From: Planctomycetaceae bacterium
GTDB taxonomy: Bacteria; Planctomycetota; Planctomycetia; Pirellulales; PALSA-1355
Direction of reading: 5' to 3'
Assembly (NCBI GenBank): GCA_003153375.1
Contig: PLYM01000217.1
Span: 18,825-82,824, forward strand
DNA: 64,000 nucleotides
Shown here: positions 1-64,000 of the stretch, in pieces
Position numbering within the stretch: the stretch's first letter is position 1
Layout of the letters: every line of letters begins with the position of its first letter
Position numbers and translations under genes: made by a program
The notes under the pieces: model-generated
What the model saw: only the letters and a program-made list of their open reading frames with translations
What the model was told of the DNA's origin: nothing
Databases searched by the model: none

Positions 1-731
1 GAAAACCCCAACCGCATGCCAGCGCCGGCCGAGAAGACGATCGCCGTCAATTCGAACGGGCCGTGCGCGGTGACAAACTGCAAAAAGTTCACCCGCTCCT
101 CGAGCGTCAGCATGTAGCCGAACGTGGCCCCCAATTGCATGGCGTTGAAAACGACCGTAAATAAACCGCCAATTCCGAACAACAGCCCTCCCGCGAAGCA
201 CCGCAGGCCAATGCCGGCATTGTGTTGAACATAGAAGCCCGTCATCGCCGAATCCATGCCCCCAGGGCGACCGCGGATGGGCCGAGAAAAGTTTTCGCGG
301 TACGACTCCATCGCGGCCTGGCCGATCGCCTTGTCGGCGTACTCGCGCGAGGTATAAGCCAGGTACAGTGACAGCGCGAAGATGCCCCAGAAAATCGCGA
401 ATGCCAGCCACAACGCCCGGTCGCGCACCAACTTCCGCGGCAACTCGACGAACATCGTGCGGCCCCACTGCCGCCAGCGGAAAGTCTGGCTGCGATAGAG
501 TTGATTGTGCGCGCGACCCACGAGTTGATGGAGATACTCGACCGTGTCGAGCGGCAGTTGATAGGCATCGGCCAGCGCCAGGTCGGCACAGGCGCCCCGA
601 TAGAGACTGGCAAATCGCGAGACCTTGGCCCCGCCCAACGGCCGCGGGCCGCGCCTCTCCATCAGCCGGCACAAGCTTTCCAACTCGTGCCATTGCTCGC
701 GCCGTCGTTCCAACAGCAGGGCGACTTTCAT
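1..731 (-). CDS. Stage II sporulation protein M (SpoIIM)-like integral membrane protein, partial at window edge
   Basis: Minus-strand reading from ATG at 731: MKVALLLERRREQWHELESLCRLMERRG...; several hydrophobic segments; adjacent to an RDD protein as is common for this family; runs off the left edge. Confidence 0.75.
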   Translation of the reverse strand, partial: MKVALLLERRREQWHELESLCRLMERRGPRPLGGAKVSRFASLYRGACADLALADAYQLPLDTVEYLHQLVGRAHNQLYRSQTFRWRQWGRTMFVELPRKLVRDRALWLAFAIFWGIFALSLYLAYTSREYADKAIGQAAMESYRENFSRPIRGRPGGMDSAMTGFYVQHNAGIGLRCFAGGLLFGIGGLFTVVFNAMQLGATFGYMLTLEERVNFLQFVTAHGPFELTAIVFSAGAGMRLGF

Positions 732-1561
732 GGGCTGGCGACCTCCACCGGCACGGCCACGGGGGCGCGCAAGGTCGGCTCGTGACCCGGGCGATCGGCG
801 ATGAAGGTCCGATAGTAGAGCGCTGAGAGCAGCAAGTCAGGGTTCGTGTCGATCGGCAGCCCCCACCGCAGGCACAATGGCTCCGCCAGGTTGCGGGCGA
901 TCTCGAAACGGCGCGGCGCCGAAAACAGCTCGCGCCGCGCGACGTAGGTCGACAGCGCATGGCTCATCGCCCGGCTGGCCACGAAGCCGACCGGCAACGT
1001 CTGGGCAAAGGCGACCACCTCGGGGCGATTCATCATCACCAGGCCGCGGAGCTTGCTGCGTTTCTCGACGACCACGATCGTGCCGCTGGCCAGGTCGCCC
1101 AGCCGCTGGAACCGATTGTTCGCGGTCATCGTGGCCAGGGCCAACATGTAAAGCGGCACGACGCTCAATGCCAACGGCAGCGCGTCGACGTCGCGCAGCA
1201 CGTTGCGCAGCACGGCTTGCAGCGCGTTGATCGGCTGGCCATCGATCGACAGCACGCGCAACCCCAGCAGCCGCTTGCCGGGCGTCTGCCCGTTCCAGAA
1301 GGTTTCGAACAACCCACCGTAGAACCACGACAGCACGAACCAGACGACCAGGAACACGCCCAGCCCGATGCCCGACAGGGAGGCCACGGACAGCACCAGG
1401 CAGCCCATGGCCAACAGGAACAGCACCGCCGCACGGATCGCAAAATCGATCAAAAAGGCCGGCAGCCGCCGAAACGGCCCCGCCAGCACATAGGCGAACG
1501 CGATATTCTCCGGCGTGACAATCTCGATCCGCGAATCCAGTTGTCTCGGCAGTTTCGACAT
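728..1561 (-). CDS. RDD family membrane protein
   Basis: MSKLPRQLDSRIEIVTPENIAFAYVLAGPFRRLPAFLIDFAIRA...GQTPGKRLLGLRV; overlaps the downstream SpoIIM-like start by 4 nt. The supplied 728..2167 ORF is an upstream over-extension. Confidence 0.85.
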   Translation of the reverse strand: MSKLPRQLDSRIEIVTPENIAFAYVLAGPFRRLPAFLIDFAIRAAVLFLLAMGCLVLSVASLSGIGLGVFLVVWFVLSWFYGGLFETFWNGQTPGKRLLGLRVLSIDGQPINALQAVLRNVLRDVDALPLALSVVPLYMLALATMTANNRFQRLGDLASGTIVVVEKRSKLRGLVMMNRPEVVAFAQTLPVGFVASRAMSHALSTYVARRELFSAPRRFEIARNLAEPLCLRWGLPIDTNPDLLLSALYYRTFIADRPGHEPTLRAPVAVPVEVASP

Positions 1562-1615
1562 GCGACCATTATTCGCGCGCGAAACAAGACCCGCAAGGCG
1601 GAGCCAACAAAGTAA

Positions 1616-1660
1616 CAGGCTGAAGACTGAAGGCCGAAGGCTGAAGGCTGAAGGTCGGAC
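1616..1660. repeat. Short imperfect direct repeats (ctgaaggctgaagg-type)
   Basis: ctgaagactgaaggccgaaggctgaaggctgaagg read directly, in the intergenic region between RDD and SDR genes. Confidence 0.7.
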
Positions 1661-1823
1661 CGGGGGGAGTAAGCCCTTCGCCCCGGCGACACTTAGGTGG
1701 CGAATTTGCGTTTTCTTGCTTTCGTTTTCATCCTTCATACTTCCGCCTTCATCCTTTCCCCCGCCTTCCGCTCTCGGTACAGTGACGACTTCACCGACGA
1801 CTTCACCCTGAATGAGGTTTCCC

Positions 1824-2555
1824 ATGCGTTTGGCGGGCAAGACGGCGGTCATCACGGGCGGGGCGACGGGCATCGGGCTGGGCATTGCCGTGGCCTTTGC
1901 CAAGGAAGGTTGCCTGGTGGCAGTCGCGGGTCGCAGTGAGGAAAAGCTCAAGGCGGCGGCCGAATCGTGGAGCGGCGAGCCCAAGCTGTTGACCCATGCG
2001 GTCGACGTGGCCGATCGAGCCAGCGTCGGGCGGCTGTTCGACTGGGCCAACAAGAGCCTGGGGCACGTTGACATTCTGGTCAACAGCGCCGGTACCAACA
2101 CGGTCAAACGCTCGATGGCCGACATGCCGGGCGAAAGCTGGGATCTGGTGATGCAAGTCAACGCCACGGGGCCTTACAACTGCATCGCCGCCGTGCTACC
2201 CCAAATGCGCAGCCGCCGGGACGGCCTGATCATCAACATCGATTCGATCGCCGGCGTGCGGGCGAGCCTGTTGGGCGGTGTTGCCTACAGCGCCTCGAAA
2301 TTCGCCCTCACCGCGCTCAGCACGTCGGTCGCGCTGGAAGAAGGCAAGAACGGAATTCGCGTCACGAACATCTGTCCGGGCGAAGTCGACACGCCGCTGC
2401 TGCGGGCCCGACCCGTGCCGGTCACGGCCGAGCACCTGGGCCGAATCTTGCAGCCCTCGGACGTCGCCGAGGCCGCGCTGATGGTCGCCTGTCTGCCGCC
2501 CCGGGCCCACGTACACGAATTGATCATCAAGCCCACGCTGCAGGATTTTTCGTAG
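1824..2555 (+). CDS. SDR family NAD(P)-dependent oxidoreductase
   Basis: GKTAVITGGATGIGLGIA Rossmann motif, NSAG, YSASKFAL catalytic motif. Confidence 0.9.
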   Translation: MRLAGKTAVITGGATGIGLGIAVAFAKEGCLVAVAGRSEEKLKAAAESWSGEPKLLTHAVDVADRASVGRLFDWANKSLGHVDILVNSAGTNTVKRSMADMPGESWDLVMQVNATGPYNCIAAVLPQMRSRRDGLIINIDSIAGVRASLLGGVAYSASKFALTALSTSVALEEGKNGIRVTNICPGEVDTPLLRARPVPVTAEHLGRILQPSDVAEAALMVACLPPRAHVHELIIKPTLQDFS

Positions 2556-2574
2556 TCACGACCCGATTGAGGCG

Positions 2575-2910
2575 CTACGGCAGCCAACCCCGCAGGGCGT
2601 GATGCACCCCTGCGACAAAGTCCAGCAGGGCCCGTTCTTGCGCATGCGCGAGGGCCGTGAAGTTGGCATAGATCAGCAGCCCGTCGTAGCCGGCCAGCGT
2701 GTCGGGATTGAGCGATTCGAGCCGGTCGGAGTACGTCAGCTCGATGCCGCGCTTGGTCAGCACGGGCTCGATCTGTCGGAAGCGGTCGGCGGGCCGATGG
2801 TGGCCGTTGTCGCCCAGGAATAGCACCCGAATGGGCTTGGCATCAGCGGCCGTCACCGTGGTCGCCAGAGACACCGCCAAGGCCACCGCCAGAGCAACGT
2901 ACCGAAACAT
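2575..2910 (-). pseudogene. Truncated ThuA-like (trehalose utilisation) protein fragment with signal peptide
   Basis: MFRYVALAVALAVSLATTVTAADAKPIRVLFLGDNGHHRPADRFRQIEPVLTKRGIELTYSDR...LLIYANF then stops at about 111 aa; ThuA domains are about 200 aa. Confidence 0.6.
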
Positions 2911-3170
2911 GGAGACACTTCAAAAGTTGTCAAATTGTTTAGTTGCCAAACTAAGCCCAGCTATGGCACACTACAAGGGCCCGGCGGCTCTCCCGAGGGC
3001 GTTTCGCCCCCGCCTTTCGTCGGCGCCGAGTTCGACCAGCGTGCATATTTTCCCACGCGGAGCGATCAGGCATGCAATAAGCGGTTCACCATGGTCACCT
3101 GGGCAGTGGCGCCGCCGCAGCCGGAACTCGGCACGCCAGCCCTTCATCCCTTTGGCAGAGGAGATTGGCG

Positions 3171-4223
3171 ATGCTTGCTTTCCTAGCGAACCGTGTTCTT
3201 CGGCTTTCGTTCCCTTCGTGTTTCGCCATGGCCGCAATGGCCACGGCTCTCGCGCTCTCGCTTTGTCGAGCCCAAGAGGAGGATCCCTTTGGTCCGGCAC
3301 AGCCGTCGGCTGCCGCTAAGGAAAAGCCTGCCGATGAATCGAAGACGATGGAGGCCGTTCCCGAGGAGGCGGGCAAGTCCGCCGAATCCCAAGGGGCGGC
3401 GGCCCGTTCGGGTTTGAAGGACGCGCCGATCGAGATCCTCTCGAACAGCGAGCGCAATATTCTGCTGGAACTCGACAAGCCGACCTCGATCGAGTTCGTC
3501 GAAGAACCCTTGGCTGACGTCGTTAATGATCTGAAGGACCAGCATGGTATCGAGATACAGCTGGATGACAGAGCCTTGGATGACGCGGGAATTCCTCGTG
3601 ATACGCCGATCACGCTGCCGCGCATGAACAACCTTCCCTTGCGGTCGGTGCTCGGGTTGCTCCGTCGCAAGTACGGGGTGCATTACCTGGTTCAAGCAGA
3701 CATGCTGTTGATCACGTCCAAGGATGTGGCCGAGTCCGAGGAGAACCTGGTGCGGATGGTCTATCCCGTGGGCGATCTGGTCACCGACGCAGATGACGAC
3801 ACGGACTACGGCAGCGTCGTCAAAGCGATTGTCACGACGATCGACGCCAGCACTTGGCGAACCTATCCACGGCCCTCGCACATGGCGCGACCGCAGGCTA
3901 ACCCAGTGGCGCCCGCGGCGCCCCAGGCAGCTCCATCCGTTGGTCCGCAAACAGAAGTGCCGCATAGCGGCACGCTGCATCAGGTTACGGGCGGTTTTGG
4001 CGGGATGGGTGGCGGAATGATGGGCACGGGAACGGGCGGCATCGGATTGATCGCCGATTCCCCTGGGGGCGCCGCTGGCGGTCCGGGCACCGTGGTGGTC
4101 GTGGAAAGCTCCCAGAGTCTGGTCATCGCCCAAACGCGCGAGGTCCACGAAAAGGTGCGCGATCTGCTGAAATCGCTGCGCGTCGCTCGCAAAATCGCCG
4201 ACGACGCGGCCGATGACGAATAG
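3171..4223 (+). CDS. Exported protein with STN/secretin-like short domain, Gly/Met-rich C-terminal linker
   Basis: Signal peptide; PLADVVNDLKDQHGIEIQLDDRALDDAGIPRDTPITLP..LRSVLGLLRRKYGVHYLVQADMLLITSKDVAESEENL; paralogous to the next gene. Confidence 0.75.
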   Translation: MLAFLANRVLRLSFPSCFAMAAMATALALSLCRAQEEDPFGPAQPSAAAKEKPADESKTMEAVPEEAGKSAESQGAAARSGLKDAPIEILSNSERNILLELDKPTSIEFVEEPLADVVNDLKDQHGIEIQLDDRALDDAGIPRDTPITLPRMNNLPLRSVLGLLRRKYGVHYLVQADMLLITSKDVAESEENLVRMVYPVGDLVTDADDDTDYGSVVKAIVTTIDASTWRTYPRPSHMARPQANPVAPAAPQAAPSVGPQTEVPHSGTLHQVTGGFGGMGGGMMGTGTGGIGLIADSPGGAAGGPGTVVVVESSQSLVIAQTREVHEKVRDLLKSLRVARKIADDAADDE

Positions 4224-4325
4224 CAGCCTTTTCCAAGCCACCTCGGACCACGGAGACTCGCCATGGATTCCCAATAGCTCTGCACGGCTGCGTCGCGCGC
4301 CAATCGCATTGCTGGTTTCTCAAGG

Positions 4326-5033
4326 TTGTCGGGTGCCTTGAGCTTAATTGTTGCCTTGAGTTGTCTGTTGCCGATTGGGTGGGCCCGTGCGGCCGAGCCA
4401 GACCCGCGGAGCCCCGATTCATCAATCGAGTGCTTGCCCGTTGTTTCGCCACGCGAGCAGCGAGTCTTGACGGTCCTCGATCGGAAAGTTGAATTTGATT
4501 TTCAAGAGACCCCCTTGGTTGAGTTCGTCGACGAGCTTGACGGACGGTGCGGTGTCGCTGTGAAACTCGACCGTAGGGGCATCGGCGACGCGGGTGTGGC
4601 CTCTGACACGCCAATAAACTGCCGCGTCAGGGGCACTTCTCTGCGCGTCGCCCTGAAGCAATCGCTAACCGAGATTGGTTTGCATTACTTCCTCAAGGAT
4701 GGGGCCGTGGTGATCAGCAGCAAGGACGTTGCTGAGTCTGAAGACAATTTGTCGATACGCGTGTACTCAATTGGCGACATCGACGCTAATAACTACACTG
4801 GTCTCATCAATTGCATCACCGAGACCGTGTCCAAGAATTCTTGGGACGAGAACGGAGGGCCCGGAAAAATCGAGCCGGCAACCGGTTCGAAGTGTCTGAT
4901 CATTGCCCAGACCGATGAAGTACATGCCAAGATCCTGGACCTGTTGCGAGCGTTGCGCACCGCCCATAAACTGTGGCCGAGAGATGCGCGTCGTGGCGAG
5001 ATGGGCAGCGCGGTGGGTCAGGGAATGATGTAG
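4326..5033 (+). CDS. Exported protein, shorter paralogue of the preceding STN-like protein (TTG start)
   Basis: PLVEFVDELDGRCGVAVKLDRRGIGDAGVASDTPI..LRVALKQSLTEIGLHYFLKDGAVVISSKDVAESEDNL shares the ordered motif set with 3171..4223. Confidence 0.7.
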   Translation: MSGALSLIVALSCLLPIGWARAAEPDPRSPDSSIECLPVVSPREQRVLTVLDRKVEFDFQETPLVEFVDELDGRCGVAVKLDRRGIGDAGVASDTPINCRVRGTSLRVALKQSLTEIGLHYFLKDGAVVISSKDVAESEDNLSIRVYSIGDIDANNYTGLINCITETVSKNSWDENGGPGKIEPATGSKCLIIAQTDEVHAKILDLLRALRTAHKLWPRDARRGEMGSAVGQGMM

Positions 5034-5105
5034 GCATGTTTTGTGGTCGCGCAGGGAAGGTTCACGGCTTTGTGTTCCCATTTCAGAAGTTGATCGAACC
5101 AGAAT

Positions 5106-6041
5106 ATGGCCCACGATCTGGACATCCACCCCGCGTCGCCGGATGAGTTGGTCGCCGCGCATCGCAACGTGTTCGACATCTGGAGCAAGGGACTGCCGCT
5201 CGAGGAGCACCTTCGCTATCGGCTCCATTCTCCTTCGCACTGCCGGGCGAACTGGTTCGTCGGCACGATCGACGGCCAGGTCGTCGTCTCGTTGGGTTGT
5301 TATCCCCTCGGCTTTCGTCTGCGGGGCGAAACGGTCAGCGGCATCGCCATCGGTTCGGTGTACTCGCTGCGTGAGTTTCGCGGCCGAGGATTCGCGCCTC
5401 GGCTTCTGGCGGGCGTCGAAGAGCACGCCCGGCGGACGCGGACCGCGCTCGGCGTGTTGTACTCCGACATTGGCGCCGACTATTACGCCGCGCTCGGCTA
5501 TCAAGCCTGCCCTTCGTTCGAAGGCTGGTGTGCCCCCTCGGATTTGCCGCGGCCGGCAACGGCGAGCCGGCTGATGCGATTTGCCCCTGCCGAGAATCTG
5601 CCGGCCATCGCGAAGCTCTATGCCGACTATCACGGCGCGATGCCACTATCCGTGGCGCGCGACGGGGACTATTGGCAGTCGATCCTCGAAAAGAACGCGA
5701 CCGACGAGTTTTATGCGCTCTGCGAGCCGCAGGGTATCTGGCAGGGCTATGTGCGGATCGGTCGCAAGGGTGACGATTGGCGAATCACCGACCTGGCCCT
5801 GGCCAACCAGTCTGACGAGCTTGGCGAGCAGCTTTATGCGGCGCTCGGCGAGCTTGCTCGCTCAAACGGCGCGGCTCGCGTGGGCGGCTGGCTGAGCGAT
5901 ACCGGCGCCACCCGGAAGCTCTTCACGCTCACCCCGAGGGCAACCGAGATCACGATGATCAAGCCGCTGGCGGACGTTGGGCCGCTTGACCAGAGCCTGA
6001 TCGCTGGCACCAGCCGATTTTGCGAAATCGACCACGTGTAG
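5106..6041 (+). CDS. GNAT family N-acetyltransferase
   Basis: VYSLREFRGRGFAPRLLAGVEEHARRTRTALGVLYSDIGADYYAALGYQ: acetyl-CoA-binding motif and C-terminal GNAT signature. Confidence 0.8.
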   Translation: MAHDLDIHPASPDELVAAHRNVFDIWSKGLPLEEHLRYRLHSPSHCRANWFVGTIDGQVVVSLGCYPLGFRLRGETVSGIAIGSVYSLREFRGRGFAPRLLAGVEEHARRTRTALGVLYSDIGADYYAALGYQACPSFEGWCAPSDLPRPATASRLMRFAPAENLPAIAKLYADYHGAMPLSVARDGDYWQSILEKNATDEFYALCEPQGIWQGYVRIGRKGDDWRITDLALANQSDELGEQLYAALGELARSNGAARVGGWLSDTGATRKLFTLTPRATEITMIKPLADVGPLDQSLIAGTSRFCEIDHV

Positions 6042-6055
6042 CGAGCTGCGCGGCC

Positions 6056-6982
6056 TCACCCAGGTTCGCCGTCGCCGAGCGGCACGGGACGGACGTCGAC
6101 CGATACATCCATGCTGTGCTGGCCGCCGCCGATGAAGATGCCTTGGATGGGACAGATGTCGCCGTAGTCGCGGCCCCAACCGATCGTCACGTGGCCCAGC
6201 GATGGAACCAGATTGTTCGTGGGGTCGAACTCGATCCAGCCCAGCCCTGGACAATAGGCCGACAACCAGGCGTGCGAGGCATCGGCCCCCTGCATGCGCG
6301 GCTGGCCATCGGGCGGAGCGGTGACCAAATAACCGCTCATGTAACGGGCGGGCAGACCCAACAGCCGCAGGCAGCCAATCTGCAAATGGGCAAAGTCCTG
6401 GCAGACACCGCGACGAATGTCCAACACCGTGGCCAGCGGCGTACTGATGTTCGTGGCCGTCGGATCGTAGACGAAATGCCGGTTGATGCGCGCCGTCAGG
6501 TCGAGCACCGCCACCAGCCAGGGACGTTCTGGCGGGAACGACTCGGCGGCGAATTCGGCCAATCCGGGGCAGGCCGCCACGTGCGGCGAATCGAAGAGAA
6601 ACTGACGCGTGTCCAGGGCTTCGCTCGTGTTCGATGATTTGGCGAACTCGCGCACTTGCTCCCAGGGCGGTGTGGCTTCCGGAGGAATGTACTGAGCCGA
6701 TAGCACGCGCACTTCGCTTTCGGCCGTCACCAGCATCTCGTGATGGGCGTCGGGAATCGAAAAGAAGTGCACCTGATTGCCGAAGTAATCGAAGTAGTTT
6801 TCCAGCTTCGCCGGTGTCGGCTGAATGGTCAGCCGGTGCTCAAGGCACGTCTGTCGGGCCGTATTGCGCGGCGTGAGGTGGATTTCGTTCTGGCACAACG
6901 AAACCGGCTCGCCGTAGAAATAGGTGGTGGTGTGGACGACGTGATACCGCATCACGGTGCCAAGATCGAAGTTTTGCAGCAT
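6056..6982 (-). CDS. Transglutaminase-like family protein
   Basis: GVCQDFAHLQIGCLRLLGLPARYMSGYL...ASHAWLSAYCPGLGWIEFDPTNN Cys-His-Asp motifs; N-terminal beta module MRYHVVHTTTYFY. Confidence 0.9.
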   Translation of the reverse strand: MLQNFDLGTVMRYHVVHTTTYFYGEPVSLCQNEIHLTPRNTARQTCLEHRLTIQPTPAKLENYFDYFGNQVHFFSIPDAHHEMLVTAESEVRVLSAQYIPPEATPPWEQVREFAKSSNTSEALDTRQFLFDSPHVAACPGLAEFAAESFPPERPWLVAVLDLTARINRHFVYDPTATNISTPLATVLDIRRGVCQDFAHLQIGCLRLLGLPARYMSGYLVTAPPDGQPRMQGADASHAWLSAYCPGLGWIEFDPTNNLVPSLGHVTIGWGRDYGDICPIQGIFIGGGQHSMDVSVDVRPVPLGDGEPG

Positions 6983-7003
6983 AGGATTTCACGGCAGGCC
7001 AGG

Positions 7004-9553
7004 CTACGCGCGATGGATCTCCGTCAACTGATGGCTCGCGCCGGAGTGAACCAGATATTTTCGCGAAATGTTGCTGGCGAGTTCGCAAAGCTGCGTCGCC
7101 AGTTGCAGCAGGCTACCTTCGAGCCGCTGACGGATACCGTTTTCGTCCACCTCGGCCAGCGCCCCCAGGTCGGACAGCCGCACGCTCGAAAGCATCGCGA
7201 TCACCAGCCGCTGCTCGTCGCTCAACAGCGCTTCCGACTGGTGACGTGGTAGCCGCTCGACGTGGCTTGCCAGCGCGGCCAATTGATAGGCGATCGATCG
7301 TGGGTTCGTTTCGTCGGTGATCAACAAATCCAGCAGCGGCGCAAGCTGCAAGTTCGTGGCATATCGATTGCGATAGGTCATCGAGCTATCGGCGATCTCC
7401 AAAATCGCCTCCAGGACCGCATGTTCATTGCCGGCCGGAATGAACAGCGTCGTGCGGAGCAGCCCGATCATGTTCATGGCTCGCTCGGTCCGCCGGCCCA
7501 AGTCCAAAAACTGCCAACCCGGCCCGCGTGTCATGTTTTCCATGGCCACGCCGCTGAACGCCGAAAGATTGAGCACCATCTGATTGAGCATGGTCAACAC
7601 GTCGGACAGCGAGACCACGCCCAGCGGATAGCCGGGATGGAAGTCGTCGTCAATTCGCTTCAGGATGCGCCAGGTGTCGAGCGAGATGCGGTCGCGCACC
7701 ACCGTGGCGCCGCGCACCATCGAGGCCAGCACCGACAGCAGGCTGCCGGCCCGCTGCTGGTCGTAGAGATAGGCCAATACTTGCAGTTCCATCGCTGAGG
7801 CGGCCGAGCCGGTCCCACTTTCTTGCGGCGCGGGCGGCGAGCCAGTCAGGGCGCGAAACAAAATATCCAGCTCGCTCGCGTCGCCCGGCGAGTTTTCGCT
7901 GATCAGTCGGGTGAAGATGCTGCGCAGCAGTCGCACCAGGTCCTCGGCCCGCTCGACGTGGCGGCCAAGCCAGAACAGGTTGTCGGCCACGCGGCTGGGC
8001 AGATCGTGACCGCTGCGCCGCGGCGCCAGGGGCGTGCCCGGCGGCTGCAACAAGGTAACCGGTGCGACCGGCCCATCGGCCAACACCCACACGTCCTTGC
8101 TCCCCTGCCCCACGAACATCGACTCGCCGAGGGCTTCCGGCGACGCGCTCACGTGGGCCAGGGCCCCGGGCAGCACGCGGTACGAATCGCCCGCGGCCAC
8201 CGAAAAGGTTCGCACCGCGATGTGGCCAGCCACCAGCGAGCCATCGCTCCACACCGGAGCGCTCGAGCGGACCACCAGTTCCTGAGCGACGAACTTGGCT
8301 CCCGCCGTGCGAATGCGAGCAACGAGCTGTTCCTTTTCCGTGCTGCTCAGCGAGCCGCCATGCACGCTCTTGCTGGCCGTGTCACCCAAGGCCGAGCGAA
8401 TGATCAACCGATCGAGGTTTTCGAGCACGAAGGGCAGTGACTTTTCGTCGCCGCACCACCAGGTGCGAACCGAAGGAAGCTCCAGCGGTTCGGACAGCAG
8501 CCGCTGGCAAAGCGCGGGCAGGAAGGCCATCAGCGCCGGCGATTCCACCAGCCCGCTGCCCAGGGCATTGGCCAGCACCACGTTTCCTTGCCGTGCCGCG
8601 TGGGTCAACCCGGGCACGCCCTGGCGCGACCGACCGCCCAGTTCCAGCGGATCGCAAAACTCCTGTCGCACACGGCGCATCACCACGTCGACGTTGATCA
8701 GCCCACCGAGCGTCTTGAGATAGACGCGATTGTCGCGCACGGTCAGGTCTTCACCCTCGACCAGCGTATAGCCCAAATAGCGCGCCAGGTACGAATCCTC
8801 GAAATAGGTGGGGCTCGCCGGACCGGGGCTCAGCAGCACGGTTTGTGGGTTTTCGCGGTGCCGCAACGCGAGATCGGCCAGCGTGTCGCGCAGGGTCATG
8901 AAGAACCCGGCCAACCGCTCGACCCGGCAATGATGAAACACGTGCGGAATCATCCGCGAGATCACGATTCGGTTTTCCACCGCATAGCCGGCTCCGACCG
9001 GAGCTTCGCTGCGGTCGGCCACGACCCACCAGGCGCCCTCGGGCGAGCGCGCCAGGTGCGCGGCGTGCAAGTGCAGATAGCGATCGCCCGGCACGCTCCA
9101 GCCGTGGCAGGGACGCAGAAAGCCTGGATGGCCGAGGATCAGCTCACTCGGCAACAGGCCCTCGCGCAGCAGGTGCTGCGGACCGTAGACATCCTGCAAG
9201 ATGGCATTGAGCAGTCGCGCCCGTTGCGTCAGTCCGGCCGATAGCCGCGACCATTCGCCCGATTCCATCACCAGCGGCAGCGCGTCGAGCTCCCAACGGC
9301 GGTCGCGTCCTTGCGGATCGCTGTGTACGTTATACGTCACGCCGTTTTCGTCGATCAACCGCCGCGCTTGCTGCCAACGACGCGTCAGCTCGAGCGGCCC
9401 CAGGCCGTCAACCAGCGAGGCGAACTCGCCCCAATGGCCGCGCAGGCGACCATCGCCGGCGAACATTTCGTCGTACACGGCCCCCGGCGGCTCATAGCGT
9501 GCGAAGACGCTTTTGTCCGCCAAAGGGTTCAGGGCGATATGGGCAGAATTCAT
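7004..9553 (-). CDS. Fusion protein: circularly permuted ATP-grasp (type 2) plus alpha-E domain
   Basis: N-terminus YDEMFAGDGRLRGHWGEFA... with ATP-grasp features; C-terminus PSRVADNLFWLGRHVERAEDLVRLLRS alpha-E signature. Confidence 0.85.
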   Translation of the reverse strand: MNSAHIALNPLADKSVFARYEPPGAVYDEMFAGDGRLRGHWGEFASLVDGLGPLELTRRWQQARRLIDENGVTYNVHSDPQGRDRRWELDALPLVMESGEWSRLSAGLTQRARLLNAILQDVYGPQHLLREGLLPSELILGHPGFLRPCHGWSVPGDRYLHLHAAHLARSPEGAWWVVADRSEAPVGAGYAVENRIVISRMIPHVFHHCRVERLAGFFMTLRDTLADLALRHRENPQTVLLSPGPASPTYFEDSYLARYLGYTLVEGEDLTVRDNRVYLKTLGGLINVDVVMRRVRQEFCDPLELGGRSRQGVPGLTHAARQGNVVLANALGSGLVESPALMAFLPALCQRLLSEPLELPSVRTWWCGDEKSLPFVLENLDRLIIRSALGDTASKSVHGGSLSSTEKEQLVARIRTAGAKFVAQELVVRSSAPVWSDGSLVAGHIAVRTFSVAAGDSYRVLPGALAHVSASPEALGESMFVGQGSKDVWVLADGPVAPVTLLQPPGTPLAPRRSGHDLPSRVADNLFWLGRHVERAEDLVRLLRSIFTRLISENSPGDASELDILFRALTGSPPAPQESGTGSAASAMELQVLAYLYDQQRAGSLLSVLASMVRGATVVRDRISLDTWRILKRIDDDFHPGYPLGVVSLSDVLTMLNQMVLNLSAFSGVAMENMTRGPGWQFLDLGRRTERAMNMIGLLRTTLFIPAGNEHAVLEAILEIADSSMTYRNRYATNLQLAPLLDLLITDETNPRSIAYQLAALASHVERLPRHQSEALLSDEQRLVIAMLSSVRLSDLGALAEVDENGIRQRLEGSLLQLATQLCELASNISRKYLVHSGASHQLTEIHRA

Positions 9554-9695
9554 CCGATTCCTGGAGCGGGGGCAAGCAAGTCGGGACTACGCGCCCAGGG
9601 CGGATTGACCGCCGGCACGTTGATGGATGTCGGCGTTCCTTGCCGACTCGTCTCTCTCACTAAAATAATACGCCTACTTGGGCGGCTCAACGCGA

Positions 9696-10682
9696 CTACT
9701 GTTGGCTGGCCCGCTGGGCCAATTCCAGCGGCCGGAGCGCGAAGAAGGTCTCGTAAATTGCCTCGCCCACTTTGTTCAGTTGAATCTGGAAGGCGTCAAT
9801 GAATTCGTGGAGCCCCTGGTCAATGATCTCACTAACCTGCGTGTAATCGAGCTCCGATCGCAAGCGGCCCAGCCGCTTTTCGGCCAGCGTGCGAAATCGC
9901 CCGCGCTCGCCGCCAGTAATCGCCAGCAACGACTCTTCGCTCTTGATCAGGCAGAAGTGGATCGCACGGGGAAACTCGCTGTCCAGAATCAGGAAATCGG
10001 CAACGTCCGTCGGTCGAATCCGCCCAAACCGCTTGCGATACATTTCCAAGGCGCTAGCCGACTCCAACAAGGCCGACCATTGCACCGTATCCACGGGCGT
10101 GCCCACCTCCGCGATCGACGGGAGCAACACGTAATACTTGACATCCAAGATGCGCGAGGTCTTGTCGGCTCGTTCCAGCAACCGTCCCAAGCGGGCAAAG
10201 TGCCAGGCCTCGCCGTGCGACATCGTGGCCATCGTGATGCCTTCCAATAGGTGGCTGGCCAGCTTGACCTGCTTGAAGAACTCGTACGATGAGTCGAGCA
10301 TCGTGCCCGACCCCTTGGCCGACAGCACCATGAGATAGAACTTATTGAGCTCCTCCCACATCGACGACGAAATCATCTCCCGCACGGTGCGGGCGTTTTC
10401 GCGCGCTAATCGCAGGCAGGTGAGGATCGAGTTCGGGTTGCGGTCGTCGAACGTCAGAAAGGCGATCGCCTTGTGCTGGTCCGGCTCGCCGTACAACTCG
10501 CGAAACAGGTCGTAGTCGCCGGTGGTGATGACCAGCGGGGCCCATTGTTCGGCCGCATGCACGTCAGTATGGCCCTCGTCCATGGCCAGGTGCATGTTGA
10601 CGTCGATGAAACGCGCGACGTTCTCAGCGCGTTCGATATAACGGCTCATCCAAAAGATCGAATCCGCCACCCGGCTCAGCAT
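9696..10682 (-). CDS. Alpha-E domain-containing protein
   Basis: MLSRVADSIFWMSRYIERAENVARFIDVNMHLAMD...; ATG at 10682; the longer ORF is over-extended. Confidence 0.9.
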   Translation of the reverse strand: MLSRVADSIFWMSRYIERAENVARFIDVNMHLAMDEGHTDVHAAEQWAPLVITTGDYDLFRELYGEPDQHKAIAFLTFDDRNPNSILTCLRLARENARTVREMISSSMWEELNKFYLMVLSAKGSGTMLDSSYEFFKQVKLASHLLEGITMATMSHGEAWHFARLGRLLERADKTSRILDVKYYVLLPSIAEVGTPVDTVQWSALLESASALEMYRKRFGRIRPTDVADFLILDSEFPRAIHFCLIKSEESLLAITGGERGRFRTLAEKRLGRLRSELDYTQVSEIIDQGLHEFIDAFQIQLNKVGEAIYETFFALRPLELAQRASQQ

Positions 10683-10696
10683 GTTCGACACCGTTT

Positions 10697-12178
10697 TCAA
10701 TGCGATGCGCCGTTGCGAACGACCCAGGTGTCTTTGCTGCCGCCGCCTTGCGAGGAGTTGACCACCAACGAGCCGGCCTGCAAGGCCACGCGCGTCAGTC
10801 CGCCTGGCAGGACATAGATATCCTGGCCATAGAGGATGTAGGGACGTAAGTCGACATGCCGGCCCTCGAGCTGGTCTTGCACCACGGTTGGCACGCGCGA
10901 CAGCGACAACATCGGTTGCGCCACGTAGTTCCGCGGATTGGCGCGAATCCGGTCGCGGCACTCCTGGTGTTCGGCGCTCGAACTTTTGGGGCCGAGCATG
11001 ATCCCATATCCGCCCGACTCGTTCGTCGGCTTAACCACCAGCTTGTCGACATTGACCAACACGTGCTCGCATTGCGCCTCGTCGCCACAGACGAAGGTGG
11101 GCACATTCGACAACAGCGTATCCTCGCCCAGATAGTACTTGATCATCTGCGGCACGTACGCATAGACGGCTTTGTCGTCGGCGATACCGGTGCCTGGCGC
11201 ATTGGCCAGGGCCACGCGGCCCGCGCGATACACGTCGATCAGGCCCGGCACGCCCAGGGTCGAGTCGGAGCGGAAGGTCTTCGGATCGAGAAAGTCGTCG
11301 TCGATCCGCCGATAGATCACATCAACCCGCTCGAAACCGTGCGTGGTCCGCATGAACACGTAACCGTCGTTGACCACCAGGTCGGAGCCCTGCACCAGCT
11401 CGATACCCATCTGTTGGGCCAGGAAGCAGTGCTCGAAATAAGCCGAATTGTAGATGCCGGGCGTCAGCAGCACGACGTTCGGATCGTCGACCCCCGGGGG
11501 AGCGATGTGTTGGAGTGTTTGCAGGAGCTGCTCGGGGTAGTCCTCGACCGGCGAGATCGACAACCCGCCGAAGACCTGCGGAAAAGTCCTCTTCATGACT
11601 TCGCGGTTTTCCAGCACATAGGAGACACCCGAAGGACAACGCAGGTTGTCTTCGAGCACATAAAACTCACCATCGGCGTCGCGCACCAGGTCGGTGCCCG
11701 TGATGTGGCACCAAATGCCGTGCGGCGGACGCAGGCCGGCGCACTTTTCCAGCAGGCACTTGCCGGACGAAATCAGCCATTCGGGCACGACACCATCGCG
11801 AATGATTTGCCGCTTGTTGTAGACGTCGGCGATAAAGGAGTTGAGCGCGCGGATGCGTTGCTTGAGCCCGCGCTCAATGCGGTCCCATTCGCTGGCCTCA
11901 AGAATGCGTGGGACGATGTCGAACGGCCAGACTTTTTCGGTGCCGGCCTCGTGACCATAGACGTTGAACGTGATGCCCATGTTCAACAAGGCCAGGTCGG
12001 CCGCTTTCTGACGGCGCTGCAATTCGCCGTCGGACAGGGCCGCCAGATTTCGCGCGAGCAGTTGGGCCCGCGGCCGCGGCTGGCCGTCCTGTTCGAACAT
12101 TTCGTCGTAAAAACCGCCGGTTTGATAAGCATTGAATTTCATGGTTCGTACCGGTGGGTTGGTTGGCGCAAGCACCAT
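10697..12178 (-). CDS. Circularly permuted type 2 ATP-grasp protein
   Basis: [29 protein letters not shown]...[33 protein letters not shown]...[15 protein letters not shown]. Confidence 0.9.
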
Positions 12179-12424
12179 CCGGCCGGGGCTTGCCTAGCAA
12201 TAGAGCAAACCCGGTCGAACATTTAAGCAATTTGAGCAGAATCGGCCGCTTTTTGTATCCGCCCCACTAGGAAGCAAAGCGTATGCCCAATCCACGGCAT
12301 CGAGCATTCGACACCACGAGGCTCGCGTCCTGAGAAGAAATCGGTTTCACCGGCGGGGCTAGCGCCCGACGCCCGAGAAGAACCAAGTCGCGCGGCACGC
12401 AGCCGTGCGGCGAGGAGCGGACTG

Positions 12425-12793
12425 CTAGGCCATGGCTCGACGACGGCCGAACAGCAGAAAGTAGACCAGCGCCCCGACCGCCAATGCCACGGCCGACGGC
12501 TCCGGCACCAGGCTCATGCTTTCGGTGTCCTCGCCCTGATGGTTGACGGCCGACGTAGAGGGCAGCACCTTGTTCTCGGCCACGGACGCCGCGATTGCCG
12601 CGTGGAGGTCGTGAGGATCCGAGTAGTTCGATGGCTTGGCCAACTGCGCGTCGCTGATACCCGCGCCACCACTTTCCATGACGGGCGAGACATCAACAGT
12701 CGAACGACCACCCAGCAGATCGTCGAGATCGTCTGCCTTGCCAACCACGGCAAGCAGCAGCGAGATGCAAATTACCGCACCCAACGTTTTCAT
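12425..12793 (-). CDS. Small exported PEP-CTERM sorting domain protein
   Basis: Signal peptide MKTLGAVICISLLLAVVGKA; C-terminus VPEPSAVALAVGALVYFLLFGRRRAMA (PEP motif, TM, basic tail). Confidence 0.75.
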   Translation of the reverse strand: MKTLGAVICISLLLAVVGKADDLDDLLGGRSTVDVSPVMESGGAGISDAQLAKPSNYSDPHDLHAAIAASVAENKVLPSTSAVNHQGEDTESMSLVPEPSAVALAVGALVYFLLFGRRRAMA

Positions 12794-13120
12794 AGGGATC
12801 GATCGCAATCATCCGACGGCGACTTGAGCACCGCCCGCCAAGAACCTTGCCTCCAATAACCGGCACTCCAGTGCAAGTTAAGGGGCAGCGATTATTATGA
12901 CAACGGACGGGAGGATTGGCAAGGAAAAAGAATCGAATTCTGGTTTTTCTGCCGCGATCGACCGGACGAACGGCAATCCTTTTTCGACAAGTCAAAAGGC
13001 GCCCTGCGGTTCCAAACTCGCGCGTGGTCTCCGTCCGCGATGCAAGTCGGCGACATTTTTCGGACGAGCCGCCGGGAGCCGCTGCGATCGACGAGAAGAG
13101 CGAAATCCCGAGCCTGGCCG

Positions 13121-14125
13121 CTATTTCTGGGCCGCCGCCGGTTTCGGCAGCGTGTCGCCGAACCGTTCTTCCCAGCGCTTCATGATCTCTTTCCAGTTCG
13201 TGAACTGGATGCCTTCGCGCTCGAAGAACGCTAGCATCGCCGGGTCGGCGAACATCTGCGATTCCCAAGTCCGCTGCTGCCAACTGCCGGTGATCGCCTT
13301 CAGCGTGTCGGTCATCACCGAGGGATGGAAGATGATCTCGTTGAGGCCTGGTTGCAGCGAACGGACCAGCACCATGAACTTCTCTTTCTTGTCCTCATAG
13401 TTCTTGCCGTCCGGCGCCGCGTTAAAGTCATCGAGCTTGGGCAGCTTATAGGCCGCCATCACTTTTTTCGACTCCTCGGTGATCGGATAGCCCTGCTTCT
13501 TGAACTTCTCGGTCACCGCCGGGGTGTCTTCAACGACCATCGCCGGAATGCGATATTCCTGGGCGACCTTCAAATAGGCCTTGGTGAATTCGATCCGCGC
13601 ATAGAGCGTGCCCATGTGCGTGTCGATGTGGCCGGGGCGCGTGCCCTTGGCGAGTGCCCGATCGACCTGAGCGCGAATTTCCGTCTCGATATCCTCGGGC
13701 TTGCCCTTGGTGGCCGTTTCGAGCACGTTGCGGTAAAGGAATCCTTCGCTATCGCACATGCTGGGCACTTTCAACTTGCCAGCCACAGGTCCCCAGCGAT
13801 ACCACTTCCACTCGCTGTTCATCGCCAGGTGCAGGCCCAGATCGTACTCGGGATGTTCCTTGTACCAATCGGCCATCTCGTTGTACCAAGGGCAGGGAAC
13901 CATCAGCGCGGCCGACTGAATCTGGCCGGCGGTCAAATAGGCTTTGCCGGCCAGGTTGGCTTCATAGCACATGCCGATGTCGTCGGCGTGCAGCATCAGG
14001 ACTTTCTTGCCGGCCGGATAACCGAGTTTCTCGCCCCAGGTCTCGCCATGGGCCAGGCCAGCCACAAGAACCACGCCGGCAAACAACGCGACGACGCGCA
14101 CGACACCGAAACATCGAATGAGCAT
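13121..14125 (-). CDS. Exported ChbG/HpnK (YdjC-like) polysaccharide deacetylase family protein
   Basis: KKVLMLHADDIGMCYEAN, YDLGLHLAMNSEW, RPGHIDTHMGTLY; N-terminal signal peptide. Confidence 0.85.
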   Translation of the reverse strand: MLIRCFGVVRVVALFAGVVLVAGLAHGETWGEKLGYPAGKKVLMLHADDIGMCYEANLAGKAYLTAGQIQSAALMVPCPWYNEMADWYKEHPEYDLGLHLAMNSEWKWYRWGPVAGKLKVPSMCDSEGFLYRNVLETATKGKPEDIETEIRAQVDRALAKGTRPGHIDTHMGTLYARIEFTKAYLKVAQEYRIPAMVVEDTPAVTEKFKKQGYPITEESKKVMAAYKLPKLDDFNAAPDGKNYEDKKEKFMVLVRSLQPGLNEIIFHPSVMTDTLKAITGSWQQRTWESQMFADPAMLAFFEREGIQFTNWKEIMKRWEERFGDTLPKPAAAQK

Positions 14126-14286
14126 GATGATGACAATCCTCAGGTGAGATACGAGATGGTTGGTCCGCAGGGGCTGCTAGGTTTCTGGTCGCTATGATTC
14201 TGGATTCGCCCGATTGCCCAGTCAAGCAGACGCACGGGCGTTTCGGCCGAAAGCCCGGCCGGCCGCCTGCTCTGGAAAATGGCCGG

Positions 14287-15363
14287 CTATTTCGCCTTCG
14301 CGGCGCTGGCCGTGATCGCCGACTCGTCGAACACCGCGTGGTTGATCACGCTGCGATGTTCCGAGGTGTAGACGATGTGAATCTTGCCGTCGCGGCCTTG
14401 GATGGCATAGGGATAGGCATAGTCGTGGTTGCCCACCGCAATGTCGCGGCGCGCCGGCCAGGTCTTGTCGCCGTCGCTTGAGATCGCCACGGTCAGCGGC
14501 GTGCGGTCCAAGGGACTGTCGTTGTAGACCAACAGCAAGTGGCCGTTGTGCAGCTTGAGAAAGTCGATCGCGGCGTTGGGATTGGGGAACTTCGTATCCT
14601 GCCCTTCGCCCCAAGTTTTACCGCCATCGTGCGATTCGCTTCGCACGACGAACCCCTCGCTGCCCGGTCCATAGCCGCCGCCGCGACGGCAATAGGCGAC
14701 GAGATCGTCGTTGCCCAATTGGACGACCGACGGTTGGATGTTGCCCTTGGCTGAGCGAATGCGGCTCGACTCGCTCCACTTCTTTTTCTTCGCATCGAAG
14801 CGCAGGAACAGCGACGTGCTGTCGGCGCCGACGACCTCGGGATCGTGCCCCGTCTCGCGATACACTGGCAACAGATAATCGCCATCGGCCAGCAACAGCG
14901 GCCGGCTGCGGACCATCATCCCCTCTTCCATGGCCACCATGAACGAGTCGCTCCAGGTCTGGGCGTCATCGCGCGAGATCTTAGCCTTGATGCGCGACGT
15001 GCTCCAGGTGTCGCCAAAGCGGCAGACATAGAACAGCCACACCAGTCCATCGGGCGCTTGCCAGACGACGGCGTTGCCATCGGAATAGAACGGCGTGTCG
15101 GCGATGATTTTGGGCGCCGACCATTGGCTCTCGCCCTTCTTTTTGCGCATGCCATAAACGGCCGTCACGTCGGCGTACTCACCGTCGCCGCCATAGTAAG
15201 CGATATAGAGGTCGCCGCTGGCCAACTCCTCGATCGAGGCCGGGTGCTTGTACTTGCCCGGAAACTCGGGGCCGATAACGCGCTCGAACACGATATCATC
15301 GGCCGCAACCGCCAGGGAGCCGGACACCAGAACACTCATTGCCAGCAGGAACACTTTGATCAC
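14287..15363 (-). CDS. Exported sialidase/BNR-repeat exo-alpha-sialidase family protein
   Basis: Repeated Asp-box-like segments (SRDDAQTWSDSF, SHDGGKTWGEGQ, SSDGDKTWPARR); signal peptide; probable GTG start at 15363. Confidence 0.85.
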   Translation of the reverse strand: MIKVFLLAMSVLVSGSLAVAADDIVFERVIGPEFPGKYKHPASIEELASGDLYIAYYGGDGEYADVTAVYGMRKKKGESQWSAPKIIADTPFYSDGNAVVWQAPDGLVWLFYVCRFGDTWSTSRIKAKISRDDAQTWSDSFMVAMEEGMMVRSRPLLLADGDYLLPVYRETGHDPEVVGADSTSLFLRFDAKKKKWSESSRIRSAKGNIQPSVVQLGNDDLVAYCRRGGGYGPGSEGFVVRSESHDGGKTWGEGQDTKFPNPNAAIDFLKLHNGHLLLVYNDSPLDRTPLTVAISSDGDKTWPARRDIAVGNHDYAYPYAIQGRDGKIHIVYTSEHRSVINHAVFDESAITASAAKAK

Positions 15364-15587
15364 GTGGTAGCTCTCCGAAAAGTAGAAACGAAATCGGTCA
15401 TGCGTCGCGATGGCTGTGCTAGCCGGCCCTATTCTAGCCTCGCCCGCCGGCCACCGCAGCGCTCCAGCAGACCCCACTTAGCCCCGTGCAACTTGCACAC
15501 TGGCCGCATTTTCCTATGGATTCAGAGCCCGCCAGCAGTTAGATTCGCAAGCAGCACGCCTGACTCCCCCCGAATTTCCCACCCCGA

Positions 15588-16835
15588 ATGCGAGAAGCCA
15601 TGAAGAACATGGCATGTCACTGCGCGGCCGCGCTGCTTCTGGCGGCGCTCGCAATTCCGGCGCGGGCCGAAGAGACCGGCTCGCTGGTCATCATCGGCGG
15701 CGCGGCTCGCTATTCGGACGGCGACATTTGGAACCGCGTGGTCCAATTGGCCGGCGGGCAGGGAGCCAAGATTGCCGTCTTTCCGACGGCGTCGAGCGAT
15801 CCCTTGAAAAACGGCAGCCGCTCGGTCGACGCCCTGTGCAAGGCCGGAGCCGACGCGTTCCTGATCCCGCTGTGGGTGAATCAGGCCGAGGTCGACTACA
15901 AGCAACTGGTTGCCGATCCGGCGCTGGTCGACCGCGTGAAGCAGTGTCGCGGCGTCTACTTCATCGGCGGCTCGCAGGAACGCATCACCCAGGCGCTGGG
16001 CTCGAGCCTGAGCGATCGCACGCCGCTTTTGGAAGCGATCTGGCAAGTTTATCGCAATGGCGGGGTCGTGGCCGGCAGCTCGGCCGGAGCCGCCGTGATG
16101 AGTCGCATGATGTTCCGCGACGCGCGGAGCGTGCTAGGCACGTTGCAACACGGGGTCGAGCTGGGCAAGGAAGTTGGTCCCGGCTTGGGATTCTTGGACC
16201 CCCGTTGGTTCGTGGAACAACATTGCCTGGTGCGCGGACGGTTCGGTCGTTCGCTCGTGGCGATGCACACGCTGGGCATCCAATACGGCGTCGGCGTCGA
16301 CGAGAACACGGCGGTCGTGGTCGAACGAGGCCACACGATGAGCGTGATCGGCTACAAAGGCGCGATCGTGATGGACCTCTCGCAAGCCACGGCCGATCCG
16401 GCCATCAAGGGCTTCAATCTGAAGAATGCCCGGCTGACGTACCTGGACAAGGGCGACGCCTACGATTTGCAGACGCTGCAACTGACCCCGGCTGCTGAAA
16501 AACGCTCGGACCAGACGATCGATCCCAACAGCGAATCGTTTAAGCCATCGCGAGATGACTCGCTGGTGACCAGCGACATCCTGGGCAATGAGACCCTGCC
16601 CGATCTGATGAGCAAGCTGATCGACAACAAGCGGCCGGAAGCGATCGGACTGGCCTTCGACGCGGCCGAGGCCCGCAACGGACCGACGACCGGCTTCGAA
16701 TTCCGCTTCTATCGCGCGGCCGACAGCATGGGCTGGTACACGCCCGTCAGCGGCGCCAGTGCCTACACCGTGGCCAACATCCACCTCGACATCCGGCCGA
16801 TTCAGATTGCCGGACCGCTGTACAACTACAAGTAG
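15588..16835 (+). CDS. Cyanophycinase (peptidase family S51), exported
   Basis: GSLVIIGGAARYSDGDIW, GVYFIGGSQERITQAL, GGVVAGSSAGAAVMS catalytic Ser motif, GLGFLDPRWFVEQHCLVRGRFGRS; signal peptide MKNMACHCAAALLLAALAIPARA. Confidence 0.88.
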   Translation: MREAMKNMACHCAAALLLAALAIPARAEETGSLVIIGGAARYSDGDIWNRVVQLAGGQGAKIAVFPTASSDPLKNGSRSVDALCKAGADAFLIPLWVNQAEVDYKQLVADPALVDRVKQCRGVYFIGGSQERITQALGSSLSDRTPLLEAIWQVYRNGGVVAGSSAGAAVMSRMMFRDARSVLGTLQHGVELGKEVGPGLGFLDPRWFVEQHCLVRGRFGRSLVAMHTLGIQYGVGVDENTAVVVERGHTMSVIGYKGAIVMDLSQATADPAIKGFNLKNARLTYLDKGDAYDLQTLQLTPAAEKRSDQTIDPNSESFKPSRDDSLVTSDILGNETLPDLMSKLIDNKRPEAIGLAFDAAEARNGPTTGFEFRFYRAADSMGWYTPVSGASAYTVANIHLDIRPIQIAGPLYNYK

Positions 16836-16873
16836 CCAGTCGCGGTTGGTACGCGGCTCCTGCTCGCACGGAA

Positions 16874-17902
16874 TCACTGCTCATAGAGTGCCACGTGCGT
16901 CTTGCCGTCGCGGGTCACATAGCCGCGATACAAACCCTCGCTGTTGAACGAGGCGGCATAGTTGCCTTTGGCGTCGAGCACGATCACCCCCCCTTCGCCT
17001 TCGATCGGCTTGAGTTTTTTCTGCACGACCTCATCGGCCGCCTGGGCGACGTTCAGCCCCTTGTATTTCACCAGCGAAGCGATGTCGTGGGCCACGGCAA
17101 AGCGAATGAAGTACTCGCCGTGGCCGGTGCACGAGACGGCGCAGGCTCCGTTATCGGCATAGGTGCCGGCCCCGATGATGGGTGAGTCACCGACGCGGCC
17201 GAACATCTTGTTGGTCATGCCGCCGGTCGAGGTGCCAGCCGCCAGATTGCCGTCGTGGTCGAGCGCCACGGCACCCACCGTGCCCCAACTGTGGGGGGGC
17301 GCGGCTTCGACTTCAGCCTGGGGATCTTTGTTGTCGTGCGGCTTGGCCTCGCGCTTCCAGACCTTTTGGATGTCCTTCCAGCGCCGTTCGGTCCAAAAAT
17401 AGGCCGGATCGACAATCTCCAAACCCGCCTTGGTCGCAAACACTTCGGCTCCGCGTCCCATTAACAGCACGTGCTTCGATTTTTCCATCACCGCGCGGGC
17501 CGCGCTGATCGGATTCTTGACCACGGTCACGCCGGCCACGGCCCCGGCTCGCAGGGTCTTGCCCTCCATGATCGAGGCGTCCAACTCGTTGCGCCCCTCG
17601 TGCGTGAAAACGGCGCCCTTGCCGGCATTGAAGTTCGGCGAGTCCTCCAGGACACGAATCGCCGCTTCCACTGCATCCAGGCCGCTCCCCCCTTTTTGCA
17701 GACTCTCATAGCCGGCCTTCAAGGCCCGTTCCATGTCGGCCCGCAGCACCTTTTCCAACTCGGGGGTCATCTCTTTTTTCGCGTCTCCCGTGCCGCCGTG
17801 AATGGCTAACACGACCTGCGGCACCGGAATCTCGGCGGCCAGGGCCGGCAGACTGGGCAACGCAGCCAACAGCGCCATCGAGGGAATCAAATGGTTTGCC
17901 AT
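16874..17902 (-). CDS. Isoaspartyl peptidase / L-asparaginase (Ntn hydrolase), exported
   Basis: AIHGGTGDAKKE, NAGKGAVFTHEGRNELDASIMEG, HSWGTVGAVALDHDGNLAAGTSTGGMTNK (Thr nucleophile); signal peptide. Confidence 0.93.
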   Translation of the reverse strand: MANHLIPSMALLAALPSLPALAAEIPVPQVVLAIHGGTGDAKKEMTPELEKVLRADMERALKAGYESLQKGGSGLDAVEAAIRVLEDSPNFNAGKGAVFTHEGRNELDASIMEGKTLRAGAVAGVTVVKNPISAARAVMEKSKHVLLMGRGAEVFATKAGLEIVDPAYFWTERRWKDIQKVWKREAKPHDNKDPQAEVEAAPPHSWGTVGAVALDHDGNLAAGTSTGGMTNKMFGRVGDSPIIGAGTYADNGACAVSCTGHGEYFIRFAVAHDIASLVKYKGLNVAQAADEVVQKKLKPIEGEGGVIVLDAKGNYAASFNSEGLYRGYVTRDGKTHVALYEQ

Positions 17903-18144
17903 GCCAAGAACCCCCGAGTTTTCAATCTGCTGCCGAGATAATTAGTATCCGCGCCAACCCAAAAGCCCAGAATAGGGCAGCCCGCTCAAGCACGCAACTT
18001 CAGACGACTTGCATCAACGCGCCGCCGGGAGGATGATGCGTGTTCCGCCGATTCGCCCACTCTCCAGGGCCACGGGCGCGAGGGCGCCTTTTCGCGCCGG
18101 CGCGGCGTGCCACTTGCCCGACTCTCGATGACAAGCAGACGACT

Positions 18145-19401
18145 ATGGACGACCTCGTTTCCGATCTCTCTCCGCCGGCCGAAGCCTCGGGCCTGCAAAC
18201 CGCGCCGGGCTTTGCCGTGGCTCGCGTGATCCTCAAGCCGCGCAAGGCACGTCCATTTTTTGGCCGTCATCCGTGGGTATTGGATTCGGCCATCGCCCGC
18301 GTCGAGGGCACGGCGGCTGATGGCGACGTCGTGGACCTGATTTCCGACACGGGCAAATTCGTCGCCCGCGGTTTGTACAACAGCCGCAGCCGCATTCGCG
18401 TGCGGCTCTATTCGTGGGACAACACCGAAGCCCTCGAGACGGAGTTTTGGCGCCGGCGCTTGACCGCGGCCGTCGAGTTGCGCACTCGGTTGGGCCTAGA
18501 CGATGTGCAAGGAGCGGCCCGCCTCGTGTTCAGCGAGGCCGACGGCTTGAGCGGCCTGATCGTCGACCGCTACGGACCGTGGCTGTCGGTGCAGGTCACC
18601 GCGCTGGGCATGGCCCGGCGTTTGGACGAGCTGGTGCCCATGCTCGTCGAACAGACCCGTCCGCGCGGTATCTTCATCCGCACGGAAAAAGGGGTCGCGG
18701 CGGCCGAGGGCATCGATCTGCGCGACGGGCTCTATTGGGGCCAATCGCCCGAGGGCCCCGTGTTCATTGTCGAAAACCAGTTGCGCTACGGCATCGATCT
18801 GGCCGAAGGGCAAAAGACCGGGTTCTATGTCGATCAACGCGAGAATCGCCTGGCGGCCGCGGCCTACATGCGTGACCGGCGGGTGCTCGACATGTTTTGC
18901 TACAGCGGCGGCTTCAGCCTCAATGCGGCCGTGCACGGGCAGGCCCGCGAGGTGATCGGCTACGACTCGAGCCACAAGGCCGTCCTGCTCGCTCGGGCGA
19001 ACGCCGAGCTCAACAACGTGAAGAACGTGCGTTTCGAGGAGGGTGACGGCTTCAAGTCACTCGACGCGCTCGCGGCCAGTCATCAGCGGTTTGGCGCCGT
19101 GGTGCTCGATCCGCCCAAGTTCGCGCGCAGCCGCTCGAGTGTCGACGATGCCTTGCGGGCGTACCATCGGCTTAATCGGCTGGCGGTCGACGTGCTCGAG
19201 CCGTTGGGCATTCTCGTGACTTGCAGTTGCTCGGGTCACGTCGGGAGCGAGGACTTTCTCTACATGCTGCGCGGCGTCGCCGAGCAAACCGGCCGCGACA
19301 TTCAGGTGCTGGCCATGCGCGGCGCCGGCCCCGATCATCCGCTGAGCGTCACCTGCCTTGAGAGCGAATATCTCAAGTGCTTCATTTGCCGGGTGAACTA
19401 A
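18145..19401 (+). CDS. Class I SAM-dependent rRNA methyltransferase (RlmI-like, PUA plus methyltransferase)
   Basis: RPFFGRHPWVLDSAIARVEG PUA; GLSGLIVDRYG; GFYVDQRENRLAAA; VLDMFCYSGGFSLNAA; VVLDPPKFARSRSSV. Confidence 0.9.
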   Translation: MDDLVSDLSPPAEASGLQTAPGFAVARVILKPRKARPFFGRHPWVLDSAIARVEGTAADGDVVDLISDTGKFVARGLYNSRSRIRVRLYSWDNTEALETEFWRRRLTAAVELRTRLGLDDVQGAARLVFSEADGLSGLIVDRYGPWLSVQVTALGMARRLDELVPMLVEQTRPRGIFIRTEKGVAAAEGIDLRDGLYWGQSPEGPVFIVENQLRYGIDLAEGQKTGFYVDQRENRLAAAAYMRDRRVLDMFCYSGGFSLNAAVHGQAREVIGYDSSHKAVLLARANAELNNVKNVRFEEGDGFKSLDALAASHQRFGAVVLDPPKFARSRSSVDDALRAYHRLNRLAVDVLEPLGILVTCSCSGHVGSEDFLYMLRGVAEQTGRDIQVLAMRGAGPDHPLSVTCLESEYLKCFICRVN

Positions 19402-19520
19402 GACGATCGAATCGGCCCGGTAATGGTCGCCCCTTCCGCCTGGCAGGGCTTGATCCTACACTGGGAAATTCGCCTGGCAGCACCGCCAAAACGCCTGGAA
19501 TTTCGGCCGTGGTCAACAAC

Positions 19521-20348
19521 ATGCCCGTCAAGACGCTGGTCCACAAGGACCTGACGATCGAGGGCTACTCCCGCGCCGCGGTGCAAACCTATTGGCGAAT
19601 TCCCGAGTTGAAGATTGGCTTCGATCTGGGCGGGCAGCCCTGGTCGTTCATGGGCACCAGCACCTGGTTCGTATCGCATTCGCATCTCGACCACCTGGCC
19701 GCGCTGCCGGTTTACGTGGCACGGCGGCGAATGATGAAGATGGAACCGCCGACCATCTATCTGCCGGCCGGGGCGATCGAGCACGTCGAAAAAATCCTCA
19801 AGCTGTTCACGCGGCTCGACCGCGGGCGGATGCCCTGTCACTTGCTGCCGATCGAACCAGGACAGGAAATCGAGTTGTCGCGCGAGCACGTGGTTTCGAT
19901 CTCGGCCACGCAGCACACGATTCCCTCAATGGGCTTCGTCGTTTGGGAGCGCCGGCGGAAGCTGAAAACCGAATATCAATCGCTCACCGGGCCGCAAATT
20001 CGTGACTTGCGCATGGGCGGCACTGACGTGACCGAAGAACGTCGCGTGGCCCGCTTTGCCTATCTGGGCGACAGCGCCCCGCCCGGGCTGGATGCGTGCG
20101 CCGCGATGTATGAAGCCCACGTCCTGATCATGGAAATGACCTTCGTGGCCCCCTCGCATCGCAAGGACAAGATCCACAAATTTGGTCACATGCACCTGGA
20201 CGACGTTATCGAGCGCCGCGCCAAATTCAAGAATGAGCTGATTATCGCCTCGCATTTCAGCACCCGCTACAACAGCAAACGCATCCGCGACGTCGTCGAG
20301 AAGAAGATTCCCGACATGCTCGACGGACGACTGCACTTGTGGCTGTAG
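19521..20348 (+). CDS. MBL-fold metallo-hydrolase (RNase Z-like)
   Basis: TWFVSHSHLDHLAALPVYVARRR; YLGDSAPP; FGHMHLDDVIERR; IASHFSTRYN. Confidence 0.85.
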   Translation: MPVKTLVHKDLTIEGYSRAAVQTYWRIPELKIGFDLGGQPWSFMGTSTWFVSHSHLDHLAALPVYVARRRMMKMEPPTIYLPAGAIEHVEKILKLFTRLDRGRMPCHLLPIEPGQEIELSREHVVSISATQHTIPSMGFVVWERRRKLKTEYQSLTGPQIRDLRMGGTDVTEERRVARFAYLGDSAPPGLDACAAMYEAHVLIMEMTFVAPSHRKDKIHKFGHMHLDDVIERRAKFKNELIIASHFSTRYNSKRIRDVVEKKIPDMLDGRLHLWL

Positions 20349-20439
20349 CTCGACGCCGCGGATGCGCTCGGCACCCGGGCAGTCTGCCAGGAGCCTGAAA
20401 ATCGGGCGATCAGTTGTTCGCGGGCGTACAATAGGAGCA

Positions 20440-21582
20440 ATGATCGACGCTTTTCCCGTTCCTCGTGCCGCTTATGTCCACGTGCCGTTCTGCAGGCACC
20501 GTTGCGGCTATTGCAACTTCACCCTGATCGCCGGCCGCGACGACCTGATCGACGCCTACCTGCAGGCGATTGGGTTGGAGCTTGCGACTCTGCGCTCCCC
20601 GCACGAGGTCGACACGCTTTTCTTTGGCGGCGGCACGCCCACCCATCTTCCGCCCGATGAGCTGCGGCGACTGATCGACACGGTGCGCCATTGGTTTCCA
20701 CTGGCCGACGGTTATGAGTTTAGCGTCGAGGCCAACCCCGCGGATCTTTCCGACGAGGTGGTTGCGGTCTTGACCGCTGGTGGCGTGAACCGCATTAGCT
20801 TGGGAGGTCAATCGTTCGACGCGCGCAAGCTGGGAGTGTTGGAGCGCGACCACACGCCCCACGATTTGTGCCGCGCGGTCGAGCAGGCGAAACGTGCCTT
20901 CGCGTCGGTTTCACTCGATCTGATCTTCGGCGCGCCCGGCGAAATGCTCGCAGCGTGGCAAGCCGACCTCGCGGAAGCGATTCGCCTGCGGCCCCATCAT
21001 CTTTCAACCTATGGCCTGACGTTCGAGCGCGGCACACCGTACTGGAGCCGGCTGTTGTCCGGCGAGCTGGGCCGGCTGGACGAGGAACTCGAACGGGCCA
21101 TGTATGCCGCGGCGATCGACACGCTCGCCGCCGCCGGATTCGACCACTACGAGGTATCGAACTTCGCCCAGCCTGGGCACCGTTGCCGGCACAACGAAAC
21201 GTATTGGGCCGGCGATGGCTACTGGGCGGTCGGCCCCGGCGCGGCCCGCTACGTCGAGGGCCGCCGCGAAATGAACCATCGGAGCACGACGACCTGGCTC
21301 AAACGCGTGCTGGCCGGCGAGTCGCCCATCGCCGAATCCGAATCGCTCGATGCGGCCGACCGGGCTCGCGAGATGCTGGTCTTCGGATTGCGCCGGCTCT
21401 CGGGCGTCGATCGTTGTGAATTCGCGGCGCGGACCGGTTTCGAGGTCGAGGCGTTGGTCGGAAAGCCTTTGGACCGCATGCTCTCACTGGGGTTGCTGGC
21501 GGCCGAGGGGACGCGCGTGCGTCTGACGCGCGAGGGTTTGTTTGTCAGCGACGCGATCTGGCCACACTTTCTCAGCCCATAG
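20440..21582 (+). CDS. hemW: HemW-like radical SAM protein (coproporphyrinogen III oxidase-like)
   Basis: AAYVHVPFCRHRCGYCNFTLIAGR CxxxCxxC; FFGGGTPTHLP; NRISLGGQSFD; GHRCRHNETYWAGDGYWAVGPGAARY. Confidence 0.9.
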   Translation: MIDAFPVPRAAYVHVPFCRHRCGYCNFTLIAGRDDLIDAYLQAIGLELATLRSPHEVDTLFFGGGTPTHLPPDELRRLIDTVRHWFPLADGYEFSVEANPADLSDEVVAVLTAGGVNRISLGGQSFDARKLGVLERDHTPHDLCRAVEQAKRAFASVSLDLIFGAPGEMLAAWQADLAEAIRLRPHHLSTYGLTFERGTPYWSRLLSGELGRLDEELERAMYAAAIDTLAAAGFDHYEVSNFAQPGHRCRHNETYWAGDGYWAVGPGAARYVEGRREMNHRSTTTWLKRVLAGESPIAESESLDAADRAREMLVFGLRRLSGVDRCEFAARTGFEVEALVGKPLDRMLSLGLLAAEGTRVRLTREGLFVSDAIWPHFLSP

Positions 21583-21594
21583 CGAGACCCGCGT

Positions 21595-23280
21595 CTATTC
21601 CGAGCGACCGGCCGCTGCCGACTTCAAGTCGCCGACTCGGGCTTGCAGGATCTCGACCTGGCGTTCCAGCGAATTGCGCGACTTGCGCACGCGCTCGAGC
21701 ACTTTCTCAGCGCCGGACTTGATGGTCTCGGCCGAGCGGGTGACCTCGGAAAGCGATTGCGACTGCTTGTCGATCTCCAAAATCGCCTCGGTGATGGCCG
21801 CGAAATCGGCCGCCTGGGCCTCGCTCTGCTGCTCGACGCGAATGCACAAGGCCCGGGCCAGCGTCAGGGCGATTTTCAGGTGCAGATTGGTTTGCGAATC
21901 TTCCGGATCCCAGACGACGAACACATCGTTGCCCGAGCGGAACACGTCGTCGAACCCACAGGCGGCCGTCTTTTTGGAGAACACGAACAACCCCACCTGT
22001 GCCCCGCGATTCTCGCGAGCGGTTTCGATCTCGGCCCTCGCCTCGTTGAGCGTGTAGCCGCTCTTTTCCTTGGCTTCGATCACCACTTTGGCGCCCGGCG
22101 CCGCGCTGTCGGGGTTCAGCTCGATGACACAATCGCCCTTCTTGCAGTTTTTGATCAATCCCGTGGCCGCGCCCGTGCGGGTGGCGATGTCGCCCGTCTG
22201 GTGTGAATGAAATTCCAGGTAGGCGCAGACGGCATCCTCGAACACCAGGCCGTGCTGCGTGGATCGCTCCGATTCCTCGCGGCGCGCGACCATCTTGCCC
22301 AGCGCCACCTTCACTTCTTCTTGAAAGGCGTGGTTCGTGTCGGTGTGCGATTGCAGAATCGACAGCAGTTCGCGCCGCAAACGGGCCAGCGACGAGCTCT
22401 CGCCGTCCAGGGTCAAGTTGCCGTCGATCGCGGTCCGGGTGTCGGTGAGCATGGCCGCCAAGCGCGACAGCGCCGAGTTATTGTCATCGAGCGAAAACTC
22501 ACGTGTGATCGTGCGCTGCGCTCGATCGACGTTGTTGACCAGGCGGCTCAAGGCCGAGTCGTCCTTATCCAGCGAAAACTCCGCGACCACGGTATCGATT
22601 TTCTTTTGCAAGGCCTCGGTCAATTGGCCGTGGTTCGTGGTCAGCTCGCAGATCATGCGCGACATCGCTCCCTGCTTGTTATCGAGCGAGAACTCGCGCA
22701 GGACGTGATTTCGCTGCGACTCGAGCTGGCTTTGCAAGGTCTGCCCCAAGGCCGCCAACAGGCCTTCCGATTCCTTGGGGTTGAGCATCTTCATCAACGG
22801 GCTCTGCTGGCCGAAGTGTGCCAGCAGCGTCTTGCACAATTGCGAGTCATCGCCGCCGATCTGCCGTCGCAGCAATTGCTCCAACTCGCCGTCGGCCTTG
22901 ACCAATTGCTGCACGCGCTCGGGAAATCGCCCACTCTCGGGATCAAAATACTCCTTCAACGAGCCGGTCAGCTTCTCTTGCGTTTGCAACGCATGGGCTG
23001 AGAGCTGGCGCTCCAACCCGGCCAGCATGCGTTGCGTCTCACGCTGGATCAGGTCGACATCGATCCGCCCGCGGGCCTGCTTCAAGGCCAGGACGCCAAT
23101 CCGCAGCGCGTTGAGCGCGACCAGTTCGCGTCCCTGGCCGCAGGGATAGGCAAGCAGCTCCTCGATCGTATCGCGATCGACGACCGTCAATTGCAAGTCG
23201 AGCGTCTCGGGCAGCTCGGCCCCCTCCTCCGAGAAGAGACGCGCCGTCGGAACGGCTCTGGGATCAGCTAAACCTGCCAT
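21595..23280 (-). CDS. Uncharacterised coiled-coil protein with internal EFSLD..ALSRL repeats and a possible PD-(D/E)xK nuclease-like segment
   Basis: Four repeats REFSLDNKQGAMSRM / AEFSLDKDDSALSRL / REFSLDDNNSALSRL / GNLTLDGESSSLARL; then KKGDCVIELNPDSAAPGAKVVIEAKEKSGYTLNEARAE. Confidence 0.75.
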   Translation of the reverse strand: MAGLADPRAVPTARLFSEEGAELPETLDLQLTVVDRDTIEELLAYPCGQGRELVALNALRIGVLALKQARGRIDVDLIQRETQRMLAGLERQLSAHALQTQEKLTGSLKEYFDPESGRFPERVQQLVKADGELEQLLRRQIGGDDSQLCKTLLAHFGQQSPLMKMLNPKESEGLLAALGQTLQSQLESQRNHVLREFSLDNKQGAMSRMICELTTNHGQLTEALQKKIDTVVAEFSLDKDDSALSRLVNNVDRAQRTITREFSLDDNNSALSRLAAMLTDTRTAIDGNLTLDGESSSLARLRRELLSILQSHTDTNHAFQEEVKVALGKMVARREESERSTQHGLVFEDAVCAYLEFHSHQTGDIATRTGAATGLIKNCKKGDCVIELNPDSAAPGAKVVIEAKEKSGYTLNEARAEIETARENRGAQVGLFVFSKKTAACGFDDVFRSGNDVFVVWDPEDSQTNLHLKIALTLARALCIRVEQQSEAQAADFAAITEAILEIDKQSQSLSEVTRSAETIKSGAEKVLERVRKSRNSLERQVEILQARVGDLKSAAAGRSE

Positions 23281-23466
23281 GATGACTCCCTTGTTCGGCA
23301 GGGGCACGATGGTGCGCCCGGCGAGTTGGATCCAACCTGTTCACGACCCGTGGCCGGCCTTGAGGCAGCCACTAGATGGATGTACAGTTAATATGACGAT
23401 CCACGCAGGGCGAATCAAGAGAGTGACAGCAGTGCGGAGCCGTGGAGGCCGCACAGTTTAACATCC

Positions 23467-24894
23467 CTAACGTTGGGGCGCGGCAGAGCCCCGATTGGGA
23501 CGAAGAGGCATGGTGCCCGAGGCCTGACGAACGGGCTTCTCTTCCTCCGGAGGAGCGAATGCAACTCGTGGGCGGTCGCGGAAGGCCTGTTCGCGCTGAT
23601 AGAGGGCCAGGCGTTTTTCGGCCGTGACGACTTCGCTGCGTGGCGCCTTGGCGATGGCCTTTTCTTGTGTCTCCTTGGCCTGCGCGAACAGTTCGGCATT
23701 GGCCTGGGCCGCGGCCAGCGTTTCCAGCGCGCGGTAATCCGCTCCGCCGCTCAGTTCGACGGCCTTGGTGGCCGCTTCGACCGCCAGCTTCGCGTTACGG
23801 TAATGGTCGTCGGGGCATGTTGCCATCAACCAGGCCGCGCTTTGATAGGCGCGTGCCAGTTTGGGGTTGGCCTCCACCGCGGCGCGATAATCGTTGGCGG
23901 CTTCGTTGTACTGACCCAGGTCGCTGTGCGTGTCGCCACGATTGACCAGCGCGGCGGCGAACTTGGGATCGGCAATGATGGCTTCGCTGTAATCGCGCAA
24001 GGCATCGCCAAACCGCTCCAGACGATAGAAGGCGTGGCCGCGGCCATTGAGAATTGCCGGATCGCGCGGAGCCGACTGCAACGCGCCGGTGTAGTCGTGG
24101 ATAGCGCCGGCAAAATCGCCCTGGCTGTAGCGCAGTTCGGCCCGATTGAACCAGGCGTTGCCGTGCTTGGGGTTGAGCTCGATCGTGCGATCGAAATCGG
24201 CCAGGGCTTCTTGCGTGCGACCTTGCGTGGCATAGCTCACACCCCGGTTGTGCAGCGCGCGCCACGAGTTGCCATTGCACTTCACGGCAGCTTCGAAATC
24301 GGCCAGCGCCTCGGCCTTCTGGCCCCCGCGTTCGCGCAGTTCGCCGCGTCGGTTATAAGTCCAGCTCAACAAGCGCCGCGCATAATCCTCATAGCTCCGC
24401 GTGAGCCCGGCCTTCGCGCCGCGCTGGCAGAGCTCGATCACCGCCGTGTACTCGGCGTCGGACCTGGCCTGCTTGCTCTTGGCAAAGGCGTCATCGACGT
24501 AGAACCGTCCCGCCGAATCGTTCGGCCCGGCCGGCATCGGCACCGGCTCCAGCCGTGGGCCCGACGCCGCGTCGCCTTGTTTCGGATGGCTGCTTTCCGT
24601 CGGCGTCGGTTGTTCGGTTTCGGCCGGCTCGGCGTGCTGCGCCCCGCGCACCGCCGGCGTCTTGAAGCGCGGCTTGAAGTTCGAGTCCTTGGGGGGCGTC
24701 ACGCGCCGCGGAGCGGGCTTCGGCGCCGGGGTGTCGACCGCATCCTCCGGAAATGGCAGCAGCTTGGGCGCTGACTGGCCAGTCGGCGCCAACGTGGGAG
24801 TGCCATCCTCGGCGGCGACCAAGGTCGGCATGCTGATGCCGACCGCGACGCCAACGGCGAGGGTGCGCAAGAAAATCGTGAAGTTGCCGCCCAT
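23467..24894 (-). CDS. Exported tetratricopeptide repeat protein
   Basis: Consecutive TPR units (NSWRALHNRGVSYATQGRTQEALADFDRTIELNPKHGNAWFNRAELRYSQGDFAGAIHDYTGAL...). Confidence 0.88.
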   Translation of the reverse strand: MGGNFTIFLRTLAVGVAVGISMPTLVAAEDGTPTLAPTGQSAPKLLPFPEDAVDTPAPKPAPRRVTPPKDSNFKPRFKTPAVRGAQHAEPAETEQPTPTESSHPKQGDAASGPRLEPVPMPAGPNDSAGRFYVDDAFAKSKQARSDAEYTAVIELCQRGAKAGLTRSYEDYARRLLSWTYNRRGELRERGGQKAEALADFEAAVKCNGNSWRALHNRGVSYATQGRTQEALADFDRTIELNPKHGNAWFNRAELRYSQGDFAGAIHDYTGALQSAPRDPAILNGRGHAFYRLERFGDALRDYSEAIIADPKFAAALVNRGDTHSDLGQYNEAANDYRAAVEANPKLARAYQSAAWLMATCPDDHYRNAKLAVEAATKAVELSGGADYRALETLAAAQANAELFAQAKETQEKAIAKAPRSEVVTAEKRLALYQREQAFRDRPRVAFAPPEEEKPVRQASGTMPLRPNRGSAAPQR

Positions 24895-24949
24895 GATCGT
24901 GAACCTCCATGTTCGCGAAAAACGACGTGATCTGTAGATCGTATGGGGA

Positions 24950-26371
24950 TTAGTGCGGTTCGGTCATGCTCCGCGGGTCGAGGGCTTTGTCGAGCACCTC
25001 GTCGCTGAGAATTTTTTGCTCGCGACACAATTCTCGAATCGTCTTGCCCGTTTTGAAAGCTTCCTTCGCGAGCGCTGCGGCCCGCTCATAGCCGATGTGT
25101 GGATTCAGGCTGGTCACCATCGCCAGGCTCTTTTCGACCATCGACTCACAGCCTTCAGCGTTGACCTCCATCTCGAGCGCGCAGAACTCGACAAACGCTC
25201 GCGCCGAACTGGCCAACAGCTCGATGCTCTCCAGCGTCGCGTGGCCCATGATCGGCATCATGATGTTCAACTCGAAGTTGCCGCCAGTCGCGCCCGAGAA
25301 AGCCACGGTCTGGTCGTTGCCCATCACGCGGGCGCAAACCTGCATCATGCTCTCGCACATCACCGGGTTCACCTTGCCCGGCATGATCGACGAGCCGGGC
25401 TGCCGATCAGGCAGCATGACTTCATAGAAACCGCACCGAGGGCCGCTGCCCAGCCAGCGAATGTTGTTGGCGATCGAAAACAGGGTCACCGCGATCGCCC
25501 GCAAGTCGCCGCTGCACTCGACCAGGCCGTCGCGATTGGCGTTGCCCTCGAAATGATTCGTGGCCTCGATGAACGCGATGCCGGTTTCGCTCGCGAGCAC
25601 CTCGGCCACCTTGGCGCCAAACTTGGGATGCGTGTTGATTCCCGTGCCGACCGCAGTGCCGCCAGCCGGCAATTCGCGCACCGCCTTGAGCGCCAGCTCG
25701 GCTCGATCGATCGACATTTCAAGCTGCCGGGCATAGCCGCTGAATTCCTGACCGAGGCGAATCGGCGTGGCGTCGGCCAGGTGGGTCCGGCCGATCTTGA
25801 TGATCGAATCCCACTGCTGGGCCTTGTCATTCAGCACGCCGTGAAATAAACGCAGCGCCGGAATCAGGTCGCTCTTCAACGCCTGACCCACGGCCACGTG
25901 GATCGCCGTGGGAAACATGTCGTTGGTGCTTTGCCCCATGTTCACATGGTCGTTGGGATGCACCGACTTATCGGCGTGAAAGCGATCGGCCTTGGTCAAT
26001 TCAATGGCCCGGTTGGCGATCACCTCATTGGCGTTCATGTTGCTCGACGTGCCCGAACCGGTCTGAAAGACGTCGATCGGAAACTCGTCGTCGAATCTGC
26101 CGGCGGCCACTTCCTGCGCGGCAGCCAGCAATGCCTCGACCTGCGCGGGCGCCAGGGGATATTTGCCCGTCCCCGTCAGTTTTCCCAGATCGCGATTGGC
26201 CATCGCGGCGGCATATTTGCACAAGCCCATCGCATGGATCAATTGCGGCCGGAGCGGCCAGCCCGAGATTGGAAAGTTGTCTTTCGCCCGCTGGGTCTGC
26301 GCGCCGTAGTAGGCCTGGGCGGGAACACGGACTTCGCCCATGGAATCACGCTCGATACGAAACTCGCTCAT
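24950..26371 (-). CDS. fumC: Class II fumarate hydratase
   Basis: FRIERDSMGEVRVPAQAYYGAQTQRAKDNFPI; TGSGTSSNMNANEVIANRA; GSSIMPGKVNPVMCESM. Confidence 0.97.
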   Translation of the reverse strand: MSEFRIERDSMGEVRVPAQAYYGAQTQRAKDNFPISGWPLRPQLIHAMGLCKYAAAMANRDLGKLTGTGKYPLAPAQVEALLAAAQEVAAGRFDDEFPIDVFQTGSGTSSNMNANEVIANRAIELTKADRFHADKSVHPNDHVNMGQSTNDMFPTAIHVAVGQALKSDLIPALRLFHGVLNDKAQQWDSIIKIGRTHLADATPIRLGQEFSGYARQLEMSIDRAELALKAVRELPAGGTAVGTGINTHPKFGAKVAEVLASETGIAFIEATNHFEGNANRDGLVECSGDLRAIAVTLFSIANNIRWLGSGPRCGFYEVMLPDRQPGSSIMPGKVNPVMCESMMQVCARVMGNDQTVAFSGATGGNFELNIMMPIMGHATLESIELLASSARAFVEFCALEMEVNAEGCESMVEKSLAMVTSLNPHIGYERAAALAKEAFKTGKTIRELCREQKILSDEVLDKALDPRSMTEPH

Positions 26372-26803
26372 GGTGTCTTTCTAGAGGTGTGAGATGCCGG
26401 CTAGTGACGCACGGAACCTGCCGCGCCCGCAGGGATGTGTTGCAATTGCACCCCTGGCGTCTGATTCGCTTCTGGCAACCTGGCGCGAGGCCCGATTTTT
26501 CCACCCGCGATAGAGTCTCAGACAGCCCATAGCATAGCGGTTTTGCCCGTATTCACAAAGGCCGACGGGGCCGGCGATAACCGCGTAAAACGTGCCCGAT
26601 TTGCGTGTCCGCACCGTCGTGCGGGCGTGCGATGTCGCGAAGCTGTGCACCGGCGTGTTCGGCCCCGCGTGGCCTCCAAATCGCGATTGCCCGAGCCCTG
26701 ACACCCCTCTACAATTGCGCGCTCGCGATGATTTTTGCGTTTCCAAACAGCTTGCCAGCACGACGCGTCGCAACCCGATGACGAAATCCGCTGCCTTGTC
26801 GAT

Positions 26804-27640
26804 ATGACTCAGTTCGCAAGCGATCCCGAGTTCAGCAAGCTGGTGGCCGGACGTTGCGATATTAACCTCGTCCACTTCATGCTCGAGGTGGCTGCCGACG
26901 CCTATCCGCAACTCGATCCGATGGAGAGCCTGGTCGAAATCGATCGGCTCGCCGTGGCCTGTTGCGATCACAACGCCTGCCGGGCCTCGCGCGATGTGCG
27001 CGAACGATTGGTGGCCATGAGCCGGCTGCTGTATGAAGTCGAGGGCTTTCACGGCAATCGCGACGCCTATTACGAGCCGCAGAACAGCTATCTCAACGAA
27101 GTATTGCGGCGCCGCTGCGGCATCCCGATCTCGTTGGGCATCCTTTATATGTCAATCGCCGCGCGCAACGGCGTAAAAATGTTCGGCGTCAACACGCCTG
27201 GCAATTTCGTGATCGGCTGTTGCACGGGCACCGACGTCGTGTTCGTCGATCCGTTCACCAATGGCGACGTTCTGGATCAATCCGGCTGTCGCTGCCGCAT
27301 CGAGCAGAGCATGGGAAAGAAAGGCGAAATCGGCGACGAACATTTCCGTGCCGCCGCCCCGTTGGACATCGCGGCCCGCGTGTTGCGCAACCTGAAGGCG
27401 GCCCATGCCATCGAGCAGCGCTGGGACGCCGTGCTGTGCGTGCAAAAGCGGCTGGCCGCGCTGCTGCCGCACGTGCCGCAAGAGCGCCGCGACTTGGGTC
27501 TGGTCTATTTGCGGCTGGGCCAGCCGACGCAGGCGCTTCCGGTCCTGGAACAATACACGAACACCTGCGGCCACGAACAGGCGGCCGCCTTGCAGCCTTC
27601 CATTCAAGCCGCCCGCCGGATGATCGCCGAGTTGAACTGA
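26804..27640 (+). CDS. SirB1/transglutaminase-like family protein with C-terminal tetratricopeptide region
   Basis: YYEPQNSYLNEVLRRRCGIPISLGILYMSIAARNGVKMFGVNTPGNFVIG. Confidence 0.85.
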   Translation: MTQFASDPEFSKLVAGRCDINLVHFMLEVAADAYPQLDPMESLVEIDRLAVACCDHNACRASRDVRERLVAMSRLLYEVEGFHGNRDAYYEPQNSYLNEVLRRRCGIPISLGILYMSIAARNGVKMFGVNTPGNFVIGCCTGTDVVFVDPFTNGDVLDQSGCRCRIEQSMGKKGEIGDEHFRAAAPLDIAARVLRNLKAAHAIEQRWDAVLCVQKRLAALLPHVPQERRDLGLVYLRLGQPTQALPVLEQYTNTCGHEQAAALQPSIQAARRMIAELN

Positions 27641-27722
27641 CCCGCGGCGGCGACATGGGTTTCCGTATGGCATCGTGCCTTCCGCGCGGAAGGATCCAAG
27701 CTTTGTGGTCCGGAGGCGTGCC

Positions 27723-29045
27723 ATGGCGAGCATCGATTGGACGGCTCGCCGCGTGACGATCATGGGCCTCGGAAGTCATGGCGGCGCCTTAGGCGCGGCG
27801 CGCTATCTGGCGCGGCAGGGCGCGCGGGTCACGATCAGCGACACCGCTCCCTCGGAGGCGCTCGGCGAATCGCTCGGGCTCTTGGCCGATGTGCCGATCG
27901 CCCGGCTGGCATTCGGTGGCCACGACGAGGCCGACTTTCGGACCGCCGAGTTCGTGGTCGTCAACCCGGCCGTGCGGCCCGGTCATCCCTGTTTGCAAAT
28001 TGCCCAGGCCAGCGGAGCGAAGCTGACCTCGGAGATCGAGCTATTTCTTCAACGCTGCCTGGTCCGCGTGGTGGGCGTGACGGGCTCGAACGGAAAATCG
28101 ACCACCTGCGCCATGCTGGCCGCCATGTTTACCACGGCGGGCCGTCGTGTTTGGCTGGGCGGCAATTTTGGCGGTTCGCTGCTCGACGATGTGGAAACGA
28201 TGACGCCCGACGATTGGGTGATCCTCGAACTGAGCAGTTTTCAATTGGCCCGCTTGAGCGAGGGGACGCCGCTGCCTGCGATCGCCGTGGTCACCAACTG
28301 TGCCCCCAATCACCTGGACTGGCACGGCAGCTTCGCCGCGTATCGAATGGCTAAACAGCGCCTGATCAGTGGGCAATCGGCAGCAGGCATTGGGGTGCTC
28401 AACCAGCACGACGGCTCATTGGATGGCTGGAACTCGGTGGCCGGCGGATCCGTGCGCGATGCCTGGCCGCTCGAGAGATTGCCGTCGTTAGCGGTGCCGG
28501 GCCAGCACAACCGACAGAATGCCGCCTGCGCGGCGGCAGCTGCCTCGGCCGCTGGAGTGAGTGACGGGGCGATCGTCACCGCGCTGGCTGAGTTTCGCGG
28601 GCTCGAGCATCGATTGCAGTTCGTGGCCGAGATCGCTGGGCGCCACTACTACAACGATTCGAAATCGACGACGCCCGAGGCCACGCTGGCGGCATTGGCT
28701 GCCGTGGACCGGCCGGTTTGGTTGCTCGCCGGCGGGCAATCGAAAGGCGTCGCCTTCGAACCGTTGGCACGCGCGATCGTCGCGCGGGCGCAAGGTGCCG
28801 CCTTGTTTGGCGCCGCGCGACAAGAACTGCACGCCTGCCTTAAAGCATACGCGCCAAATTTCAATGCCCGCATGAGCGAGCGACTCGACAAGGCGCTGGC
28901 CTGGTGCGCGGGCCGTGCGCGCGAGGGCGACGCGATCCTGCTCTCGCCGGCGTGCGCGAGCCTTGATCAATTCCGCGACTTCACGGCGCGCGGTGAAATG
29001 TTTTGCAACCTGGTGCGCGGCCTTGCGCCGCGCGCCGCGCGTTGA
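27723..29045 (+). CDS. murD: UDP-N-acetylmuramoyl-L-alanine--D-glutamate ligase
   Basis: VVGVTGSNGKSTTCAMLAAMF; VILELSSFQLARL; CAPNHLDWHGSF; HYYNDSKSTTPEATLAAL; LLSPACASLDQFRDFTARGEMF. Confidence 0.95.
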   Translation: MASIDWTARRVTIMGLGSHGGALGAARYLARQGARVTISDTAPSEALGESLGLLADVPIARLAFGGHDEADFRTAEFVVVNPAVRPGHPCLQIAQASGAKLTSEIELFLQRCLVRVVGVTGSNGKSTTCAMLAAMFTTAGRRVWLGGNFGGSLLDDVETMTPDDWVILELSSFQLARLSEGTPLPAIAVVTNCAPNHLDWHGSFAAYRMAKQRLISGQSAAGIGVLNQHDGSLDGWNSVAGGSVRDAWPLERLPSLAVPGQHNRQNAACAAAAASAAGVSDGAIVTALAEFRGLEHRLQFVAEIAGRHYYNDSKSTTPEATLAALAAVDRPVWLLAGGQSKGVAFEPLARAIVARAQGAALFGAARQELHACLKAYAPNFNARMSERLDKALAWCAGRAREGDAILLSPACASLDQFRDFTARGEMFCNLVRGLAPRAAR

Positions 29046-29084
29046 TGGCGCGCCGCTTTTGCCGTCCCAGAACGCGCGCAGTGC

Positions 29085-29113
29085 TTGCATCGCGCGGCAA
29101 CTTGCGTTAGGAT
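29085..29113 (+). promoter_or_regulatory. Sigma70-like promoter, TTGCAT-17-TAGGAT
   Basis: ttgcat cgcgcggcaacttgcgt taggat read directly, about 10 nt before a highly structured segment. Confidence 0.4.
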
Positions 29114-29119
29114 AAGCGG

Positions 29120-29231
29120 CAGTTGCTTCCGGCTCGTTGAGTCGAAAGCAACGGACCTCGAGGTCGACGGCTGTGAGGTCTCCTTGGCGGAGACCGAAGC
29201 GGCGCTGGGAGTCGTCCCTCGAGGTTTTTTT
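29120..29231 (+). ncRNA. Candidate structured small RNA or leader RNA, about 110 nt, ending in an intrinsic terminator
   Basis: Hairpin gttgcttc-cggctc-gtt-gagtcg-aaagcaac; long closing stem acctcgagg(29155-29163)+gacggc with gtcgtc+cctcgaggt(29211-29225); inner ggtctcc-ttggc-ggagacc; then T7 (29225-29231). Confidence 0.55.
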
Positions 29232-29275
29232 CGTCACCTCGCTAACTGCATCTCGGCACGCGTGAGACCGCTCGG

Positions 29276-29605
29276 GTGGGCAAGGTTAAAGAGCCGACCA
29301 ATCCGTTCTACGTTTTGGTGGTCATTCTGGGCGTGGTGTTTCTGATCACGGCCTGCGGCTACGGCACGATGACCTATCGGGCCATCGCGCCCAACGCACC
29401 GCGCGACGGAGCTCCCCACCCTTGGATGGACTTTCTCGACCGCAACGGCATGCAATTGCTGGGCGGTGAATTGGCCGCTCTGGCCGCCGTCACTTTTGGC
29501 GCCATGTGGCTTGATCGCTATCGGTCGCTGGCGGACCAACGCCGGGAGCGAGGGTCGGGCGACCACGAATTTCGCACGGATGCCCGGGATGACGAGAGGA
29601 ATTAA
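29276..29605 (+). CDS. Small hypothetical membrane protein (GTG start)
   Basis: PFYVLVVILGVVFLITACGYGTMTYR and a second hydrophobic segment LLGGELAALAAVTFGAMWL. Confidence 0.6.
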   Translation: MGKVKEPTNPFYVLVVILGVVFLITACGYGTMTYRAIAPNAPRDGAPHPWMDFLDRNGMQLLGGELAALAAVTFGAMWLDRYRSLADQRRERGSGDHEFRTDARDDERN

Positions 29606-29630
29606 CTGGTCCGCTAGGACTGGCTACAAT
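29602..29630 (+). promoter_or_regulatory. Sigma70-like promoter TTAACT-17-TACAAT upstream of the cupin gene
   Basis: ttaactggtccgctaggactggctacaat. Confidence 0.4.
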
Positions 29631-29698
29631 TCACTCAGCGTTCAGTCCATTTCCAGATGGGATCACAGACGGAATCATTGTCGAATGGGATCATTGTC

Positions 29699-30085
29699 AT
29701 GAAAGTGAATCACTACGAGCAGGTTTCCAAGGCCCCCGTCACGATGGAGGGAGCCATCGGCTGCGAGGTTCGCTGGCTGGTTGACGAGGCCCAGGGAGCG
29801 CCTAATTTTGCCATGCGGCAATTCGAGGTCGCTCCTGGCGGCCACACTCCCAAGCACAGCCATCCCTACGAACACGAGATTTTCGTCCTCGAAGGCTCGG
29901 GCGTCGTGCTCGAAGGCGACGCGGAGCACCTCCTTTCGGCCGGCGATTTCGTGCTGGTCACGCCTGGCGAGGTCCACCAGTTTCGCAATACCGGCGCCAC
30001 GCCGTTAAAATTCCTCTGCCTGGTCCCCAATTCCTCCGTCGGCCAAAAGGTGACGCCGGCCGAGTGCAGCCGGCCCGTCAGCTAG
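29699..30085 (+). CDS. Cupin domain-containing protein
   Basis: FEVAPGGHTPKHSHPYEHEIFVLEGSGVVLEGDAEHLLSAGDFVLVTPGEVHQFRNTG: both cupin motifs. Confidence 0.92.
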   Translation: MKVNHYEQVSKAPVTMEGAIGCEVRWLVDEAQGAPNFAMRQFEVAPGGHTPKHSHPYEHEIFVLEGSGVVLEGDAEHLLSAGDFVLVTPGEVHQFRNTGATPLKFLCLVPNSSVGQKVTPAECSRPVS

Positions 30086-32098
<2,013 letters not shown>

Positions 32099-32144
32099 GA
32101 CATTGAGCAAACTCCGCGAGCCAACCAGGAATTCAGGGCAGGCA

Positions 32145-33266
32145 ATGACCGAAATACCGTACGATCAGCAATTCTTCGCATCGCATGAGGCCGGCGCACG
32201 CAGCAGCGCCCGGGCCGCTATTCCCTTGGTTTTAGAGCTCGTCAAGCCACGAAGCATCTTGGACGTCGGTTGTGGCATTGGCACCTGGCTGGCCGAATTT
32301 CAGGCTGCCGGCATTACGGACTATGTGGGCGTCGACGGTGACTATGTGAACCGCGAATCGCTGGTGATCGAGCCCGAGCGTTTTGTCGCGCACGACCTGG
32401 ATGAGCCGCTTGATTTGGGCCGGCGTTTTGACCTGGCCATCAGCCTCGAGGTTGCCGAACACTTGCCCGACGAATCGGCCGCTGCGTTCGTCGCCTCGCT
32501 CACGGCGCTAGCTCCGGTGGTGATGTTCTCAGCAGCCATCCCGCACCAAGGCGGCGACGGCCACGTCAACGAGCAGTGGCCCGAGTATTGGCAGGCCAAA
32601 TTTGCCGAACAGAATTACGTGGTCGTCGACTGCCTCCGCGAGCTGCTTTGGCGCGACAAGGACGTGGAACCCTGGTACGCGCAGAACATGCTGCTGTTTG
32701 TCGACCGCCAGCGACTGTCGGATTATCCACGGCTGGCCGCCCATTTTGCGCAAGCCGGCGAACACCCGCGCTTGTCGATCGTGCATCCCGATCATTACCT
32801 GCGGCTGCACGAGCGCGTACTCGACGAGTTGGCCGAAGCGCGCCGCACGGCGTTGCAGGCCTCGGTCAACTTGCGTGAGTTCAATCTGCTCGCGGTTCCC
32901 GACTGGACGCAGCCCCAGGATCAGTTGGTCGACCAATTGCGTGCGCTATTTGGCGCCGTGCTGACGCATCCGCAGGGATCACGTATCGCGCTGCTAATTC
33001 ATTACGCAGGCGACCAGGCGGGCAATCTACTGGCGCTGATCGCCCGGGAGATTCTCGCCCCCGGTGGTGTACCGATTGCCGGCGGACCGGCCATCAGCGG
33101 TGTTGGCCCCACGTTCGGTCAACAGTGGAGGATCCTGTTGCCCCTGCTGAAAGCTCGCGTTGCGATCGGCAAAGAAGACGAGCGGGCAGTCGCCGCGACC
33201 GGTGCTGAGCGTTTGCCTGTTTTGCCACTATCGGTGCTCCAGCGAAAGCAAGCCCTGCAGTTCTAA
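32145..33266 (+). CDS. Class I SAM-dependent methyltransferase with C-terminal extension
   Basis: PRSILDVGCGIGTWLAEFQAAGITDYVGVDGDYV; FDLAISLEVAEHLPDESAAAFVASL. Confidence 0.85.
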   Translation: MTEIPYDQQFFASHEAGARSSARAAIPLVLELVKPRSILDVGCGIGTWLAEFQAAGITDYVGVDGDYVNRESLVIEPERFVAHDLDEPLDLGRRFDLAISLEVAEHLPDESAAAFVASLTALAPVVMFSAAIPHQGGDGHVNEQWPEYWQAKFAEQNYVVVDCLRELLWRDKDVEPWYAQNMLLFVDRQRLSDYPRLAAHFAQAGEHPRLSIVHPDHYLRLHERVLDELAEARRTALQASVNLREFNLLAVPDWTQPQDQLVDQLRALFGAVLTHPQGSRIALLIHYAGDQAGNLLALIAREILAPGGVPIAGGPAISGVGPTFGQQWRILLPLLKARVAIGKEDERAVAATGAERLPVLPLSVLQRKQALQF

Positions 33267-33354
33267 TGGGTTACGGCGAGGGTGCGATCTGGTAATTTCT
33301 GCGGGGGATCAAGAAACTTCGAACTTTTCTGCCCCCGCTGCGTAGAATGCCGCT

Positions 33355-33735
33355 ATGCGAGGCTTGCGGTCACTTCTGGTGTTGATGAGCGTGGCGCTGG
33401 TCATTTTACCAGCCGCCCCCTGCGTGCTGTTTAGTGCCTGCCCGGCCCTGGTCCGCGCGGAGCCAACAGCCCCGATCCATTCTTGTTGTGACCGGCACAA
33501 GGCGGAACCCCCTCATGCCACCTCTGGGCCGGTTGCGCCCTGCAAAATGGCCTGCTGTCAGGCGAAGACCGTCCCGCCGCTGGTGAAGAAGACCGCGGCT
33601 CCCGACGTGTCGGCTACCGTGGCGACTCTATCGCCGCAGCCAATCCCGACTTTCGTCGCCGGCGTCGTGCTTCCAAGCGTGGCACCGCCCGCGTCTCGAT
33701 CGCTGCAGATTCTCCATTGCCTGTGGCGCTGTTGA
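33355..33735 (+). CDS. Small exported Cys-containing hypothetical protein
   Basis: Signal peptide MRGLRSLLVLMSVALVILPAAPCVLFSA; HSCCDRHKAEPPH...CKMACCQAKT. Confidence 0.55.
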   Translation: MRGLRSLLVLMSVALVILPAAPCVLFSACPALVRAEPTAPIHSCCDRHKAEPPHATSGPVAPCKMACCQAKTVPPLVKKTAAPDVSATVATLSPQPIPTFVAGVVLPSVAPPASRSLQILHCLWRC

Positions 33736-33861
33736 ATGCTGCGCGCTTGCCTGTCGCAACCCTCAGGGTCGCGGCATTGCCGGCAGTCCGTTTTGGCGGA
33801 CACGGTGCGCTCATTTCAGTTCCACGAAGCTATTTCTTTTCAGGCATGAGGAGTTCATTTT

Positions 33862-34251
33862 ATGATTACGCGTCTCCAAATTTCGATCGCAGTATTACTC
33901 GTCGCCGTGGCCTCGGTTGCCGTGGCCACTGCTTGGGCGGTTGAGCCCGAGGCCAAGTCGTGTTGCCAGCAAAAGCTGGCTTGCTGCTCGGCCGACAAAG
34001 CCTGCTGCCAGGCAACCGCCAAGAACGGTTGCTGCGAGCAGGGCCTGGCTTGCTGCAAGGAAGACCGGGAGTGCTGCGCCGCGGTCCAGCGCTGCTGCGT
34101 CGAGGGCAAGAGCTGCTGCAACGAGGCTCGCGCCTGCTGCGGCCAGCCCGCGGGTGGCAAGTCGGCCGATGCCAAGTCGGCAAGTGGCAAGTCGGCCAAG
34201 AGCTGCTGCGCCAAGCCGACTTCGGAAAGCCCGGCGCCAACCCGGTCTTAA
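33862..34251 (+). CDS. Exported protein with regularly spaced Cys-Cys pairs (ten CC dipeptides)
   Basis: MITRLQISIAVLLVAVASVAVATAWAVEPEAKSCCQQKLACCSADKACCQATAKNGCCEQGLACCKEDRECCAAVQRCCVEGKSCCNEARACC...KSCCAKP; SD-like gaggag upstream; intrinsic terminator downstream. Confidence 0.8.
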   Translation: MITRLQISIAVLLVAVASVAVATAWAVEPEAKSCCQQKLACCSADKACCQATAKNGCCEQGLACCKEDRECCAAVQRCCVEGKSCCNEARACCGQPAGGKSADAKSASGKSAKSCCAKPTSESPAPTRS

Positions 34252-34288
34252 GGTCTGGTTTTGCCCCAGCGCGATGATCGCAATCGCA

Positions 34289-34333
34289 CGGGCACGCGGT
34301 AGCCACTATGGCCGCCGCGTGCCCGATTTTTTT
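34289..34333 (+). terminator. Intrinsic terminator downstream of the Cys-Cys protein gene
   Basis: cgggcacgcgg...ccgcgtgcccg (11-bp stem) followed by a run of seven T. Confidence 0.85.
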
Positions 34334-34350
34334 GCCGCGTGGTTTGGCGG

Positions 34351-35115
34351 TTAGTTCGCCGTGGCGCCACCGTCGATGACGACGACCTGGCCGGTCACGT
34401 ACGACGCTTCGTCCGAAGCGAGGTAGAGAGCGGCGAAGCCGATTTCGTCGGGCATGCCGATGTGGCCGATCGGCTGCGTGGCTTCGAGCTTGGCCCGATA
34501 TTTCTCGTTCTTCCAGAAAAACTCGCTGAAATCGGTCTGAATCAAGCCCGGGGCGATCGCATTGACGCGAACGCCCTTCTGGCCGAATTCGCAGGCCCAG
34601 GTGCGCGTCATCATGATCAGGCCCGCCTTGGTGAAGCTATACAGCAGCCCGCCCGGCTGGGGGCGCAAGCCGGCAATCGAGGCGATGTTGATGATCGACC
34701 CCGCCTTCTTTTCGATCATCTTGGGCACGGTCAGACGAATCAGCCGCATCGCGGCCTTGATGTTCACGTCGACCATTTTGTCGACCATATCATCGGTCAC
34801 CTCGAGCGAGGGCCCCTGCCCGATGTTCGTGGCGCTGTTGTTCACCAGGATGTCGACCGGGCCCAGTTGCTTCTCGATGGCTTGCACCAGCCCTTCGAGC
34901 TGTTCCTTACGGCCCACGTGACATTCCATGGGAACTACCTTGCCGGGGAGCGAGGCCAGTTCGTCAGCCGTGGCCTGGAGGTTTTCCATCTTGCGGCTGG
35001 CAATGACGACGCTGGCCCCCGCTTCGGCAAACTTCTTCGTGATCGCCTTGCCAATCCCTCGTCCGCCGCCGGTGATCAGAGCCACTTTGCCCTTCAGACT
35101 GATCGCTGCGCTCAT
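34351..35115 (-). CDS. SDR family NAD(P)-dependent oxidoreductase
   Basis: [44 protein letters not shown]. Confidence 0.92.
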
Positions 35116-35154
35116 TGCTGTCTCGCTCGCTTGAGGTAATGAAATGGAAATGGT

Positions 35155-35628
35155 TCAAGGATGTTTTTCGAACCGGCCAATACCCTGTCTGATGGACTCG
35201 GGCAAGGAGGCCTTTTGATTCTGGCGGTAGTCGTAAATCACGACGCGCTGCTGTCCCTGGGCCGCGACGTGGCGCATGGCATGACTGACGATCACCGATT
35301 CCATCTCGAACCGATCGTGTTGCACGTCGCGGATGCGGGTGCCGATCGAAACCGTGTCGGGATAGGTCAATGCGCGGCGAAAGCGGCAATCCGTCCAGGA
35401 TAGGATCGGGCCCACCCCGGTCTCGGCCTGCACTTTCATGAAGCCCATCTCGGTGAAGCACTGCAGCCGTGCGTGTTCGAGGTAACGGAAATAGACCGTG
35501 TTGTTCACGTGGCCGTTGGCATCCATGTCGCCCCAGGCGACCATCGTCGTGACGACGACGGGATAGTCGACCAACAGCTCGGCCACGGCCGATTCCAATG
35601 CAGCACGGTCCACACGCGCGTCCCCCAT
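35155..35628 (-). CDS. Acyl-CoA thioesterase (4-hydroxybenzoyl-CoA thioesterase-like, hotdog fold)
   Basis: VAWGDMDANGHVNNTVYFRYLEHARLQCFTEMGF. Confidence 0.88.
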   Translation of the reverse strand: MGDARVDRAALESAVAELLVDYPVVVTTMVAWGDMDANGHVNNTVYFRYLEHARLQCFTEMGFMKVQAETGVGPILSWTDCRFRRALTYPDTVSIGTRIRDVQHDRFEMESVIVSHAMRHVAAQGQQRVVIYDYRQNQKASLPESIRQGIGRFEKHP

Positions 35629-35900
35629 CCAACCTACCGTCCGTTCGGTAAGCTAGCACGTCGCGGGGCGCCTGGATAGGGGCCGGGACGTGACCGGACT
35701 GTGCCCTGGGAACGGCTGTCGAAATGAGCCAGGCAGGCCGATCGTGGTGGGATTGTCGGGCTTGTGCGGGCTGTTGGGTGTCAGGGTTTTTGGCGCGGCG
35801 GAGAGTCCGAGCTAGGTTTGCCTTCAGCAGCCTGGGCCGATTTCGTGCACTGCCTTGGCCTGGGCCGCGCTTAACCAATCTCCGTTTTGGGGCAACGTGC

Positions 35901-36272
35901 ATGCGCACCGCGATCATCTGTTTGCTGCTCTTTATCCTGCCGCCGCTGGCCGTGCTCGGCTGGCAGCGCTATGAGGAATTCCAGGCAGAAGCGAGATTGC
36001 GTCCCCAGTTGCACTGGGCCGATGAGGTCTTGTTCTTCAATGCTTCGTGGTGCGGACCCTGTCGTCACATGAAGCCCATCGTGGCCGATTTGCGTCGCCA
36101 GGGCTATCGATTGCGCGACATCGACATCGACAAGAACCATTCCCTGGCCGCGAAGTACGGCGTCCGCTCGATCCCGACCTTCGTTTTTCTCAGCGGCGGC
36201 AGTGAGGTCAGCCGGTTCTCCGGAGGTACATCGCCCGAGAACCTTCGCGAACTTTGCGCCAACTACCGCTAA
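35901..36272 (+). CDS. Membrane-anchored thioredoxin-like protein
   Basis: VLFFNASWCGPCRHMKPIVADLR..DIDKNHSLAAKYGVRSIPTFVFLSGG: WCGPC and cis-Pro motif; N-terminal TM. Confidence 0.9.
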   Translation: MRTAIICLLLFILPPLAVLGWQRYEEFQAEARLRPQLHWADEVLFFNASWCGPCRHMKPIVADLRRQGYRLRDIDIDKNHSLAAKYGVRSIPTFVFLSGGSEVSRFSGGTSPENLRELCANYR

Positions 36273-36357
36273 GCCCGCCGGCGGTGCTAGCAGAGCCACT
36301 GCCCCACCGGCAACTGCTCTGGAATGTCACCGCGCGATTTGGGAGACTTCCGCTCCC

Positions 36358-36612
36358 ATGTCTCCACAAGCTTTTCAGAATATGAGTTCAAAGCCGGGCT
36401 CTGCGTCTCGCCTCATGACCTGGGGGCTGGCGGCAGCGACCTGCGTCGGCCTGCTTGGCGCGGGCTGCCAACGCTGGAATTGGCGCGGCGATGGGTTTGG
36501 CGACAACATGGGTCGATTTGCCGAGAAGCTGCGCCCGCCGGCCGACGAACGAGGTTTCTCAGGCCTCGACTCCCGGGCTCGCGAAGTGGAGCGCGACCTG
36601 GGCGTCCGCTGA
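36358..36612 (+). CDS. Small putative lipoprotein, hypothetical
   Basis: TWGLAAATCVGLLGAGCQRWNWRGDGFG lipobox-like LGAGC. Confidence 0.5.
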   Translation: MSPQAFQNMSSKPGSASRLMTWGLAAATCVGLLGAGCQRWNWRGDGFGDNMGRFAEKLRPPADERGFSGLDSRAREVERDLGVR

Positions 36613-36689
36613 GTTTTGCTGGCAATTCGCGGTCCGCATCCCATAATGGATTCGGTAGCCGCGTATCCGCGAACTTTGGGGAGGCAACC

Positions 36690-36959
36690 ATGCAGAAGGT
36701 TGGCCAGACTTTTGCCAGCACGACCGAATTCCTCGACGGCAACGAATACTTGGACTGTACGTTCAGTGACTGCCAGATCGTTTTCGGTGGCGGCGACTTG
36801 CCGGGGATTGTCAACTGTCAGTTCAACAACTGCCGCTGGCAATTTGCCAACGCGGCCGAGCGGACGCTGAACTTCATGCGGCAGGTTTATCACGGCATGG
36901 GCGCCGGCGGCGCTGACATTGTCGAGGCCACTCTGAACGCGATTCGACAGCCCCTCTGA
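36690..36959 (+). CDS. Small hypothetical protein
   Basis: MQKVGQTFASTTEFLDGNEYLDCTFSDCQIVFGGGDLPGIVNCQFNNCRWQF; gaggcaacc SD-like upstream. Confidence 0.55.
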   Translation: MQKVGQTFASTTEFLDGNEYLDCTFSDCQIVFGGGDLPGIVNCQFNNCRWQFANAAERTLNFMRQVYHGMGAGGADIVEATLNAIRQPL

Positions 36960-37232
36960 CGATCTCGTTCGATGGCGTCGTCGGCCTCCGGATCGCACCA
37001 ACTGGCGCGATTTGTCGCAATTTCCCGGGACGATCTCCGACGGTTCCGATCGTAGGGGTTGCGCGGCGCGACGCCATCGTGACTCCCGGCCCTGTTGACT
37101 TTCGTGCGCCAGGAGTTTTTTGCACTCGATGGCAGTTTTTTGACTTACCGCAAGTAAAGCCTAGCCTTGCTGAGCGAAACGCGACGGTCTGATTGAACCT
37201 TGATGTCGCGTGGCCGATAGGCGGAGAACGGA

Positions 37233-38279
37233 ATGCAAGTCCTGATCGTTGACGATAACCCGATCGCTCTGGATTTGCTGGAGCACACCCTGAAGCGGAG
37301 CGGCTACGACGTGATCGCCACCGACAACGGTCGCGATGCGCTCGACATTCTGTGGCAGGGAAGTTGCCAATTGGTGGTTGCCGATTGGGAGATGCCCGAG
37401 ATGTCGGGTATCGAGCTATGCCGCGGCATTCGCAGCTCGGGGTTCATGAATTACATCTATGTCATTCTGCTCACCACGCGGCGCGATGCCTCCGACTCGA
37501 TCGAAGGCATGACCGCCGGAGCGGACGACCTGATGCTCAAGCCGTTTCAGCCCAGCGAGCTGACGCTCCGCGTGCGCACCGGCGAGCGACTGCTGGGACT
37601 CGAGACGCGCGACCTGTTGATCTTCGTGCTGGCCAAGCTGGCCGAGTCGCGCGACAACGACTCGGGCACGCACCTGGAACGGGTACGAATGTACTCGCGC
37701 GTGATCGCCGAGCATCTGGCCCGGCAACCGAAGTTCAGCGACCAGGTCAACGCGGATTTCGTGCGGTTGATTTATCTCACCAGTCCGTTGCACGACATCG
37801 GCAAGGTGGCCGTGCCCGACTCGGTGCTGCTCAAGCCGAGCGCTTTGACGCGCGAAGAGTTCGAGCTGATGAAATCGCACACGACCCACGGCGCAGAGAC
37901 GCTCGACGCCGCGCTGCACGAGTTTCCGGCCGCCCGCTACTTGCAGATGGCCCGCGACATCGCCGCCAGCCATCACGAATGGTACGACGGTTCCGGTTAT
38001 CCAGCCGGCCTGTCAGGCAATGACATTCCGCTCTGCGGTCGCATCGTGGCCTTGGCCGACGTGTACGACGCGCTGACCTCGAAGCGGGTCTATAAAGACA
38101 TCCTGACGCACGAGAAAGCCCGCAGCATCGTGATCAAGGCCCGGGGCACTCATTTCGACCCCGACGTCGTCGATGCTTTTACGGCCAACGAGGATCGGTT
38201 CCTGGCCATCAAGCGGGCTCTGGCCGCCGCCGCACCCCCGGCCAAGCAGCAGGACCATCACGAAATCGTCAACGTCTGA
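37233..38279 (+). CDS. Response regulator with HD-GYP output domain
   Basis: Receiver LIVDDNPIALDLLEHTLKRSGYDV..VVADWEMPEMSG..KPFQP; HD-GYP HDIGKVAVPDSVLLKPSALTREEFELMKSHTTHGAETL...HHEWYDGSGYPAGL. Confidence 0.95.
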   Translation: MQVLIVDDNPIALDLLEHTLKRSGYDVIATDNGRDALDILWQGSCQLVVADWEMPEMSGIELCRGIRSSGFMNYIYVILLTTRRDASDSIEGMTAGADDLMLKPFQPSELTLRVRTGERLLGLETRDLLIFVLAKLAESRDNDSGTHLERVRMYSRVIAEHLARQPKFSDQVNADFVRLIYLTSPLHDIGKVAVPDSVLLKPSALTREEFELMKSHTTHGAETLDAALHEFPAARYLQMARDIAASHHEWYDGSGYPAGLSGNDIPLCGRIVALADVYDALTSKRVYKDILTHEKARSIVIKARGTHFDPDVVDAFTANEDRFLAIKRALAAAAPPAKQQDHHEIVNV

Positions 38280-38306
38280 CGGGCCACCGGACGTCCCGAT
38301 CAGCCC

Positions 38307-41300
38307 TCAGGGCTCCGCGGCGCGCTGCGGCTCGGCGGCACTTGTCGGTGCGAAACCGCGGCGCATGGTGTTCTCGGTCAGCGTGCGCGGCAGCACGAAT
38401 TGCAGCAAGTAGTCCGCTCCACCGGCCTTGGTGCCGATGCCCGACATGCGAAATCCGCCAAACGGCTGCCTCCCCACCAGGGCGCCGGTGATCGAGCGGT
38501 TCAAGTAGAAGTTGCCCACTAGCATTCCGCGCTGCGCCTGGCGCAGGTTGTCGGGGCTCCGCGAAAAGATGCCCCCGGTCAGCGCATAGTCGGTGTTATT
38601 GGCGATGTGTATGGCCTCGTCCAGGTCGCTGGCCCGCATCACCGCGAGCACCGGGCCAAAGATTTCCTCCTGGGCCAAGGGGCTATCCGGCTGCACGTCG
38701 GTGTAGATGTGGGGGCCGACATAGAACCCCTCGGCCGCCAACTCGCCGACCTCGACCGCCAGCGCCTCGCGACTCGTTTGCCGGCCGATTTCGACGTAAC
38801 GCCGCACACGGTCGAAAGACTCCTGGTCGATGACCGCTGACATGCTGCTCGCGGGCTCTTCGGCAGGTCCGATCTGCAAGCTTCGCGTCGCCTCGACCAG
38901 CCGCGACAAAAACACGTCATAGACGCCAGCCAGCACGATCACGCGCGAGCAGGCCGAACATTTCTGACCTTGATAGCCGAAAGCGCTCTTTACGACACCC
39001 AGCACCGCTTCATCCAGATCGGCGTCATCGTCGACAATGATCGCGTTCTTGCCTCCCATTTCGGCAATCACGTGCTTGACCGTCCGCATCCCGCAGCCAG
39101 TGGCCAGTTGCGCCGCCCGCGCGTTGATGGTCAGGCCCACGTTGCGCGAGCCGGTGAAAGCGATCAGGGCCACGTCCGGATGGTCGACCAGGGCCGCGCC
39201 GACCGTTTCGCCGCGCCCTGGCAGATAATTGAGCACGCCGCGGGGCAACTCGAGTTCACTGAAGATCTCCATCAGTTTCGCCGCCACAATGCTCGATTGC
39301 TCGGCCGGCTTCATGACGACCGTATTGCCTGTTGCCAGCGCGGCCGTCGTCATGCCGGTGAGAATCGCCAGCGGGAAATTCCAGGGCGCAATCACCGCCG
39401 CGACGCCGCGGGGAATGGTTTCGAAGCGATTCTCCTCGCCCGGAACGTCGACGCCGTGCGGTTGAGCGAGCGCCACAGCGCCGGTCGCGTAGTACTCGCA
39501 AAAATCGATCGCTTCGGCCACGTCGGCGTCGGCCTCGCGCCACGGCTTGGCACACTCGTGTACTTCCCAAGCTGCCAGCTCAAAGCGCCGCTCGCGCATC
39601 CGCTGTGCGGCCCGGCGCAAATACTCGGCTCGCCGCGTCGCGCCCAAGCCCCACCAGCCAGGCAATGCGCGTTTCGCCGCTGCCACCGCTGCCTGAGCGT
39701 CCTCAGCCGAAGCCTGGGCCACCTGCCCCAGAATTCGCACCTTGTGCGACGGATTGATCGCCGCGGCCCATGTCCTGGTGGCAACCTCCTGGCCATCGAT
39801 GACCAGTGGATAACGCGAGTTCCATTGGCGCTCGGTGTCACGCAGGGCGTCTTGCATCGCCTGGCGGTTGGCGTCGCGACCAAAGTCGACCGGCGGCTCA
39901 TTGTGAAAAGCGGGCGCGAATCGGGTCGCTCCCACGCGGTGTTCCTCGGCCCGACCGTCGCCAAGGGACTTTTGATCCAAGGGGTTCATAAGCAGTTTCT
40001 CCACCGAGACGTGCTCGGCAAAACTGGCCCGCAGAAACGATTCATTCGAAGTATTCTCCAGCAGCCGCCGCACCAGGTAGGCCATGCCGGGGATCAGCTC
40101 GCCATAGGGCATGTAGATGCGGAGCCGATAACCGAGATCGACGATCGCCTGCTTCTCGGCGTCGGCCATGCCATAGAGCATCTGCAGCTCGAAGCCATGC
40201 GCCGGAATGCCCAAGTTTCGTGCCACGGCCATGCCGTGAGCCAGCGAGCGCAAGTTATGGCTGCCTAGCGCCGGCCGGATGTGCTCGTGGTTTTGCATGG
40301 CAAACCGCGTGAGCCGCTCGTAACTGGCATCGGTTTCCCACTTGTCTCGAAACACCGGTATGGGCCAGCCGGTGGCCTCGGCGAACACGGTCTCATAGTC
40401 CCAATAGGCCCCTTTGACCAGTCGCACCCAAACCGGGCGGCCGCGTCGCACGGCCCAGTCCCGCAGCCGTCGCAGATCGTCGGCCGCATCGCACAGGTAG
40501 CACTGAATCACGATGCCGACGTCCGAGGTATCACGAAACTCGTCCTCCATCAGCACCTGCTCAAAAATCGCCAGCGTGAGATCCTTGGTGCGGTACGATT
40601 CCATGTCGATATTGACGAACGTGCGTTGGGCGTGCGCCGCCCGCAGCAGCAATCGCAGCCGTTGGCCCACGCGGCGCGCGGTGCCGGCCGGGTCGATGGG
40701 GTCGAATTGGCTATCCAGGGCCGATAGTTTGACCGAGACATTCGCTCTCGGCAGTTCGACCAACGACGCGCGGTCGATCTGCGGCACTTCGGGCCAAGAG
40801 TTAACGACCGGCGCAACCCCGTCGATCAAATCCAGGTAGGTCCGCAAGTAATGCTCGGCCTCGATTTCGCTAGTCACGGCCTCGCCCAGCACGTCGAGCG
40901 TAAAGGCTCGCCGCAGCATGCGCTCGCGCATCGCCGCCGCCAGGACTTCGTTTTGCGTCGTGCCGGCGATGAACCGTCGGGCGTGTCCCATGGCGTTGCG
41001 GCGGGCCGCGATGGCCAACGCACGGCCAGCGATCGAACGCGGCGTGGCCACGGCCAGGCCCAATCGCACGGCCGAAGGCAGAAACTGCCGCACGTCGTGG
41101 AAGTACTCGTGCAGGTGCCGCGTCACTGCCTCGCTCGTCGAAAGCATCGGCAGCACGTCGATGAAGCGGAACATCTGCACCTTGACCGACTCATCTTGCA
41201 TGGCCCAGGCCATGATTCGATCGTCCCACCAGCGACGATCCAGCACGTTCCGCTCGCCGCCGCTCAGGTGATCGAAGAGATAATGGCCGATCTCCTGCGT

Positions 41301-41348
41301 CGTGCGCTCGATGTCTGACAGGCGGCGGTCGTTGAGTTCGCTGGGCAC
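38307..41348 (-). CDS. putA: Bifunctional proline dehydrogenase / L-glutamate gamma-semialdehyde dehydrogenase
   Basis: PRODH: VRLVKGAYWDYET, ALGSHNLRSLAHGMA, FELQMLYGMAD; ALDH: APWNFPLAILTGMTTAALATGNTVVMKPAEQSS, FGYQGQKCSACSRVIV, EEIFGPVLAVMR; probable GTG start, exact start uncertain. Confidence 0.93.
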   Translation of the reverse strand: MPSELNDRRLSDIERTTQEIGHYLFDHLSGGERNVLDRRWWDDRIMAWAMQDESVKVQMFRFIDVLPMLSTSEAVTRHLHEYFHDVRQFLPSAVRLGLAVATPRSIAGRALAIAARRNAMGHARRFIAGTTQNEVLAAAMRERMLRRAFTLDVLGEAVTSEIEAEHYLRTYLDLIDGVAPVVNSWPEVPQIDRASLVELPRANVSVKLSALDSQFDPIDPAGTARRVGQRLRLLLRAAHAQRTFVNIDMESYRTKDLTLAIFEQVLMEDEFRDTSDVGIVIQCYLCDAADDLRRLRDWAVRRGRPVWVRLVKGAYWDYETVFAEATGWPIPVFRDKWETDASYERLTRFAMQNHEHIRPALGSHNLRSLAHGMAVARNLGIPAHGFELQMLYGMADAEKQAIVDLGYRLRIYMPYGELIPGMAYLVRRLLENTSNESFLRASFAEHVSVEKLLMNPLDQKSLGDGRAEEHRVGATRFAPAFHNEPPVDFGRDANRQAMQDALRDTERQWNSRYPLVIDGQEVATRTWAAAINPSHKVRILGQVAQASAEDAQAAVAAAKRALPGWWGLGATRRAEYLRRAAQRMRERRFELAAWEVHECAKPWREADADVAEAIDFCEYYATGAVALAQPHGVDVPGEENRFETIPRGVAAVIAPWNFPLAILTGMTTAALATGNTVVMKPAEQSSIVAAKLMEIFSELELPRGVLNYLPGRGETVGAALVDHPDVALIAFTGSRNVGLTINARAAQLATGCGMRTVKHVIAEMGGKNAIIVDDDADLDEAVLGVVKSAFGYQGQKCSACSRVIVLAGVYDVFLSRLVEATRSLQIGPAEEPASSMSAVIDQESFDRVRRYVEIGRQTSREALAVEVGELAAEGFYVGPHIYTDVQPDSPLAQEEIFGPVLAVMRASDLDEAIHIANNTDYALTGGIFSRSPDNLRQAQRGMLVGNFYLNRSITGALVGRQPFGGFRMSGIGTKAGGADYLLQFVLPRTLTENTMRRGFAPTSAAEPQRAAEP

Positions 41349-41483
41349 GGTAAACGTCTTCGGCGAGAGGGCAGCGGGTTGCTGACGGTATCCGCGGTAG
41401 CGCGGGCTAGACAATTCTATGCCCCTGCCCCCGATTTGGCGAAAGCGGCCCCAAACCCCCGGGCACCTGCGGCATGCGGACCG

Positions 41484-41489
41484 TATAAT
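41484..41489 (+). promoter_or_regulatory. Consensus -10 element TATAAT upstream of rlmN
   Basis: accgtataatgagcc; no good -35 seen. Confidence 0.35.
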
Positions 41490-41528
41490 GAGCCGATTCG
41501 CACCCTGCAAACTTTGTTTTTCCGACTC

Positions 41529-42593
41529 ATGACGAATTTGCTCGAACCGGCGAACGACCACTTACGTGCCTGGCTGGCCGAGCGCGGTATGCCAGGATTT
41601 CGCTTCGCGCAGATTCGGCACTGGCTCTTTGCCGGCCGCGCCCGCGGGTTTGAGGACATGACCAATCTGCCCAAGGCCTTGCGCGAAGCCCTGGCGGCCG
41701 AGTTTCAACTCTGGACTTCGCGGGTCGTGGCACACAAGGTGACGGACGATGGCACGGAGAAGCTGCTCGTTCAGTGGTCCGATGGCCAGCAGATCGAATG
41801 CGTGCTGTTGCTCGACGGCGGCCGCCGCACGATCTGCATTAGTACCCAAGTGGGCTGCGCGATGGGCTGCGTGTTCTGCGCCAGTGGGTTGGAAGGCGTG
41901 ACGCGCAATCTGACGGCCGGCGAGATCCTGGAGCAGATGCTGCTGCTCGATCGGCTGCTGCCGGAGGGCGAGCGACTGAGCCACATTGTCGTCATGGGCA
42001 TGGGCGAACCACTGGCCAACGTCGACGCCCTGTTGCCGGCCTTGCACGAAGCCAGTTCTCCGACAGGCCTGGCGATCAGCGCCCGACGGATCACGATTTC
42101 AACCGTCGGCCTGCCTCCGGCCATTCATCGCCTGGCCGAGGCCAACTGCCGCTACAACCTGGCCGTGTCGCTGCACGCGGCCGACGACGATTTGCGGAAT
42201 CAACTCGTGAAGGTCAACAAGAACATCGGCCTCGACGAGATTCTTCGAGCCGCCGATCATTATTTTGAGGCCTCGGGACGTCGGCTGACCTTCGAATATG
42301 TGCTGCTGGCGGGGCTAAATGACGGTCCGGACCACGCTCGACGTTTGGTGACATTGCTGCGCGGTCGCACCGCGTTGCTGAATGTGATTCCCTACAACCC
42401 CGTGACCGGCTTGCCCTACCGCACGCCGTCAGCCACGGCCGTCAATCGCTTCCTGGAAATCGTCCGCAGCGGCGGCATCAACGTGTTTGTCCGGGAGCGC
42501 AAAGGGGACAAGATCGACGCGGCCTGTGGGCAACTGCGTCGAGGTGCTCTCGAAGTGCTACCGCTGGCCACGGAGCCCGCGGCCGGTTGCTAG
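41529..42593 (+). CDS. rlmN: Dual-specificity 23S rRNA/tRNA adenine-C2 methyltransferase (radical SAM)
   Basis: CISTQVGCAMGCVFCASGLEGVTRNLTAGEILEQM; VVMGMGEPLANVDALLPAL; ISARRITISTVGL; SLHAADDDLRNQLVKVNK; FEYVLLAGLND. Confidence 0.96.
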   Translation: MTNLLEPANDHLRAWLAERGMPGFRFAQIRHWLFAGRARGFEDMTNLPKALREALAAEFQLWTSRVVAHKVTDDGTEKLLVQWSDGQQIECVLLLDGGRRTICISTQVGCAMGCVFCASGLEGVTRNLTAGEILEQMLLLDRLLPEGERLSHIVVMGMGEPLANVDALLPALHEASSPTGLAISARRITISTVGLPPAIHRLAEANCRYNLAVSLHAADDDLRNQLVKVNKNIGLDEILRAADHYFEASGRRLTFEYVLLAGLNDGPDHARRLVTLLRGRTALLNVIPYNPVTGLPYRTPSATAVNRFLEIVRSGGINVFVRERKGDKIDAACGQLRRGALEVLPLATEPAAGC

Positions 42594-43361
42594 CCGCCGG
42601 GTAATTTCAGGGTCCACAGCGTGGCTTGGAAGATGAGCTTCCGATAGGCCGCCTGCTTCCAGTTGTCGTGGAAGTGCAAACCCGTGAAGCCGAAGGAGCG
42701 GCCGCCATCGGGACGCTCCCAGGACCAGGCGACGGTTTCCGAGCGACCGTCGATCGTGGCTTGCAAAATCGGCCGGATCTGGCCGCGCGGCTCGACGAAC
42801 TTGAGCTGATAATAAAACTCGTCGCGGGCGCGAAAATTCGTCAGGCCCGCGGTGATCGGATGACCTGGGTCGGCAATACGCAGTTCGGTCTCGACGACCT
42901 GATACTTGCGGTCCGGACCGCCGTGGCAGCCGCCTAACAGCTTCAGGAACGGTTCGATCGGTTCGGCGGCTTTGGTGCCCAACGCCCAGTGCAGAGCGAC
43001 CAGTCCGCCGCCGCGGGCCGCCAGTCGGGCTAAGGCCTCTTGACGGCGCGGATCGGCTTGCGTCCAACGGGCGCCCTCGGAGAGGAACATCACGACGCCG
43101 TCGGCTTCGCCCAGCAGCGCCGGCCCCTCGCTCCAGGGCTCGTCGGCCGTCACCACGCGAACCTTGAGCCCCGCCGTCGGCTCGAGCAGCTTCGCAAGTT
43201 GCTCGAGACCAGCTAAGTACTCGTGCGTCCCAGCAGGGTGGTTGTCAGGCCCTTGGGCCAGCAGGAGCAACGTCTTGGGCGGTGCGGCGGAGGCGGTGCC
43301 GCCCAAACTGGCAAGCGCCAGGAGGACGAACAGGGAATCAACAAGCGTCGCAAGCCGCATG
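42590..43361 (-). CDS. Exported ThuA domain-containing protein
   Basis: LLLLAQGPDNHPAGTHEYLAGLEQLAKLL..VRVVTADEPWSEGPALLGEADGVVMFLSEG; HPITAGLTNFRARDEFYYQLKF; SFGFTGLHFHDNW. Confidence 0.85.
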
Positions 43362-43385
43362 ATCTCCGTCCTCTGCATCAGCGCA

Positions 43386-43423
43386 CAAAAAAAGCCGCCA
43401 CGGCGCTGTTGGCCGTGGCGGCT
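43386..43423 (-). terminator. Intrinsic terminator downstream of the SHD1-domain gene
   Basis: Minus strand: agccgccacggc-caacagc-gccgtggcggct, 12-bp perfect stem then T7. Confidence 0.9.
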
Positions 43424-43471
43424 ATTGTAGTCCAAGTTCTCGTCGCGCTCGAAGTTTCGAGATCGGCGAAA

Positions 43472-44461
43472 TTAGAATTTTCCAGCGAAGCTGGTCGTGT
43501 TCTGGCGACGAACGAATTCCAGGTCGTCCTCGCTCAGGCGATCCAACGACACGGTCGTGTACTTGCCCGTGTCCTTCAGCAGTCGCACGCTCGATTCGCC
43601 AATCGTCACGAGGCGGGCATTAATCTGATACTTGCCGGTGTTGTCGGTCCAAACACGCAAGGCGTTGGCCGTCTCAGCCGGAGCGGTGACATGCGCTGCA
43701 GGCAGGACTTCCAACTGACGCGGTTCGGCCTGCGTGATCACGGCCGGCTTGACGACCTGTTGCGGAGCCACGGCGACCGGCTCGACAAACAGGTCTTCCA
43801 ACTCGGCGCTGGTGGCCACGGGCGGCACGATGGCGGCCGGTTGAGCGGCCGACTTATTGTCGTCGTTTTCCTTGAACAGATCGTCGACGTCGTCCGACTT
43901 CTTTTCGTCTCCTTCGGGAGCCGCGTTGGTCGTCGGCGCCGTGGCCGATTTCTTATCGCTGGCGTCGGTGTCTTTGAACAAGTCATCGACGTCGTCGCTG
44001 GGCTTGGCCGGCGTGGTTTCTTCGGGCATCTCTTCCGGCGGGGCGGCCGGCGGAGTCTCTTCGGGCATTTCCTCAAGTGCCGGCTCAGGCGCGGGCACTT
44101 CCGCTGCCGGGGCCGGAGCGGGCGCCTTGGGCTGCGTCAATTCAGGAGCCGGCGCGGGAGGAGGAGCCAGCGCAGGAGTGGGCGCGGGAGCTGGGGTCGG
44201 AGAATTTTGCGAGGGCATCGCGGGCGTTGGGCCGTTGCTGGGAGTGGTCGAACCATCGGAGCAGCCGCCCGAGCAACCGTCCGATACGACGGTCGAACAG
44301 CCATCACAGCACGGCGTCGGGGCACACGTCGTCACGCATTGCACCGGGTAGCAACGTCGCGGTGCGCAGCAGCGGCTGCGCCAACGGCAGGCTGCCGCGG
44401 GATCGACCGCCGTCAAAAGAACCGCAGTCCAAACGATGACTGTTTTGCCAATCCGCAGCAT
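43472..44461 (-). CDS. Exported SHD1 (SLA1 homology domain 1-like) protein with Cys-rich N-terminus and Pro/Ala/Glu-rich low-complexity middle
   Basis: LRVWTDNTGKYQINARLVTIGESSVRLLKDTGKYTTVSLDRLSEDDLEFVRR; CRWRSRCCAPRRCYPVQCVTTCAPTPCCDGCST; duplicated DDVDDLFK. Confidence 0.75.
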   Translation of the reverse strand: MLRIGKTVIVWTAVLLTAVDPAAACRWRSRCCAPRRCYPVQCVTTCAPTPCCDGCSTVVSDGCSGGCSDGSTTPSNGPTPAMPSQNSPTPAPAPTPALAPPPAPAPELTQPKAPAPAPAAEVPAPEPALEEMPEETPPAAPPEEMPEETTPAKPSDDVDDLFKDTDASDKKSATAPTTNAAPEGDEKKSDDVDDLFKENDDNKSAAQPAAIVPPVATSAELEDLFVEPVAVAPQQVVKPAVITQAEPRQLEVLPAAHVTAPAETANALRVWTDNTGKYQINARLVTIGESSVRLLKDTGKYTTVSLDRLSEDDLEFVRRQNTTSFAGKF

Positions 44462-44660
44462 CCGAAATCCTCCCTCACCGGAAAAGAGACCGCCGTCAAT
44501 GTACTTTGACCATTTATGCTAGCTTCACAGAATCGGCTCGGCAACCGATGGAAAATCAGTTTTCGGGCCAAATTTGGGTCTGGCCCATCTTCCGCGGGGG
44601 CAGATTGACGATAATTCCGCCGGCACCGGTTAGTCCGGGCGCGCATGCGGCACCCCGCGC

Positions 44661-44696
44661 AAAAAAGAAACCGGCCGAAGCAAGCCTCGGCCGGTT
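44661..44696 (-). terminator. Intrinsic terminator of a small structured transcription unit
   Basis: Minus strand: aaccggccga-ggcttgct-tcggccggtt (10-bp perfect stem) then tttctttttt. Confidence 0.9.
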
Positions 44697-44784
44697 CCAC
44701 CATTTCAGGTTCTAAAGGATGTTTGGCTGACTGACGTCGCAAAAGACCGCTCTTTCGCGAAGCGTGCAGCCCGTCGGCTGCTCG

Positions 44785-44817
44785 TCAGACGAGCCACCTC
44801 TGGTTACCACTACACAT
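44785..44817 (-). CDS. Candidate 10-codon leader peptide MCSGNQRWLV
   Basis: aaaggaggtgactgcATG: near-perfect Shine-Dalgarno 7 nt before ATG; stop codon falls inside the first hairpin. Confidence 0.4.
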   Translation of the reverse strand: MCSGNQRWLV

Positions 44818-44927
44818 GCAGTCACCTCCTTTCCAATAATGACCACCCCGTTGGCCACCAGTCCAGCCTGGCTCGCCGCTTGGGCTATCGGTCCCGCCAG
44901 TGCCACGTTCGCACCGGCACTAACCGT

Positions 44928-44957
44928 ATGCTATTCAGCCTGTGCGCCGATGGTCAA
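44928..44957 (-). promoter_or_regulatory. Sigma70-like promoter TTGACC-18-TAGCAT
   Basis: Reverse complement of atgcta(44928-44933)...ggtcaa(44952-44957). Confidence 0.45.
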
Positions 44958-45062
44958 GTGGATTTGTTGGCCGGGGCCTTGGGGGCGAGCCCCGGGCGAG
45001 GCCAGCGGCGGGTTTTCTCGAGAAAATCGCCCCTGGTTGAGCGGTTCCAGGGGGGCTGCCCG

Positions 45063-46760
45063 CTAGGCAGTTTCCTGCTCTTCGAGCTGGTACTCTTCGA
45101 TCATCAGCTCGCGGATCTTGAACTTTTGAATCTTGCCCGTGACGGTCTGCGGAAAGGTCTCGACGAATTTGACGTAGCGCGGCACCTTGTAGCGGGCTAG
45201 CCGATCACGGCAAAACGCTCGGATCGCTTCCTCGTCACACGTGCAGCCCGTCTTCAATTTGATCCAGGCGCACAGCTCCTCGCCATATTTGTGGTCGGGC
45301 ACGCCCACCACGGCGGCCTGCTCGATCGTCGGATGCGTGAACAGGAACTCTTCGATCTCACGCGGGTAGATGTTCTCGCCGCCCCGGATCACCATGTCCT
45401 TGATGCGTCCGGTAATGCGGTAGTAGCCGTTGGGCAGACGGATGGCCAGATCGCCTGAGTGAAGCCAGCCATCCGGATCGATCGCGGCTTGCGTGGCTTC
45501 CTGGTTGTGATAGTAGCCGATCATGATCCCATGTCCGCGGGCGCAGAGCTCGCCCTGTTCGTTGTCGCCCAAAGTCTTGCCGGTTGCCGGATCGACGATC
45601 TTCACCTCGACGCCGGGCAATGCGCGGCCGACGGTCTCGACGCGAATCTCGAGCGGATCGGTGTTACGGCTCTGGGTGATGATGGGCGAGGCCTCGGTCA
45701 GACCGTAGCCGATCGTGACCTCGCGCGCCCCCAGGCGATCGATGACTTGCCGCATGACCTCGATCGGGCAGGGGCTGCCGGCCATGATGCCGGTTCGCAG
45801 CGAACTCAGGTCGCGGCCCGGCAGCGTGGGATCTTGCAACTGGGCGATGAACATCGTCGGGACGCCGTACAACGACGTGGCCCGTTCTTTCTCGATGGCA
45901 TCGAGCGTGGCTTCGGCATTGAAGCTCTCGGCGGGGATGACCATGGCCGCGCCGTGAACCACCGAGGTAATCGTGCCCAACACGCAGCCGAAGCAGTGAT
46001 AGAGCGGCACGGGAATGCACACGCGATCGTCGGCCGTCAGTGCCTGGCACATCCCGGTGTAGTAGCCGTTGAAGAGCAGGTTGCGATGGCTGAGCGTGGC
46101 CGCCTTGGGAAAGCCGGTGGTGCCGGAAGTGTATTGGATATTGATCGGTTGGTGGGGTTCCAGAAGCTTGTTCGCCACATCGAGTTTGTCAGCCGACACG
46201 CTTTCGGCGCGCTGCTGCATTTCGCGCCAGGTGATTCCGCCCACGGGGGCTGCGTCTTCCAGCGCCACGACCCACCGCAGCTTGGGAAAGTCCTTCGATG
46301 CAAGCTCGCCGGGCGTGGCAGCCGCCAGTTCCGGGCAGACTTCGGCCAACATGGCGAAGTAGTCCGACGTCTTGAATTGTCGGACCAGGAACAGCGCGAC
46401 CGAATCGCTCTGGTTGAGCACGTATTTCAATTCGAAGGGACGGTAGGCCGGGTTGATGTTCACCAGCACCGCGCCGACGCGTGCGGCGGCGAATTGCAGC
46501 ACGACCCACTCGGGTACGTTCGTGGCCCAGATCGCCACGTGCTCGCCGTGACGAATGCCAAGAGCCAACAACCCGCGGGCCGCCAGGTCGACCTGCTCGC
46601 AGAACTCCCGATAGCTCAGTCGCAGGCCCAAGGCCGGAAAGACGAGCGCGTCGTGTTCGGGAAAGCGGCCAGCCGTCTCACGCAAGACCTCGGGCATCGT
46701 GAGCCCGTCGACCCAGGGCATCGCATTCTCGTCGAGGTTCGTTTGCGCCGGGTTCTTCAT
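45063..46760 (-). CDS. AMP-binding acyl-CoA synthetase (medium/long chain fatty acid-CoA ligase family)
   Basis: IQYTSGTTGFPKAATLSHRN; YGLTEASPI; GWLHSGDLAIRLPNGYYRITGRIKDMVIRGGENIYPREIEE; TVTGKIQKFKIRE. Confidence 0.93.
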   Translation of the reverse strand: MKNPAQTNLDENAMPWVDGLTMPEVLRETAGRFPEHDALVFPALGLRLSYREFCEQVDLAARGLLALGIRHGEHVAIWATNVPEWVVLQFAAARVGAVLVNINPAYRPFELKYVLNQSDSVALFLVRQFKTSDYFAMLAEVCPELAAATPGELASKDFPKLRWVVALEDAAPVGGITWREMQQRAESVSADKLDVANKLLEPHQPINIQYTSGTTGFPKAATLSHRNLLFNGYYTGMCQALTADDRVCIPVPLYHCFGCVLGTITSVVHGAAMVIPAESFNAEATLDAIEKERATSLYGVPTMFIAQLQDPTLPGRDLSSLRTGIMAGSPCPIEVMRQVIDRLGAREVTIGYGLTEASPIITQSRNTDPLEIRVETVGRALPGVEVKIVDPATGKTLGDNEQGELCARGHGIMIGYYHNQEATQAAIDPDGWLHSGDLAIRLPNGYYRITGRIKDMVIRGGENIYPREIEEFLFTHPTIEQAAVVGVPDHKYGEELCAWIKLKTGCTCDEEAIRAFCRDRLARYKVPRYVKFVETFPQTVTGKIQKFKIRELMIEEYQLEEQETA

Positions 46761-46780
46761 CGCCTGAACTCTCTCCATTG

Positions 46781-48049
46781 CTACTCACGAAGTGGACCCG
46801 CCAACGCCACGGCGCACGGGATGAAAATCATCAACGGCATCCAGGCCGCCAACGCCGGCTCGAGCCAATAAGTCGAGCCCAGGTACTTGCAGCCAATCAC
46901 CACCAGCATAAAGGCCGTGACCAGTCCCAGGCAAAGGCCGATCGCCAAAAAGACGTTACGATTCGTCCGCGACAGCACCAACGGCAGCCCCAGAAACAGC
47001 AGCGTCATGTCCAGCAGCGGCTGAATCAGCCGGGCGTGGATCGCCAATCGCTCGCCGGCGCCGAAATCGAGGCTTTGATTCTGCAAGTCGCGGATCAGCT
47101 CCGGCGTGCTCATCAATTGACGCCCCGTCCCGGCGCTTTCCAGGTGCTCGAAGCTGACGTTGCTTACGACGAAGCACTCGCCCGGCTTGAGCCAAGGATA
47201 GTCGCGCGGGGTCAGTAGCACCGGCCGTTTGCCCAGCGATAGCGACGCCTCGCGGTCCAGGCCTTTCGGCTGTTCCAGTCTGCGAAACAGATAGCCGCCC
47301 GGCCTGCTGTCTTGCGGCTTTTGATAGTAGGCACTTTCGGCCAATATGCGGGGGCCATAGCGATCCAGTCCCTGCGGCAAGTAAAAGTCGGGGCGCGAGA
47401 TGCGCTGCTGGTCGGCAAACATTTGCGACCCGGGGCCGCCCAGCAGAATTTGCGTCTCATTGTCATAGCGGGGCCGCGCGGGCTGGCCGCTCGAGCCGCC
47501 CAGGTCTTGGGCGTTGTGACTCAAATGTTCGCGCACCGAGGGGATCATCAGCTCGCGATTCACTACGGCGAGCAGGCAAATGATCAGCGACGCTCCGATG
47601 ACGGGACGGATGATGCGTGCCTTGGGGATGCCGGCGGCCTCGAGCGCGGTCAACTCGTTGTGCCGTTGAATCCAGGTCAATGTGAACATCGCCGCGATCA
47701 GGCACAGTAGCGCGCTCATGCTGTCGAAAAACGACAGCGAACGATATCCGTAGTATTCGCCCATCACCTTCAGCAGCCCGTCGTGATCGCGTGCATAGGT
47801 GACGAACTCGTCGAGGTTGCCCATGCCGTCGATGACGATATAGAGCCCCGTGAGGCTGCAGAAGCAAATCAGGAAGGTCTGCAAGAACTGCCGCAACAGA
47901 TAGCGGTCGACAATTAGCAGCCGCACCATGCCGCCGCCGGCCACGGTCGCGCGCGCGTTCTTTCCCGGCCGGCCGGCCTTGGCCGACGCGACATCGGCGG
48001 AGTCAACTCCTGGGTTGCGCCGTACTGGCTTTCGTTCCTGTACTTTCAT
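46781..48049 (-). CDS. LptF/LptG (YjgP/YjgQ) family permease
   Basis: LLIVDRYLLRQFLQTFLICFCSLTGLYIVIDG..; FFDSMSALLCLIAAMFTLTWIQRHNELTALEAAGIPKARIIRPVI; C-terminal TM cluster. Confidence 0.88.
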   Translation of the reverse strand: MKVQERKPVRRNPGVDSADVASAKAGRPGKNARATVAGGGMVRLLIVDRYLLRQFLQTFLICFCSLTGLYIVIDGMGNLDEFVTYARDHDGLLKVMGEYYGYRSLSFFDSMSALLCLIAAMFTLTWIQRHNELTALEAAGIPKARIIRPVIGASLIICLLAVVNRELMIPSVREHLSHNAQDLGGSSGQPARPRYDNETQILLGGPGSQMFADQQRISRPDFYLPQGLDRYGPRILAESAYYQKPQDSRPGGYLFRRLEQPKGLDREASLSLGKRPVLLTPRDYPWLKPGECFVVSNVSFEHLESAGTGRQLMSTPELIRDLQNQSLDFGAGERLAIHARLIQPLLDMTLLFLGLPLVLSRTNRNVFLAIGLCLGLVTAFMLVVIGCKYLGSTYWLEPALAAWMPLMIFIPCAVALAGPLRE

Positions 48050-49311
48050 GCTGCGCGGATCGCTTTGCCCAAGGCTGCGATTCCTCGGCGGATGTTCTCG
48101 GGCGATTGGACGCCAAAGCTGAGTCGAATCGTATTGACGCGACGCGGCTCGCCTTCGGCCGGATAGCAATACTCACCCGGCACATAGATCACGCCCTCGT
48201 CCATGGCATGCTGAATGAGCGTGCCGCTGGGACCAGCGTCCAGGCCGTCTGGCAATTCGAGCCACACGTACAAGCCGCCGGTTGGCCGGCGCCAGCGGAC
48301 CCCGGGAATGCCCGCGAGGTACTCGTCCAGTGCATCGAGCATTGCGGCCAGCTTTTTGGCGTAGCTCTTTTGCAGCGCGGCCACGTGCGGCTCGAACAGC
48401 CCGCGCTCGAGCACGGCGGCCATCAGGTGCTGATTGAGGTGCGGCGAGCCGAAGTCGATATTGCCCTTCAGGGCCGCCACCGGCCCAACCAACTCCGTGG
48501 GCAGAATTCCCCAGCCCACGCGCACGCCCGGCGAAAACGATTTGGAAAACGTTTCGGCGACGATCACCGTGTCGCCCGTGGTGTCAAAGCTGCGCAAGCT
48601 CGGCAGATCGGGTCCCGTGTAACGAAGGGGCCGATAGGCTGCGTCGTCGATGACATAGATGGTTGCCTGGCGAGACCAGCGCTTGGCAATTTCGACCAAC
48701 TCCGCGCGTCGCTCGAGCGACAGGGTCACGGTGCTCGGGTTCTCGAAATAGCTGGTTACATAAATGGCTTTGACACGCGCCAGCTCCCCTGCCTCGTGTC
48801 GCCGCGCGAGTTCCTCATCCAAGGCCTCGCCGATCATGCCTTGCTCGTCGATGGCCACGCCGACCGATCGAGCGCCTACGCTGGCAAGCATGCCCAAGAA
48901 AACAAAGTAGGTCGGTGCCGCGCAGATCACCAAATCACCCGGATCGAGCAGCACATCTCCCAGCAAATGCAGCAGTTGGTTGCTGCCGGCCGTAAGAATC
49001 ACCTGGTCGACTGACGGCAAGGGGCCGGCCTGGTCGCCATCGGCAGCTAGAAATCGCGCCAGCACGGCTTCGCGCAAGGGAGCATAGCCGGCGTTGGTGC
49101 CATATTGCAGGGCCGCGCGGCCCCGGGGAATGTCGGCCAGGACGCTTTGCAGGGCCTCCCGCGTGGCCTCGACCGGGAGCGTCTCCTGGTCGACGAATCC
49201 CGCGGCCAGCGAGATCAATTCCGGACGCACGAGCGCCAATCGCATCAACTCACTAATGGGTTGTGGCCCTGAGAAGTGAGCGCGTTGACTGAGTTGGTGC
49301 GAAACGGGCAT
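48046..49311 (-). CDS. PLP-dependent aminotransferase class I/II (2-aminoadipate transaminase-like)
   Basis: ISLAAGFVDQETLPVE; LQYGTNAGYAPLREAVLARF; VIVAETFSKSFSPGVRVGWGILP; 4-nt overlap with the downstream permease gene. Confidence 0.92.
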   Translation of the reverse strand: MPVSHQLSQRAHFSGPQPISELMRLALVRPELISLAAGFVDQETLPVEATREALQSVLADIPRGRAALQYGTNAGYAPLREAVLARFLAADGDQAGPLPSVDQVILTAGSNQLLHLLGDVLLDPGDLVICAAPTYFVFLGMLASVGARSVGVAIDEQGMIGEALDEELARRHEAGELARVKAIYVTSYFENPSTVTLSLERRAELVEIAKRWSRQATIYVIDDAAYRPLRYTGPDLPSLRSFDTTGDTVIVAETFSKSFSPGVRVGWGILPTELVGPVAALKGNIDFGSPHLNQHLMAAVLERGLFEPHVAALQKSYAKKLAAMLDALDEYLAGIPGVRWRRPTGGLYVWLELPDGLDAGPSGTLIQHAMDEGVIYVPGEYCYPAEGEPRRVNTIRLSFGVQSPENIRRGIAALGKAIRAA

Positions 49312-49775
49312 GGCGGAGATTCCCAAAACGGTCGCGAGAAAGCGCGGGAACAATATGTAAGTTATTACCAACAGTCAAGATCGGTCAACGTTCCCCGGCC
49401 TCATCAAGGGCGGGCCGTGGCCCGGTGTCGTCAGGATAAAGCTCAATCCAGGCCGCTTTGGCCTGCACCGTGCGGTGCTAGCTGCCATGGGGCCGAATGC
49501 GATTGAGGATCGCCAGCAGCACCTTCTGATTGACCGGTTTGACAGAATGAGCGTTAGAGCCGTGGCCGGCGAGCGCCTGTGATCTTCGGACTGGCCATAA
49601 CCAGACACTGGCAGCAGGGCTACCCGGTTGAATGGCCGTTAGGAGTCGTCCATAATTCGCGGCATGAGACCTTGCGGCCAGGCCGGAGTTGGCGTTCGCT
49701 TACCTTGTTATCGCCATTGCTTCGCCGGCAAGCAGTCATCTTCATTTCGACAGGCAAATCGGGAATTTCTCTAGC

Positions 49776-51713
49776 ATGATCGCACGGCACACGGCGGAGT
49801 GTTATCGAGTCGCGCTTCTGGTCACGATCTTAGCAATCGGCTCGGCGGCACACGTGCCAGCGCAGCAGCCGGCCAAGCCGGGCGAATGGCGCTCCTACGG
49901 CAGCGACAACGCCAGCACGAAGTATTCTCCACTGGATCAGATCAACCGCGACAACGCCAACAAGCTCGCCGTCGCGTGGTCGTGGGATTCGCCCGACCTG
50001 AAGCTGCAGAAGGAACAGAGTGGCCTCACTTCGTTCGCCTATGAGTCGACGCCGCTGATGGTCGGCGGCGTGCTCTATACGAGCACTTCGGTTTCGCAGG
50101 TCGCGGCCATTAATCCGCAAACCGGAGAGACGATCTGGGTTTTCAATCCCGAAGCGTACAAGGCCGGCCGCCCCACGAATCTGGGCTATGTGCACCGCGG
50201 CGTGGCCTATTGGACCGATGGGACGCAGGAACGCATTTACCTGGCGGCTCACAATGCGTTTCTATACGCCATCGATGCCAAAACCGGAAACCTGGTGAGC
50301 GAATTTGGCAATGACGGCAAGGTCGACCTGACCAAGGCGATCCCGCTGGCGATCAACGCGCGGAACTACACGATGACCTCACCGCCGCTGGTGTGCCGCG
50401 ACGTGGTGGTGGTGGGTTCCTCGATCAGCGACGGGCCGCAGAATAAGGAAGGCCCCCGTGGGGACGTGCAGGCTTTCGACGCGCGAACCGGCAAGCCGGC
50501 CTGGATTTTCCACGTCGTTCCCCAGGCCGGCGAATTCGGCAACGACACTTGGGAAGGTGATTCGTGGAAGTATACCGGCAACGCCAACGTCTGGACGCTG
50601 ATGAGCGCCGACGATGCGTTGGGCTATGTCTACCTGCCCTTCAGCACGCCCACCAACGATTGGTACGGCGGCCACCGTCTGGGCAACGGACTATTCGCCG
50701 AGTCGCTCGTTTGCGTCGAAGCCGCGACCGGCAAGCGCGTTTGGCACTTTCAGACCGTGCATCACGGGCTGTGGGATTATGACCTGCCGGGCGCGCCGGT
50801 CTTGTGCGACATCACGGTCGACGGCCAGCCGATCAAGGCCGTGGCGCAAATCACGAAGACCGGGTTCACCTTCGTCTTTGACCGCACCAACGGGAAGCCG
50901 GTGTGGCCGATCGAGGAGCGTCCCGTGCCGCCGTCGAATGTGCCCGGCGAGCGCGCCGCGCCGACGCAGCCGTTCCCGACTCGGCCGGCTCCCTATGAGA
51001 CGCAAGGCTCGACCGAAGAGAACCTGATCGACTTTTCGCCCGAGCTGCGCGCGGATGCCAAGAAGATCCTGGATCAATACGATCACGGTCCGCTGTTTAC
51101 GCCCCCTTCGGAGAAGGGGACCTTGAATCTGCCCGGCTGGGCCGGCGGCGCCAACTGGTGGGGCGCGGCCTTCGATCCCGATACGCACTTGTTCTACGTG
51201 CCGTCGATGTCGATGCCGATCTCCGTCAAGTTGACGAAGCCCGACGCGGCCCGCTCGAACCTGAATTTCATTCGTGGCGGCGGAGCCTTCGGCACGCCGG
51301 TGCAAGGGCCCCAGGGTTTGCCGCTGTTCAAGCCGCCGTATGGACGCATCACGGCCATCAATTTGAATACAGGCGATCACGCCTGGATGATTCCGCACGG
51401 CGACGGTCCGCGACAACGAGTCCAGGAGCTCACGGGCAAGGATCCCGGCCCGCTCGGCGGTGGCGGCGGTGGACCCTTGTTGACCAAAACATTGTTGTTT
51501 GTCGGACAGGGTGCTGCCGGCCGCGGCGGCCGAGCCAAGGGAGGGGCCAATGTGATTCGGGCTTTCGACAAAGCCGACGGCCATGTCGTGGCAGAAGTTG
51601 TGCTGCCAGCTTCGCCGAGCGGAACGCCCATGACCTATCTGGCGGGCGGCAAACAGTACATCGTCGTGGCCACGAACGACAGCAAGTTGGTGGCCTTGCG
51701 ACTTCCGGATTGA
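49776..51713 (+). CDS. Exported PQQ-dependent dehydrogenase / beta-propeller quinoprotein
   Basis: [95 protein letters not shown]. Confidence 0.92.
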
Positions 51714-51753
51714 AGTTCTTGAATCCTCTTTTGCGACCGAAAGCAAACTACTC

Positions 51754-52317
51754 ATGGCTTCCCGACGACTCGTCCTCGCACTCGGCCTGCTGCTCTCGTT
51801 TGCTGTTCGTGCCAGCGCCCAATTGCCGGCCGACGCCGTGATGTTGGACAAGGTGAAGATTCCCGAGAAGCAGAAGGCCGTGGATCTTTGTCCTGTGTAT
51901 TTGGAGCCGTCCGATCCCAAACTGCCAACGTGGAAATTCAAAGGTGTTGCCTACCGCGGCAGTCAGCCGGACGCCGAGAAGAAATTTCGCGAGAATCCCG
52001 ATCGCTATGTCAAAGCCGCCGAAAAGCAGCGGTTCGTGAACAACTTCATGCAGGCCATGAGCACGGTGTGGTGCCCGGTGACGGACGAAATTACTCCCGG
52101 CGGCATGACCCAATGGCAGCGATTGGGATTCACGTTCGAGAGTTGTTGCGCGTTTTGCGACGAGAGTTTCGAGGAAGAGCAATTCGCGGTCGCGCTGAAA
52201 AAGCTCAAAGCGCGGGCCGAAAAGACTTACGATCTGATTGGCGCCAAGTACACCGAGGGGGCCAAGAGCCCGGTCGAGGGGGCGATCAAGAAGCCTGAGC
52301 CGAAGACCGAGCCCTAA
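51754..52317 (+). CDS. Exported hypothetical protein with two YHS-like segments
   Basis: LCPVYLEPSDPKLPTWKFKGVAYRGSQPDAEKKFRENPDRYV and WCPVTDEITPGGMTQWQRLGFTFESCCAFCDESFEEEQF; signal peptide. Confidence 0.6.
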   Translation: MASRRLVLALGLLLSFAVRASAQLPADAVMLDKVKIPEKQKAVDLCPVYLEPSDPKLPTWKFKGVAYRGSQPDAEKKFRENPDRYVKAAEKQRFVNNFMQAMSTVWCPVTDEITPGGMTQWQRLGFTFESCCAFCDESFEEEQFAVALKKLKARAEKTYDLIGAKYTEGAKSPVEGAIKKPEPKTEP

Positions 52318-52328
52318 GTCGACCGCTC

Positions 52329-53372
52329 TCAGATTCCTTCGACGTTTTCGCCGCCGTTGCGCGTGGCCAGGCCTCGCCACAGCGGCAGGTCGATCGCGTC
52401 GATGACAAATCTCACGCTGCCGTCGCAGAACAACACTTCCACTCCACCGGGGTGATAACTGCGAGACGTCATCAGGCCTTTCTGCTGCGTCTGGTCCATG
52501 CAGTCCCACTGCGGAGCGTTCGGCGCGAGATAGTGGTTGTAAACCGTATTGCCGTAATTGCCCAGGATCCATTTAGCGCTGCGTTGTCCGTACCAGGTGC
52601 CCGATGACGCCGACTGACAATTCGAGGCCGTGACGTCGACGCCGCTGTTGAGTTGGAGAACAGTCAATTGCGCAGCGGGCATGGTCGTGGTCGCCGGCGC
52701 GCCGTCGCCCAGCATCCGCTCGGCAAAGGCGGCCGTGTGCGACGAACCGTCAAGCAGGTTCTGAAAAGCAATGTTCGACATGGTGAAGAACACGCCGTCG
52801 GCCTGATTCATGCTGCCGGCGTTCACCAGTCCACTGCCCGAGTTGGCTGCGTAGTTCGTGCCACCGTATGTCGAGCCAGGCACGCGGCCGGCCACGACAT
52901 CCGTGGGGCACTGAAACACATTGACCGTCTGAATAGCCGCCCCGTTGTTCGCGGCGCCACTGTACGTGATGCCAGAGATGACCAGCAGCGTCGGCGCTTG
53001 CGAATAATCGACCTGTAGCGCTAGCGAGGTTTCTTCCAAAAATGGCAACAGGTAGGCCAGCGCGGAAAAGGCCTTCGGCGGCGGGCCGCCACGTCCCGGG
53101 GGCAGCGAGCGATGGGCCGTGTGGAAATCGTGCAGAGCCACGCCAATCTGCCGCAAGTTACTGGCGCATTGCGCCCGGCGGCTGCTCTCGCGCGCCGTCT
53201 GAATCGCGGGCAGCAGGATCATGGCCAACGTCGACACGATCGCGATCACGACCAGCAGCTCGACGAGGGTAAAACCCGATCGATACGCCCGCGCGCGCCG
53301 ACGGGTTCGTGGAACGCTCGCGTCCGGGTGATCAGGACGGGGCGATCGATGCTGAAGTGTGCCAGCGCTCAT
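52329..53372 (-). CDS. DUF1559 domain-containing protein with type IV pilin-like N-terminus
   Basis: SGFTLVELLVVIAIVSTLAMILLPAIQTARESSRRAQCASNLRQIGVALHDFHTAHRSLPPG; C-terminal HPGGVEVLFCDGSVRFV. Confidence 0.95.
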   Translation of the reverse strand: MSAGTLQHRSPRPDHPDASVPRTRRRARAYRSGFTLVELLVVIAIVSTLAMILLPAIQTARESSRRAQCASNLRQIGVALHDFHTAHRSLPPGRGGPPPKAFSALAYLLPFLEETSLALQVDYSQAPTLLVISGITYSGAANNGAAIQTVNVFQCPTDVVAGRVPGSTYGGTNYAANSGSGLVNAGSMNQADGVFFTMSNIAFQNLLDGSSHTAAFAERMLGDGAPATTTMPAAQLTVLQLNSGVDVTASNCQSASSGTWYGQRSAKWILGNYGNTVYNHYLAPNAPQWDCMDQTQQKGLMTSRSYHPGGVEVLFCDGSVRFVIDAIDLPLWRGLATRNGGENVEGI

Positions 53373-53671
53373 GGTGTCAGTAGACTCACCGCGGCCGAGA
53401 CATGCAAATTGGCCAACTGGCCGGCAATTTCCGCGGCTTTCGCGGTTTTTTTTGATGCAGTTATGGCCAACGTGAACTGCGCTGAGGCCCACGCCGCTAG
53501 CACAATCCAGGGTCTGGGCAGGTTGTGCAAGGTCTGATTCCTGTAGCGTTCGTTCCTTCAGTTTTACCGCTGGAGGGTCGAAGTTTTGGATAACCGCATG
53601 TCTCGTACTCACTCCGCTCACGCTGGGCTCAGGCGACCCGCGCGACGGCATCACGCCTTCCTGTCTTTGCC

Positions 53672-55009
53672 ATGCCGAAATACCGGGCAGCAGCCTGTGC
53701 CGCTGTCGCCGCACTGGCGCTATTCATGTGGACGGCCGGTGGAGTAGCGGCTCCGCCGGGCGATGCGCCCATTTCGCTGTTGCCCCCGGTCGAGGTGTTG
53801 CCCATGCCCGCCGTGGCGACGGCTTGGACGCTGCCGGCCCTCATCGAACGCGCGCAGGCGGCGCATCCCGAATTGGAGCAGTCGGTTCGCGAAGTCGAGG
53901 CATCGCAGGGACGCGCCGTGCAGGCGGGCTTATACCCGAACCCCGTGTTGGGCACGGCTTCACCGCAAATGGCGGGCTCGATCAGCCAGTACAACGTCTT
54001 CACCAGCCAGGAGTTCGTGACCGCGCACAAACTGACGCTGGCACAAACGGCCGCCTTTCGCGAAGTCGAGCAATATCGGTTTCGCTACCAAGCGGCTCGT
54101 CTGCGCATCGTGGCCGCCGTGCGCCGCGAGTTCTACACGATGCTCGTCCTCCAGCGGCGGCTGGTGTTGCAGCAGGAACTGGCCGCGATCGTGATGCGCT
54201 CGCGCGATACCGCTCGCCTGCTCCTGGAGGGAGGCGAAGGCACGAAAGCCGATGTGCTCTTGCTCGACATCGACTACGACCGGGCCCTGATGGCCGTGCG
54301 CAACTTGCAGACCGAGCTCGAGGTCTCGCGACGTCGACTGGCACTCGCGGTCGGCATTCCGGAGCTGCCAATCGGCCAGGTCAACGGCAATCTGAATGTC
54401 GTCATCCCGTCGACCAATTTGGAATCGCTGCGGATTTACGTGGCCGCCACGCATCCGGAAATGGGCGTGGCCCGCCTGGAAACAGGGCGGAGTCAGTTCC
54501 TGCTCCGCCGGGCCGAGGTGCAACCTATTCCCAACGTCAACTTGATGAGCGGTTATCAGCGGCAGCTGAATCAGCCCGATCAGAATCAGGCGCTGTTTCA
54601 AGCGGTGATCGAAGTGCCGATCTGGAACCGCAATCAGGGAAATATTCGCGCCGCCCAGGCCCATGTGGCGCGGGCCGTGGCCGGAGTGCGGACGGCGGAG
54701 CTCGATTTGGGCCAGCGCGTCGCCCAGGCCTACAACGATTTCACCGTGGCCACCCAGCGCGTCGAAGTCTATGAAAAGCAATTGCGTCCCAAAGCTCAGG
54801 AGACGTTCCAGATTGCTCGCGAGTTGTACGAGCAGGGGTTGGGCCACATCGACTTCTTCCGGCTCTTTCAGTCGCAGCGCACGCTGATCGATACGGAGCT
54901 GGGTTTCCTCGACGTGCTGGAAGCTCGTCTGTTAGCGGCATCGGACCTGGCCGCGCTCAGTCAGTGGTCCGACTTTCCCGACGGCCCCCCGCCCATGCCC
55001 AAGCCCTAG
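53672..55009 (+). CDS. TolC family outer membrane protein
   Basis: LPALIERAQAAHPELEQSVREVEASQGRAVQAGLYPNPVLG; long amphipathic helices; EVPIWNRNQGNIRAAQAHVARA. Confidence 0.9.
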   Translation: MPKYRAAACAAVAALALFMWTAGGVAAPPGDAPISLLPPVEVLPMPAVATAWTLPALIERAQAAHPELEQSVREVEASQGRAVQAGLYPNPVLGTASPQMAGSISQYNVFTSQEFVTAHKLTLAQTAAFREVEQYRFRYQAARLRIVAAVRREFYTMLVLQRRLVLQQELAAIVMRSRDTARLLLEGGEGTKADVLLLDIDYDRALMAVRNLQTELEVSRRRLALAVGIPELPIGQVNGNLNVVIPSTNLESLRIYVAATHPEMGVARLETGRSQFLLRRAEVQPIPNVNLMSGYQRQLNQPDQNQALFQAVIEVPIWNRNQGNIRAAQAHVARAVAGVRTAELDLGQRVAQAYNDFTVATQRVEVYEKQLRPKAQETFQIARELYEQGLGHIDFFRLFQSQRTLIDTELGFLDVLEARLLAASDLAALSQWSDFPDGPPPMPKP

Positions 55010-55018
55010 GCCGATGCT

Positions 55019-58000
55019 CTACTCGGTGTCTTCGCCAAGGCGCGGCCGTGGCGCCACGAGGGAAAACAACACCGGGAGCACAATGGTCAAGGCCGGCAGC
55101 GAAGTGAGCAGGCCGCCCACGATCGCGATCGCGAACGGACGTTGCGTTTCGCTGCCCATGGCCTGCGATAGCGCCGCGGGCACGAGGCCGAGCATGGCCA
55201 GCATCGTGGTGAGAAACACCGGACGGAACGATTCCAAGGCGCCCGCCAGCAGCGCTTCGCGCCGGTCGCTGATGGATTGTCGGGCCTTCAAATAGCCGCT
55301 GCAGTAGATCACGCCCGAGAGAACCACCTGACCCAGCAGGGCGATGCAGCCGACGGCGCTGCTGACCGAGAAGTTCTCGCCCAGCAGCCGCAATCCGGCG
55401 ACCGCGCCGGCCACGGTCAGGGGCAAAAAGATGAAAATCGTCAGCGTAGGCGACCAGCGGCCAAAATTGGCGAATAGCACGCCCAGGATGACGGTGAGTG
55501 CGATGGGCAATGTAATGCCCAGGCGGAACATCGCGCGCCGCTGGTTCTGGAATTCGCCACCCCAACTCAAGGCAATTCCCTGGGGCAGCTCGAGATCGCG
55601 AATGGCGCGCTGCGCATCCTCGACCGTGCTGCCCAGGTCGCGGCCGCGAACGTTGAATTTGACGGCCACGAAGTGGGTAAAGTCTTCACGCCAGATCGCC
55701 GCCCTGCCCTGGGCCTGATCGATCGTGGCGATTTCGGCGAGCGTGATGTGATCGTCGGGATCGCCCATGAACATGCGGCCCAGCACTTCCAGATTGGCGC
55801 GCACTTCGGCCGGCAAGCGAATCGACACCGGAAAACGTCGTTCGCCATCCCATAGTTCCGTCGCTTGCTCGCCGCCCAGCGCGATGCGAATCGACCGCTG
55901 CACTTCTTCGACTGCCAGGCCGCGGCGGGCCAGCGCCTCGCGATTCAAGTCGATGCGCAGCGTGGGTACGTCCCCGGCCTGAAACAGGGCCAGGTCGGTC
56001 ACTCCAGGCAGGCCCGAGAGCTTCTCGCGCACCACCTCGGCAATATTGGTCAACTCGACGAGATCGGCGCCTTTCACCTTGACGACCACCTGGCCGATGA
56101 TGCCCGAGATCGTTTCGAACACGCGGTTCGTGATCGGCTGCGAAAAGTTCTGCTCGGCGCCGGCGATGACGGTCAGCTTTTTGCGGACCTCGAACTCCAG
56201 ATCGGTGCGCGAGAAACCGGGCCGCCATTGGTCTTCGGGGCTGAGCAGGATATTGAAGTCGGCGATGTTCGGCCCTTCGGTCTGCGTCGTCGATTCCGGC
56301 CGGCCAATGTGTGACAGCACGTCGATCACCTCGGGCGTTTGCATGATCAGTTCGCGCATCGTGGCGACCTGCTTGCGGGTTTCGTCGAGCGAGATCGTCG
56401 AAGGAAACGTGGTCGTGATGAAAATGCCCCCCTCGTTCAGCTCGGGCAGAAACTCGGTGCCGATGCCGCTGGCGTACCAGGCAAAGCCGATCGAAGCCGC
56501 CAGGGCCGCCGGCAGCACGATCCACCGTCCGCGATCGGCCCAGTCGAGCATTCGTAGATAAACGTTGCGAACGTGAACCAGCCACCGTGGCTCCACCGGT
56601 CGCATCGGTCCGCGAAAGACGAGCCGCTCGAGCGCAGGCACCACGACCATGGCCGACAGCAGCGCTCCGGCCAGCGCAAAGGCATAGGTGAACGCCATCG
56701 GCGCGAAGATGCGGCCCTCGACGCGCTCCAGAAAGAAGATGGGGAACAGCGCCACGATGATGATCAGCATGGCAAACGCCACGGGACGCGCCACTCTGGC
56801 CGCCGACTGGCGAATCAGTTGCGCGCGGTCGTCATCGCCGTGTCGCTCGATGGCGTGCAGCGTGGCTTCGAGCACGATGATCGCGCCGTCGACCAGAATA
56901 CCGAAATCGATGGCGCCCAAGGAAATCAAGTTCGCTGGCAGTCCCAGCAGTTTGAGGCCCACGAACGCCGACAGCAGCGACACGGGGATGACCACGGCCA
57001 CGACCGCAACGGCGCGCAGCGAGCGCAGAAACGCATAGACGACGAAGAGCACCAGCAATCCGCCTTCGAGCAGATTCTTGCCCACGGTCGACAACGTGGC
57101 GTCGACCAGCCAGGTGCGGTCATAAAAAACGCTAATTTGCACGTCTTTGGGCAGGACTTCGCGATTGAGTTGGGCGACCCGTTCGTGGACTCCGTCGAGC
57201 ACGATGCTCGGATTGACGCCGCGTCGCAACAGCACAATTCCCTCGACGACCTCGTCGTTGTGGCCGCGACCGACCGCACCGCGTCGCGCGGTGGAGCCTT
57301 CGAGCACTTCGGCGACATCGCGCACCCGCAACGGCACGGAGCCGGCAGTCGCAATGACCACGTTCCCCAACTCGGCCGGATCGCGCACCACGCCCAACCC
57401 GCGGACGACGAATTCCTGAGAGCCGATCGGAATATAACCGCCTCCCGCATTTTCGTTGGCCTTGGCCAAGGCGCCATAAACGGTTTCGATCGACACTCCG
57501 GCGGCGCTGAGCCGGATGGGATCGATGCGCACCTGATAATTTCTCTCGTAGCCGCCAAATGTGACCACTTCGGCCACGCCCGGAACCCCGCGCAAGCGGC
57601 GCTCGACGACGAAATCCTGAATGGCTCGCAGTTCCTTGAGGCTGCGCGGGCCGCGCAGCGTGTAGCGATAGATTTGGCCGACGGGCGTCGACTGCGGGCC
57701 CATCAGGCAACTGGCCCCCTGCGGCAAAACAGCCTCACGCAGCCGCTCGGCCACGCAGGTTCGCAACTCAAAATCGGTCGTGCCTTCCTCGAAGGTCAGC
57801 GTCACCAGCCCCAGGCCAAACACCGAAATGCTGCGCAGGTCGAGCAGTTTGGGCGTGCCCGCCAAGACTCGTTCCAACTCGACCGTGACGCGACGCTCGA
57901 CTTCCTCCGCGGCCTGGCCTGGATAGAGGCCGACGATTTCGACCATCGGGTCGGTGACGTCGGGAAAAGCTTCGATTGGCAGCAGGCGAAAGCAATTCCA

Positions 58001-58081
58001 GGCATAAACGCAGAACACGGCGGTCAATGCCAAGACGATCTTCCAGCGATCGACCGCGAAATGGATCAGGAAATCGAACAT
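55019..58081 (-). CDS. CusA/CzcA family heavy-metal efflux RND transporter
   Basis: LPIEAFPDVTDPMVEIVGLYPGQAAEEVERRVTVELERVLAG; YERNYQVRIDPIRLSAAGVS; GAIDFGILVDGAIIVLEATLHAIERHGDD; ASIGFAWYASGIGTEFLPELNEGGI. Confidence 0.95.
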   Translation of the reverse strand: MFDFLIHFAVDRWKIVLALTAVFCVYAWNCFRLLPIEAFPDVTDPMVEIVGLYPGQAAEEVERRVTVELERVLAGTPKLLDLRSISVFGLGLVTLTFEEGTTDFELRTCVAERLREAVLPQGASCLMGPQSTPVGQIYRYTLRGPRSLKELRAIQDFVVERRLRGVPGVAEVVTFGGYERNYQVRIDPIRLSAAGVSIETVYGALAKANENAGGGYIPIGSQEFVVRGLGVVRDPAELGNVVIATAGSVPLRVRDVAEVLEGSTARRGAVGRGHNDEVVEGIVLLRRGVNPSIVLDGVHERVAQLNREVLPKDVQISVFYDRTWLVDATLSTVGKNLLEGGLLVLFVVYAFLRSLRAVAVVAVVIPVSLLSAFVGLKLLGLPANLISLGAIDFGILVDGAIIVLEATLHAIERHGDDDRAQLIRQSAARVARPVAFAMLIIIVALFPIFFLERVEGRIFAPMAFTYAFALAGALLSAMVVVPALERLVFRGPMRPVEPRWLVHVRNVYLRMLDWADRGRWIVLPAALAASIGFAWYASGIGTEFLPELNEGGIFITTTFPSTISLDETRKQVATMRELIMQTPEVIDVLSHIGRPESTTQTEGPNIADFNILLSPEDQWRPGFSRTDLEFEVRKKLTVIAGAEQNFSQPITNRVFETISGIIGQVVVKVKGADLVELTNIAEVVREKLSGLPGVTDLALFQAGDVPTLRIDLNREALARRGLAVEEVQRSIRIALGGEQATELWDGERRFPVSIRLPAEVRANLEVLGRMFMGDPDDHITLAEIATIDQAQGRAAIWREDFTHFVAVKFNVRGRDLGSTVEDAQRAIRDLELPQGIALSWGGEFQNQRRAMFRLGITLPIALTVILGVLFANFGRWSPTLTIFIFLPLTVAGAVAGLRLLGENFSVSSAVGCIALLGQVVLSGVIYCSGYLKARQSISDRREALLAGALESFRPVFLTTMLAMLGLVPAALSQAMGSETQRPFAIAIVGGLLTSLPALTIVLPVLFSLVAPRPRLGEDTE

Positions 58082-58090
58082 GAGAGGGCC

Positions 58091-59218
58091 TTACAGCAAG
58101 CGGTCCAGTTCACCGTCGAGCAGGACCGCGCCTTCGACCACGATTTCCTCTCCTTCGCTCAGGCCAGAGGAAATCTCGAGCGTCGCGGCGACACTTGAGC
58201 CCACGACCACCGGGCGCCGTTCCAACTCGCGATCGCCGCGCCTGACCAGCACCACGCGCATGTCGCGACGTAGCAGCACCGACTCGCGCGGCACGACGAG
58301 TAGATCGACGCCTTGCACGACAATCGTGACCCGCGCCAGCATGGCGGCGCGCAATCGTCGGTCGGGTGAGTTGAAGCCGCAGGAGACTTGCACGGTGCGA
58401 TTCGTCGGATCGATGGCTTGCACGACCGAGCGCACCTGGCCTTCGAAGCAGACCTGGCCCAGCGAGGGAACTTCGATACGGCAGGCAAAGCCCTCGCGCA
58501 ACAGCGGGGCGTCACGTTCCGGGAAACTGGCGTTCACGATCAGGTTGTGCGGGTCGACCACGACGAATGCGGGCTCGTGTGCCGGATCATGCGCGTGTTC
58601 CCCGGGGTCGATCTTGCGTTGAATGACCTGTCCCGCGCGGGGGCTGCGGAGTTCGAACAGGTCTTCCCCCTCTTCGGTCGCCCGGGCCGATCGCAGCGCG
58701 ACCAGCAGGCCAGTGCGCTGGGCTTCGAGCCCGCCGATCGTGGCCTCTAGTTCGACGACCTTGCGATTCGAGATCGCCTCTTTGGCGACTAGCACGCTGG
58801 CCCGTTTCACCGCGTCGTATTCACCGCCAAGTTCGGCCGTGAGGCGGCGAATGTCGGCCCGCATCTTGGCGAGCTCGCTGCTGCGAATGCGGGCCAGCAC
58901 CTGATCGACGGCCACGGTTTGTCCGGCGAAGACCTCGACCGACTCGACGATGCCATCGAACGGAATCCGCACGGCCACCATGGCGCCCGGTGCAAAGGCG
59001 ATATCGCCGACGCCGGGCAACTCGGCCAGGATGTTGCTCTTTTGGACCTTGGCGAACCGCAGCATCGGCATCAGGTCTTCGCGGATGCGCAGCGTGCCGT
59101 CGACGGTGAGTTGGTAAGGAGCCTCTTCGACGCTACTGGGCGGCCGCTCGGCACGACAGCCGAGGAGAAACAGCGAACCGGCCAAAACGGCCACGAGAGG
59201 CGCAATCCATTTCAACAT
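58091..59218 (-). CDS. Efflux RND transporter periplasmic adaptor subunit (lipoprotein)
   Basis: LFLLGCRAERPPSS lipobox; VRIPFDGIVESVEVFAGQTVAVDQVLARIRS; SPRAGQVIQRKIDPGEH; immediately upstream of the RND gene on the same strand. Confidence 0.92.
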   Translation of the reverse strand: MLKWIAPLVAVLAGSLFLLGCRAERPPSSVEEAPYQLTVDGTLRIREDLMPMLRFAKVQKSNILAELPGVGDIAFAPGAMVAVRIPFDGIVESVEVFAGQTVAVDQVLARIRSSELAKMRADIRRLTAELGGEYDAVKRASVLVAKEAISNRKVVELEATIGGLEAQRTGLLVALRSARATEEGEDLFELRSPRAGQVIQRKIDPGEHAHDPAHEPAFVVVDPHNLIVNASFPERDAPLLREGFACRIEVPSLGQVCFEGQVRSVVQAIDPTNRTVQVSCGFNSPDRRLRAAMLARVTIVVQGVDLLVVPRESVLLRRDMRVVLVRRGDRELERRPVVVGSSVAATLEISSGLSEGEEIVVEGAVLLDGELDRLL

Positions 59219-59392
59219 GACCAGCTCATTGCGGAAGAAATCCGCCACGACGGAACAATCAGGAGATTGCCCGAAGTGAGCGGTGCAAGCTGGCCGGCGC
59301 CGACGGCCAAAGAGACACTAGCGATTTAGTATAGTCAAAATCTTGAGTCGGGGAAGACGCTGCCGGAAACCACCGCGAATTCGATGATTTAC

Positions 59393-59435
59393 CAAAACAA
59401 AAGAAGCCCCACCCGTCGTTGCAACGGCTGAGGCT
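59393..59435 (-). terminator. Probable intrinsic terminator of the 42-aa peptide gene
   Basis: Minus strand: agcctcagccgttgcaacgacgggtggggct (12 pairs incl. GU, one mismatch) then ttcttttgtttt. Confidence 0.7.
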
Positions 59436-59507
59436 AACCCTGTTTGTTCGCGGAACAGGGTCGTTGTGCAGATCGAAATGAATGGCGAAACGGGCGCGAT
59501 GAGCCCC

Positions 59508-59636
59508 TTATTTTCCGAGTATTTTAGCCACGACGAAAATCACCAGGGCTCCGAACAGGCCCCCGCCGCCCAGCAAATAAACTAGCGAATAACCGGCGGC
59601 TGCAAACAACAGCGGGGCGTGAAAAAACGTTTCCAT
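59508..59636 (-). CDS. 42-aa small membrane protein METFFHAPLLFAAAGYSLVYLLGGGGLFGALVIFVVAKILGK
   Basis: Not in the supplied ORF track. Strong SD (aaggagctcaccATG), hydrophobic helix with glycine-rich turn, downstream terminator. Confidence 0.7.
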   Translation of the reverse strand: METFFHAPLLFAAAGYSLVYLLGGGGLFGALVIFVVAKILGK

Positions 59637-59880
59637 GGTGAGCTCCTTCGCTTTGGCTTTAATTTGGATATTGTGTGGAACGGCAGGCGGTCAATCCTGC
59701 GGCCACCCGAGTGAAATGCAAAGTGCGTGCCAATGGACGTTTCGAACGCAACTCGGGCTGCTTCAATCATTCCGGCAAGCGAAACTCTCATTGCGCCGCG
59801 CGCCAAGCCGCGGCGGTGGTCGGTTTGAATCCAGAGCGGTGGTTCGTGGCACGAGCCGTATTGCTGAGTTCCCGATGGGG

Positions 59881-60372
59881 TTAACCCAGGCCTTCAGCAC
59901 GAGCTACCACGGCGATGGCCACCGAGGCGGCGCCAGCCCGCAGCAGGAGTTTGGCGGCTTCGTTGACCGTGGCGCCGGTCGTCATGATGTCGTCGATCAC
60001 CAGTAGCCGTGCGCCGGGCAGATCGGCATGAGGGCGGGCGCGGAAGGCGCCCCGGACATTCGCGGCCCGACGGCGCGAGGAGAGCCGGGCTTGCGGCGCG
60101 CTTCGTCGACAGGTGGGCTCCCAGCGGCACGAGCGTGCAACGGGCCAGCTGAACGAAAAAGCGGCGGGGGCTGTGCGCGGCGGCGTCAGGAAGCACTGAC
60201 GACGTCGTGAATGCCACGGCCGCTTCAAATCGATCTGTTCACGCAGCAAATTCCGCCAAGCTTTCTGCGACGGGTCGCGCGCGGAAAAGCCAAAACGAGC
60301 GCGCCAAATGGGCCGATTTTGCAGTGCAGAATTCAGTCGGCAGACACCCGACTGATATTGGATGGGCTGCAC
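59881..60372 (-). pseudogene. ComF-like phosphoribosyltransferase remnant: intact C-terminal motif, decayed or frameshifted upstream part
   Basis: PQARLSSRRRAANVRGAFRARPHADLPGARLLVIDDIMTTGATVNEAAKLLLRAGAASVAIAVVARAEG (PRPP motif) but no Zn-finger/N-terminal half; upstream similarity appears to switch frame (LVPLGAHLSTKRA). Confidence 0.6.
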
Positions 60373-60544
60373 GATAATAACCTCCTGTCAAAGGAGTTGC
60401 GAAATTTCCTGGCCAGTCATCGAGCCACGATTTGAAGCTGATTTGACAAGTGACTTAGGGGCGCGGCGTTCGAATCGGTAAAATTTGAGAATCAAAGCGA
60501 GCGGCAGGAGGTCGCTGGCAGCAAGCAAACGGGAGGGAGCCCAA

Positions 60545-61159
60545 ATGAAGTCGAAACTCGGGAACGAGCGCCGTCCTGAACGACGAGGCGCAAGCCGTTT
60601 AATCAAACTCGCCGGTTCAGCGCCCGAAGATTTCGGCGTTGTAATCGCGGCCGCAAATGCGAGTGCATCGGCCGAAGTTGCCGAACGCCGGCAGTTGGCC
60701 GAGCGTCAGTTCGGCGCCATGGCCACCACCTTGGCCGAAACGTTCCCGCCGAGCGTGCTCCAGGCGGTGTCCGGGGAGGCGCACCAGCGCGCGATTCACG
60801 CCGGCGGCTTCAAAGTCTATCTCGACCGAATTCTGAGCGACGCCGGCAGCCCGACCGACCCGCTTGAAATCATGTTGATCGAGCAGTTGGTCTGCGCCCA
60901 TTTCCAGATCGGAAATCTCATGGCTAAGGTGGCGAAGGCACAGACCTTGCAAAAGGTCGAGATCTATACCAAAGCGTGCGCCAGCATTATGGCGGAGTTT
61001 CGTCGTGGGTTCGTAGCACGCGGTGAATTCGATGCTCGGCGCCAGGTTAAGCCTATGCCCAACACAGCTTGGCCGGGCGACGCTCAAAACCCGGCCATCG
61101 GCGAGGGCGCCAGCAGCTTGAGCATCCGTCGAGAAAAACGCCCGCGTACAGCAAAGTAG
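60545..61159 (+). CDS. Hypothetical protein (accessory region)
   Basis: Open frame with coherent composition; HFQIGNLMAKVAKAQTLQKVEIYTKACASIMAEFRR. Confidence 0.5.
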   Translation: MKSKLGNERRPERRGASRLIKLAGSAPEDFGVVIAAANASASAEVAERRQLAERQFGAMATTLAETFPPSVLQAVSGEAHQRAIHAGGFKVYLDRILSDAGSPTDPLEIMLIEQLVCAHFQIGNLMAKVAKAQTLQKVEIYTKACASIMAEFRRGFVARGEFDARRQVKPMPNTAWPGDAQNPAIGEGASSLSIRREKRPRTAK

Positions 61160-61192
61160 GGGGTAACGCAAAACGTGGAGGTTTACATAGCC

Positions 61193-61501
61193 ATGTCACA
61201 ACTGACGCCCCGTCAGCGCGCCGGCCGCCTGAACCAGCTCAAGTGGAAAGGCTTCACCGCGGCCGGCCGGGAGCGGTTACGGCAGTCCGCGCTGCGCAAC
61301 CGGCCATCCCAATTCGCAACCGGTCCAAAAACAGCGGCAGGGAAAGCCCGCGCGGCTGCCAATGGAGAAAAGCGGCAAGTTCGAGCCCTGTCGAGCAGCC
61401 AGGTAAAAGCCGCACTGAGCGATGTGAACTCACTGATTCGATCGCTGAGCGCGCTGCGTCGCGAAATATCGAGCCGAGGTGATCAGCCAGACCCAATTTA
61501 G
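61193..61501 (+). CDS. Small basic hypothetical protein (accessory region)
   Basis: RLRQSALRNRPSQFATGPKTAAGKARAAANGEKRQ; same strand and closely spaced with neighbours. Confidence 0.5.
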   Translation: MSQLTPRQRAGRLNQLKWKGFTAAGRERLRQSALRNRPSQFATGPKTAAGKARAAANGEKRQVRALSSSQVKAALSDVNSLIRSLSALRREISSRGDQPDPI

Positions 61502-61540
61502 CAGCCACGTGCACGTGACCATCAATGATAGAGGCCTGAG

Positions 61541-62482
61541 ATGCTCGAATTGTCACTGACAAATAGTCTGCGGCCGGCCGACGCCTGGTGGCGGCGGGCG
61601 ATTGGCATTTTGGAAGGCAGCCAACCGGATACGACCTGTCGAACGGACGGCCGTCTGGGCAGGGACTGGATTAAGCAAGCGATTGCCTTTGAGGAGGGAC
61701 TTGCCGCTGCCAAGACACATCGCGAGCGGATGGACGTCGCCGATCGTAATCCCGGGATTTGGCTGGCCAAATTCATCTACGAGCAACAGGCGCCCAACGG
61801 TCAAGCCCTGCGATCGGCGATCGAAGCGCGAATTCTGGCCCGACAAACGAACGACCAGATCGCGCAGTGCTTGGGCTGCAAACCAGATGTGATTGCGGCG
61901 TATGAATCGCTGTTTTTCAACGTCAGGGACCGTTTGACGAACGTTGACTTTATCACGCATTGCGTCATCGGCGCCCCCGCCGCTCGAGCAGAGGACGAAC
62001 CCCTGTGCCGGGTCTGGAAGCAATTCGGCTACCGCGCCGGACCTCACGTGCTCGAAGCAGTTCTGGGCGGCTTGGCGGCAGGGCAGGTTGTTGAAAGTGC
62101 GGACGATGTCTCCGAGTATCTTGATGTCGTGACTGCTGAAACCGTGAAACAAAAGGCGGCGGTGGCGGCCGCGACGATTCCAGTACGGGAGAAAACATCA
62201 TTCCGGCTCATCGATGCGCACAGCAAGTCCGTGAAAGCGGGTCGGAATGCCAGCCGTGCGGGTCAGCAACTCGAGAGCTTGCAGGTCGGTCTGCAGCAGT
62301 TGCTGGAGGCGATGCCATACAAGTTTATTGGCAAGGTCGAAGAGGATAAATTATCCGAATTCGACCGGAACGCGGCTGAATTAAGAACCGAGGAACTGCA
62401 ACTCGTTGCTGTGGGTTATGAAATTCCAGGCATCGAGTTGCTCAAGAATCTGAAGTTTCCCGAGCCGCCGAGCGGACCGTAG
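61541..62482 (+). CDS. Hypothetical protein with possible helix-turn-helix (accessory region)
   Basis: ARQTNDQIAQCLGCKPDVIAAYESLFFNVRDRLTNVDFI. Confidence 0.6.
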   Translation: MLELSLTNSLRPADAWWRRAIGILEGSQPDTTCRTDGRLGRDWIKQAIAFEEGLAAAKTHRERMDVADRNPGIWLAKFIYEQQAPNGQALRSAIEARILARQTNDQIAQCLGCKPDVIAAYESLFFNVRDRLTNVDFITHCVIGAPAARAEDEPLCRVWKQFGYRAGPHVLEAVLGGLAAGQVVESADDVSEYLDVVTAETVKQKAAVAAATIPVREKTSFRLIDAHSKSVKAGRNASRAGQQLESLQVGLQQLLEAMPYKFIGKVEEDKLSEFDRNAAELRTEELQLVAVGYEIPGIELLKNLKFPEPPSGP

Positions 62483-62534
62483 TCGCACGGTCCCGGGGCA
62501 AACCGTCTCGTCCGGCGACTCGAGTTTGGTTGTA

Positions 62535-62693
62535 CTATCGCGCCTTCTGTTCCCACTTGGCAGGGAGCCAGTGTCCGTTTTCGAAAACGTACTCCCTCGG
62601 AATGTCGCCTGCTAACGTAGCGAACTCATCAGACCAGGCGGCTGCGAAGGTTGCGTCAGCACGGCTCATCGGACCCAGCCGCCGCACCTTCAT
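62535..62693 (-). CDS. 52-aa small protein MKVRRLGPMSRADATFAAAWSDEFATLAGDIPREYVFENGHWLPAKWEQKAR
   Basis: Not in the supplied ORF track. aggaa SD-like element about 10 nt upstream; plausible protein composition. Confidence 0.45.
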   Translation of the reverse strand: MKVRRLGPMSRADATFAAAWSDEFATLAGDIPREYVFENGHWLPAKWEQKAR

Positions 62694-62814
62694 TGCGACC
62701 GAATTCCTGGCATATCTGAAGCGGCGCCGCCTAGCACCTAGGCGACGTCAGCCGACGGTTCATAGCCCCTCCGTGAGACTTCTAGGGTAGCACCGGGGCC
62801 TTTCGTTGGGGTTC

Positions 62815-62898
62815 GACGTCCTGAGCGGACGTCCTGGTTCGCCTCGGCTCGTAGTCCGGGGCGGTTGTGTTCCCACACGACCGCCCCGTCGGGCGGTC
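62815..62898 (+). promoter_or_regulatory. Structured leader upstream of the sigma-like gene with overlapping alternative hairpins
   Basis: gacgtcc-tgagc-ggacgtc; cggggcggttgtgt-tccc-acacgaccgccccg (14 bp); alternative gaccgccc-cgtc-gggcggtc (8 bp) sharing gaccgccc. Confidence 0.55.
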
Positions 62899-62923
62899 TG
62901 TCCTTTCGCAGGAGATCGCTCCC

Positions 62924-63539
62924 ATGATCGCAACTACCGATGTTCCCCGCCCAGATACCAAGTACCAGGAGAACGAGTTGTTTGAGCGGTTCATTCCGGC
63001 CATCAAACGTCATGCTCGTGTGGCCTTCCGCAATCTCCGGCCACAAGACCGCGTTGAGGCTGTCACGGAAGTCGTGGCCAATGCGTTTACTGCCTTTCGA
63101 CGGTTGGCCGAACGCGGCAAGTTAGACGTTGCCTACCCGAGCCCCTTGGCGCGCTTCGCCGTGGCGCAGGTTCGCGCCGGCCGGCGGGTCGGCAACCAGC
63201 TCGCGTCACACGACGTGCTTTCCTGTTGCTCAGCGCGAGCAAGGATTTATGATTGAGAGTTTGGAGACGATGGATCCCGACGTTTGGTGCGAAGCATTGG
63301 TTGACAACACCGTGACTCCGGTGGCCGATGCCGCAGCCTTTCGGCTGGATTTCCCAACTTGGTTAGGCAGCTTGGGCCGACGCGACAGGGAACTGATCAG
63401 CTTTCTGTCGTTCGGCAACACGCCCCGTGAGGCGGCCCGGCAGTTCCATCTTAGCCAGGCCAGGATCAGCCAATTGCGCAGTGGTTTGCAAAGCGATTGG
63501 CAAAAATTCCAAGGGGAAGAGGTGTCGCCCGAGCGTTAA
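62924..63539 (+). pseudogene. Planctomycete-type sigma-70-like/HTH protein split by an apparent frameshift near 63220-63235
   Basis: Frame 1: MIATTDVPRPD...RFIPAIKRHARVAFRNLRPQDRVEAVTEVVANAFTAFRRLAERGKLDVAYPSPLARFAVAQVRAGRRVGNQLASHDVLS; frame 2 continues PVAQREQGFMIESLETMD...DFPTWLGSLGRRDRELISFLSFGNTPREAARQFHLSQARISQLRSGL (HTH). Confidence 0.65.
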
Positions 63540-63606
63540 TCCAGTTCGCGCAATAGGCGCTCGGCCATCATGCGAAAGCCGGGGAGGTTGTCACTGGGTT
63601 CGTTCC

Positions 63607-63642
63607 GCGGTCCGCGATGCCGATATCGGTGTCGCGGACCGC
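63607..63642. repeat. Near-perfect 36-nt inverted repeat
   Basis: gcggtccgcga-tg-ccgatatcgg-tg-tcgcggaccgc; 68 nt after the sigma-like stop codon. Confidence 0.8.
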
Positions 63643-64000
63643 ATCGTTTCTTCTCAGGATATATTGAAATTCGACGTGCACTGCCTGGACTTCCTGTCAT
63701 TGCCTGGCTGCCCCGTTTGAACGAAGCGCCAAAAGCGATCGCCTCACTTGGACACCGTGTGGTTCCGGATCGTGTGTTGTCGGGTGTCCTTCTTTTATCA
63801 ATGCCGAACAGGCTGACGCACAATCGGAAGTCTCGCAACAGATAAGTGTACTAATGAACAGTATTGGCGCCAAATAGTCTTTTTCGTATTCCCGTGACCG
63901 GCCCACTCTTCCTGAAGGCCATCTCGACGGCCGTTGCATGCAGTTTCAGGCGTGGTCCATCCATAAACGTGACTCGTAACCGGTCACACCCTGGGAAGCA

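Follow-up and report, generated by a model that had tools for sequence, protein, structure and literature searches.

The bacterial RNAs to which the element described here can most readily be compared are trans-acting small RNAs (sRNAs), which most commonly act by base pairing with few targets, and 6S RNA (RF00013). In the Planctomycetes-Verrucomicrobia-Chlamydiae group, a 2022 compilation contained eight annotated sRNAs (PMC9029176). A 2017 paper, which reported no 6S RNA in Thermogutta, cited both Pirellula staleyi and Rhodopirellula baltica as lacking it (PMC5673643). Our search of the literature on planctomycete sRNAs found no paper reporting any sRNA in these bacteria and none describing an RNA such as the one presented below.

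The RNA locus is located between murD on its upstream side and genes for a small membrane protein, a cupin and LigA on its downstream side, in the window, by which we mean the whole 64,000-nucleotide stretch of DNA that was analyzed. The small membrane protein gene had no Pfam match, and its assignment was made by eye and by the initial annotation of this DNA. When compared to Rfam 15 (4227 families), the whole window gave no match at the gathering threshold, and the locus gave only chance-level matches at E≤10. This agrees with the initial annotation, which had recognized no SRP RNA, 6S RNA or named riboswitch here. Among the matches below threshold, NLPC-P60 (RF03033) was found in the window with an E value of 5 and a score of 15.2 versus a gathering threshold of 53.7, and SgrS (RF00534) was found at a related locus, L004, approximately 900 nt from the RNA, with an E value of 0.036 and a score of 21 versus 37; the structure was unmatched in both cases. 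The RNA is thus a new family, absent from Rfam 15, of a known kind, the sRNAs.

All features of the locus lie on the + strand. A promoter-like element at 29085-29113 consists of TTGCAT (29085-29090), a 17-nt spacer and TAGGAT (29108-29113), as had been annotated, and transcription would start near 29120. By itself, TTGCAT/TAGGAT was too weak for a consensus scanner, and it counts as a promoter only because relatives keep the element. Of the first 13 members to be collected, the window included, 12 had the arrangement TTGnnn-17-TAnnnT at the same upstream distance, and several members from f17, a family of the same order, carried TTGACA-16/18-TAnnnT upstream. The element is followed by a 5' hairpin in the GTTGCTTCCGGCTC-GTT-GAGTCGAAAGCAAC region (29122-29152). 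The initial annotation had placed this stem correctly, but had counted 14 bp where we find 13 bp with one internal mismatch.

The conserved core, on which covariance models R1 to R3 were built, extends from 29154 to 29231 and consists of a long hairpin with a one-sided bulge and a T-tract at its end. Its closing stem is formed by ACCTCGAGG (29155-29163) pairing with CCTCGAGGT (29217-29225), and its middle stem by GACGGCT (29166-29172) pairing with AGTCGTC (29210-29216). The apical hairpin, GGTCTCC-TTGGC-GGAGACC, occupies 29177-29195, and five of its seven pairs showed two-sided changes among relatives. The conserved bulge strand, CGGCGCTGGGAG (29200-29211), contains GCTGGGAG (29204-29211), of which GCTGGG is unpaired and AG forms the first pairs of the middle stem. 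The 3' arm of the closing stem and the TTTTTTT tract (29225-29231) together make up a predicted intrinsic terminator (29217-29231), which relatives retain in the form of an arm of the CCTCGAGG type that leads into a T-rich tract; the closing stem around the apical hairpin and the terminal T-tract were found where the initial annotation had located them. The folding energy of the window transcript corresponded to a z score of -3.4 relative to dinucleotide shuffles, with 1 of 200 shuffles folding equally well.

Homologues were sought by several approaches. Of 57 genomes searched at the DNA level, 13 contained the element, its own genome among them, with identity highest over 29154-29231 (76-90%) and with same-genus matches that also spanned the 5' hairpin. 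Among 396 genomes of the order Pirellulales, model R1, which represents the core with 16 pairs and from which the middle stem was purposely omitted, found homologues in 37, nearly always in a single copy. Across 397 genomes of the class, model R2 had matches in 42, approximately 30 of which came from other families (f23, f24 and f26). A model-independent pattern built on the bulge and the closing stem recovered the same patchily distributed group, with matches in 42 of 317 and in 30 of 316 genomes, while the reversed pattern, which served as a control, gave few matches, and 17 pattern loci of the class scored 47-66 bits with model R3. Families f15 and f22, which include many finished genomes, yielded no model matches, and a more sensitive search of 37 genomes selected from the order came back empty, a result weakened by the loose first filter of that search. 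The phylum sample yielded no credible member beyond the class. One phylum-wide match (G676) lay in a long, gene-like stretch without a terminator and was taken as chance, and a weak match to one model in G103 was absent with the next model. The RNA family was unmatched in phage and plasmid collections, and pattern matches in viral contigs, all at 15 bits or less, were attributed to chance.

The fold of this RNA family is supported by covariation in the aligned sequences. In the first 38 members, the three helices were supported, with 96.5% of cells paired, and 10 pairs carried two-sided changes, more than in any of the 500 shuffles or any slid control; covariation exceeded all 500 shuffles on most measures. 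The closing stem was paired in 99.4% of cells across 37 distinct sequences, and four of its pairs had changed on both sides. The middle stem was paired in 95% of cells, with GU, GC, AU and CG all found at one pair, that of columns 14 and 70. The minimum-energy fold contains a different middle helix from the conserved one; this alternative showed no double-changed pairs, and covariation favors GACGGCT/AGTCGTC instead. Other families of the class have a different stem sequence (CGAGGTAGYGRCTG), which nevertheless pairs throughout, with 13 of 23 pairs double-changed and with GC/AU exchange in the middle stem. Several members from these families fold into an extended helix that is interrupted only by one bulge of nine nucleotides on its 3' strand, and reach z scores of -6 to -8. 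Read from the opposite strand, the many G-U pairs would become A-C mismatches, and the RNA is therefore assigned to the + strand.

The 5' hairpin was present in nearly all members, with a sequence that differs between genera, and also in the other families of the class; related members carried compensating changes. The 44-nt 5' segment had a median z score of -2.35, and 28 of 38 sequences fell below -2. Its shape probably matters while its sequence does not, and it probably serves in 5'-end protection or as a spacer. The strongest proof that the element did not arise by chance is comparative, and lies in homologues with the same promoter geometry, the same two-hairpin layout and compensatory changes. 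Together with a fold that beats its shuffles, these findings bear out the annotated view that the locus holds far more structure than a simple terminator needs.

Length differences of 1-2 nt within the core, along with a bulge motif that, counted from the start of the core, occurs in each of the three frames, indicate that the RNA is non-coding; invariance of the motif also extends to third codon positions. The presence in relatives of both an own promoter and an own terminator points to an autonomous transcription unit, and from these sequence signals we infer that the RNA is transcribed. A side observation concerns the region beyond the terminator. In 37 of 57 members, as compared to 16% of background windows, the T-tract was immediately followed by GCGC, often as TGCGC. 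It falls in the first ~16 nt, for example in L004, L005 and L176, and was present also where no known gene pair lies downstream; the window RNA is without it. This GCGC is perhaps part of termination.

The most conserved part of the RNA is the eight-nucleotide element of the bulge strand, GCUGGGAG, which was identical in 55 of 55 aligned members. Since this element never changed on a rigid hairpin whose stems vary freely, a role as a contact site is suggested. A second observation that bears on its function is that Hfq (PF17209) was found in 0 of 40 genomes of the class, including carriers and non-carriers of the RNA, whereas all five control genomes were positive. Because Hfq was not found in these 40 genomes, the RNA most likely acts without it, and its heavy structure fits Hfq-free action. 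Our preferred reading, which we regard as probable, is that the locus encodes an autonomous, Hfq-independent, trans-acting sRNA with the invariant bulge as its most likely base-pairing contact site. According to this model, positions 29118-29231 would constitute an sRNA gene with a sigma-70-type promoter and an intrinsic terminator, producing a non-coding RNA of approximately 110 nt. The long terminator hairpin would display the invariant GCUGGG in its one-sided bulge, beneath which AG would open the pairing, and the bulge would provide seed pairing with one or few target RNAs without Hfq, while the rigid hairpins would make the RNA stable by itself. One point against a purely trans role is that most Pirellulales members keep the RNA beside murD and cupin/ligA, a placement that such a role does not require. 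More tentatively, and with somewhat less than even confidence, we propose that this is a class-wide, Hfq-free regulatory RNA of planctomycetes whose eight-nucleotide bulge element recognizes one conserved partner, be it a core mRNA or else a protein.

A partner of the latter kind would also account for much of the evidence. In this alternative, a stand-alone RNA would bind a protein rather than an mRNA through its bulge, acting by sequestration or as a scaffold, in principle as RNAs of the 6S or CsrB type do. Eight unchanging nucleotides are also expected of a protein site, and a rigid hairpin in which GCUGGGAG never varies and the stem compensates fully is consistent with one, as is the failure to find Hfq in the 40 genomes. 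Searches for a pairing partner likewise leave room for this alternative: the exact complement of the element, CTCCCAGCGCC, was not enriched in the RNA's own genome (7 occurrences versus 12 for the control), and complementarity of the bulge to rRNA, with E. coli rRNA as the test sequence, was no better than for shuffles. However, the partner protein is hypothetical, and the bulge carries a single GGGA without the hairpin loops of CsrA-type sites, while an RNA that works by titration would be expected in more than one copy per genome. We consider protein binding rather unlikely, though the main competitor, and infer that the partner is more probably an RNA.

Whether the RNA acts instead on the genes that follow it depends on the gene context. 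Most Pirellulales members have the order murD, RNA, cupin and ligA, all on the same strand, an arrangement that could reflect a cis-acting leader or attenuator in which the closing stem, as a terminator, controls read-through into the membrane-protein, cupin and ligA genes. The initial annotation had offered such a leader as the alternative to a stand-alone sRNA of approximately 110 nt. In three members (L175, L176 and L187), moreover, the next start codon lies approximately 18-26 nt past the T-tract, which leaves no room for a promoter, so that read-through into the next gene may matter there; in L175 and L176, the gene that follows is co-directional with the RNA. Judged by eye, the genes downstream of the RNA in L175 (~6022-6150) and L176 (~5989-6110) are methyltransferase-like and mercuric-reductase-like flavoprotein genes, and they would need either read-through or a promoter within the RNA gene.

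In contrast to what a leader would predict, the downstream genes vary. No murD, cupin or ligA gene was found beside the RNA in the other families of the class, and Pfam-verified convergent next genes occur both within the order (L192, HI0933-like) and outside it (L226, methyltransferase; L238, DUF1501; L227, DUF1573). Lost context and often convergent next genes outside Pirellulales argue for an own transcription unit that is not primarily a leader. In addition, the cupin gene of many Pirellulales members has its own -10-like element past the terminator, such as TAGGAT in L023 and TATAAT in L041. The RNA is mostly present in a single copy per genome, and no conserved alternative fold was found, the single middle-stem alternative that was examined having no double changes. 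Thus, a cis-acting leader appears improbable as the main function, although some read-through into the next gene may occur in Pirellulales, and the conserved synteny is best explained by a small gene inherited at a stable place. The stand-alone sRNA of the initial annotation, on the other hand, gains support from the promoter and terminator signals and from a fold that is kept regardless of its neighbors. As a separate observation, the -10-like elements in L023 and L178 lie 7-8 nt before cupin or membrane-protein start codons, which suggests leaderless mRNAs for the downstream genes of these planctomycetes. The notion that the RNA is only a strong murD terminator without a function of its own, to which its intrinsic terminator just past murD in most Pirellulales members might point, has a negligible probability. 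The invariant unpaired bulge refutes it as a full explanation, since bulge, promoter and 5' hairpin are needless for a terminator and persist in members without murD upstream.

An autonomous sRNA of this kind would provide a concrete handle on RNA regulation in bacteria without Hfq. The family crosses the families of a class, its fold is supported by covariation, its candidate contact site can be mutated directly, and the new covariance model can be used on existing transcriptomes.

Similar to 6S RNA, the RNA has a stand-alone gene and forms a long hairpin that contains an unpaired internal region. Unlike 6S RNA, its core comprises 78 nt, as compared to 187 model positions, its bulge lies mainly on one strand, and it ends in a terminator. 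Identity with 6S RNA was rejected, as there was no match at E≤10, the layout is different, and the same genome contains a separate 6S candidate. This candidate is full-length, at L166 1501-1701 (-), corresponding to G000:C274:21572-21772 (-), and scored 40.0 bits with RF00013 versus a gathering threshold of 46.4, with an E value of 6e-6. The resemblance to trans-acting sRNAs is closer and includes the length of approximately 110 nt, the own promoter, the intrinsic terminator, the intergenic location, the mostly single copy and one highly conserved unpaired stretch. To our knowledge, an invariant element in the bulge of an RNA's own terminator hairpin is a layout not known from described bacterial sRNAs. 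In contrast to the usual trans-acting sRNAs, the new RNA is found in hosts without Hfq, carries its seed candidate in the terminator-hairpin bulge instead of a free 5' part, and keeps this motif invariant throughout the class.

Follow-up and report, generated by a model that had tools for sequence, protein, structure and literature searches.

Organisation of the locus

The window, i.e., the whole stretch of 64,000 nucleotides that was analysed, contains two small neighbouring genes on the same strand, which are referred to here as WRC and CC-x5 and whose features are listed in Table 1. The original prediction described the downstream gene as an exported ORF with ten Cys-Cys pairs mostly 7 residues apart, whereas the upstream partner and with it the two-gene arrangement had been missed. 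The description of the CC-x5 protein holds in full: its 20 cysteines all occur in the ten pairs, leaving no unpaired cysteine, a Lys/Ser/Ala linker separates the array from the tenth pair, and the spacings from pair to pair are 7, 7, 9, 7, 7, 7, 7, 7 and 23 residues, so that seven of the nine steps are exactly 7 residues long. When the mature sequence (20 Cys in 103 residues) was shuffled 20,000 times, no shuffle contained ten CC pairs or seven steps of 7 residues. As a background value, the called genes of the window, which do not include the CC-x5 ORF, contain four CC dipeptides in 18,322 aa.

Table 1. Position of the WRC and CC-x5 genes and their features in the window.
Feature	Position	Strand	Description
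WRC gene	33355..33735	+	126 aa, exported Cys protein; candidate nascent-chain metal sensor/leader ORF; presumed start codon
WRC hydrophobic export signal	33355..33423	+	residues 1-23, Cys at the end; read from the sequence and aligned with other WRC
WRC Cys cluster CKMACC	33541..33558	+	residues 63-68, 59-64 residues before the end; proposed metal site
WRC C-terminal motif and stop	33706..33735	+	proposed pause/arrest motif; LQILHCLWRC starts at 33703
Intergenic region WRC/CC-x5	33736..33861	+	126 nt; carries the SD GAGGAG
CC-x5 gene	33862..34251	+	ATG, 129 aa; exported protein (by sequence) with ten Cys-Cys pairs; homologues share the spacing
CC-x5 hydrophobic export signal	33862..33939	+	approximately residues 1-26, Sec-type without twin Arg; read from the sequence, A26 conserved in the alignment
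CC-x5 array	33961..34140	+	nine CC pairs, residues 34-93; tenth pair at 34204-34209
CC-x5 intrinsic terminator	34289..34333	+	12-bp stem (~34289-34325), then ATTTTTTT

The expression signals expected for the CC-x5 gene are likewise present. The SD element GAGGAG is located at 33848-33853, 8 nt upstream of the ATG, and the gene has its own intrinsic terminator, the region 34265-34340 folding with -41.6 kcal/mol; the automatic terminator scan missed it because of its loop limit of 8. The repeat units have diverged in DNA, with 37% identity in the x5 part outside the Cys codons, which argues against a young slippage repeat and for an old pattern kept by selection. AlphaFold2 returned no confident structure for nine CC-x5 sequences (pLDDT 47.7), and the suggestion that all CC pairs lie on one face of a helix is therefore not upheld, nor is a solenoid claimed.

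The CC-x5 family

The CC-x5 protein showed no match above chance in Pfam, NCBIfam or the PDB; granulin, which appeared as a PDB relative when both proteins were searched against these databases, was rejected, as an E value of 0.4 is no better than chance. When the genome contig records were scanned with the CC-x5 protein of the window as a single sequence, no match was obtained, and eight records matched a three-sequence alignment. Relatives with the same spacing were present in all four genomes searched within the family of the window, and 29 of 397 genomes of the order contained a match, most of these with the same spacing and a few low-complexity or frame-broken. A second family of the same class also contains relatives, as do records labelled Pirellulales, Pirellulaceae and Planctomycetaceae. 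Judged by their sequences, the CC-x5 proteins are a real and widespread planctomycete family with common spacing.

In 30 CC-x5 proteins, 75% of the steps between CC pairs measure 7 residues, the Cys content of the mature part is 22% and unpaired cysteines are rare. The relatives carry 6-19 pairs and vary in length as well, with Glu/Ala, Gly, Leu and Ala being the favoured residues between the pairs. Two candidates, one with DCCPKPK repeats (L026) and L028, were set aside as low-complexity chance matches, and plasmid carriage gave no match.

WRC and CC-x5 form a conserved pair

WRC lies directly upstream of CC-x5 on the same strand in 30 of the 30 non-redundant pairs assembled, although these loci are not fully independent, as WRC and its neighbours share ancestry. 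The two genes are 64-232 nt apart, except in one locus, where the ORF start that was taken lies at 25 nt. The genes surrounding the pair differ between families, and the window neighbours ligA, a methyltransferase, an SDR and a thioesterase gene are kept only within the family and are uninformative. The conserved unit is the WRC/CC-x5 pair and not a single ORF. Four loci (L109, L110, L111 and L113) were found with the CC-x5 sequence only and all possess WRC, so that WRC did not bring these loci in.

Among the CC-type matches retrieved first, those without WRC are a three-copy variant (L043/L017), a short and probably broken gene (L044) and a YHS fusion (L051). No WRC was detected upstream of the three-copy CCMKRAYCC variant in L043/L017 (G369, G391), while the same variant is accompanied by WRC in L166. 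The fusion (G118, 9358-10314) is a single ORF consisting of a CC-x5 array and the YHS-like domain of L173/L178 (47% identity over 120 residues). In two further loci (L087, 4412-4672; L088, 4669-4929), WRC is followed by an 86-aa protein that has lost most CC pairs, and the Cys cluster of WRC is replaced by HSHC or HPHC at the same distance to the end; by sequence, these look like an altered or decaying module.

Conserved C-terminus and fixed spacing in WRC

The WRC protein of the window, with one Cys pair, one Cys cluster and the end LHCLWRC, matches the WRC profile with E values of 5e-26 and 3e-26. For 24 WRC members there was no match in Pfam, and NCBIfam and the PDB yielded nothing above chance. 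The profile, built from 24 sequences, had matches in 98 of the 398 genomes searched in the class, a part of which were weak; matches in other classes (L098, L100-L102) were weak and not accepted. In another planctomycete class, a set of HlyD and ABC-transporter genes comes after a leader-like, Cys-rich protein that lacks the WRC end (L099, G459, 4182-4571).

Among 67 distinct WRC ORFs, counted from the C-terminus, position -5 is Cys in 65, position -3 is Trp in 64 and position -1 is Cys in 56. The Cys codons, the Arg codons and the stop codon of this motif vary synonymously between relatives, and the near-invariance of the residues despite varying codons indicates that selection acts on the peptide. 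The stretch between the last Cys pair and the C-terminus measures 60.9 +/- 1.8 residues, as opposed to 71.2 +/- 9.8 residues for the part preceding the pair (F=28.8, p=6e-12; set pruned to 25, of which 24 were used and L041 was left out due to an extra linker Cys), a p value that is weakened by common ancestry, which leaves the length contrast itself untouched. When no window is preselected and the CC or CxC closest to the C-terminus is taken, it is located 57-67 residues from the end in 61 of the 67 distinct ORFs (median 61). In the pruned set, the linker in between, aligned gap-free from the end, is only 8.6% identical, compared with 64% for the last eight residues. A fixed length combined with a free sequence fits a nascent chain that spans the ribosome and the translocon.

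Genes headed by WRC and their connection to copper

A Cys-pair gene, as assigned by a loose rule, comes directly after 57 of the 67 distinct WRC ORFs, and some of the 57 are irregular. In the other ten, WRC heads CusB and CusA genes (L149 and L160; the L149 protein matches TIGR00914 above cut-off), an OEP gene (L140), a protein resembling Csp (L157; in the PDB it matches CSP3 best, with 8.5e-5, and in NCBIfam nothing), YHS-like proteins (L173 and L178; PF04945 just under cut-off in L173) and lipoprotein-like proteins that match TRASH/YHS weakly (L171 and L179). It also precedes short Cys-rich peptides, present as two identical exported copies of 61 aa in tandem approximately 90-560 nt after WRC (L165, G866), and an exported protein of ~180 aa with AHCD and HACC motifs and no family match (L086, G759, 3796-4344, minus strand). 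Some of the complete WRC/CC-x5 pairs are followed by genes for a CopA-type ATPase (L144) or a CsoR-family repressor (L166), which exceed the cut-offs of TIGR01511 and PF02583, respectively, or for a Csp1-like protein (L143), which stays below that of TIGR04401 (E=2e-11).

These copper genes, behind WRC as well as behind the pairs, together with the fusion of a CC-x5 array to the YHS-like domain in L051, make copper, perhaps silver, the likeliest signal. Copper is most likely on the basis of this gene company, and a zinc, cadmium or silver company would look much alike. The same genes lend indirect support, for copper in particular, to the metal-binding part of the secreted scaffold that was originally proposed. 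Elsewhere in the window, at 53726-59248, an OEP gene on the plus strand is convergent with genes for an RND pump and a HlyD/CusB-like adaptor on the minus strand, and no WRC-type leader was seen nearby.

A possible metal-response module and alternative explanations

From the observed adjacency, gene order, ruler, motif conservation and copper company we infer ribosome stalling, metal sensing and binding as well as the sign of the regulation, and lean slightly towards reading 33355-34251 as a two-gene metal-response module, in which WRC would be a cotranslational copper sensor in the manner of CutF and CruR and CC-x5 a periplasmic thiolate copper buffer. WRC would be exported while it is translated, with the Cys cluster ~61 residues behind the C-terminal LhhLxCVWRC end, and a ribosome pausing at C-x-W-R-C would place this cluster just beyond the ribosome tunnel and the translocon. 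There it could sample periplasmic copper, which would alter the pause or the fate of the ribosome and, as a result, the expression of the next gene. CC-x5, as an exported protein with 20 thiols, would bind soft metals such as Cu(I) in the periplasm, and in relatives Csp-like, CusBA, OEP or YHS-like genes take its place behind WRC.

The folding of the intergenic RNA in 26-30 loci revealed no conserved or significantly stable structure over the SD of CC-x5, which leaves a stem-loop step of the CutF type without support. Single hairpins just past the WRC stop occur in several loci, none of them consistently stable compared with shuffles, and the windows of lower folding energy overlap conserved codons. 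In the Gimesia-like loci L090-L095, a small hairpin, TGAAAT...ATTTCA (TGAAAC...GTTTCA in L094), directly follows the WRC stop.

Among the alternatives, the one that survives best, although we consider it unlikely, is that both genes encode a working exported pair for metal handling, with WRC as a stable metal carrier, located in the periplasm or bound to a membrane, which would load CC-x5 or act as its partner without translational control. The same adjacency and copper company, together with the fact that both proteins are Cys-rich and exported by sequence, would be expected here as well. However, a folded partner needs no ruler of fixed length with a free sequence, the conserved motif reaches the stop codon, and the presence of WRC ahead of CusBA, OEP and Csp-like genes points to a leader position and not to one particular partner.

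Cystine-rich protein walls are known in planctomycetes, and CC-x5 could accordingly be conceived as a structural, disulfide-linked envelope protein that WRC controls or accompanies under oxidative or thiol stress. The export of a protein whose cysteines are all paired and the variation in length and pair number, as in structural repeats, are in keeping with this, but the occurrence in a minority of the genomes of the order is unlike a wall protein, short versions have only six pairs, and genes for copper efflux and copper storage are found behind the same leader. This explanation is thus improbable, and nothing was found in favour of the disulfide-linked filament of the original prediction. 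It is more improbable still, to the point of being a marginal option, that CC-x5 is the precursor of a modified copper-binding peptide whose cysteines are altered by an MNIO enzyme encoded elsewhere. Bufferins are likewise exported, copper-chelating Cys peptides (PMC12452194), but precursor, MNIO and partner genes form the conserved core of bufferin clusters (PMC12452194), no modifying-enzyme or partner gene was seen beside the pairs by reading, and CC-x5 matched no bufferin family.

Returning to the sensor and buffer module, the chances are about even that WRC represents a new planctomycete class of nascent-chain metal sensors, characterised by C-x-W-R-C and a 61-residue ruler that puts the Cys cluster where the translocon opens into the periplasm, which serves as a plug-in leader for several copper effectors, and that CC-x5 is a new family of exported copper-thiolate buffers. 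If true, the small group of nascent-chain metal sensors described so far would gain a second motif class, with matches (some of them weak, as given above) in roughly one in four of the genomes sampled from a single planctomycete class, and a family of exported Cys-pair proteins without a described relative would be added as well. The module would also open a way into the control of periplasmic copper in planctomycetes, a subject on which our literature search found next to nothing, and with its fixed length and free sequence the linker lends itself to insertions as a direct test of the cotranslational model.

Comparison with known systems

The closest parallels to WRC are leader proteins of copper genes. 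CutF of Rhodobacter capsulatus is an exported Cys protein heading a copper operon, with its Cys motif 45 residues from a proline-rich C-terminus, and the commonest neighbours of CutF-like proteins are OEP, CusA and CusB genes (PMC9973294). WRC is similarly small and exported, and its Cys motif likewise keeps a set spacing to a conserved C-terminus, but the C-x-W-R-C end is not proline-rich, the distance is ~61 instead of 45 residues, the next gene is different and no stem-loop covering the SD was found. With regard to the rules of the CutF-like survey (PMC9973294), the 126 aa and the hydrophobic N-terminus of WRC (by reading) agree with a length of <150 aa and an N-terminal signal peptide, and CC-x5, 126 nt downstream in the same orientation, agrees with the limit of 1,000 nt set for the following gene. 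The survey further uses PP in the last 15 residues; the window WRC ends in SRSLQILHCLWRC without PP, which is present in 23 of 67 relatives. Individual PP-bearing WRC members may already be included in that survey.

CruR of Bordetella pertussis (DUF2946) is a leader ORF with a Cys motif and a conserved C-terminus at fixed spacing that heads copper genes (PMC9426467). WRC corresponds to it in all of these points, including the constant distance between Cys motif and C-terminus that characterises both CutF and CruR, but CruR shuts off an importer, whereas WRC precedes a presumed buffer. Of the DUF2946/CruR signature (CXXC, RAPP), no Pfam match was found for 24 WRC members and RAPP occurs in none of the 67 ORFs. 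An arrest-peptide survey describes an LPPP class in other planctomycete orders, and the portion of its text that was searched contains no C-x-W-R-C motif (PMC10987492).

For CC-x5, the copper storage proteins Csp1 and Csp3 (PMC7558416) are comparable in having many cysteines for Cu(I), Csp1 also in being exported, and Csp-like genes are found behind WRC or the pair in relatives. They differ in that they form a four-helix bundle with CxxxC, whereas CC-x5 has pairs every 7 residues and a Sec-type signal; neither the Tat signal of Csp1 (no twin Arg) nor a match to its four-helix bundle profile in NCBIfam or to a Csp in the PDB was found. As originally stated, CC-x5 is also distinct from classical metallothioneins, with no match to their families in Pfam, NCBIfam or the PDB: it is exported and contains CC pairs only, without CxC or CxxC, but like SmtA and MymT it is small, very Cys-rich and without a confident fold in the absence of metal. 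By hypothesis, WRC and CC-x5 may resemble CutF and CruR, Csp and the metallothioneins in the way they work.
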